DNA of 32,367 bases from Chloroflexota bacterium (GTDB lineage: Bacteria > Chloroflexota > Limnocylindria > Limnocylindrales > CSP1-4): contig JAUJNA010000004.1 of NCBI GenBank assembly GCA_030446555.1, positions 205,936 through 238,302 of the forward strand, read 5' to 3'. The notes beneath the pieces are model-generated. The model was given only the letters and a program-made list of their open reading frames with translations. It did not search any database and was not told the origin of the DNA. Shown here piece after piece: positions 1 to 32,367 of this stretch (the first letter of the stretch is position 1; the number at the start of each line of letters is the position of its first letter). A program made the translations under genes and the position numbers.

Positions 1-190
1 CCCCGGAACGAGCACCTGGCGGCCACGGCGCACATCTCGTCGTAGAGCTCGGGCCAGGCGACGCCGCTGCGCCGGTGGCAGAAGCGGACGAACTCGACGG
101 CCTCCGCTGACACCGGGATCGCCTGCGCGACGGGGGCCGCGGCCTGTTCCTGGCGCCTGTCGGTCAGGGCTGCCCGACGGCCGAGAGCAT
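1..190 (-). CDS. Partial hypothetical protein (runs off the window start)
   Basis: Minus-strand translation gives ...VSAEAVEFVRFCHRRSGVAWPELYDEMCAVAARCSFR with no stop to the window edge; the start codon is unclear. Confidence 0.35.
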
Positions 191-444
191 GGATCGACAA
201 CCCCTCTCCTCGTACTTCACCACGGGCGGCACGGCGTGCCGGGGCAGAAAACGGACGGCACGGTCGCCGTCCACATGCGCGACCGTGCCTCTTGTCACCA
301 CCCGGGATGCCCCCCTGCTCCGCGGGGCGCTTCCTGACCAGCCGGGGAATCCTATGACCGGCGCCTCCCCTCAGGGAAGGATCCTCGTCCACGATCTTCT
401 CCACCGAGTTGTCCACACGCGGCTGGACCGGTGCCGCGACCCGG

Positions 445-1497
445 TCATGCCCCGCCGTTCGTCCGCTCGACGCCCAGTCCAGGATCGCCAAGACGCCACC
501 GGCAGCTCTCGTCGAGCTCCAGCCCGGTGAAGGGCTCGGTCGCGAGGAGCAGGTTGCCGTCGAGGTCGACCCAGTCGGCCAGCCCCGCCAGGGCGGCGGC
601 CGCGGCGATCCCCACGCTCGTCTCCTCCATGCAGCCGAGCATCGTCGCGAAGCCCAGCTCCCTGGCGCGCGTCAGCATGCGCAGCGCCGGCCCCACCCCG
701 CCGCACTTCATCAGCTTCACGTTGACGCCGCGCACGGCGCCGACCAGCGCGTCGAGGTCCTCTTCCGTCTCCGCGCTCTCGTCGGCCACGATGGGCAGCG
801 CCGTCCGCTCCTGGAGCCACCGGAGCTGGTCGATCCGGTGCTGTGGGAAGGGCTGTTCGATGAGCTCCACACCGAGCCGCTCGAGCTCCGGCGCCAGGGC
901 GGCGGCCGGCTCTGGCTGCCAGCCCGTGTTGGCATCGACCCTGATCGGCCCCTGGTAGACCTCTCGCACCCGCTCGAGCGTCTCCAGATCGGCCGGTCCG
1001 CCCAGCTTGATCTTGAGCGCCGGGAAGCGGCCGGCCCGGGCGGCGCGCTGGGCGACCAAGGCCGGCTCGTCGATGCCGATCGAGAAGTCGGTCGGTGGGA
1101 TGTCGGGCGACGTGCCCAGCAGCTCGTGCAGCGGCAGCCCCATACCGCGGGCGACCGCATCGTGGAGGGCGATGTCCAGCCCGGCCTTCGCGGCGTGATG
1201 CCGGCCGATGACAGCGTCCATGGCACATTCCGCGTCGCGCAGCCAGGCCCGCGCGCCGGGGATCTCGGCTGGAGGTGGATCGAGTCTGCCGACGGCTTCA
1301 GCGACCAGCGGCAGGACCACGCCGACCGTACCGGGCGTCTCGCCGTAGTAGCTCACGGGATATGCCTCGCCCAGCCCGCGGAGGCCGTGGTGCTCCAGCT
1401 CCACGATGACCGTCGTCATCTGCCGGTCCGGCTCGTCGCGCGCGATGCGGAAGGGGTCGCGCAAGGCGAGCCGCAGCACCTCCAGGGACACGTTCAT
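445..1497 (-). CDS. dgcA: Enolase-superfamily dipeptide epimerase / N-acyl-amino-acid racemase (DgcA-like)
   Basis: 350 aa ORF with enolase-superfamily motifs ALKIKLGG, RVDANTGW, EQPF, IVADES, VKLMKCGG. Start overlaps the upstream dgcN-like stop (ATGA). Confidence 0.85.
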   Translation of the reverse strand: MNVSLEVLRLALRDPFRIARDEPDRQMTTVIVELEHHGLRGLGEAYPVSYYGETPGTVGVVLPLVAEAVGRLDPPPAEIPGARAWLRDAECAMDAVIGRHHAAKAGLDIALHDAVARGMGLPLHELLGTSPDIPPTDFSIGIDEPALVAQRAARAGRFPALKIKLGGPADLETLERVREVYQGPIRVDANTGWQPEPAAALAPELERLGVELIEQPFPQHRIDQLRWLQERTALPIVADESAETEEDLDALVGAVRGVNVKLMKCGGVGPALRMLTRARELGFATMLGCMEETSVGIAAAAALAGLADWVDLDGNLLLATEPFTGLELDESCRWRLGDPGLGVERTNGGA

Positions 1498-2576
1498 GGC
1501 AGCGCGCTGCGGATGGCGTCGAGCAGCCGCTCCGCGCCGTAGCGGACGGGGTCGTCAGCGACGAGGCCGGTCTCATGGGTCGCGCGGGCGATCTCGGTAC
1601 GGGCCGCCGACTCGGGCAGCCGGTGCGTGTCGAGGGCGACGGCGACGACGCGCGAGGGTCGGACGACGCCGGCCACCTGCTCGTGCAATCGGATGTGTTC
1701 GGGGAGCGACTTGATGCGGGTCCCTCGTCCCTCCCAGCCGTGATGCTCGGTCCGCCCTGGCTGGTGGACCAGCACCATGCCGTGCGGCGTCGCGCCGTGG
1801 ACCAGCCCCAGGGTCACCGACGAGTAGGCCGGGTGGTCGAGCGACCCCTGGCCCTCCACGAAGATCCAGTCGCCCATCTGCTCCGCGCGCTCCACGAGCC
1901 ACTCGACCGTGCCGTTCACGAAGTCGCTCACCAGGCGGTCCACGGGAGCACCCCAGCCCTCGATCATGATGCCGGTCTGGCCCGTGGCCACGAATACGGC
2001 CTCCAGCCCGGCCGCCAGGGCGGACCGCCGCAGCTCCAGCGCCACGCTCATCTTGCCGATGGCGCAATCGGTGCCCACGGTGAGCACGACGTGGCTCCCC
2101 GGCCGGTGCTCGCGCCCACTCGCGACGTCCTGGAACGCCGGCGGGCGACGGTGATCCACGAGCGCCACGCCACGCTCGGTCGCCGCCGCCGCGAACTCCG
2201 GATCGTCCGCCAGGAACTCATGCAGGCCCGAGACGACATCCAGACCGGCATCGATGGCGGCAAGGATCGTGGTTCGCCAGTCCGGCGGGATCCTCCCGCC
2301 CTGTGGTGCGATGCCGATGAGCAGGGCGGTCGGGCTGTGGGCCATCGCCTCATCGAGCGTGGCCACGATGGGGATGTCGTAGGGATCACCCAACCACTCG
2401 CGCACGTTGCGCCCGGCGCGGGTGGAATCGAGGACGGCCACCACCGCATCGCGTCCATAGCGGATGACCCCGATGGCGGTCTTCGAGGCCAGGTCGCCGA
2501 AGGCGCCCTCCGCGAGCACGACGTAGCGGTGACGCGGCCCGGACGGTCGCTGGCTGATTGCGGGCGGTCGGGTCAC
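1494..2576 (-). CDS. dgcN: DUF1611 / DgcN-family protein
   Basis: Motifs LTVGTDCAIGKMSVALEL (P-loop-like), FVATGQTGIMIEGWG, VEGQGSLDHPAYSSVTLGLVHG. GTG start at 2576 chosen within the longer ORF 1494..3041. Confidence 0.8.
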   Translation of the reverse strand: MTRPPAISQRPSGPRHRYVVLAEGAFGDLASKTAIGVIRYGRDAVVAVLDSTRAGRNVREWLGDPYDIPIVATLDEAMAHSPTALLIGIAPQGGRIPPDWRTTILAAIDAGLDVVSGLHEFLADDPEFAAAATERGVALVDHRRPPAFQDVASGREHRPGSHVVLTVGTDCAIGKMSVALELRRSALAAGLEAVFVATGQTGIMIEGWGAPVDRLVSDFVNGTVEWLVERAEQMGDWIFVEGQGSLDHPAYSSVTLGLVHGATPHGMVLVHQPGRTEHHGWEGRGTRIKSLPEHIRLHEQVAGVVRPSRVVAVALDTHRLPESAARTEIARATHETGLVADDPVRYGAERLLDAIRSALP

Positions 2577-2707
2577 GGCGGCGAGTCTAGCCTCACCCGG
2601 ACCCGGCTCGAGCAGGGCTAGGCTGGATCCATGGTCGAAGCACACAGGCGGGAGTTCGATATCGCGCCTGGAGCTCGTGACGATCGACCATCCTGGAAGG
2701 AGGACAC

Positions 2708-2957
2708 GTGCACGGCTCGGGCTTCGTGGAGGTCCCAGGCGGCCGCCTCTACTACGAGGCCGATGGGGCGGGGCATCCGCTGCTGCTGGCCGGGTGGCGT
2801 GATCAACGGTCACCGCATGGCAGAGCTGATGGATGGCGCTCGCCTGGTGGAGTTCCCAGGCGCGGCGCACATGCTGCACCTCGAGCAGCCCGACCGCTTC
2901 ATCCAGCTCACATCGGGGTTCCTGGCCGACGCGGACGCAGCCTCCCCGATGGGATGA
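2708..2957 (+). pseudogene. Alpha/beta hydrolase remnant lacking the catalytic core
   Basis: N-terminal GFVEVPGGRLYYEADGAGHPLLLAG in one frame joined within ~30 nt to C-terminal MAELMDGARLVEFPGAAHMLHLEQPDRFIQLTSGFLAD in another frame; no GxSxG segment. Confidence 0.7.
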
Positions 2958-2961
2958 CGGG

Positions 2962-3366
2962 CTACGGGTCAGCTGGGGCCAGCTGGATCGTTCCCTCCCG
3001 GGCCACGACGCCGAAGTCACGCAGGTCGAAGGTGAGCACAAGACCGCCGCTCCGCTCGGCGCAGGCGATCACCGCGGCGTCCGCGAAGCCGAGCGGCAGG
3101 TCGTCGTAGCGGCTGACCAACGCGCGGATGCGCGGCAGGTCCTCTTCACCGCAATCGAGCGCGAAGGCACCGGATTCGAGATCCCCGAGGAACGGATCCA
3201 GCGTGCCGGGCATCCGCTGCTCGAGGAGGTACCCGATCTCGGCCAGGATGCCGCTCGGCACCAGGTATGGGCTGCCTGCGTCGAGAAGAGCCTCCTTGGC
3301 TCGCTGATGATCGCTGTCGCGACGGTTCAGAAGGCTGAATAGACCTGAGGTGTCCAGGGTGATCAC
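2962..3366 (-). CDS. PIN-domain toxin (VapC-like)
   Basis: VITLDTSGLFSLL...PLGFADAAVIACAERSGGLVLTFDLRDFGVV; acidic PIN residues. GTGA overlap with the upstream RHH antitoxin. Confidence 0.85.
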   Translation of the reverse strand: MITLDTSGLFSLLNRRDSDHQRAKEALLDAGSPYLVPSGILAEIGYLLEQRMPGTLDPFLGDLESGAFALDCGEEDLPRIRALVSRYDDLPLGFADAAVIACAERSGGLVLTFDLRDFGVVAREGTIQLAPADP

Positions 3367-3587
3367 TCGCGACGCCAGTTCGCGCGCAACCAGTCCTCGC
3401 TGTCGCGCCCGCTGAGGCTCTCGTCGGCCCCGACACCGATCGAGCCGGGCAGCGGCGAGGGAGTCGCGGCCAGATAGCGCTCCAGCGCCTGTCGTACGAG
3501 ATCGGCCTGTGGCCTGCCGGTCCGCTTGGCAAGGTCGCGCAGTCGCCGCTGCGTGTCGTCGGGCAGGTATAGCGTCGTCTTGTTCAC
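3363..3587 (-). CDS. Ribbon-helix-helix antitoxin (CopG/VapB-like)
   Basis: VNKTTLYLPDDTQRRLRDLAKRTGRPQADLVRQALERYLA, GTG start at 3587; coupled to the PIN gene. Confidence 0.8.
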   Translation of the reverse strand: MNKTTLYLPDDTQRRLRDLAKRTGRPQADLVRQALERYLAATPSPLPGSIGVGADESLSGRDSEDWLRANWRRE

Positions 3588-3680
3588 GCGGCAATCGTAC
3601 CATACGTCATATGTGGCAATGCCGGCGGGCCTAGTTGCATGACTTGATAATATTTCAGGTTCGATGCAAGGATTCGCACC
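3588..3680. promoter_or_regulatory. Divergent promoter region between the TA module and the ArsR operon
   Basis: AT-rich island TTGATAATATTT in GC-rich DNA; inverted repeat TTGCAT (3635-3640) / ATGCAA (3664-3669). Confidence 0.45.
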
Positions 3681-4016
3681 GTGACGACAGGGAACGTGTC
3701 CATGGTGCTCGGGGCACTGGCCGACCCCACTCGTCAGCAGGTCGTGCAGCTCCTGAGTCAGGGGCCGCAGCGCGCAGGCCGGCTGGCGTCGGCTTCGGGC
3801 GCATCCGCTCCCACCATGAGCCGACATCTACGCGTGCTGCTGGAGGCGGGGATCGTGGCGGACGAACGTCCAGCGCAGGACGCCCGCGGCCGGGTGTTCC
3901 GGCTTCGACCGGAGTCCATCGTGGCGGTGCAGGCGTGGCTCGATCAGCTGCAAGCCCACGGCGACGAACAACTCGCGTCCTTCAAGCGGCACGTGGAAGG
4001 GAGGGGCACGACATGA
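3681..4016 (+). CDS. ArsR-family winged-helix transcriptional regulator
   Basis: VLGALADPTRQQVVQLLSQGPQRAGRLASASGASAPTMSRHLRVLLEAGIVADERP; ATGA overlap with the next gene. Confidence 0.88.
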   Translation: MTTGNVSMVLGALADPTRQQVVQLLSQGPQRAGRLASASGASAPTMSRHLRVLLEAGIVADERPAQDARGRVFRLRPESIVAVQAWLDQLQAHGDEQLASFKRHVEGRGTT

Positions 4017-4855
4017 GCGACTCCCGGTCTCGGTCGTCAGAGGTGGAGGTGAGCGTCGACCCCGCGACCGCGTTCACCGCTTTCACCGACGAGCTCGACC
4101 TGTGGTGGGTCCGCGGGCCGATCAACAGCTACGACGCCGGCAGGCTGGTGGAGATGCGCTGTGAGCCAGGCATCGGCGGGCGGCTCCTCGAGGTCTACGA
4201 CAAGACCACCGGTGAAGGTCTCGAGCTCGCCCGGATCACGGCCTGGGAGCCGGGCAAGCGTCTCTGTTGGCAGAGCTCCCTGGACGACGTGAGGATCGAC
4301 GTGCGATTCGACCGCACCGAGACCGGCACGCTCGTCCGGCTGCAGGCGACCATCCCAGAAGGCGGTTCGGACAAGGGTGGCACCGCCTTCATCCGTGTGA
4401 CCCCCGCTGGTTCCGGGCGTGGGTCGCCAGACGAGACACGACGCCCCACGAGCTCCACGACCTTGCCCGCTTCGGTCTGACGCTCCACTACGCCCGACCC
4501 GCCGCTGCCGCTCGCTGGCTGGCCGCCGCCTTCGGCTTCGAGTCACCCGGTGACCTTCCCAAGGTCGAGGACCCCCTCCCTGACGACGGCGACGAGCAGC
4601 CCTGGATCGAGTTCCACGTCGGCAACTGCTCGCTCATGGTCGATCGGCTCGTCGGCCCTCCGGTCGATCACGCAGCTCACGCACGTGCCGTGGGTGTTCG
4701 TGGACGACCTCGCCGCACACCTGGCCCGCAGCGAGGACCACGGCGCCACCATCGTGCAGGGCATCACGACCCACGGCTACTCGTCATATGTCGCGCTCGA
4801 CGTCGAGGGTCGGAGCTGGAGGTTCGCCCAGGCGCGGCCGACCCAGCCGCGCTAG
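4013..4855 (+). CDS. SRPBCC (AHSA1-type) domain fused to a VOC/glyoxalase domain; two apparent frameshifts
   Basis: SRPBCC part VEVSVDPATAFTAFTDELDLWWVRGPI; then WFRAWVARRDT...LHYARPAAAARWLAAAFGFESPGDLP (frame 1) and THVPWVFVDDLAAHLARSEDHGATIVQG (frame 2). Shifts near 4403 and ~4675. Confidence 0.65.
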
Positions 4856-4976
4856 GACGGAGGGTCCAGCCCTTCGTGGCTCCGCGCGGGGCGGTGTCCT
4901 ACGGCCCAAGGGTCACGTGTCACGGACGGCGGCTAAGGGCCAGGCAGGCGTTGCGCCGAAGCGTCTCATCACGTGA

Positions 4977-5383
4977 TCACGCGCCCTCGACTACGAGGCC
5001 CATCGCGCGCGCGGCGTCCGCCTGACGCCGGTCGAAGGTCAGCACGATATCGTGACCTCGGCAGGCGGTCGGCCGCGGCAAGGTGCACGGCGTCGAGCGT
5101 CCGAACCTCGTACTGACAGCCGATCTCGCCTGCCCGCTCGAGGCAGGCGCGGTCGACCAGGATGACATGGCACCGCTCCCAGTCTTCAAGGAGGCGACGC
5201 CACACCCTCGGCGCTGTCGTCCCGATCGAAGCCGACCCGGCACAGCGTGATCCCGGCCTCGGTGCGCGCTACAGAGGAGACGATCCGCACTCCGGGGTCG
5301 CCGCCCATCTTCCGGAGGACGAGCTGGGTGCCCTCTTCCTCGACATAGCGCTTGACCAGCGCCGAGGTGTCGAGGAACAGCAT
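4977..5383 (-). CDS. PIN-domain toxin, interrupted by apparent frameshifts
   Basis: MLFLDTSALVKRYVEEEGTQLVLRKM... ; EIGCQYEVRTLDAVHLAAADRLP ; GHDIVLTFDRRQADAARAMGLVV in successive frames. Confidence 0.7.
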
Positions 5384-5680
5384 CAGCGATCGCGCAACTC
5401 GCGCAGAACGCTGGAACTCGAGCGGCCTGACGGGGCGGCCACTGGCCGCGGTGGGGCGGCGGCGGTTCGAGTTCGCGGGCGACCACGACGCTGCCCGTCG
5501 CGATCGGCTCGTCCAGGGTGCTAGCGCGCTCCGCGCCGCTGACCGGCCCGATCTCGTCGCCGCCGGAACGCCATCGACCGTGATGATGAGTCGCTCGCCG
5601 GCACGGGCCCGGCGCACCACCCGGCTCGCCTGGTTCCGCAGCTCGCGCACCCGATCCGTTCCACGGCCCGACTGTAGCAC
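5383..5680 (-). CDS. Phd/YefM-type antitoxin, interrupted by apparent frameshift
   Basis: VRELRNQASRVVRRARAGERLIITVDGVPAA / EIGPVSGAERASTLDEPIATGSVVVARELEPP; ends RELRDR* with TGATG overlap to the PIN start. Confidence 0.6.
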
Positions 5681-5739
5681 ATGGACTACGGCCGTCGACG
5701 GCCCAGGTCCTGCGAGACGAGCCACGTATCCTGCCTCCC

Positions 5740-6006
5740 ATGGGCGAGACGATCCGCATCCAGGCGGCGGCTGGAGACACCGATGCCTACCTCGCGCCGG
5801 CGCGAACGACGCCGGGCGCGCCGGTCCTGTTGCTCCACCCGTGGTGGGGCCTGAATCAGACGATCCGCGACCTGGCGGACCGCCTACGTCTACCAGGGCA
5901 TCAAGCACTGGTTCATCGAGCCCGACCGGCCGGAGTTCGACGCCGACGCGACCGAGCTCGCTTACGCGCGGACCGTCGCCTTCCTGCGGAGCAGCTCGGC
6001 ATGTGA
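5740..6006 (+). pseudogene. Dienelactone-hydrolase-family remnant lacking its central domain
   Basis: N-terminal APVLLLHPWWGLNQTIRDLADRL followed directly by C-terminal YQGIKHWFIEPDRPEFDADATELAYARTVAFLR in another frame; core absent. Confidence 0.65.
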
Positions 6007-6080
6007 CCGATCGAGGCAACGAAAGCCCTGATCCGGCCTCGCAGCGCGGAGCGGACTACCGAGTTGTGGGCGAAGCGGGT

Positions 6081-6157
6081 TGGTACCGCATACCGGATTC
6101 GAACCGGTGATCTCCGCCTTGAGAGGGCGGTGTCCTGGGCCTCTAGACGAATGCGGC
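6081..6157 (-). tRNA. tRNA-Glu (CUC anticodon), CCA encoded
   Basis: Reverse complement GCCGCATTCGTCTAGAGGCCCAGGACACCGCCCTCTCAAGGCGGAGATCACCGGTTCGAATCCGGTATGCGGTACCA; anticodon stem CCGCC/GGCGG with loop CTCTCAA; GGTTCGAATCC T-arm. Confidence 0.93.
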
Positions 6158-6249
6158 ACGTGGCCGGCGGCGCTCGGCGAGAACTCTCGCGGCGGCTCCG
6201 AACGTCGGGGAGGATAGCACGGCCACACGGCCCGGCGGGGGCGACCGGC

Positions 6250-7137
6250 TCAGAGGCGGTTCGCCTCGAGGAACGACCGGATGGTGTCGGCCACCTGCTC
6301 GTGACTGCGCTCGCCGACCACCAGGCCGTAGTGCGAGTGGGCGCCGAACCGTTGATGCTCGGCAGCCAACCACCGCGCCAGCCGTTTTCCGTCGGCTGCC
6401 GGGAAGAGCCGATCCAGCCCGCCCGTCAGCACCAGAGTCGGGATGCCACCGAGCGCGTCACGCTCGATGGGAAGCCCTTCCAGCATCTGGCGTCGCGCTG
6501 CACCGGACTCCGCACCCATCAGATGCTGCACCCGACGGACATCGGCTTCGGTCAGGTCGGGGTTCTGGCGGCGGACCTGCTCGGCCGGGCCTGCCCAGCC
6601 GATGAGCTCGTGCCGGAACATCTGCGGCACGAGCCGGACCACGTGCGGACGGCGCCTCGGGCCGGATGGGACGGGGCAGGGCCGGACTGATGAGCACCAG
6701 GCCTGCAGCACCGAGGCGCTCCGCGACCTTGAGTGCCAGCAGCGCCCCGAGACCGTGGCCCACCAGCACCGCTGGCCGGCCCAGTGCCTCGAGGCCGGCT
6801 TCGGCGTCCGCGACGTAGCTGGCCAGGTCCAGGCTGGCAGCAGGTCTGCCGTATCGGACCAGAAGTGAGCGCGCAGGTTCAGCGCGTGTCCTTCCCACCC
6901 CCGCTGCGCGAAGTACGACAGGTAGCGCTGCCACAGCCACGAACCGCCCAGCTCGCCGTGCAGCAGGTACAGCGGCTTGCGACGCGAGCGACGCTCGGGC
7001 AGCCACGACTCGATGTACAGGCCCCGCGCGGGCACGATGATCTCGTCCTTGCGGACGGGGCGCGGCTGGCGTGCCGCCTCAGGGGCCGTGTCCACTTCCG
7101 ACGGTGGCCGCTCATCGACCCCCTCGCGGGTACCCAT
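6250..7137 (-). CDS. Alpha/beta hydrolase with two compensating frameshifts
   Basis: KPLYLLHGELGGSWLWQRYLSYFAQRGW..., central VLVGHGLGALLALKVAERLGAAGLVLISPALP in another frame, then back to IPTLVLTGGLDRLFPAADGKRLARWL. Confidence 0.75.
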   Translation of the reverse strand: MGTREGVDERPPSEVDTAPEAARQPRPVRKDEIIVPARGLYIESWLPERRSRRKPLYLLHGELGGSWLWQRYLSYFAQRGWEGHALNLRAHFWSDTADLLPAWTWPATSRTPKPASRHWAGQRCWWATVSGRCWHSRSRSASVLQAWCSSVRPCPVPSGPRRRPHVVRLVPQMFRHELIGWAGPAEQVRRQNPDLTEADVRRVQHLMGAESGAARRQMLEGLPIERDALGGIPTLVLTGGLDRLFPAADGKRLARWLAAEHQRFGAHSHYGLVVGERSHEQVADTIRSFLEANRL

Positions 7138-7139
7138 CC

Positions 7140-8447
7140 TCAGGCCTCCAGCAGGTGGAAGAGGAGCCCGGTCGGGGCCTTGGGATGGAAGTAGGTCGAC
7201 TTCTGGGGCATCACCGCGCCCTGCTCCGCGACCTCGAGGATCCGTTCGGCCGGGGTCGGGTCCAGGAGGAAGCACGCGTCGCGCTCCGCGCTCTCGACCA
7301 GCCGCACCGCCTCGGCCGGCTCCTTGGTGTACGTCACCCATCCCCGTCCTCGAGGTCGGCCGGCCCGATGCCGGCCAGTCGCCCCAGGGCGATGGCCAGG
7401 ATGTCAGCGTCAAGCCAGCGAACTGCAGGACGGGAGATCGGCTCGGAGGAGCGGCTCGAACGCCTCACGACGCGCATGGAGCAGCCCCTCCCCCGCCGCG
7501 GGTCCAAAGGCCGAAGCGCACCGGTGATCCGGGCGGCCGGGGTCGGGCCATGATGCGCCGCAGCTCATCAGGATCGGTGACAGGGTCCACGTCGAACAGC
7601 GTGGTCGCCGCCGCGCGGAGATCGGCCTGGCGCGGAGCTCCGCTCACGACACGGTGCGTCGCCAGCACCGCCGGCGCCTCGTCGATCCCGTACACGAGCG
7701 CCAGCACGTGGTCGAACGGCTGATCGCTGCCCGCGGCCACCGCCTGTCGGCACTCCGCCTGGTAACGGAGGGCCGTCTCGTAGCGGTGATGACCGTCCGC
7801 GATGGTGAGGGGCGTCGACCGCAGGAGGACAGCAGCTCGCTCGCCGCGGTCGCCTGGGATGCGTCACCGAGATCCACGGGATGCATCCACAGCCGGTGTC
7901 GGATCCCATCACGCGCGACCGTGTCGGCCACCGGATCCGAAGCGGTCATCGCGTCGAGCAGCGCGCCGCTCCCGGCCTGCCCGTGGAGCAGCACGATGGG
8001 GCTGAGGTTGGCGCCCGTGGCACAGAGCAGCTGGTAGCGGTCCTCCTTGGGGCCGGTCATCGTCCGCTCGTGGGCCCGCACGCTGCTGTCAGGCCCCAGC
8101 GGCTCCAGGCGCAGCCGGCCCAGCACCCCTCGTGCCGTCAGCTGCCGTCCGTCAGCCGACAGACAGCGCATCTCGTGCACGTACAGGGATGGCTCCGGAT
8201 CCTGGCGCAGCGTCCCATCGGTGCGCCACTGGGCGAGCGTCCGTGCGGCGCCCTGATACCGGTCGTCCAGGTCACCGGCTGGTGCCGGAGGAAGCTCCAG
8301 GCGTACAGCGTTGTGCGGATCGCGCCGCAGCAGCTCCTGTTGCTGCTCGGGGCTGATGACGTCGTAGGGCGGGCAGAGCACCGCGGCAAGGTCAGGCACG
8401 CGCGCCGGATCGAAGCGCAGCCCCCGGAAGGGGCTCAGGATGGGCAC
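7140..8447 (-). CDS. DUF1015-family protein, apparent frameshifts in the C-terminal half
   Basis: VPILSPFRGLRFDPARVPDLAAVLCPPYDVISPEQQQELLRRDPHNAVRLELP; C-terminal QKSTYFHPKAPTGLLFHLLEA typical of DUF1015. Confidence 0.8.
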
Positions 8448-8562
8448 GCGGCGATGGTACCGGCGCCATCGACTCGCGTGGTGGCGCGAGGCGGCGGGGC
8501 GCCCGGCGCGGGTACCATGGGACGGCACGGATGCACGACCGCGAGTGGATCGGTAGACCCGG

Positions 8563-9024
8563 ATGGGACTCACGGGCACGCGCTTCGTGACGCGCGGACG
8601 CCTCATCGCGGCCCTCGTCCCGGCACTCGCCATCGCAGCATGCGGCTCCGCCGGGGCCTCTCCCACACCGCTGGGACTCACGGAGTTGCGCGTGCTCCTG
8701 GCACGCGATGGCGTCACGACACTCTCTGCCGTCAGCGGCGACTCCGGGTGCCCGGACCGGCCACTCTCCGACAACGCGCTGCACCTCACCGTGACGACCG
8801 CCTCGGACCGGACGCCAAGGGACCTGTACCTGTACCTGTTCCGCGCGCGCGATTTCGACGCCACCAAGGCGACCGTGGATGACTGCTTCGCCGATATCAG
8901 CGCAGCTCGACCCGGCGCGCGCATCGCCCGGATAGACGTGGCTCCATACCGGGCTCTCGGCGTGGACTGGTCCGCCGACCTCCACCGGGCCGTGGAGACG
9001 GCGCTCGCCGAGGCGGCACCCTGA
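8563..9024 (+). CDS. Putative secreted lipoprotein, unknown function
   Basis: N-terminal hydrophobic stretch with lipobox-like LAIAAC-GS; intact 153 aa ORF. Confidence 0.6.
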   Translation: MGLTGTRFVTRGRLIAALVPALAIAACGSAGASPTPLGLTELRVLLARDGVTTLSAVSGDSGCPDRPLSDNALHLTVTTASDRTPRDLYLYLFRARDFDATKATVDDCFADISAARPGARIARIDVAPYRALGVDWSADLHRAVETALAEAAP

Positions 9025-9043
9025 CCGCGGCTAGGATGCGGCG

Positions 9044-11044
9044 GTGAGCGAGCGACGGTGGCCGACCTTCGGTCGTGACGTCCCGGATGCCGCCTGGCGC
9101 CCCTCCCGCGACCACCTGCAGCGCAGCCGCCTTGCGCGAGTCCTCCGAGGGACGGGCGAGCCCGACCTCGAGGCCCTGCAAGCGCGCGCCGCGACCGACC
9201 CTGCCTGGTTCTGGGCAGCTGCCGCGGCCGATCTCTCCCTGGCGTGGCAGCGGCCGTTCCGGGAGGTCCTCGATCTCGCTGGCGGGCCCGAGTGGTCCCG
9301 CTGGTGGCGAGGCGGCGCCTTCAACTACGCGGCAGCCGCCGTGGATCCGCGGGCGGCGGCGGAGCCTGACGGGCCAGCCCTCACGTGGGAAGGCGACGAC
9401 GGCGAGATCCGTCGACTGACCAACGCCGAGCTGAAGTCTCAGGTCGACGCCGCGGCCGGGATGTTGTCGGCCGAAGGCGTGGGCGAAGGCGATCGTGTCG
9501 GCATCTTCCTGCCGCTCCTGGTCGAGACCGTGGTGGCCGTGCTGGCTCTCGGGAGGCTGAAGGCGATCTACACGCCCATCTTCTCCGGGTACGGGGCGCC
9601 GGCGGTGGCGAGCCGGCTCTCCGATTGCGGCGCCACGGTCCTCGTCACGGCCGACGGCTTCCGCCGCCGAGGCGGCGTCGTGGCACTGAAAGAGACGGCC
9701 GACGCGGCGGTGAAAGACGTCCCTTCTCTGCGACGGGTGCTGGTCGTGCGGCGGCTGGGCGGCGCGGTCGAGAGCGTGCCATGGTCGGATGGACGCGACC
9801 GCTGGTGGCACGACGCCCTGGCGGAGGCGAGCGTGCGCCCCGTGACGGAGGTCCCCGACACCGACCCCGAGACGCCGTACATGGTCATCCACACCTCCGG
9901 CACCACCGGTCGACCCAAGGGCGCGGTGCACGTGCATGGCGGCTTCCCCATCAAGGGTGCGCAGGATCTTGCCCACTGCTTCGACCTGGGCCGGGGCGAC
10001 ACCCTCTTCTGGTTCACCGACCTCGGCTGGATGATGGGCCCCTGGGCGATCTCAGGAGCGCTGCTCCTGGGTGCTTCGCTCGTCATCTACGAAGGTACCC
10101 CGGACCATCCTGGCCCCGACCGACTCTGGGCGATGGTGGCCCGCCACCGCGTGACGCACCTGGGGCTGTCACCCACCGTCATCCGCGCGCTGATGGCCCA
10201 TGGCACGGGTCCGGTACGTGCGCACGACCGCTCCTCGCTGCGTGTCCTGGGCTCGACGGGCGAGCCCTGGAACCCCGAGCCTTGGTGGTGGTACTTCCGC
10301 GAGGTGGGCGGGGGCCGCTGCCCGGTCATCAACTACAGCGGCGGCACGGAGGTGAGCGGGGGCATCGTCTGCTGCAACCCGATCACGCCCATCAAGCCCA
10401 CGTCCTTCGGGGGACCCAGCGTCGGCACGGCGGCGGACGTCATGGGCCCTGACGGGTCGAGCGTGCGCGGCCGGGTGGGTGAACTCGTCATCCGCAAGCC
10501 GCTGCCGGGCATGACGCGCGGCTTCTGGGACGATCCCGACCGCTACCTGGAGACGTACTGGTCGCGAGTGCCCGGGACCTGGGTGCACGGCGACTGGGCG
10601 ATCGTCGACGAGGACGGGTACTGGTTCATCCAGGGTCGCTCCGATGACACGCTGAAGGTCGCCGGCAAGAGGGTCGGCCCGGCGGAGGTGGAGAGTGCGG
10701 CGACCGGGCATCCCTCGGTCCTGGAAGCGGCCGCGATCGGCGTGCCACACGAGGTGAAGGGCGAGGCGATCGTCCTCTTCTGCGTCCTGCGACCGGGCGA
10801 GCGGGACGACCCAGCCCTTCGGGCGGACGTGGCGCAGCGCGTCGCAGAGCAGATGGGCAAGGCGCTCAAGCCGGAGACGATCCTGGTCGTGCCGCAGCTC
10901 CCCAAGACGCGCAGCGGCAAGGTGATGCGCCGCGTGGCACGCGCGGCGTACCTGGGAACCGATCCCGGCGACCTCTCTGCGCTGGAGGATCCGCGCGCGG
11001 TGGAGGCGATCTCCCGTATCGGCCTCGCCGGCTCCTCGCGCTGA
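9044..11044 (+). CDS. AMP-forming acetyl/acyl-CoA synthetase
   Basis: Intact 666 aa ORF; MVIHTSGTTGRPKGAVHVHGG, INYSGGTEVSGG, C-terminal PKTRSGKVMRRVAR lysine motif. Confidence 0.93.
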   Translation: MSERRWPTFGRDVPDAAWRPSRDHLQRSRLARVLRGTGEPDLEALQARAATDPAWFWAAAAADLSLAWQRPFREVLDLAGGPEWSRWWRGGAFNYAAAAVDPRAAAEPDGPALTWEGDDGEIRRLTNAELKSQVDAAAGMLSAEGVGEGDRVGIFLPLLVETVVAVLALGRLKAIYTPIFSGYGAPAVASRLSDCGATVLVTADGFRRRGGVVALKETADAAVKDVPSLRRVLVVRRLGGAVESVPWSDGRDRWWHDALAEASVRPVTEVPDTDPETPYMVIHTSGTTGRPKGAVHVHGGFPIKGAQDLAHCFDLGRGDTLFWFTDLGWMMGPWAISGALLLGASLVIYEGTPDHPGPDRLWAMVARHRVTHLGLSPTVIRALMAHGTGPVRAHDRSSLRVLGSTGEPWNPEPWWWYFREVGGGRCPVINYSGGTEVSGGIVCCNPITPIKPTSFGGPSVGTAADVMGPDGSSVRGRVGELVIRKPLPGMTRGFWDDPDRYLETYWSRVPGTWVHGDWAIVDEDGYWFIQGRSDDTLKVAGKRVGPAEVESAATGHPSVLEAAAIGVPHEVKGEAIVLFCVLRPGERDDPALRADVAQRVAEQMGKALKPETILVVPQLPKTRSGKVMRRVARAAYLGTDPGDLSALEDPRAVEAISRIGLAGSSR

Positions 11045-11140
11045 CATCCGTAGGCGGCGCGCGGGGCACGCGTGGATGCACCGCTCCGCTGCAACGGTTT
11101 GTTCGCGACGATCCGAGATGAGCCACGCGCCCGACGCATC

Positions 11141-11165
11141 GCGTAGGGAATCACCCGATGCGAGG
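11141..11165 (+). promoter_or_regulatory. Dyad element copy E (gcgTAGGGAATCACCCGATGCGAGG)
   Basis: Same sequence as four minus-strand copies; followed after 15 nt by C-TACGGT (-10-like). Confidence 0.75.
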
Positions 11166-11194
11166 GTGCCGGTGGACGATCTACGGTGGCACGG

Positions 11195-11523
11195 ATGTCG
11201 ACTGACATGGAGGTCTCGCCAGCCGCGGTCCAGGACGACGTGACCGCGAGCTTCCTGGTCGAGTCATACACGCCGGATACCGCGTCGGGAGTCGCCTCGG
11301 CACGGCAGGGCGCGCTCGCCCGGTCGAGGCATCGGCCTCACCCAGCGGGACGATCCGCTACCAGGGGTCCATCGCGGTCCCCGGCGACGAGATCGTCTTC
11401 CATCTCTTCCTCGCGAGCGATGCCTCCCTGGTGCGGGAGCTGTGTCGGCGCGCCGGGATCCGCTGCGATCGGATCGTCGAGGCTGTCATCACCTGGACGC
11501 CATCTCGACCTACGCCCCCATGA
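11195..11523 (+). CDS. Small DUF4242-like protein with one apparent frameshift
   Basis: TASFLVESYTPDTASGVASARQGALA then VEASASPSGTIRYQGSIAVPGDEIVFHLFLASDASLVRELCRRAGIRCDRIVEAVITW* in another frame. Confidence 0.4.
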
Positions 11524-11542
11524 CCAGGAGATAGCGCCGCAG

Positions 11543-11590
11543 GCGACTCACTCCGTAGCCGGTCGAGCGACCCACTCCGTAGCGGGTCGA
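11543..11590 (+). repeat. 24-bp tandem repeat x2
   Basis: gcgactcactccgtagccggtcga / gcgacccactccgtagcgggtcga (2 mismatches). Confidence 0.85.
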
Positions 11591-11650
11591 GCTCATGGGG
11601 AAGGCATGTGCGCCCTTTTCCGGGTCGGCGAGGGAGTACGCTGCACTCCC

Positions 11651-14509
11651 ATGCCAGCCCCGATCGTGGGAAGGGACGGCGAGTGGCGCGCCATCGAACG
11701 GCTCCTCGAGGGCGCCGCGTCGGCCCCCGCGTCCTGGTCATGGACGGGGCGCCCGGGATCGGCAAGAGCAGCGTCTGGCGGGCCGCGCTGGCCGGATCGG
11801 AGGAGCGCGGGTTCCGGAACCTGATCTCGCACCGGCTGAGACGGAACAGGGTCTGCCGTACGCCGGTCTGCACGACCTCCTGGGCGCGATCCCCGACACC
11901 GACATCGCCGCGCTGCCGGAACCGCAGGCGCGTGCCTTGCGAGCCGCGCTCTACCGATCGGATCCGTCGGAGGGCACAGCGGACGCCGCAGCTGTGGCGA
12001 TCGCCACCTCCCGCCTCCTCCAGCGCATCGCCGAGCGTGGCCCGCTGTTGCTCGCGGTGGACGACCTCCAGTGGCTGGACGCCTCATCCACGGCGGTGTT
12101 TCGTTTCTGCCTTCGCCGCCTCGGCGCCGCACCCATCGCGGTGTTGATCTCCCGGCGCACTGGATCGCGGGAGGAGCGGGCTCGGACCTGGCGCCCGCCG
12201 ACATCATGGAGCAGGTCACCGTGGGTCCGCTCTCCCTGGGCGCACTCCACGCGGTCGTGCAGGAGCGGCTGGGCGTCCGGCTCGCCAGACCCGCCCTGGT
12301 CCGGCTTCACGAATCGACCGAGGGCAATCCCTACCTGGCGCTGGAGCTGGTGCGCGCGTACGGTCCGGAGGGCCCAGCGGCGATGCTCCAGGGAGCGCCT
12401 CCGACGGAGGTCCTCCGGAACGCACTGGGACATCGCATCGGGTCGTTGCCCAGACAGATGCGCCGGCTGCTGGAGACCACCGCGCTGCTCGGTCGGCCTC
12501 AGCGGTCGCTCCTGGTGCGCCTGATGGGCGACGACGACGACGCCACCGCCGCGAACCTGGCACGTGCCGAGCGCGCAGGCCTGCTCCGGGTCGAGGGCGA
12601 CCGTGTCCGCATCGATCACCCGCTCCTCGCTTCGGTCATCGCCGGTTCCATCCCCACGACCGAGCGGCGTCGCCTTCACCGGCGCATCGCCGAGGCCATG
12701 GACGAGGGACCGAGCGAGCTCGGCACCTGGCCGCCGCCTCCGACGGGCCGGACGAGGCGATCGCCGCCGCTCTCGACCTTGCCGCCGGCGGGGCGGCCGC
12801 GCTGGGGGCCTCGATCGAGGCTGCCGATCTGCGCGACCTGGCGTTGCGCCTCACACCGACGGACCAGCCCGAGGCGGCGGGTCGACGCCGCCTGGCGTTC
12901 GCGGAGGCGGTCTTCACCGCAGGCGACACCGGGAGGGCGCGCCGAGAACTGGAAGACGCGCTACCGGCGCTCGCGGAGCGGGACCAGCGCCTGGAGGCCC
13001 TCCTGCTGCTCGCCAGGATCCGGTGGTACGAGCACGACACGGAGGCGTGCGTGGAGACCGCCGAGCAGGCTCTCGCGGAGGCGGCGGACGACCGAGCCTG
13101 GCAGGCTCGGATCCCACTCCGCACTGTCGTGGATGCTCGACTTCGACCTCACCCGCCGGCTGACCCACGCGACCGCTGCCCTGGAGCTCATCGATCCCGA
13201 CGCCGAGCCGGCGCTCCGCGCTTTGCCGCTCCTCAACCAGGCCTGGACCCGCCTGCTGACCGGACACGGCGCCGACCACGCAGCGATCGAGCAAGGCGAT
13301 CGCCTTCAGCAGGAAGCAGGCAGGTGGGACTACAGCCCCGTCCCCGGGTATTGGGCCAAGGCGATGGACCAGCCGGTCCTGGCGCGCCAGCGATTCCGGG
13401 AGCTACCTCGACCGCGCACGGGCGTCCGGGGAAGAGAGCGCGGTCGCCGGTCTCTTGTCGTACCTGGCCGAGATGGAGTGCTGGGTCGGCCACGTCGACG
13501 AGGCTGAAGTCCTGGTAGAGGAAGCCGTGGAGGTGGCAGAGCAGACGGACCAGCGCGTCTACCTGGCCATCGCCCTCGCCCGACGAGCCCTGGTGCGGAC
13601 CTACCAGGCGATCTCGCGGCGGCCAAGGCTGACGCGGAGCGCAGCCTGCCGCTGGGGAACCCTCCGTTGCTACCGCCCGGGCCTCTTGCCGTCCTGGGGC
13701 TCATCGCTCTGACGGAGGACGACCCCGAGCGCGCCGATGATCTGCTATCACAAGCGGATGCGATGCTGGAGAGCGTCGGCATGCGGGAGCCGGCGAGCCA
13801 CCGGTTCCACGCGGATCACATCGAGGCCCTCATCCGCCTCGGGGAGCTCGATCGGGCCGAGCGGCTCCTGGAGAGGTTCGAGGCACGTGCGCGGAGCGTG
13901 CCTCGGCCGTGGATCGTGGCCACGGCAGCCCGGTGCCGTGGGCTGCTCCTGGCGGCGCGCGGCGACCTGCCGGCCGCCTCGTTCCACGCGGCACTCACGG
14001 CGCACGAGCAGCTCCAGATGCCGCTCGAGCTGGGGCGCACGCTCCTCGCGCAAGGGCTCGTCCAGCGGCGTGCTGGGCGGCGGAAGCTGGCGGAGGAGTC
14101 GTTCCAGCGCTCCGTTCAGGTGTTCGACGCGCTCGGGTGTGGCCCATGGGCCGACCGCGCGCGCGGCGAGCTCGATCGCCTTGGGACCCACAAGGGCGAG
14201 GAGGAGACGCTGACACCCAGCGAGGAGCGGATGGCGCGTCTAGCCGCGTCAGGCATGACCAACCGGGCCATCGCCGACCGGCTGTCGATCAGCCCCAAGA
14301 CCGTCGAGGCGAACCTGGCACGTGCTTACTCGAAGCTGGGCATCCGCACCCGGGCGGAGCTGGGGGCGACCATCGCCCTCACAGGAGGTTCGTCATCATC
14401 AGGGCAGATGACCTGGATCTCCACCGATGCTTCGTTGTTGCTCTCGTCGGACTCCGCCACCTCGTCACGGGAGTCCACGAGCTGGACGGTCACGACCTCG
14501 TTCACGTAG
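11651..14509 (+). CDS. LuxR-family transcriptional regulator, large ATP-binding (LAL/MalT-like) type, multiple apparent frameshifts
   Basis: MPAPIVGRDGEWRAIERLLEGA; LVMDGAPGIGKSSVWRAAL (Walker A); LLLAVDDLQWLDASS (Walker B); C-terminal LTPSEERMARLAASGMTNRAIADRLSISPKTVEANLARAYSKLGIRTRAELGA (LuxR HTH). Confidence 0.85.
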
Positions 14510-14983
14510 TCGGCATCGCCGAGGTCTCTCCAGACACGACGACGGATCCCCCGGGAGCAGGCCGTCGACGCCCGTGCTGCCGCCCGCCCTCCGACATCGT
14601 ACGAGTGGCGAACGGGCCGCTCGGTGCCTGGCCGACATTGCGGATGGTGAAGCCGATGGACATCGGGTTCCCGGACTCGACGGGCGGCGCCGTGACGTCC
14701 TCGATGACGAGGTCGGCCAGCCGGCTCGGTCGGAGGGGCCGTGGGTGGCGCGGTGGGCGGCATCCTCGGCGGTCGGGCGGGTCGGTCGGTGCGTTGCGGG
14801 CGCGGGCGACGGGCGAGTGGAGTCCGTCGTGCCCGGCGCGGCCGTGGGTGGCGCGCTGACGGACGGAGCGGTAGCCGTTGCCAGGGCGGGCGGCACGATC
14901 GCCGAGCCGGACGGCGCCGCCCCCACCTGCACGCAGGCCGTGGTCAGCAGGGCGATGATGGTGATGAACAGGCTTCGCGCCAT
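14326..14983 (-). CDS. CARDB-domain putative lipoprotein 1 (frameshifted)
   Basis: MARSLFITIIALLTTACVQVGAAPSGS; ADLVIEDVTAPPVESGNPMSIGFTIRNVGQAPSGPF; YVNEVVTVQLVDSRDEVAESDESNNEASVEIQVIC. Confidence 0.7.
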
Positions 14984-15045
14984 CGCAGGGCCTCCATAAG
15001 AGGTGGTCGTTCCTTCCACGCCGAACGCTAGGTCGGCCGACGACC

Positions 15046-15069
15046 CCTCGCATCGGGTGATTCCTATGC
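15046..15069 (-). promoter_or_regulatory. Dyad element copy A (one C shorter than the others)
   Basis: cctcgcatcgggtgattcctatgc; gene-sense TAGCGT -10-like hexamer at 15030-15025. Confidence 0.72.
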
Positions 15070-15106
15070 GCCGTGCGGCGCCGCGGACGATGAGACAGGA
15101 CCGACC

Positions 15107-15206
15107 GACTCGCGCGCGCTGCGACAAGCTGCGGCATCCGGTCCGCGCGGAGCTGGGGGCGACGGTCGCCCTCATGGGCACAGAGGGTCATCATCAGGAC
15201 AGATGA
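15107..15206 (+). pseudogene. Vestigial C-terminus of a LuxR-family regulator
   Basis: ARCDKLRHPVRAELGATVALMGT parallels ARAYSKLGIRTRAELGATIALTGG of the intact regulator tail; DNA similarity continues into the adjacent CARDB gene. Confidence 0.7.
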
Positions 15207-15800
15207 CCTGGATGCTCCACCGATGCTTCGTTGTTGGTCTCGTCGGACTCCGCCACCTCGTCACGGGAGTCCACCACGAGCTGGACGGTCACGACCTCGT
15301 TCACGTAGTCCGCGTCGCCGAGATGCTGCACCACGAGGACCCACTCACCGGCGGTCAGCGCGGCCCCACGTCCTGGTACAGGGCGTGGCCGCGCCCTCCT
15401 CCGACGGTGTACGAGTTGGCGACTCGGCCGCTCGCTGCCTGGCCGACGTTCCGGATCGTAAAGTATATGGTTATCCCACTCCCGGACTCGACGGACTGCG
15501 GCCGCCTCGATGTCCTCGATGACGAGGTCAGCCAGCGGCGGCTCCGTCGGTGGCGCGGTCGGTGGCGCGGTCGGTGGGATCGTCGGTGGTCGGCTGGGTC
15601 GGTCGGTGCGTTGCGGGCGCGGCCGACGGGTGCGACGGGCTCCGGCGTCCCCGGCGCAGCGGTAAGCGGGGCGCTGAGGACTGGAGCGCTCGTGGCTCCT
15701 GAGCGGGCGGCACGATCGCCGAGCCGGACGGTGCTGACCCCACCTGCACGCAGGCTACGGCCAGCAGGGCGATAAGGGTGATGAACAGGCTTCGCGGCAT
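15172..15800 (-). CDS. CARDB-domain putative lipoprotein 2 (frameshifted)
   Basis: MPRSLFITLIALLAVACVQVGSAPSGS; FTIRNVGQAASG; YVNEVVTVQLVVDSRDEVAESDETNNEAS. Confidence 0.7.
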
Positions 15801-15860
15801 CGGAGTCGGCCTCCCAAGGTGGTCGCTGGTTTCCACGCCACGCTAGCCGTGCGGACGACG

Positions 15861-15885
15861 CCTCGCATCGGGTGATTCCCTATGC
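15861..15885 (-). promoter_or_regulatory. Dyad element copy B
   Basis: cctcgcatcgggtgattccctatgc; 14 nt then CTAGCGT in gene sense. Confidence 0.75.
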
Positions 15886-15952
15886 CGGTGGGCCGACGCG
15901 GCAGACCCGTCTGGGCCCGATGATGTCCGGGTCAGCCGACTCGGCGTCAGAA

Positions 15953-16572
15953 TCAGGAACGGTCTTCACGCTTCAAGGGGATGGGGCCGTTGTCCTCCTC
16001 GTTGGACTCGACCACCGCGTTAAGCGTATCCAACGTGAGTTCAGCAGGAACGTTGAGATCCGGCGGCCCGCTCAAGTCGGCACGCATCCTGATCGTGGCT
16101 ACTGAGTAAGCCGGCAGCCCCTCGACGACCTCATTCATCACCCGCATCTTACAAACGGCTGAGGCCAGGAACTTCCCAGCGTCCGCTGTTCCTGTGTTGT
16201 CCACGACCACCTGGAGCACCAGCTCGGTCCCGTCGACATAGGCGGACCAGCTGCGGAGCACAAGGTCAGGCAAGGCGGCCTGGGTCGGAGGCGCGGTGGG
16301 GTGCCGTGGGCGGTTCCGGCGGTGGTGCGGTGAGCGGTGCGGTCGGTGGCGCGGTAGGGAGTTCCGGCGCTGGCGCCGTCGACGGTGGTGTCGGTCCGCC
16401 CTCGCGCGGGTTGCGAGGGCGACGTGTCTTGGCCGGATCCGGCGTACTGACACCTGGAGCGCTCGTCGCTCCCGGAGCGGGCGGCACGACCGGGGAGCCA
16501 GACGCGCCGCCCCACCTGCACGCAGGCTGTGGCCAGGAGAGCGACAAGGATCATGGACAAGGTGCGCGGCAT
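15953..16572 (-). CDS. CARDB-domain putative lipoprotein 3 (frameshifted)
   Basis: MPRTLSMILVALLATACVQVG; LPDLVLRSWSAYVDGTELVLQVVVDNTGTADAGKF...LTLDTLNAVVESNEEDN. Confidence 0.7.
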
Positions 16573-16635
16573 CGGGTGGACCTCAAGAGGAGGGTTGCTG
16601 TCCGTTCCACCCGAACGCTAGGTCCGCTGAGGAGT

Positions 16636-16660
16636 CCTCGCATCGGGTGATTCCCTACGT
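16636..16660 (-). promoter_or_regulatory. Dyad element copy C
   Basis: cctcgcatcgggtgattccctacgt; 14 nt then CTAGCGT in gene sense. Confidence 0.75.
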
Positions 16661-16721
16661 CGCCGGGTGACGCCGAAGACCAGGATCGCGCCCGACGATC
16701 TCCTGGTCAGTCCACTCGGCA

Positions 16722-17370
16722 TCAGACCTGGCACGCTGGGTCCTCGAATGGGATGAAGTTGTTGGTCTCGTTGGATTCCAGCACCGTGTTCGTGGCGTCC
16801 AACAGGACCCTCTGAGGTGTGAAACTGCCCGAACCGTTCCCCGAGACCATCAGATCGACCGTCGCTGTCGAGCCGGCCGACAGCCCCTCGGCGACCCCGC
16901 TCGACAGGAACCCGGAACAGATGGCTTCCACGGTGAACCCGCGCCTGCCTCCCCAGCTCCGATGTTCTTGACGTACACCTTGATCTTCAGGACATCCGGA
17001 TCGGCCTCATCGACATAGATGGTCAAGCCTAGGAGGTCGAGATCCGGCATGGCGACCTGGGTGGGAGGCGCGGTGGGGGTTCGGTCGGAGGCGCCGTGGG
17101 TGGCGCGGAAGGCTGCATGGGAGGTTGCGTGGGAGGTTGCGTGGGTCGGTCCGTGCGTTGCGGGCGCGGCCGACGGGTGCGACCGGGATCCGGCGCCCGC
17201 GGCGCAGCGGTAAGCGGGGCGCTGGTGGCAGGGGCGCTCGTCGCTCCGGGAGCGCGCGGTACGACCGGCGAGCCAGACGGCGCCGCCGGCGAGCCGGACG
17301 GGGCCGTCCCCAGCTGCACGCAGGCCGTGGTCAGCAGGGCGATGAGGGTGATGAACAGGCTTCGCGCCAT
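16722..17370 (-). CDS. CARDB-domain putative lipoprotein 4 (frameshifted)
   Basis: MARSLFITLIALLTTACVQLGTAPSGS; MPDLDLLGLTIYVDEADPDVLKIKVYVKNIGAGEAG; LLDATNTVLESNETNNFIPF. Confidence 0.7.
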
Positions 17371-17430
17371 CGGAGGGCCTCCATCAGGTTCTGGTTCCTT
17401 CCACCCCGAACCCTAGGTCGGAGGAGCACG

Positions 17431-17455
17431 CCTCGCATCGGGTGATTCCCTATGC
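17431..17455 (-). promoter_or_regulatory. Dyad element copy D
   Basis: cctcgcatcgggtgattccctatgc; 14 nt then CTAGGGT in gene sense. Confidence 0.75.
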
Positions 17456-17478
17456 CGAGGGTCGCGATCCTCGCCCGA

Positions 17479-18135
17479 TCAGCCCTCTCGGCAGAAGACG
17501 CCGCAGTCGACCTGGACCTGCTGCGCTGCCTCGTTGTTCCCCTCGTCGGACTCGGCGACCTCGTCGTCGGAGTCGATGATGACGCGGATGCTCACGGAGG
17601 TGTCCTCCTGGGGCGCCGCGCCGACCTGGTGCACCGCGTCGAGCGTCTCGCCCGCGCCCAGGCCGTCAACAAAGCCCCGACCGGCCCCACCGAACCGCCA
17701 GACGTATTGGAACGGGCCCGTCGCTGCCTCCCCGACGTTGCGGATGACCAGGCTGATCTCGCCGCTCTCCGTCCACCACGGACTCGGGGCGTTGAAGCTC
17801 TCGATGACGAGGTCCGGCAAGGGCGGCTGCGTGGGGGTTCGCGTAGGCGGTCGCGTGGGTCGGTCCGTGCGCGGGTTGCCAGGGCCTCGGGTACGAGTGG
17901 GCTCGGTCGTGCCCACCGCGGTCGTGGGCGGCGCGGTGACGGATGGAGCGCTCGGCGTCCCGGCTGCGGAGGGGCAGCCAGCGAGGTAAACGGGGCGGCC
18001 GCCGGAGCCGGACTCGGGCGGCTACCTCCCGCGTAGGCCGTGGACCTAAGAGCGACAAGGGCCTGCATCCCCTGCACCGCCACGGCTCTGCTGCTTCTTC
18101 TTCCCGCCGCCGAATAGACTTCGGATCGCGTCCAT
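17479..18135 (-). CDS. CARDB-domain protein 5, N-terminus uncertain
   Basis: LPDLVIESFNAPSPWWTESGEISLVIRNVGEAATGPFQYVWRFGG...DSDDEVAESDEGNNEAAQQVQVDC. Possible ATG at 18135 after AGGAGG, giving MDAIRSLFGGGKKKQQS, then a frameshift. Confidence 0.55.
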
Positions 18136-18170
18136 CCAGGCACCTCCTGGCGGGCAGCATACTTCCCGCG

Positions 18171-19022
18171 ATGTCCTTCGCCGAACCGATCTCCAGCACG
18201 CAGAACCCGCGATTCCGGGCAGCGCTCGCCCTGCGGGAGGGGCGTGATCGCAGGCGCGCGGGCCGCATCCTCATCGACGGGCAGCGCGAGATCGACCGCG
18301 CACTCGAGGCGGGCGTCCGTCCCGTCGAGGCCTTCCTCGATCCGGATCGGCTCGGCGAGTCGTGGCTGGCGCGGCTGGTCGATCGCCTCGGGCGGGATGG
18401 AGTCGAGCTGGTCGGAGTCAGCCCTCGATTGCTGGAGCGGCTCTCCTACGGGGACCGCGACACGGGCCTCGTCCTCGTCGCCCTGGCGCCCACACGGACG
18501 CTGGACGACCTCACGCTCCCCCACGACCCACTGGTCGGCGTCATCGAGGGCGTCGAGAAGCCGGGCAACCTGGGCGCGATCCTCCGAACGGCCGACGGTG
18601 TCAGCCTGTCCGCCCTCCTGGTCGCCGATGCCGGCACCGACCTCTTCAACCCGAACGTCATCCGGGCCAGTCTGGGCACGGTCTTCACGGTCCCGGTAGC
18701 CGTGGGGAGTGCCGAGGCCGTCCGGGGGTGGCTACGCGATCGAGCGATACGGATCGTCGCCGCCCGCGTCGACGCCCCGCGTCACCATACCCAGATCCAC
18801 CTGACCGGACCGGTCGCCATCGCGCTGGGCAGCGAGGCGGAAGGCCTCAGCCCGATCTGGTCCGGACCCGACGTCACCGACGTACGCATCCCGATGCTGG
18901 GCGTGGCGGACAGCCTGAATGTCTCGGCGACCGCGGCCGTCCTCTTCTACGAGGCGCTCCGCCAGCGGAGTGCTGGCGCCGCCCCTCCCGGTCCGGCGGC
19001 GACCGGTGGGCCGCCCGACTGA
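18171..19022 (+). CDS. TrmH/SpoU-family RNA 2'-O-methyltransferase
   Basis: VIEGVEKPGNLGAILRTADGV, FNPNVIRASLGTVFTVPV, ALGSEAEGLS, VRIPMLGVADSLNVSATAAVLFYEALRQR. Confidence 0.9.
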   Translation: MSFAEPISSTQNPRFRAALALREGRDRRRAGRILIDGQREIDRALEAGVRPVEAFLDPDRLGESWLARLVDRLGRDGVELVGVSPRLLERLSYGDRDTGLVLVALAPTRTLDDLTLPHDPLVGVIEGVEKPGNLGAILRTADGVSLSALLVADAGTDLFNPNVIRASLGTVFTVPVAVGSAEAVRGWLRDRAIRIVAARVDAPRHHTQIHLTGPVAIALGSEAEGLSPIWSGPDVTDVRIPMLGVADSLNVSATAAVLFYEALRQRSAGAAPPGPAATGGPPD

Positions 19023-19033
19023 CTCGCGCCTGC

Positions 19034-19249
19034 TCAGCCCTCCGGGCCGTCGTCCAGTACGAACGTGATGATCATGGTGACCTTGTAGGACGCGATCTGG
19101 TCGTTTTCGAGCGAGACCTCCTGCTCCTTGATCCAGGCGCTGCGCACGTTGCGGAGCGTCCTGGTCGCGCGGCTGATGCCCTGCCTGATGGCGTCCTCGA
19201 AGCTCTGAGTCGATGTCGCGCTGATCTCGGTGTTGCGAGCGACGGACAT
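19034..19249 (-). CDS. Dodecin-family flavin-binding protein
   Basis: 71 aa: MSVARNTEISATSTQSFEDAIRQGISRATRTLRNVRSAWIKEQEVSLENDQIASYKVTMIITFVLDDGPEG. Confidence 0.88.
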   Translation of the reverse strand: MSVARNTEISATSTQSFEDAIRQGISRATRTLRNVRSAWIKEQEVSLENDQIASYKVTMIITFVLDDGPEG

Positions 19250-19274
19250 GATCCCTCCCCTTCCTGTGCTGAGG

Positions 19275-20447
19275 TCACTGGACGCGCAGGTCCAGCACCT
19301 TCCTTCCGATGACCAGCCGTTGGATCTGGCTGGTCCCTTCGCCGATCTCGGTGAGCTTGGCGTCGCGCAGGAAGCGCTCCACCTTGTACTCCTCCACGTA
19401 GCCGTAGCCACCGTGGATCTGGACCGCATCATTGGTGGCCCGCTGGCTGACCTCCGACGCGAAGAGCTTCGCGTGGGCGGCCGCCAGGCCGTAGTCCCGA
19501 CCCTGGTCCTTCAGCCAGGCCGCACGGTAGACCATCTGGCGAGCCGCTTCCACCTCGGTCGACATGTCGGCGACCATGAACGCGACACCCTGGAAGGTCC
19601 CGATCGGCCGCCCGAACTGCCTGCGCTCGCGGGCGTAGACGATGGAGGCGTCGAGCGCCCCCTGCGCCAGACCGAGCGCCATGGCGCCGATGCTGATGCG
19701 ACCGCCATCGAGGATCTGGAGGAAGAGCTTCCAGCCGTCACCCCGGCCGCCCAGCATGTGGTCCGCCGGGACCCGGCATGCCTCGAACAGCAACTCCCCC
19801 GTCGCGCTGGCGTGGAGGCCCATCTTCTCCTCCAGGCGTCCGACGGAGAAGCCGGGCGTGTCCGCCGGGACGACGAAGGCGCTGATCTCCGGTGAGCCGT
19901 CATCACGAGAGCCGGTGCGCGCGGTGACGATGTAGGTGCCGGCCTCACCGGCATTGGTGATGAACCGCTTCCGGCCGTTGATCTCCCAGCACCCGCCGTT
20001 GGGGCCGTCCTGGAAGCGCGCCGTCGTGCGAGTGCCACCGGAGTCCGATCCGGCCTCCGGTTCGGTGAGCCCGTAGGCGCCCAGGACCCGGCCCTGGGCC
20101 ATGGGCACCAGGAATCGCTCCTTCTGCTCGGGTGTCCCGGCCAGGTGGAGCGGACCGCAGCCCAGCGAGGTGTGCGCCGCGACGATGAGGGCAAGCGAGC
20201 CCCATACCCTGGCGAACTCCTCGACCGCGATGGCGTAGGCCAGCGTGTCCAGCCCGGCGCCGCCCTCTTCCTCCGGGATGGGGATGCCCAGCAGGCCCAT
20301 CGGTCCCAGCATCGCGACCACGTCGGTCGGGAACCGCCGCTCACGTTCGTGCTGATCGATGACCTGGGCCACCTCGCGTGCGCAGAAGTCGCGGATCGTG
20401 TTGCGCAGCAGCGTGTGCTCGGCCGACAGGTCGAAGTCCACGGGCAC
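19275..20447 (-). CDS. Acyl-CoA dehydrogenase
   Basis: AYGLTEPEAGSDSGGTRTTA, KRFITNAGEAGTYIVTART, DAVQIHGGYGYVEEYKVERFLRDAKLTEIGEGTSQIQRLVIGRKVL; GTG start inferred. Confidence 0.93.
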   Translation of the reverse strand: MPVDFDLSAEHTLLRNTIRDFCAREVAQVIDQHERERRFPTDVVAMLGPMGLLGIPIPEEEGGAGLDTLAYAIAVEEFARVWGSLALIVAAHTSLGCGPLHLAGTPEQKERFLVPMAQGRVLGAYGLTEPEAGSDSGGTRTTARFQDGPNGGCWEINGRKRFITNAGEAGTYIVTARTGSRDDGSPEISAFVVPADTPGFSVGRLEEKMGLHASATGELLFEACRVPADHMLGGRGDGWKLFLQILDGGRISIGAMALGLAQGALDASIVYARERRQFGRPIGTFQGVAFMVADMSTEVEAARQMVYRAAWLKDQGRDYGLAAAHAKLFASEVSQRATNDAVQIHGGYGYVEEYKVERFLRDAKLTEIGEGTSQIQRLVIGRKVLDLRVQ

Positions 20448-20616
20448 CTCGATGAGCTCAGGGGCTGGGCAGCACTCGGCGGATCCGGGCGGATCCGTGT
20501 CGAGGTCGATGGTATCCCGGACGGCGCGCCGGTGGTGGCATGGCCGCTGGTGTGCGGGATACGATGGACGGGACAGACGATGACCACACCGACGCCCATG
20601 GCATGGGCCTCGTAGG

Positions 20617-21078
20617 GTGCGCCGCCCTCTCCTGGGAGGCCTGTTGCTCGGCGTGGGCGGTGGCGCGCTGGTCGATGCCATCGTCTTCCACCTGGTCCTC
20701 GGCTGGCACCACCTGCTGAGCGCCGTCGCCGAGCGGACGGGCAGGCCCGCGTCCGAGGCGGACCACCTGGCCGTGGACGGCACCTTCATGGCCGTCATGC
20801 TGACCGTCGCACTGGCCGGTGGCATCCTGGTCTGGAGAAGCGGCCGGATCAGTAGTGCGGTCTCCGCCGGCCTCCTGGGTCGTGCGATCGTGGGCGGATG
20901 GGGCGCCTTCAACGTCTTCGACATCGTCGTGGACCATCACCTGCTCGTCCTGCACCGACTTCGGCACCCTGTCGACGAGCCCCTGGTCGAGGCCGTGGTG
21001 CTGGTCGCCTCGCTGGCCGGTGTGGCCATCGGCCTCACGCTCATCCGCGCCAGACCGGCCACGCGCGGCGCGCCCTAG
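20617..21078 (+). CDS. DUF2243-family membrane protein
   Basis: LLGGLLLGVGGGALVDAIVFHLVLGWHHLLS...VGGWGAFNVFDIVVDHHLLVLHRL. Confidence 0.8.
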   Translation: MRRPLLGGLLLGVGGGALVDAIVFHLVLGWHHLLSAVAERTGRPASEADHLAVDGTFMAVMLTVALAGGILVWRSGRISSAVSAGLLGRAIVGGWGAFNVFDIVVDHHLLVLHRLRHPVDEPLVEAVVLVASLAGVAIGLTLIRARPATRGAP

Positions 21079-22130
21079 GCCTCCTCGCGGTCGACCTGGT
21101 TCCTGGGTGCGGGCGGGCGGCGTGGTGGAGGCAGGTCGCTCACCCCGGCGACGAACGAGGACTGGCGTGCCCATTCCGCCGCCTGGAGCTGCTCCTCGAC
21201 AGACAGGATGGCCAGGCGGCCCAGCGTGTTCAGCTCATCGCGGATGTAGGTCTTGAGCATCTCCGGGCCGTCGGTGTTGATCGTGTAGCGCACGGTGTTC
21301 CGCCGGAAGGTGTCAAAGATCCAACGGAACTCCTCCCACCCCGAGACCACCCTGGTGTTGAGGTTGCTCGTGGGGCAGATCTCCAGGGTGATCTCGCGCT
21401 CCCGCAGCATGGCCATCGTGCGCGGGTCGTACGCCGCCTTGACGCCATGTCCGATGCGTGTCGGCTGTAGCTGCTCGATGACCTCGGCGATCTCCTCGAT
21501 CGGTCCCGCCTCGCCGGTGTGGACCGTCACTCCAAGGCCACGGCGTCGTACCCGCTCCAGGAGCCGGCGGTAGTCGCTCGGTCGGAAGCCGTCCGACTCC
21601 GGACCGGCGATGTCCACGCCGACCACGCCGCGCCCCCTGTAGGCGACCGCTTTCTCGGCGATGATCTCGTTCAGCGGATAGGAGAAGGCCCGGTCGAGGC
21701 ACAGGAGCAGACCCGGTGTCACCGGATACTCCAGGCGCGCGCGGTCCATGCCCCGGATGGCGGCACTGATGATGTGGTCCAGGTCCTGCTCGCCGCCCCG
21801 GTTGCGCTTCATGGGGTTGAAGCGCAGCTCCATGGTGGTCACGTTGTTCTTGCGGTAGGCGCCGCCGATGACCTCGTAGACGCTCCGCTCGACCGCGAGG
21901 GGCGATGACTGGATGAGCTCGGTCCAGTGGAAGAGCTGGAGGTAGCCATCGAACGAGCGGCCGCGGCGAGGCGACACGGTGATCATGTCCCGGAACTCCC
22001 AGTAGTCCTTGGTCGGAAGACGGATGCCCTGGGAGTGGGCGATGCCCCACATGATGGCGGGGGTCACGGCTCCGCCAAGGTGGCAGTGCAGCTCGGTGAG
22101 CGGGACATCCCGCGGCAGGACGGACGGCAC
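21075..22130 (-). CDS. Adenosine-deaminase-family metal-dependent hydrolase, atypical active-site motifs
   Basis: LTELHCHLGGAVTP, VTVHTGEAG, RIGHGV, LEICPTSNLNT, YTINTDGPEML. Confidence 0.85.
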   Translation of the reverse strand: MPSVLPRDVPLTELHCHLGGAVTPAIMWGIAHSQGIRLPTKDYWEFRDMITVSPRRGRSFDGYLQLFHWTELIQSSPLAVERSVYEVIGGAYRKNNVTTMELRFNPMKRNRGGEQDLDHIISAAIRGMDRARLEYPVTPGLLLCLDRAFSYPLNEIIAEKAVAYRGRGVVGVDIAGPESDGFRPSDYRRLLERVRRRGLGVTVHTGEAGPIEEIAEVIEQLQPTRIGHGVKAAYDPRTMAMLREREITLEICPTSNLNTRVVSGWEEFRWIFDTFRRNTVRYTINTDGPEMLKTYIRDELNTLGRLAILSVEEQLQAAEWARQSSFVAGVSDLPPPRRPPAPRNQVDREEA

Positions 22131-22157
22131 GTGACGATGCTAGTGGAGCGGGGACCC

Positions 22158-23105
22158 TCAGAGGACGAGGGGCAGTTGCTCCGCGGGGGATCGCTCGGCG
22201 GGTGAGTCCCCTCGTACCCGCGCGACAGGGGACGACGGGACCGAACCTCCCGGCGGTCGAGGACGTGAGCGGCCGATGCCTTCCTGCCGCGCCATCTCCG
22301 ACACCGTCCGCGTCACGGGATCGGTCCGCGACCGTGGCAGGTAGGAGCCGTGGCGGTACCACTCCTCGTAGAGGGGCAGCTCGTCGGGCCAGTCACGAGC
22401 GAGGTGCTCCAGGAAGTGCTCCCGTGTCCCCGGCTGCAGGTAGAGCAGCTTGGCCCACACGTGCGTCGCGCCGGCGTCACGGGCGGCCCGCACCACCTCG
22501 GCGAGCTGCTCGGGCCGATCGGAAAGCCCGGGCAGGATAGGGGCGATGCCCACGCCGGCCGGGATGCCGGCGTCACGAAGCGCGCGCAGCGCCTTCAAGC
22601 GCTGCCGAGGTGGTGCCGTGCCGGGCTCCGTGGTCCGCCAGACATCCGGGTCCAGCGTGGGGATCGAGAAGTTGACCGAGACGTCAGCGTGCTGAGCCGC
22701 CTGGGCCAGGATGTCGATGTCCCGCACGATCATGGGGCCACGGGTGATGAGTGAGAGCGGGTTGCGCGCGTCGCCGAGCGCTGTGAGACAGGCGCGAGTG
22801 AGCCGGTAGCGACCCTCCGCCGGCTGGTACGGGTCGGTGGCCGCCCCGATGGCCACGAGCTCGCCCTTCCAGCTTCGCCGGGCGAGTTCGCGGCGCAGCA
22901 CATCCGCGATGTTGAGCTTGACCCGGATCGACGTGCCGTACCGATCGTCCGATGGGCGCTGGGCGCGCTGCTCGAACGAGCGGACGTAGCAGAACGTGCA
23001 ACGGTGGACGCAGCCCATGTACGGGTTGAGCGACCAGCCGAAGGGCATGCCCTTGACGCGATTGAGCGCCGTCCGGCACGGTTCCTCGCGGTAGGTCGTC
23101 GCCAT
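22158..23105 (-). CDS. Radical SAM protein (spore-photoproduct-lyase-like / Rv2578c-type)
   Basis: GWSLNPYMGCVHRCTFCYVR (CxxxCxxC), GAATDPYQPAEGRYRLTR, SLITRGPMIVRDIDIL. Confidence 0.88.
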   Translation of the reverse strand: MATTYREEPCRTALNRVKGMPFGWSLNPYMGCVHRCTFCYVRSFEQRAQRPSDDRYGTSIRVKLNIADVLRRELARRSWKGELVAIGAATDPYQPAEGRYRLTRACLTALGDARNPLSLITRGPMIVRDIDILAQAAQHADVSVNFSIPTLDPDVWRTTEPGTAPPRQRLKALRALRDAGIPAGVGIAPILPGLSDRPEQLAEVVRAARDAGATHVWAKLLYLQPGTREHFLEHLARDWPDELPLYEEWYRHGSYLPRSRTDPVTRTVSEMARQEGIGRSRPRPPGGSVPSSPVARVRGDSPAERSPAEQLPLVL

Positions 23106-23183
23106 CGCTCACATCATAGAACAGACGTTCAACACCCGTTCGAATTTGCCCGGGAATAGCCTCCTTCCGCCGCATCCGATCGC

Positions 23184-23837
23184 CTACAGAAGGATCAGCG
23201 CGTCGCCACCCGGGTCGCGACCCGCGGACAGTGCCGCCAATGCCTGGCGGGGCATCAGCGGGAAGGCGTCTCGCAGCGGCGACGCATACTCGCGCACCGC
23301 CGCCCGGTTGCCATGGGTCCCACGGACGACGAGGAGGACTCGATCGACCCCACCGTCGCGCCGCTTCAGCGCCAAGCGTCGGAGGAGTGACTGCACGTCG
23401 GTAAGGCGGTTCTCGGCCTCGACGCCGACACGTAGGTGGCCGAGCGTCGCGACCGCATCCCACGCCCGCTGGTCTCCGGGGATCGGCAGCGGCACCTCGA
23501 ACGCGACTCGCCAGGTCGGCGCGAGCCTTGACCGCAGCCTGCCTAGGAGCTCCAGATGGCGCGCATCGCGGACGCGCGGTCCGGATGGGAACGTCCTGAC
23601 GGAGAGGTCGAGTGCGACGGCGCTCGCAACGCGCGCCGCGAGCATGAAACCCAGCGACCGGAGGTCTGCGTGTTCGATCCGTCCGATCTGTGATCGGGAC
23701 GATCCGACGGCCCGTGCCACCTCGCGTTGGGTCAGGCCAAGCGCCACTCGGGCCGCGCGCACCTCATCTGCGAACCTTCGCAGCACTTCGGTTCCACGCC
23801 GCGATCCTCGTTCCACGCTCCGCTCGCGTGCAGGCAT
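23184..23837 (-). CDS. XRE-type HTH protein with C-terminal PD-(D/E)XK-like domain
   Basis: VRAARVALGLTQREVARAVGSSRSQIGRIEHA; AWDAVATLGHLRVGVEAENRLTDVQSLLRRLALKRRDGGVDRVLLVVRGT. Confidence 0.7.
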   Translation of the reverse strand: MPARERSVERGSRRGTEVLRRFADEVRAARVALGLTQREVARAVGSSRSQIGRIEHADLRSLGFMLAARVASAVALDLSVRTFPSGPRVRDARHLELLGRLRSRLAPTWRVAFEVPLPIPGDQRAWDAVATLGHLRVGVEAENRLTDVQSLLRRLALKRRDGGVDRVLLVVRGTHGNRAAVREYASPLRDAFPLMPRQALAALSAGRDPGGDALILL

Positions 23838-23938
23838 GGATGCAAGCCTGACGGGGCGTGATCATCCGTTGTCCTCCTTTGATTCGACCGTCACTTATGC
23901 GCGGGCGCCGGGCTCTAGTGCGCCTCTCGCCTCTATTC

Positions 23939-24143
23939 GCCCATGACACCGGCTCGCCCGTGTCGTGGGCCTGTGGGCCACTGAGCGGCTGTTTAGCGCT
24001 GCATTGGGAGGCTTTGGCGGCGGTGTGGCCCACACGGTGGGCACCATGGCTTCCGAGAGGCCTGTCGTTCGCCGATGGGCCCACAGGATGGGCACGACGG
24101 GCCCTGGGATGTCGGCGCTGGCCGGTAGGCCCGTACGGTGGGC
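23939..24143. repeat. Degenerate ~50-bp repeats with short hairpin cores
   Basis: GCCCACACGGTGGGC (24028-24042), GCCCACAGGATGGGC (24079-24093), GCCCGTACGGTGGGC (24129-24143); plus GCCCATGACAC/GTGTCGTGGGC (23939-23949 / 23960-23970). Confidence 0.65.
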
Positions 24144-24192
24144 ATGACGGCCCGTGGGACGTCGGCCGTTGGCTGCCGGCCGTCGACCGTCG

Positions 24193-25248
24193 CTATCCGA
24201 GCCCGTTCGCGGCGAGAGCTGCCTCCCGGGCCGTTCGACGACGCTTCGATGCATCGGGCACCTGGTCGCGCGCGTGGTACGAGGACCGCACCATGGGCCC
24301 CGACTCCACGTGCTTGAAGCCGACCGCGAGCGCCTCCTGCTTCAGCTCGTCGAACTCGGCGGGATGGTAGTAGCGCTCCAACGGCAGGTGGCGCTCCGTG
24401 GGCCGTAGGTACTGGCCGATGGTCAGGATGTCGCAGTCGATGGCGCGCAGGTCGCGGAATGCCTGGGACAGCTCCGTGCGCGATTCCCCCAGGCCGACCA
24501 TCAGGCTCGACTTGGTGTGCACGCTGCCATCCCGCCGGGCGATCTCTCGCGCGTAGCCCTTGGCTCGCTGCAGCACGCCGAGCGACCGGTCGTAGCGGGA
24601 CCGTTTGCGCACCGGCTTCTGGAGGCGCTCCACCGTCTCCAGGTTGTGATTCAGGATGTCCGGCTGCGCCTCCATGACGGTCCGGAGCGGTGCCTCTTCA
24701 CCGTTGAAGTCGGGGATGAGTACTTCCACGCCCATGCCGGGGGACTCCCGGCGGAGGGCGCGGATCGTCTCGGCGAAGATGTGGGCGCCGCCGTCGGGGA
24801 GGTCGTCCCGCGCGACGCTGGTCACGACGCAGTGCTCCAGGCCCATCCTGTGGACAGCCTCCGCCACACGCCGAGGCTCATCGTCGTCGTCCCAGCTGGG
24901 CCGGCCCGTCTTCACCGCGCAGAAGCCGCAGGCACGCGTGCAGACGTCGCCGAGGATCATGATCGTGGCGGTCCGCTGCTCCCAGCACTCCCCGATGTTG
25001 GGGCAATGTGCTTCCTCGCAGACCGTGTTGAGCGCCAGGCCGCGCACGATACCCTTCAGATCGCGGTAGTTCGGGCCGGTGGGCAGCCGTGCGCGGATCC
25101 AGTCGGGGTGGCGGCGCGCCGATCCGGGTCCGTTCACCGCGCCATCCATCCCGCCACCGCCCATGGCGATGGTCAACGGGGAGGCGCCGCCGGCGCTTCC
25201 CGAAGGGACCGACTCGAGCATGGGCAACTCGCGACCCATCAGGCGCAC
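24193..25248 (-). CDS. lipA: Lipoyl synthase
   Basis: CEEAHCPNIGECW, ILGDVCTRACGFCAVKTG (CxxxCxxC), TKSSLMVGLGE, DILTIGQYLRPTERHLPLERYYHPAEFD. Confidence 0.96.
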   Translation of the reverse strand: MRLMGRELPMLESVPSGSAGGASPLTIAMGGGGMDGAVNGPGSARRHPDWIRARLPTGPNYRDLKGIVRGLALNTVCEEAHCPNIGECWEQRTATIMILGDVCTRACGFCAVKTGRPSWDDDDEPRRVAEAVHRMGLEHCVVTSVARDDLPDGGAHIFAETIRALRRESPGMGVEVLIPDFNGEEAPLRTVMEAQPDILNHNLETVERLQKPVRKRSRYDRSLGVLQRAKGYAREIARRDGSVHTKSSLMVGLGESRTELSQAFRDLRAIDCDILTIGQYLRPTERHLPLERYYHPAEFDELKQEALAVGFKHVESGPMVRSSYHARDQVPDASKRRRTAREAALAANGLG

Positions 25249-25829
25249 TCCGGATGCGCGACGTAGTAGCCGCCAGCGTAGGCCGGTGGTCTGGCGATCA
25301 CCAGCCGCCGCAACGCCGCATCAGCGGCCGGCGTGTCGATGAGAAGGATCCTCATCCCGGCCAGCGTGTAGCCGGTCTCGATGAGGCCGGTCTCGTTGGG
25401 ACGCGATCGGCTCTTGATGGCCCACAGCGCGTTGGTCAGGACGTAGACCTCGCCGTCGTAGCGCACCCACGTCGGCAGGGTCTCGTGCTCGATCCCAGCG
25501 ACCGCCGGGCAGCCATCCAGGAGCTGCCCCGACTGCACGGTCATCCCGACAGGCCCTGCCCACGTGTCGACCTGACGCTCGCGCCACCAGCCGTAGGCAT
25601 TGACGGCGACGATGTACGCGGCGGCCAGCACGAGGGCGAGCTTGGTGATCTGCCATGCGACCGGATGCCACTCCAGACGCGTCTCGCGCGTTCGTCCGAT
25701 GGGCACCTCCCGGCCCGCCTGGAGAGCGCGCACGAGGCTGCTGTAACGGTCGCGCCCACTCCGGTCCATCCGCTCGCGCGTCTCGGCGCGCTCGGCGATG
25801 GATGGTCTGCTCCCGGTCGCGTCGCTCAT
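25239..25829 (-). CDS. Single-pass membrane protein, unknown function
   Basis: MSDATGSRPSIAERAETRERMDRSG... LALVLAAAYIVAVNAYGWW; stop overlaps the lipA start region by 10 bp. Confidence 0.65.
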   Translation of the reverse strand: MSDATGSRPSIAERAETRERMDRSGRDRYSSLVRALQAGREVPIGRTRETRLEWHPVAWQITKLALVLAAAYIVAVNAYGWWRERQVDTWAGPVGMTVQSGQLLDGCPAVAGIEHETLPTWVRYDGEVYVLTNALWAIKSRSRPNETGLIETGYTLAGMRILLIDTPAADAALRRLVIARPPAYAGGYYVAHPECA

Positions 25830-25849
25830 GGATCCAGTGGGAAGGGTCC

Positions 25850-27406
25850 CTACCAGACGGGCGTCTGGACGTCGACCGCCTCGAGCCACCGCTTGACGTC
25901 CTGGACGAATCGACCGACCTGTGCCCCGTCGGTGGCACGGTGATCGAAGCTCGCGCAGAGGTTCATGATCGGCCGGATGCCGATGGTGTCGCCATTCGGC
26001 GTCTCGATGACGACCGGTCGCTTGATGATGGCCTCCATCGACAGGATGGCCACCTCGGGGACGTTGACGATGGGTTGGCTGGCGACCGACCCGAACCAGC
26101 CGGTGTTGTTGAGCGTGAATGTGCCGCCCTGGATGTCCTCCAGCCGGAGCCGGCCAGCACGAGCTCGCGTCGAGAGGTCCTGCACGAATAGGTTCAGCCC
26201 GTGGATGCTGTACCGGTCGGCGTCCTGGATGACCGGGACGACGAGCCCGTCCTCCACCGCCACCGCGATGCCGAGGTTGACCCGCGCCTTGCGCAGCAGA
26301 CCCTCCTCCGTCCAGTGCGCATTCACATCCGGGTTGCGCCGCAGCGCCTCCACGACGGCCTTGCCGATGATGGCCACGAACGAGAGTGCCGCCCCTTCGC
26401 GCGCCTGGTACTGGCCCTTGATGGACTCGCGCAGGCTCACCACGCCCGACATGTCGACCTCGACCGTCGTGTAGGCGTGGGGCGCCGTCGACTTCGATTC
26501 GACCATGTGGCGCGCGATCGCCTTGCGCATCGGCGTCGTCGGCTTGAGCTGGTCATCGGCCTGGGCGGTCGTGCTTGGCGCGGCAGGCGGTGCGGAAGGA
26601 GAAGCGCGTGGCGCTGACGGGGCCGCACTCGGTCCTGACGGGGCGACACTCGGCGCGGTAGGTGCCGTGGGTGGCGCCACGGGCGGGGCGGCTGGTGACT
26701 GGCCATCGGTCGGGGCAGCTTCGGTCGCGCCACCGCTCTCGATGAAACGCATCACGTCGTCGCGTGTGACCCGACCCGCATGGCCGGTGCCCTGGATCAG
26801 GGCCAAGTCGATGCCGTGTTCGCGAGCGAGGCGTCGCACGGCGGGTGTCATCCGGCCCGTGTAGCCGTCGACCGCTCCAGCGCCGTTCGTCGCTGGGCGC
26901 TGGGCCGTGGCCGCCGGCGTCAGCCGCGTGTCCCGGGGCGCCTCTTCGACCCGCCGTTCGTCCGAGCCGGCCGGCCCGAACCCGCCGCTTCCCCCGGTAG
27001 CACCCGATCCACCGGTACCCAGGACCGCGGGCTCCGGGTGGGAGCGCGCACCCTTCTCGTAGGGCTGGACCTCATCGGCGACGGCCTCGGCGCCTGCCAC
27101 CGCAGCCGGCGCCTCGCCGGTGGCTGCACCGCCGCCGGATGCTGCCGCCGGGGCGGCCTCGGCGCCCTCTCCGGCAGCCGTGATGACCGCGATCTCCGTG
27201 TCGTTGGGGACCGTCTCGCCCTCCTGGACGAGGATCTCCGTCAAGGTCCCCTCGTAGGGCGATGGCACCTCGGCGTTCACCTTGTCGGTGATCACCTCGA
27301 CGATCGGCTCGTACTTCCCGACGCTATCGCCCACGTTCTTCAGCCACTTGCCGATGGTGCCTTCCGCGACACTCTCTCCCAGCTGGGGCATCGTGACCTT
27401 GGGCAT
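25850..27406 (-). CDS. Dihydrolipoamide acyltransferase (E2 of 2-oxoacid dehydrogenase complex)
   Basis: Lipoyl domain VEVITDKVNAEVPSPYEGT; peripheral-subunit-binding VRRLAREHGIDLALIQGTGHAGRVTRDDV; Ala/Pro-rich linker; catalytic FDHRATDGAQVGRF. Confidence 0.95.
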   Translation of the reverse strand: MPKVTMPQLGESVAEGTIGKWLKNVGDSVGKYEPIVEVITDKVNAEVPSPYEGTLTEILVQEGETVPNDTEIAVITAAGEGAEAAPAAASGGGAATGEAPAAVAGAEAVADEVQPYEKGARSHPEPAVLGTGGSGATGGSGGFGPAGSDERRVEEAPRDTRLTPAATAQRPATNGAGAVDGYTGRMTPAVRRLAREHGIDLALIQGTGHAGRVTRDDVMRFIESGGATEAAPTDGQSPAAPPVAPPTAPTAPSVAPSGPSAAPSAPRASPSAPPAAPSTTAQADDQLKPTTPMRKAIARHMVESKSTAPHAYTTVEVDMSGVVSLRESIKGQYQAREGAALSFVAIIGKAVVEALRRNPDVNAHWTEEGLLRKARVNLGIAVAVEDGLVVPVIQDADRYSIHGLNLFVQDLSTRARAGRLRLEDIQGGTFTLNNTGWFGSVASQPIVNVPEVAILSMEAIIKRPVVIETPNGDTIGIRPIMNLCASFDHRATDGAQVGRFVQDVKRWLEAVDVQTPVW

Positions 27407-27433
27407 CAGCGGGTCTCCATGGGGCTCGTCATC

Positions 27434-28438
27434 TCAGTACTCCGCGAGGCGCCGCACTGCATCGACGATGCGGTCCGGGCTGGGCATGAACCACTCCTCG
27501 AGGGCGTGGTTGTAGGGGACGCCGGGGACGTCGGGGCCGGTCACGCGCACGACCGGCCCGTCCAGGTCGTCGAAGGCCTCCTCGGCGATGATCGCCGCGA
27601 TCTCAGCGCCGTAGCCGCCGAAGCGGTTGTCCTCGTACGCGACCACGCATTTGCCGGTCTTGCGGACGCTCCGGAGGATCGTCTCGCCGTCGAGCGGTCG
27701 GAGCGTCCGGACGTCGATCACTTCCAGGTCGATGCCATCCGCTTCCAGCAGCTCCGCAGCTTCCAGCGCGTACTGGATCATCAGCCCGTAGCCCACGAGC
27801 GAAACCTGCGAGCCCTCGCGCACGACGCGCGCCGATCCGAGCGGCACGGTGTAGTCGCCGTCGGGGACCTCGCCGCGCACCGAGCGATACATCTTCTTGT
27901 GCTCAGTCTTCGTCGCGGATGGAGCTGCGAAGAGCACCGGGTCCTCGTCGCGGATGGAGCTGCGAAGGAGGCCGCGAGCGTCGGCCGGTGTCGATGGGAT
28001 GACCACCTTCAGGCCGGGCACGTGGGCGAAGAAGGCTTCCACCGACTGGCTGTGATACAGCGCGCCGTGGACGCCGCCACCGTACGGAGCGCGGATGGTG
28101 ATGGGGCAGGTGAAGGCACCGTTCGAGCGGTAGCGCATCCGCGCCGCCTCGCTCACGATCTGATTGAAGGCCGGCATGATGAAGTCGGCGAACTGGATCT
28201 CGGGCACCGGCCGAAGCCCGTTCACGGCCGCGCCGATCGAGGCGCCCACGATCATCGACTCGGTGAGTGGCGTGTCCAGGACGCGTTCGCCGCCGAACTC
28301 GTCGTAGAGCCCGTCGGTAGCCAGGAAGACACCGCCCTTCTTGCCCACGTCCTCGCCCAGCACCACCATCGACGGGTCGCGGCGCATCTCCTCGCGCAGC
28401 GTCTCGCGGATCGACTCGATGAGCGTCATGACGGCCAC
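27434..28438 (-). CDS. 2-oxoacid dehydrogenase E1 beta subunit
   Basis: LGEDVGKKGGVFLATDGL, FGGERVLDTPLTESMIVG, IPSTPADARGLL, LEVIDVRTLRPLDGETI. Confidence 0.93.
   Translation of the reverse strand: MAVMTLIESIRETLREEMRRDPSMVVLGEDVGKKGGVFLATDGLYDEFGGERVLDTPLTESMIVGASIGAAVNGLRPVPEIQFADFIMPAFNQIVSEAARMRYRSNGAFTCPITIRAPYGGGVHGALYHSQSVEAFFAHVPGLKVVIPSTPADARGLLRSSIRDEDPVLFAAPSATKTEHKKMYRSVRGEVPDGDYTVPLGSARVVREGSQVSLVGYGLMIQYALEAAELLEADGIDLEVIDVRTLRPLDGETILRSVRKTGKCVVAYEDNRFGGYGAEIAAIIAEEAFDDLDGPVVRVTGPDVPGVPYNHALEEWFMPSPDRIVDAVRRLAEY
27910..27967. repeat. 23-bp direct repeat (copies 27910-27932 and 27945-27967) inside E1 beta
   Basis: tcgtcgcggatggagctgcgaag, identical in both copies. Confidence 0.95.
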
Positions 28439-28440
28439 GG

Positions 28441-29531
28441 TCAGTGGCCCTCACCGTCCAGGAGCTGCCCGCCGTCACCCATGAACCGCGTCGTGCGCCA
28501 CAGAGGGTCATCCATGCGGGCGGGTGGCGCATCGGCGTAGACGTGCCGCTGCGCCGTGGCAGGGTCAGGGTCTGACTGTTCCTCCGCCCAGTCCGTCGCG
28601 TCCTCGACCACCCTGCGCGCCTCGGCCGTGATGCGCTGCTCCTCATCGTCATCCAGGATCCCCGCCGCCCGCAGCTGGTCGCGGAAGCGCGGCAGCGGAT
28701 CGCGCATCCTTCTCCGCCTCGAGCTCCTCGCTGGAGCGGTACTTGGTCTGCTGGTCATCGGAGGAATGAGCCGTCATGCGCGTGACCTTGGCTTCGATGA
28801 GCGTCGGGCCGACGCCGGATCGCGCCCTGTCGATGGCCTCCTTGCCGGCTCGGTAGCAGTCGAGCACATCGGCGCCGTCGCAGATGACGCCCGGCATCCC
28901 GTAACCCGCGCCGCGCACCGCGATGTCCTCCACGGCCGATTGGAGGCTCATGGGCACGCTGATGGCGTAGCCGTTGTTCTCGACCACGAAGACCACCGGC
29001 AGCTTGTGGATGCCCGCAAAGTTGAGCGCCTCGTGGAAGTCACCCTGGTTGCTGGAGCCCTCGCCCAGGTAGGTGATGGCGACCTGCTCGGTCCGGCGCA
29101 GCTTGGCCGCGTAGGCGATCCCGGTCGCGTGGAGGACCTGAGTGGCGACCGGTGAGCTGACCGACAGGATGTTGCGCTCGGCGATGCCGTAGTGGCCGGG
29201 CATCTGCCGGCCGCCGGAGCTGGATCCACACCCCGGGCGAACTGCGCGAGCACGATGCCGCGGGGGACATGCCGAAGGTGATGAGGCTGGCCACCGAGCG
29301 GTAGTACGGGACCATCCAGTCGTGGCCCTTGCGCAGACCGTAGCCGATCCCCACCTGTGCCCCTTCGTGACCCTGGCCGCTGATGACGAAGGGGATCTTG
29401 CCGGCCCGGTTGAGGATCCACATCCGCTCGTCGACGGCACGCGTGACGGCCATGAGCGAGTACATCTCGAGGAGGTGGTCGCGACCGAGGCCCAGGTCCG
29501 ATCCGAGCGCCGGTTGTGTATCGGTGGCCAT
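28441..29531 (-). CDS. 2-oxoacid dehydrogenase E1 alpha subunit, apparent frameshifts
   Basis: DHLLEMYSLMAVTRAVDERMWILNRAGKIPFVISGQGHEGAQVGIGYGL; GHYGIAERNILSVSSPVATQVLHATGIAYAAK; YLGEGSSNQGDFHEALNFAGIHKLPVVFVVENNGYAISVP; C-terminus MRDPLPRFRDQLRAAGILDDDEEQRI in another frame. Confidence 0.88.
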
Positions 29532-30962
29532 CAGGAAGCTGATGCTGCGCCCATCGACGGCCAGGGCTGCTTCGCCGAGACCCTCCGACAGGGTGGGATG
29601 CGGGTGGACGGCCGTACCCAGCTCCCAGGCAGTCGCCTCGAAGAGCATCGCCGCGCTGGCCTCGGCGATGAGGTCGGTGACGTGGGGGCCGATCGTGGTG
29701 CACGCCGGCGATCTCGTCCGTCTCGCGGTGCGCGATGACCTTCGTGAACCCCTCCGTATCGCCCCCGATGAGCGCCTTGCCGACCGCCGCATAGGGCACC
29801 TTGCCGATCTTCGTGGGGATCCCCTCGCGCTCGCACTCCTGCTCGCTGCGGCCGATGGACGCGATCTGGGGCCGGCTGTATGTCGCGCGGGGCATCTTGA
29901 GGTAGTCGACCCTTTCGGCCTCGGCGCCGGCGATGGCATGCACGGCGGCGATGCCCTCGTGTGCCGCCACGTGAGCCAGCCACAGCCCGCCGATGATGTC
30001 GCCGATGGCGTAGAGGTGCGGCTCGGCGGTGCGCATGCGGTGGTCCACCTGCACGATGCCCTTCTCGAGCTTGGCGCGCGTGTTCTCGAGGCCCACCCGG
30101 TCCGTGTTCGGGGCGCGGCCCGCGGCCACCAGCATCTGGTCGGCGCGGAGCTCCTGGGGCTGCTCGCCCTCTCGGCCGACCATGACACAGACCCCGCGCT
30201 CGTCGACGATCACGGAGGCGGGGTCGAACCGCGCGCTCGTCATGACCGTGATACCTCGCTTCGTGAATGATCGCTCCAGGGCGGTGGAGACCTCCCCATC
30301 CTCCAGCGGCACGATCGACGGCAGGTACTCCAGGACGGTCACCTCGGCGCCCATGTCCCGGTAGTAGCTGGCGAACTCCACCCCCACGGCCCCGGCGCCG
30401 ACAACGATGAGGCTCTTCGGCACGCTCTCGGCGCGCAGGACGTCGTCACTGGTGACGATGCGCTGGCCATCGGTCTGGAGCCCGGGCAGGCTCTTGACCC
30501 GGCTCCCCGTGGCGAGGATGACATCGGTCCCCTCGAGCACGATGTCACCTGCCGGACTGCCGTCCTCATCGAGCTTCGCCACCTTGACCTTCTTGCCCGA
30601 CTGGAGGACGCCGCGCCCGCGCACGAACTCGACCTTGTTCTTCTTGACGAGGCTCATGAGCCCCTTGGTCAAGCGGTCGACCACCTGCTGGCGGCGTCGC
30701 GCGACCATCGCCCCGTCGATGGAATGATCGCCGACGTGGACCCCGAAGTCACCGGCGTGCTTGACCTTGTCGTACAGGTCGGCCGACTCGAGCATCGCCT
30801 TGGTGGGGATGCAGCCCGAGTGCAGGCAGGTGCCTCCGATCTTCCTTCGTCCACGAGCGCGACCCGAAGACCGAGCTGCCCGGCCCTGAACGCCGCGGAG
30901 TAGCCTCCGGTCCCGGCACCCAGGACGACGAGATCGAAGCTGTTGGAGGAGCCGACGGCCAC
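29529..30962 (-). CDS. lpd: Dihydrolipoyl dehydrogenase (E3), apparent frameshifts
   Basis: FDLVVLGAGTGGYSAAFRAGQLGLRVALVDE; shifted frame IGGTCLHSGCIPTKAMLES (redox disulfide); VGAGAVGVEFASYYRDMGAEVTVLE; C-terminal IGPHVTDLIAEASAAMLFEATAWELGTAVHPHPTLSE. Confidence 0.9.
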
Positions 30963-31068
30963 GGTCAGCCAGCCGCCCACCGAGAGGTCACGGTCGGATG
31001 GTACCAAGGCGCGTGCCGGCGCCTCCGAGCCGCCGGTCGACAGGCGCTGCCTATACTCGGGGCGCCGG

Positions 31069-31695
31069 ATGGATCCGCGGCTGATCCAGGGCGCCGTGCT
31101 CGTGCTGGCGGGTTATCTGTCCGGGTCCCTGCCCATGGGCGTCCTCGTCGCGCGGCTGACCGGGGGCCGCGATCCGCGCAGCGTGGGCAGCGGCCGGACA
31201 GGTGGCACGAACGCGCTGCGCGCCATGGGCAAGGCGCGCGGACTGCTGGTGGGGCTTCGACATCGCGAAGGTGCCGTGCCCGTCCTGGCCGCGGATCTCG
31301 CCGGGGCGGACGACCTGGTCGGGGCGCTGGTCGGTGTCGCCACCGTGCTGGGCGCGGCTCGCTCGCTCTTCCTGCGCTTCCATGGCGGTCGCGGCGTGGC
31401 CACCGGCATCGGGGCCATGCTGGTCATCCAGCCGATCGTCGTCCTGCTCAGCGCACCCATCTTCTTCGGCGTCATCCGGCTCAGCCGGTACGTCTCGCTG
31501 GGCTCGCTCGTGGGGTCTGCCGCCGCGGCCGTCCTGCTCGCCCTGATGGTCGTGCTGGGTGCCAATCCGCCGGTGGCCATGGTGTATGGGGTGGGCGCGG
31601 CCATCCTCATCTGGGTCGCCCACGCGGACAACATCGACCGCCTGATCCACGGCCGGGAGCGGAGGTTCGACTCCTTCGACCGGGATCCTGCGTAG
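31069..31695 (+). CDS. plsY: Acyl-phosphate:glycerol-3-phosphate acyltransferase PlsY, local paired frameshift
   Basis: GYLSGSLPMGVLVARLTGGRDPRSVGSGRTGGTNALRAMGK; RFHGGRGVATGIG. FDIAK appears in another frame near 31255-31275. Confidence 0.85.
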   Translation: MDPRLIQGAVLVLAGYLSGSLPMGVLVARLTGGRDPRSVGSGRTGGTNALRAMGKARGLLVGLRHREGAVPVLAADLAGADDLVGALVGVATVLGAARSLFLRFHGGRGVATGIGAMLVIQPIVVLLSAPIFFGVIRLSRYVSLGSLVGSAAAAVLLALMVVLGANPPVAMVYGVGAAILIWVAHADNIDRLIHGRERRFDSFDRDPA

Positions 31696-31700
31696 CCCGT

Positions 31701-31945
31701 TCACCGCCCGCCTGCGTGCCACCCCAAGACTCGCAGCATGACGAGCGGTGCCCCCGAGCAACACGACCACCAGGACGCGGCGCGCCGGCCAGGACAGCGT
31801 CCGCGCCGGGCACGGCGGCACTCAGGAGGTTGGCGAGGAGCACCGCGGCCACGACCCCCGCCAGGACGGCCAGGACGTCACGATGGCGGACGGGGCTCGG
31901 TGGCCCAGCATCCGCGCCGGGCTCCACGGTCCCCACGTCGCTCAC
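31701..31945 (-). CDS. Small two-TM membrane protein, apparent frameshift
   Basis: VSDVGTVEPGADAGPPSPVRHRDVLAVLAGVVAAVLLANLLSAAVPGADAVLAG; second hydrophobic stretch VLVVVLLGG in another frame; GTGA overlap with upstream gene. Confidence 0.45.
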
Positions 31946-32367
31946 TGTCGATCGGCCTCGACCGGGATGCCGATGGGGGCCACGAGGACCCGCCCCGCCA
32001 GAAGGCGCCCGCGGCGGGTCCGCAGACCTCTTGGGGCGGTGGAAGGTGACCGTGGCGTCAGCGCGGATGACGGGTCGGAGGACGTACCGCTGGTGAGGTC
32101 GACCGCCGTCGGCGTGTCGACCGACAAGATCGGCACGCCCGTCGCGCCGGCCGCCACCGTGAGCTCGACGCACGTCCGGATGAAGCTCGCGCAAGCACCG
32201 CTGACACCGGTGCCCAGCAGTCGACCACGACCGCCGCCCGCTCCACGCCCGACATCAGGATGCGCACGTCGCGCGCCGTCGGCGCATGCATGCGCTCCAC
32301 GGGCAGCGAGGCGAGGCGGTCCCCAGTTGCGCGCCGCATCGGTCGCTGAGGGACGGGTGCGGGCCCA
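31942..32367 (-). CDS. nnrE: NAD(P)H-hydrate epimerase (YjeF N-terminal domain), partial and frameshifted
   Basis: VERAAVVVDC..., AAGATGVPILSVDTPTAVDLTSGTSSDP, VIRADATVTFHRPKR, GLRTRRGRLLAGRVLVAPIGIPVEA across frames; runs off the window end. Confidence 0.6.
   Translation of the reverse strand, partial: WARTRPSATDAARNWGPPRLAARGAHACADGARRAHPDVGRGAGGGRGRLLGTGVSGACASFIRTCVELTVAAGATGVPILSVDTPTAVDLTSGTSSDPSSALTPRSPSTAPRGLRTRRGRLLAGRVLVAPIGIPVEADRQ

Follow-up and report, generated by a model that had tools for sequence, protein, structure and literature searches.

A dyad operator predicted to serve a LAL regulator, its own operon and a dispersed set of secreted-lipoprotein genes in Chloroflexota

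A short dyad recurs at a fixed distance from a -10 hexamer in a 32,367-nt stretch of DNA from a Chloroflexota bacterium (hereafter, the window). The dyad is probably an operator at which a dimer of the LAL regulator encoded at 11651-14509 activates its own operon and a group of secreted-protein genes from a class II position; we place the probability of this reading at about 0.8. The sequence data establish the element itself, the constancy of its position with respect to the -10 hexamer, how rarely it occurs in the genome, and its association with one LAL helix type across the phylum. We infer that the LAL protein binds and dimerizes on the dyad, that it activates rather than represses and that its inducing signal is ATP- or ligand-dependent. 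In the proposed mechanism, CRTAGGGAATCACCCGATG, located 20-21 nt upstream of TA(G/C)NGT, would be the LAL operator. A dimer of the LAL GerE/LuxR HTH would occupy the dyad, centered near -42, and the bound protein would replace the missing -35 element and recruit RNA polymerase (class II activation). The LAL would drive its own operon, in which a leaderless SCO4226-like gene is followed by the LAL gene, and also a limited number of scattered genes for secreted lipoproteins, most of them CARDB proteins.

The window contains four exact copies of CRTAGGGAATCACCCGATGCGAGG (gene sense) and one copy that is a base shorter. The 19-mer CATCGGGTGATTCCCTAYG matches exactly at 11142-11160 (minus strand) and at 15866-15884, 16641-16659 and 17436-17454 (plus strand); the fifth copy, at 15051-15068, lacks one G/C relative to the other four. 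With up to three mismatches allowed, the 19-mer gives a mean of 0.02 matches per shuffled window, and none of 100 shuffles contains four. Mean pairwise identity is 87% over the 24-nt element and 34% over the upstream flanks, which do not align, indicating that conservation of the element extends past that of the duplicated genes. The first-pass annotation had proposed five copies, one of them without a C, at constant spacing from -10-like hexamers, and all five were found where it placed them. Its statement that the element is not just recent duplication is borne out in that the 24 nt are kept while the flanks have diverged, but the four minus-strand promoters are themselves related by tandem duplication of paralogous genes. 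The 7-bp inverted repeat that it described is present as an imperfect dyad; among the four full copies, 5-6 of the 7 positions pair, against 6 of 7 in its description. The features of the region, with predicted functions, are as follows:

11142..11160, plus strand: operator dyad CGTAGGGAATCACCCGATG, an exact match, preceding the SCO4226-like/LAL operon, 21 nt to TACGGT
11182..11187, plus strand: putative -10 hexamer TACGGT, 7 nt before the ATG at 11195 (leaderless start)
11195..11523, plus strand: SCO4226-like small protein gene, frame broken by apparent indels, matching PF14026 and profile A1
11651..14509, plus strand: LAL regulator, AAA_16, TPR and C-terminal GerE/LuxR HTH, 3' end approximate
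14390..14983, minus strand: CARDB-like lipoprotein gene 1, frameshifted (lipobox LLTTAC; CARDB match sub-threshold; paralogy)
15025..15030, minus strand: putative -10 hexamer TAGCGT, by spacing from the operator
15051..15068, minus strand: operator copy one base shorter, CATAGGAATCACCCGATG, before lipoprotein gene 1
15186..15800, minus strand: CARDB-like lipoprotein gene 2, frameshifted (paralogy, translation)
15840..15845, minus strand: putative -10 hexamer TAGCGT, by spacing from the operator
15866..15884, minus strand: operator dyad CATAGGGAATCACCCGATG, exact match
15955..16572, minus strand: CARDB lipoprotein gene 3, frameshifted (CARDB E = 4.3e-7; lipobox in translation)
16615..16620, minus strand: putative -10 hexamer TAGCGT, by spacing from the operator
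16641..16659, minus strand: operator dyad CGTAGGGAATCACCCGATG, exact match
16727..17370, minus strand: lipoprotein gene 4, a paralogue, frameshifted (paralogy, translation)
17410..17415, minus strand: putative -10 hexamer TAGGGT, by spacing from the operator
17436..17454, minus strand: operator dyad CATAGGGAATCACCCGATG, exact match

Read in the gene sense, GCGAGG is followed by 15 nt (16 nt at the 11141 copy) and then by the hexamer, which is TAGCGT at three promoters and TAGGGT or TACGGT at the others. For 12 of the 13 SCO4226-like loci, the hexamer is followed at 5-8 nt, usually 6-7 nt, by a start codon of that gene, implying that the SCO4226-like mRNAs are leaderless. This arrangement lends independent support to the earlier designation of TAnnnT as -10 hexamers. 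The lipoprotein genes have longer leaders than the SCO4226-like genes, together with GGAGG-like ribosome sites. Taking the start codon, 6-7 nt past the -10 hexamer, as the transcription start would place the center of the dyad at -42/-43. No -35 consensus is left at the dyad promoters. An ECF-sigma promoter was considered and rejected because the distance from GGAAT to CGT is ~32 nt, not 16-17 nt.

Each of the four minus-strand operator copies precedes one of the tandem paralogous lipoprotein genes. In relatives, CARDB (PF07705) is matched with E = 7e-12 (G004) and E = 3e-14 (C21), and lipoboxes are present in the translations. In the sister species G004, the syntenic lipoprotein gene is intact, has an exact operator copy upstream and adjoins the same RNA-methyltransferase gene. 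A fifth CARDB lipoprotein paralogue in the window, at about 17470-18060, has another N-terminal start and is without an operator copy.

The LAL joins an N-terminal ATPase (AAA_16, E = 6.3e-9; Walker A GAPGIGKSS in the translation) to a C-terminal GerE/LuxR HTH at about 14220-14380 (PF00196, E = 3e-12, above the curated cut-off). The SCO4226-like frame piece matches PF14026 with E = 8.5e-4, which is under the curated Pfam cut-off, and matches the LAL-linked subfamily profile A1 with E = 1.5e-18. Frame analysis of the LAL gene in this assembly gives about 7 frameshifts and 0 in-frame stops; in other genomes, the reading frames of LAL relatives are intact, several of them 857-1064 codons long. 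Because in-frame stops are absent, we read the frameshifts as assembly indel errors rather than decay, which is likely but not proven. Pseudogene decay of the whole cluster was rejected, given seven phase shifts in the LAL gene yet no stops. Across 11600-14400, the frameshifted LAL gene stands against several intact neighboring metabolic genes, a pattern suggestive of indels having been corrected unevenly in the assembly. The LAL 3' end (14340-14400) is also repeated at 15130-15200, between lipoprotein genes 1 and 2, and marks the tandem duplication unit.

The 2.09-Mb genome contains only eight strong sites, three of which lie outside the window. A genome search with a 17-mer returned no sites at 2 mismatches and nothing between one and three mismatches. 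Six matches to GATGCGAGG-N13-18-TANNNT exist in the entire genome: the five window sites and one more dyad site. The motif combined with TANNNT is confined to dyad sites, and the refuting outcome named in the first-pass annotation, a motif widespread and randomly placed, was not observed. The site at C7:99187 lies ahead of a further lipoprotein gene, at an unchanged spacing to the -10, and that at C21:257520 precedes a CARDB lipoprotein gene and has a poor -10. Since sites also occur on further contigs and in other species, the predicted regulon is a small, scattered one, not local as first proposed. Its predicted targets are the SCO4226-like gene with the LAL operon, and secreted lipoproteins that are mostly CARDB. 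At G000:C21:206632, an operator stands directly before the apparent last codons of a lipoprotein gene, ending ...QFKVICDDPDLCI, and looks like what a deletion would leave behind, or like a collapsed stretch of the assembly.

Beyond the genus, the strict 20-mer was not found as a true site. A GTDB-wide exact scan returned one true match (G004) and two unrelated ones, and three out-of-genus matches to the strict form were discarded because they lie within rpsD-like, EAL-domain and other coding DNA. Outside the genus, the nearest LAL belongs to G067 and has CATAGGGTGTCACCCGACG at its stop codon, before a SCO4226-like gene. When AGGGNNTCNCCCGAYG-N18-23-TANNNT was searched over 177 genomes of the class, matches were found in eight genomes, and the reversed control gave 0. 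The order LAL, dyad, SCO4226-like gene is found in G002, G067, G102 and G173, the last from another family. The G047 site precedes a lipoprotein gene and a second G067 site precedes a secreted-protein gene; a G044 match that overlaps a start codon is doubtful and was set aside. A search for LAL orthologues by the ATPase domain alone recovered two distant ones only. With a profile of the LAL-linked SCO4226-like proteins, the search was extended to 400 genomes of the phylum. Outside the class, G261 carries GGTAGGGAAACGCCCGATG-20-TAGGGT between a divergent LAL and SCO4226-like gene, and G305 carries TGTAGGGAAATACCTGATT-21-TAGAGT at a SCO4226-like gene. The common form before LAL-linked SCO4226-like genes of other genera, other families and a non-class member is CRTAGGGAATCACCCGATG-N20/21-TANNGT.

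The occurrence of the dyad follows the recognition helix of the LAL. Using a scoring matrix trained on G000 and G004 sites only, the dyad was found at six of six LAL-adjacent loci with the helix S(P/R)KT(V/I)EA(N/S/H), with scores of at least 21, versus none of 13 LAL-adjacent loci with other helices, where scores were at most 9.1 (P = 3.6e-4, to be read with the fact that the helix grouping was drawn after the data were seen). Canonical SCO4226 control genes lacked the motif in all 23 cases (scores at most 7.3). The G023 locus (helix SVRAVEANL) belongs to neither helix group and is without the motif. Shared descent of helix and motif in related LALs contributes to this link, but G173, from another family, carries the exact 19-mer of the window, whereas genomes of the same family with other helices lack it. 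These data suggest that the dyad is very probably the binding site of the LAL regulator; also in favor of this, the next closest GerE domain in G000 is only 46% identical to that of the LAL. They strongly support the earlier proposal of a dimeric HTH regulator that binds over the -35, with the LuxR-family protein whose gene lies between the copies as a plausible candidate. The same operator stands beside LALs with this helix type in other genera and families, and it is absent where the helix is different or no LAL is present.

Linkage is not binding, however, and another transcription factor could read the dyad and count the LAL operon among its targets. The genome encodes other GerE proteins, and a few motif-bearing loci, such as the SCO4226-like genes of G305 and G101, have no LAL within 260 bp. 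Nevertheless, the motif tracks the LAL helix type over genera and families and is missing beside other LALs and canonical SCO4226 genes, which makes a different reader improbable. It is far less probable still that the copies are by-products of tandem gene duplication or recombination repeats. Such an origin would suit four of the five copies, which stand before tandem paralogues, and the inverted and direct copies on either side of the LAL gene, but it does not fit flanks and spacers that have diverged around 24 near-invariant nt, or unlinked, non-homologous targets with the same distance to the -10. It is also contradicted by cross-genus conservation, since the element is present in other families.

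The first-pass annotation allowed either an activator or a repressor; between the two, the absence of a -35 consensus that unaided polymerase could use makes activation likelier, as does the dyad center, which would coincide with the usual class II activator position of about -42/-43. The same LAL might instead repress (or switch) its targets from the same operator, with negative autoregulation. We consider this unlikely, although the site does overlap the -35 region, and SCO6993, a LAL of Streptomyces coelicolor, acts as a repressor of its targets and also binds at its own promoter (PMC9628970).

The LAL operator that we favor resembles known systems in part. The lux box bound by LuxR is an inverted repeat of about 20 bp centered at about -42, where the GerE-type HTH supports class II activation. 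The predicted operator shares this length and type of HTH and would share the position, but its regulator would be an ATPase-TPR protein without an autoinducer-binding domain or LuxI. SCO6993 is likewise a LAL protein that binds palindromes, two of them in its own promoter; its sites have no common consensus, and the regulators that it represses are antibiotic regulators (PMC9628970). The predicted operator differs in that a strict 19-bp consensus stands before secreted-protein genes and keeps a fixed distance from the -10. MalT, the LAL prototype that governs the maltose regulon, is similar in being a large ATPase-HTH protein with sites near -35, and the activator role suggested here would be a further likeness. 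Its box, as quoted in PMC9628970, is the short asymmetric GGA[TG]GA, while the present sites are dyads; none of the listed operator sites contains GGA[TG]GA, and a MalT-box reading was rejected on that ground. SCO4226 itself is a nickel-binding protein of family PF14026 (PMC4186839). The small gene in the window belongs to the same family but represents a divergent subfamily (weak Pfam scores) that is LAL-linked and apparently leaderless, as judged from sequence.

In the literature searched, which included few subscription journals, no paper was found linking SCO4226-like/DUF4242 genes with LAL regulators, nor any description of a LAL-dyad-SCO4226-like module. Tentatively, the LAL, the dyad and the leaderless SCO4226-like protein might form an undescribed Chloroflexota signaling module. 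The small protein would sense or buffer a ligand, which could be a metal, and act back on the LAL, itself a controller of surface and secreted proteins; we regard this as less likely than not. To our knowledge, the LAL regulators form a very large group, and most are orphans for which neither sites nor targets are known. Here, sequence alone leads to a specific predicted operator, its promoter place and its targets, and it relates helix to site across a largely uncultured phylum. LALs are tied to surface lipoproteins and to a small partner gene, and a regulon in largely uncultured organisms becomes directly testable.

LAL-linked loci of other helix types are often without a clear canonical motif. 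Several, however, have their own, different GGG...CCC dyads at the same place (L115, L119, L126 and L127, from G014, G091, G005 and G017), for example ACCGGGAATCACCGGT (G014), GCGGGGTTTCCCGC (G091) and GGGGCGATCACCCC (G017). These differing dyads are material for a helix-to-site code. At L134 (G173:C115), the interval from the LAL to the SCO4226-like gene holds two tandem operators, each of which is followed by TACGGT at 19-21 nt.

Follow-up and report, generated by a model that had tools for sequence, protein, structure and literature searches.

The locus at positions 11141-18135 of the window, i.e., of the whole stretch of 32,367 nucleotides that was analysed, raises the question of whether a LuxR-type regulator, a small gene next to it and five consecutive genes for CARDB proteins are joined by one regulatory signal, and what kind of system they would then form. 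The original prediction was a self-contained, ligand-responsive and variable surface-protein locus, which combines a LuxR-type regulator with a CARDB array.

Composition of the locus

The genome is a 2.09-Mb Chloroflexota bin, which is 78% complete. The locus is located on contig C6 and is bordered by an acetyl-CoA synthetase-like gene on one side and an rRNA methylase-like gene on the other. Its predicted content was borne out: a divergent member of the SCO4226-like family (DUF4242 by its former name), a LAL/LuxR regulator gene and, on the strand opposite to these two, a tandem series of five CARDB genes (Table 1). No Rfam element was found in the region.

Table 1. Coordinates of the features of the locus within the window
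Feature	Position	Strand	Remark
Operator dyad GCGTAGGGAATCACCCGATGC of the SCO4226-like gene	11141..11161	+	also kept upstream of this gene in relatives
Candidate -10 TACGGT	11182..11187	+	21 nt after operator core, 7 nt before small-gene ATG
Divergent SCO4226-like (DUF4242) gene	11195..11523	+	one frame change near 11305-11330
LAL/LuxR regulator: AAA_16 ATPase, helical/TPR middle, GerE HTH	11651..14400	+	about 7 frame changes
CARDB lipoprotein copy 1	14380..14983	-	stitched frames
Candidate -10 TAGCGT of CARDB copy 1	15025..15030	-	20 nt after operator core
Operator of CARDB copy 1	15050..15069	-	one G deleted
Decayed duplicate of LAL 3' end	15125..15207	+	between CARDB copies 1 and 2
CARDB lipoprotein copy 2	15180..15800	-	stitched frames
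Operator of CARDB copy 2	15865..15885	-	
CARDB lipoprotein copy 3	15953..16572	-	Pfam CARDB 4e-7
Operator of CARDB copy 3	16640..16660	-	
CARDB lipoprotein copy 4	16722..17370	-	stitched frames
Operator of CARDB copy 4	17435..17455	-	
CARDB copy 5	17479..18135	-	Pfam CARDB 1e-11

The regulator had been described as a Walker ATPase with a LuxR HTH, and Pfam confirmed both parts: AAA_16 was matched with 6e-9 (7e-18 in an intact relative) and GerE (PF00196) with 3e-12 in 13607-14506. The protein thus has the N-terminal AAA/STAND ATPase with Walker motifs and the C-terminal GerE/LuxR HTH by which LAL membership is recognised, and the recognition helix of its HTH is SPKTVEANL. Ligand response is a property ascribed to LAL proteins as a family. 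LAL proteins comprise about 900 amino acids in a single frame, and open LAL frames of intact relatives comprise 920-992 amino acids; the window LAL is broken by frame changes.

The small protein matches PF14026, the SCO4226-like family, with 2e-4, which is under the curated cut-off, and a profile of its subfamily matches the second half of the gene with 1.7e-22. PF14026 is matched by 33 of 37 subfamily members, some of them well over the cut-off, and a comparison at profile level places the subfamily and SCO4226 in the same family (6.8e-5). In SCO4226 of Streptomyces coelicolor (PDB 4oi3/4oi6), the ligands of Ni-1 are Asp43, Ser46 and His76 (PMC4186839). These positions align with Val/Ile, Asp and Val/hydrophobic residues in the subfamily, and nickel sensing is therefore not supported; a nickel response was dismissed on this ground. 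Canonical SCO4226 members, in contrast, have no such LAL neighbour. A structure prediction from the single sequence was poor (pLDDT 53) and was set aside. Instead of storing nickel, the small protein most likely serves the LAL as a feedback partner or as a cofactor that binds a ligand.

CARDB (PF07705) scores over the cut-off in copies 3 and 5, and the other copies align once their frames are stitched. As described, four copies carry the MxRSLFITLIALLxTACVQ signal, and the Pro/Thr-rich linker and the ESxExxN ending were found as well. Copies 1 to 4 have an ALLxTACVQ-type lipobox Cys, with T or A instead of L at position -3; copy 5 has Tyr in place of the Cys and no upstream operator. Between copies 1 and 2, a duplicate of the LAL 3' end is found (80% over 86 nt, 1e-16), and the spacers 2/3 and 3/4 of the array resemble each other, which points to tandem duplication of a CARDB gene plus operator, starting from the LAL end. 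Of the proposed variability, the diversified tandem duplicates stand; a switching mechanism was not seen.

Frame changes in the window copy

Every gene of the locus contains frame changes, about seven in the LAL gene and one to four in each of the others, and the window copy could thus be decaying. According to this explanation, the array would consist of pseudogenes with genuine frame changes, in line with about 20 frame changes within 7 kb, the loss of the lipobox Cys and operator in copy 5 and the decayed LAL fragment within the array. We regard a decaying remnant as rather unlikely, since the stitched LAL frames lack internal stops and keep the Walker motifs and the GerE HTH, the operators are near-identical across copies and a paralogue on contig C21 is intact (197-202 amino acids, CARDB 3e-14). 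Moreover, conserved neighbours apparently show milder frame damage too, as in error-prone assemblies: most large neighbour genes give full-length Pfam matches, and partial matches to DUF1015 (7644-8924) and to Pyr_redox_dim in a dihydrolipoamide dehydrogenase-like gene (28948-30795) suggest indels there as well. The frame changes are probably assembly errors, and polishing by homology has perhaps left errors where a template was missing.

A shared operator and its promoter context

A 21-bp dyad, GCATAGGGAATCACCCGATGC, is located upstream of the small gene and of CARDB copies 1 to 4. In the window it is present four times in exact form and once with a 1-nt deletion, compared to 0.02 copies expected by chance in shuffled sequence, and five copies were reached in 0 of 100 shuffles. 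The dyad joins four CARDB lipoprotein genes to the small gene beside the regulator, in agreement with the single regulatory signal that had been proposed. The locus is not self-contained, however: the genome contains the extended operator GGAATCACCCGATGCGAGG eight times, against none for a reversed-pattern control, and three of these are found outside the window (two on C21, one on C7), so that the regulon extends beyond the locus. One operator on C21 precedes the intact sixth CARDB lipoprotein, and one G of the GGG is gone both here and in the operator of copy 1. Since the single-strand fold of the operator region is no better than that of shuffles (z -0.14), the dyad reads as a DNA element and not as a folded element.

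On C7 (L031 around 5188; G000:C7:99187), an operator with a -10 lies ahead of a frame-shifted lipoprotein-like gene (MNMMKALLPLLLVVAVGATGCTSA). An orphan operator on C21 (L033 around 4654; G000:C21:206632) deviates from the extended core by one mismatch, shows TGGCGT where the -10 would be and is followed by no evident gene. An exact 17-mer scan of all GTDB genomes gave 17 matches, mostly scattered as by chance, which makes a raw motif scan unsuited as a test. Matches with two mismatches are present in 95 of 177 class genomes and were mostly rejected as background; the sites of L125, L127-L130, L133 and L196 lack promoter context.

The hexamer TA[GC]NNT occurs 19-21 nt past the 17-bp core at 6 of 7 exact core sites and, if up to two mismatches are allowed, at 14 of 31 sites; its background frequency is 0.16%. 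Some LAL-linked sites lack a clear -10 at fixed spacing. The spacing of 19-21 nt places the centre of the dyad near -41, the position of class II activators, which is typical of LuxR-type activators. No recognisable -35 of its own was found beside the dyad. An ECF sigma promoter was rejected because of the spacing of roughly 20 nt to the -10 and the dyad symmetry.

Proposed mechanism

The reading that we favour, with a probability of about two in three, is that of an autoregulated envelope-response activator of the LAL type, which would bind the dyad at a class II position and whose output array would have arisen by tandem duplication. A LAL dimer would bind GCATAGGGAATCACCCGATGC via the GerE HTH, and the dyad would stand in for the -35 element, with a TA[GC]NGT -10 following after 20-21 nt. 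Some signal would switch on the ATPase/helical sensor, and the active LAL would turn on its own operon, which in this genome comprises the SCO4226-like gene followed by the LAL gene. It would also induce exported lipoproteins, namely four CARDB copies in the locus and, at other places in the genome, a further CARDB copy and a different lipoprotein; the CARDB proteins presumably act at the cell surface. The SCO4226-like protein, usually encoded beside the LAL under the same operator, may have a feedback or ligand-binding role. The array would have grown by tandem duplication of a unit that begins with the LAL 3' end and includes a CARDB gene together with its operator.

The LAL could also bind the dyad as a repressor and keep both its own operon and the lipoprotein genes silent until a signal relieves the block. 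A bound repressor would equally obstruct RNA polymerase, since the dyad overlaps the -35 region, and autoregulation through repression is common. However, most of the LAL/MalT-type and LuxR-type regulators that have been characterised are activators, and the missing separate -35 beside the dyad speaks against repression as well. In mycobacteria, the signal-transduction ATPase IniR, which has a C-terminal LuxR-type HTH, induces iniBAC and is required for this induction, according to the passages available (PMC5760070). Repression is thus an unlikely mode of action.

Co-variation of operator and recognition helix

The operator tracks the recognition helix of the linked LAL when loci are compared at the sequence level, also after control for the rest of the HTH. 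The helix PKTVEANL pairs with TAGGGAATCACCCGATG, PKTVGNVL with GATCGGGGTAATCACCCCTTTC, SAKTVEGHL with AAGGGATTCTCAAGGGTTATCCC, GERTVAGHL/ASHL with AGACGTTCTGACGTTTC and SVRAVEANL with TGTGGCTTTCCACA. Using operator segments chosen by eye, a version biased by this selection, a Mantel test gave r=0.76, and r=0.69 as a partial correlation that controls for the rest of the HTH (p=0.0001); the less biased version with unselected 115-nt upstream stretches gave r=0.48 and a partial r of 0.32 (p=0.0002). Both cover 21-23 loci that are related by descent, and the control is the rest of the HTH only. That another regulator or some alternative sigma factor reads the dyad, with the LAL as a bystander, is very improbable: some operator copies are far from any LAL (L031, L032), but helix and operator co-vary beyond the rest of the HTH, and both the symmetry and the spacing of about 20 nt to the -10 fit ECF promoters poorly.

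Conservation in relatives

A search with the subfamily profile detected divergent SCO4226-like proteins in 35 of 177 class genomes, which belong to 19 genera, and they also occur in other families of the phylum. Of 44 relatives of the small gene, 33 have a LAL (at least 100 bits) encoded no more than 1.5 kb away, compared to 0 of 30 canonical SCO4226 genes, 5 of which have a weaker LAL-like match of at least 60 bits; the LAL profile was built from operator-linked LALs and favours that subfamily. The other 11 of the 44 genes have no LAL within 1.5 kb, and some of them lie on short contigs. Outside the class, a LAL-like match was found at 10 of 14 loci, some of them weak. Relatives therefore do not support the self-contained system of LuxR and CARDB that had been proposed; as judged from these genomes, the conserved unit is the LAL, the SCO4226-like gene and the operator. 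The usual gene order in relatives is LAL, operator and small gene, and in 9 of 11 loci with a window-type operator (counted by eye) the LAL frame ends at the operator, whose TAG serves as its stop codon. The window order is operator, small gene and LAL, which would make the operon autoregulated.

CARDB targets were found solely in this genome and, with operator, in the congener G001 (CARDB 7e-12), whose bin, which is 62% complete, yielded no regulator. Other LAL-linked operators stand ahead of a Ser/Pro-rich lipoprotein (G077), another one (congener G003, where the core has more mismatches), a large Big_3_5/EF-hand protein (G056) and exported proteins without a Pfam family (G120, G123 and G130). 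Going by their sequences, the operator targets are mostly exported proteins, which differ between lineages.

Relation to known systems

The system resembles IniR-iniBAC in the combination of an ATPase, a C-terminal LuxR-type HTH and an envelope-related output; the iniBAC targets, in contrast, are not CARDB proteins, and the IniR-iniBAC passages available mention neither a SCO4226-like partner nor tandem operators (PMC5760070). The NCBIfam model of IniR gave 38.8 bits in a relative (L046), at the HTH end only, against an equivalog cut-off of 750. The PimM/PAS-LuxR box, CTVGGGAWWTCCCBAG, is likewise a dyad with GGG and CCC arms for a LuxR-type HTH, with four bases between the arms compared to five here; PimM, however, is a PAS-LuxR and not a LAL protein and controls polyene antibiotic clusters (PMC6448028). 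SCO0877 and SCO7173 are LAL regulators (ATPase and LuxR HTH) with poorly known signals, and the available part of their abstract mentions no paired small gene and no operator family (PMC3282765). In the papers searched, no description of the LAL, SCO4226-like gene and operator or CARDB arrangement was found, and neither CARDB with LuxR and Chloroflexi nor LuxR with CARDB domain and lipoprotein retrieved a paper. Judged by titles and abstracts, none of the three papers in which DUF4242 occurs deals with a LuxR-linked system.

It is possible, at somewhat less than even odds, that the locus belongs to a Chloroflexota-wide family of paired LAL and SCO4226-like proteins, in which each pair has its own co-evolved operator and lineage-specific exported targets, one of them multiplied into a tandem lipoprotein array, and in which the small protein is a sensor or feedback subunit of a STAND regulator. 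To our knowledge, inducers and operators of LAL proteins have been established in few cases. Here, the sequences yield more than 20 pairs of regulator and operator, which opens the specificity code of the HTH and the function of the conserved small partner to direct tests and provides a first handle on surface-lipoprotein control in an uncultured Chloroflexota lineage.

Further arrangements of the pair were observed. In another genus (L183, G102:C30), the whole LAL and SCO4226-like pair is tandemly duplicated, and in L034 (G002:C163) a 552-aa LAL frame lies between two SCO4226-like genes and ends without HTH at the operator. In the window, two 24-bp direct repeats at 11543-11590 (GCGACTCACTCCGTAGCCGGTCGA and GCGACCCACTCCGTAGCGGGTCGA) separate the small gene from the LAL gene and are possibly a second regulatory site.
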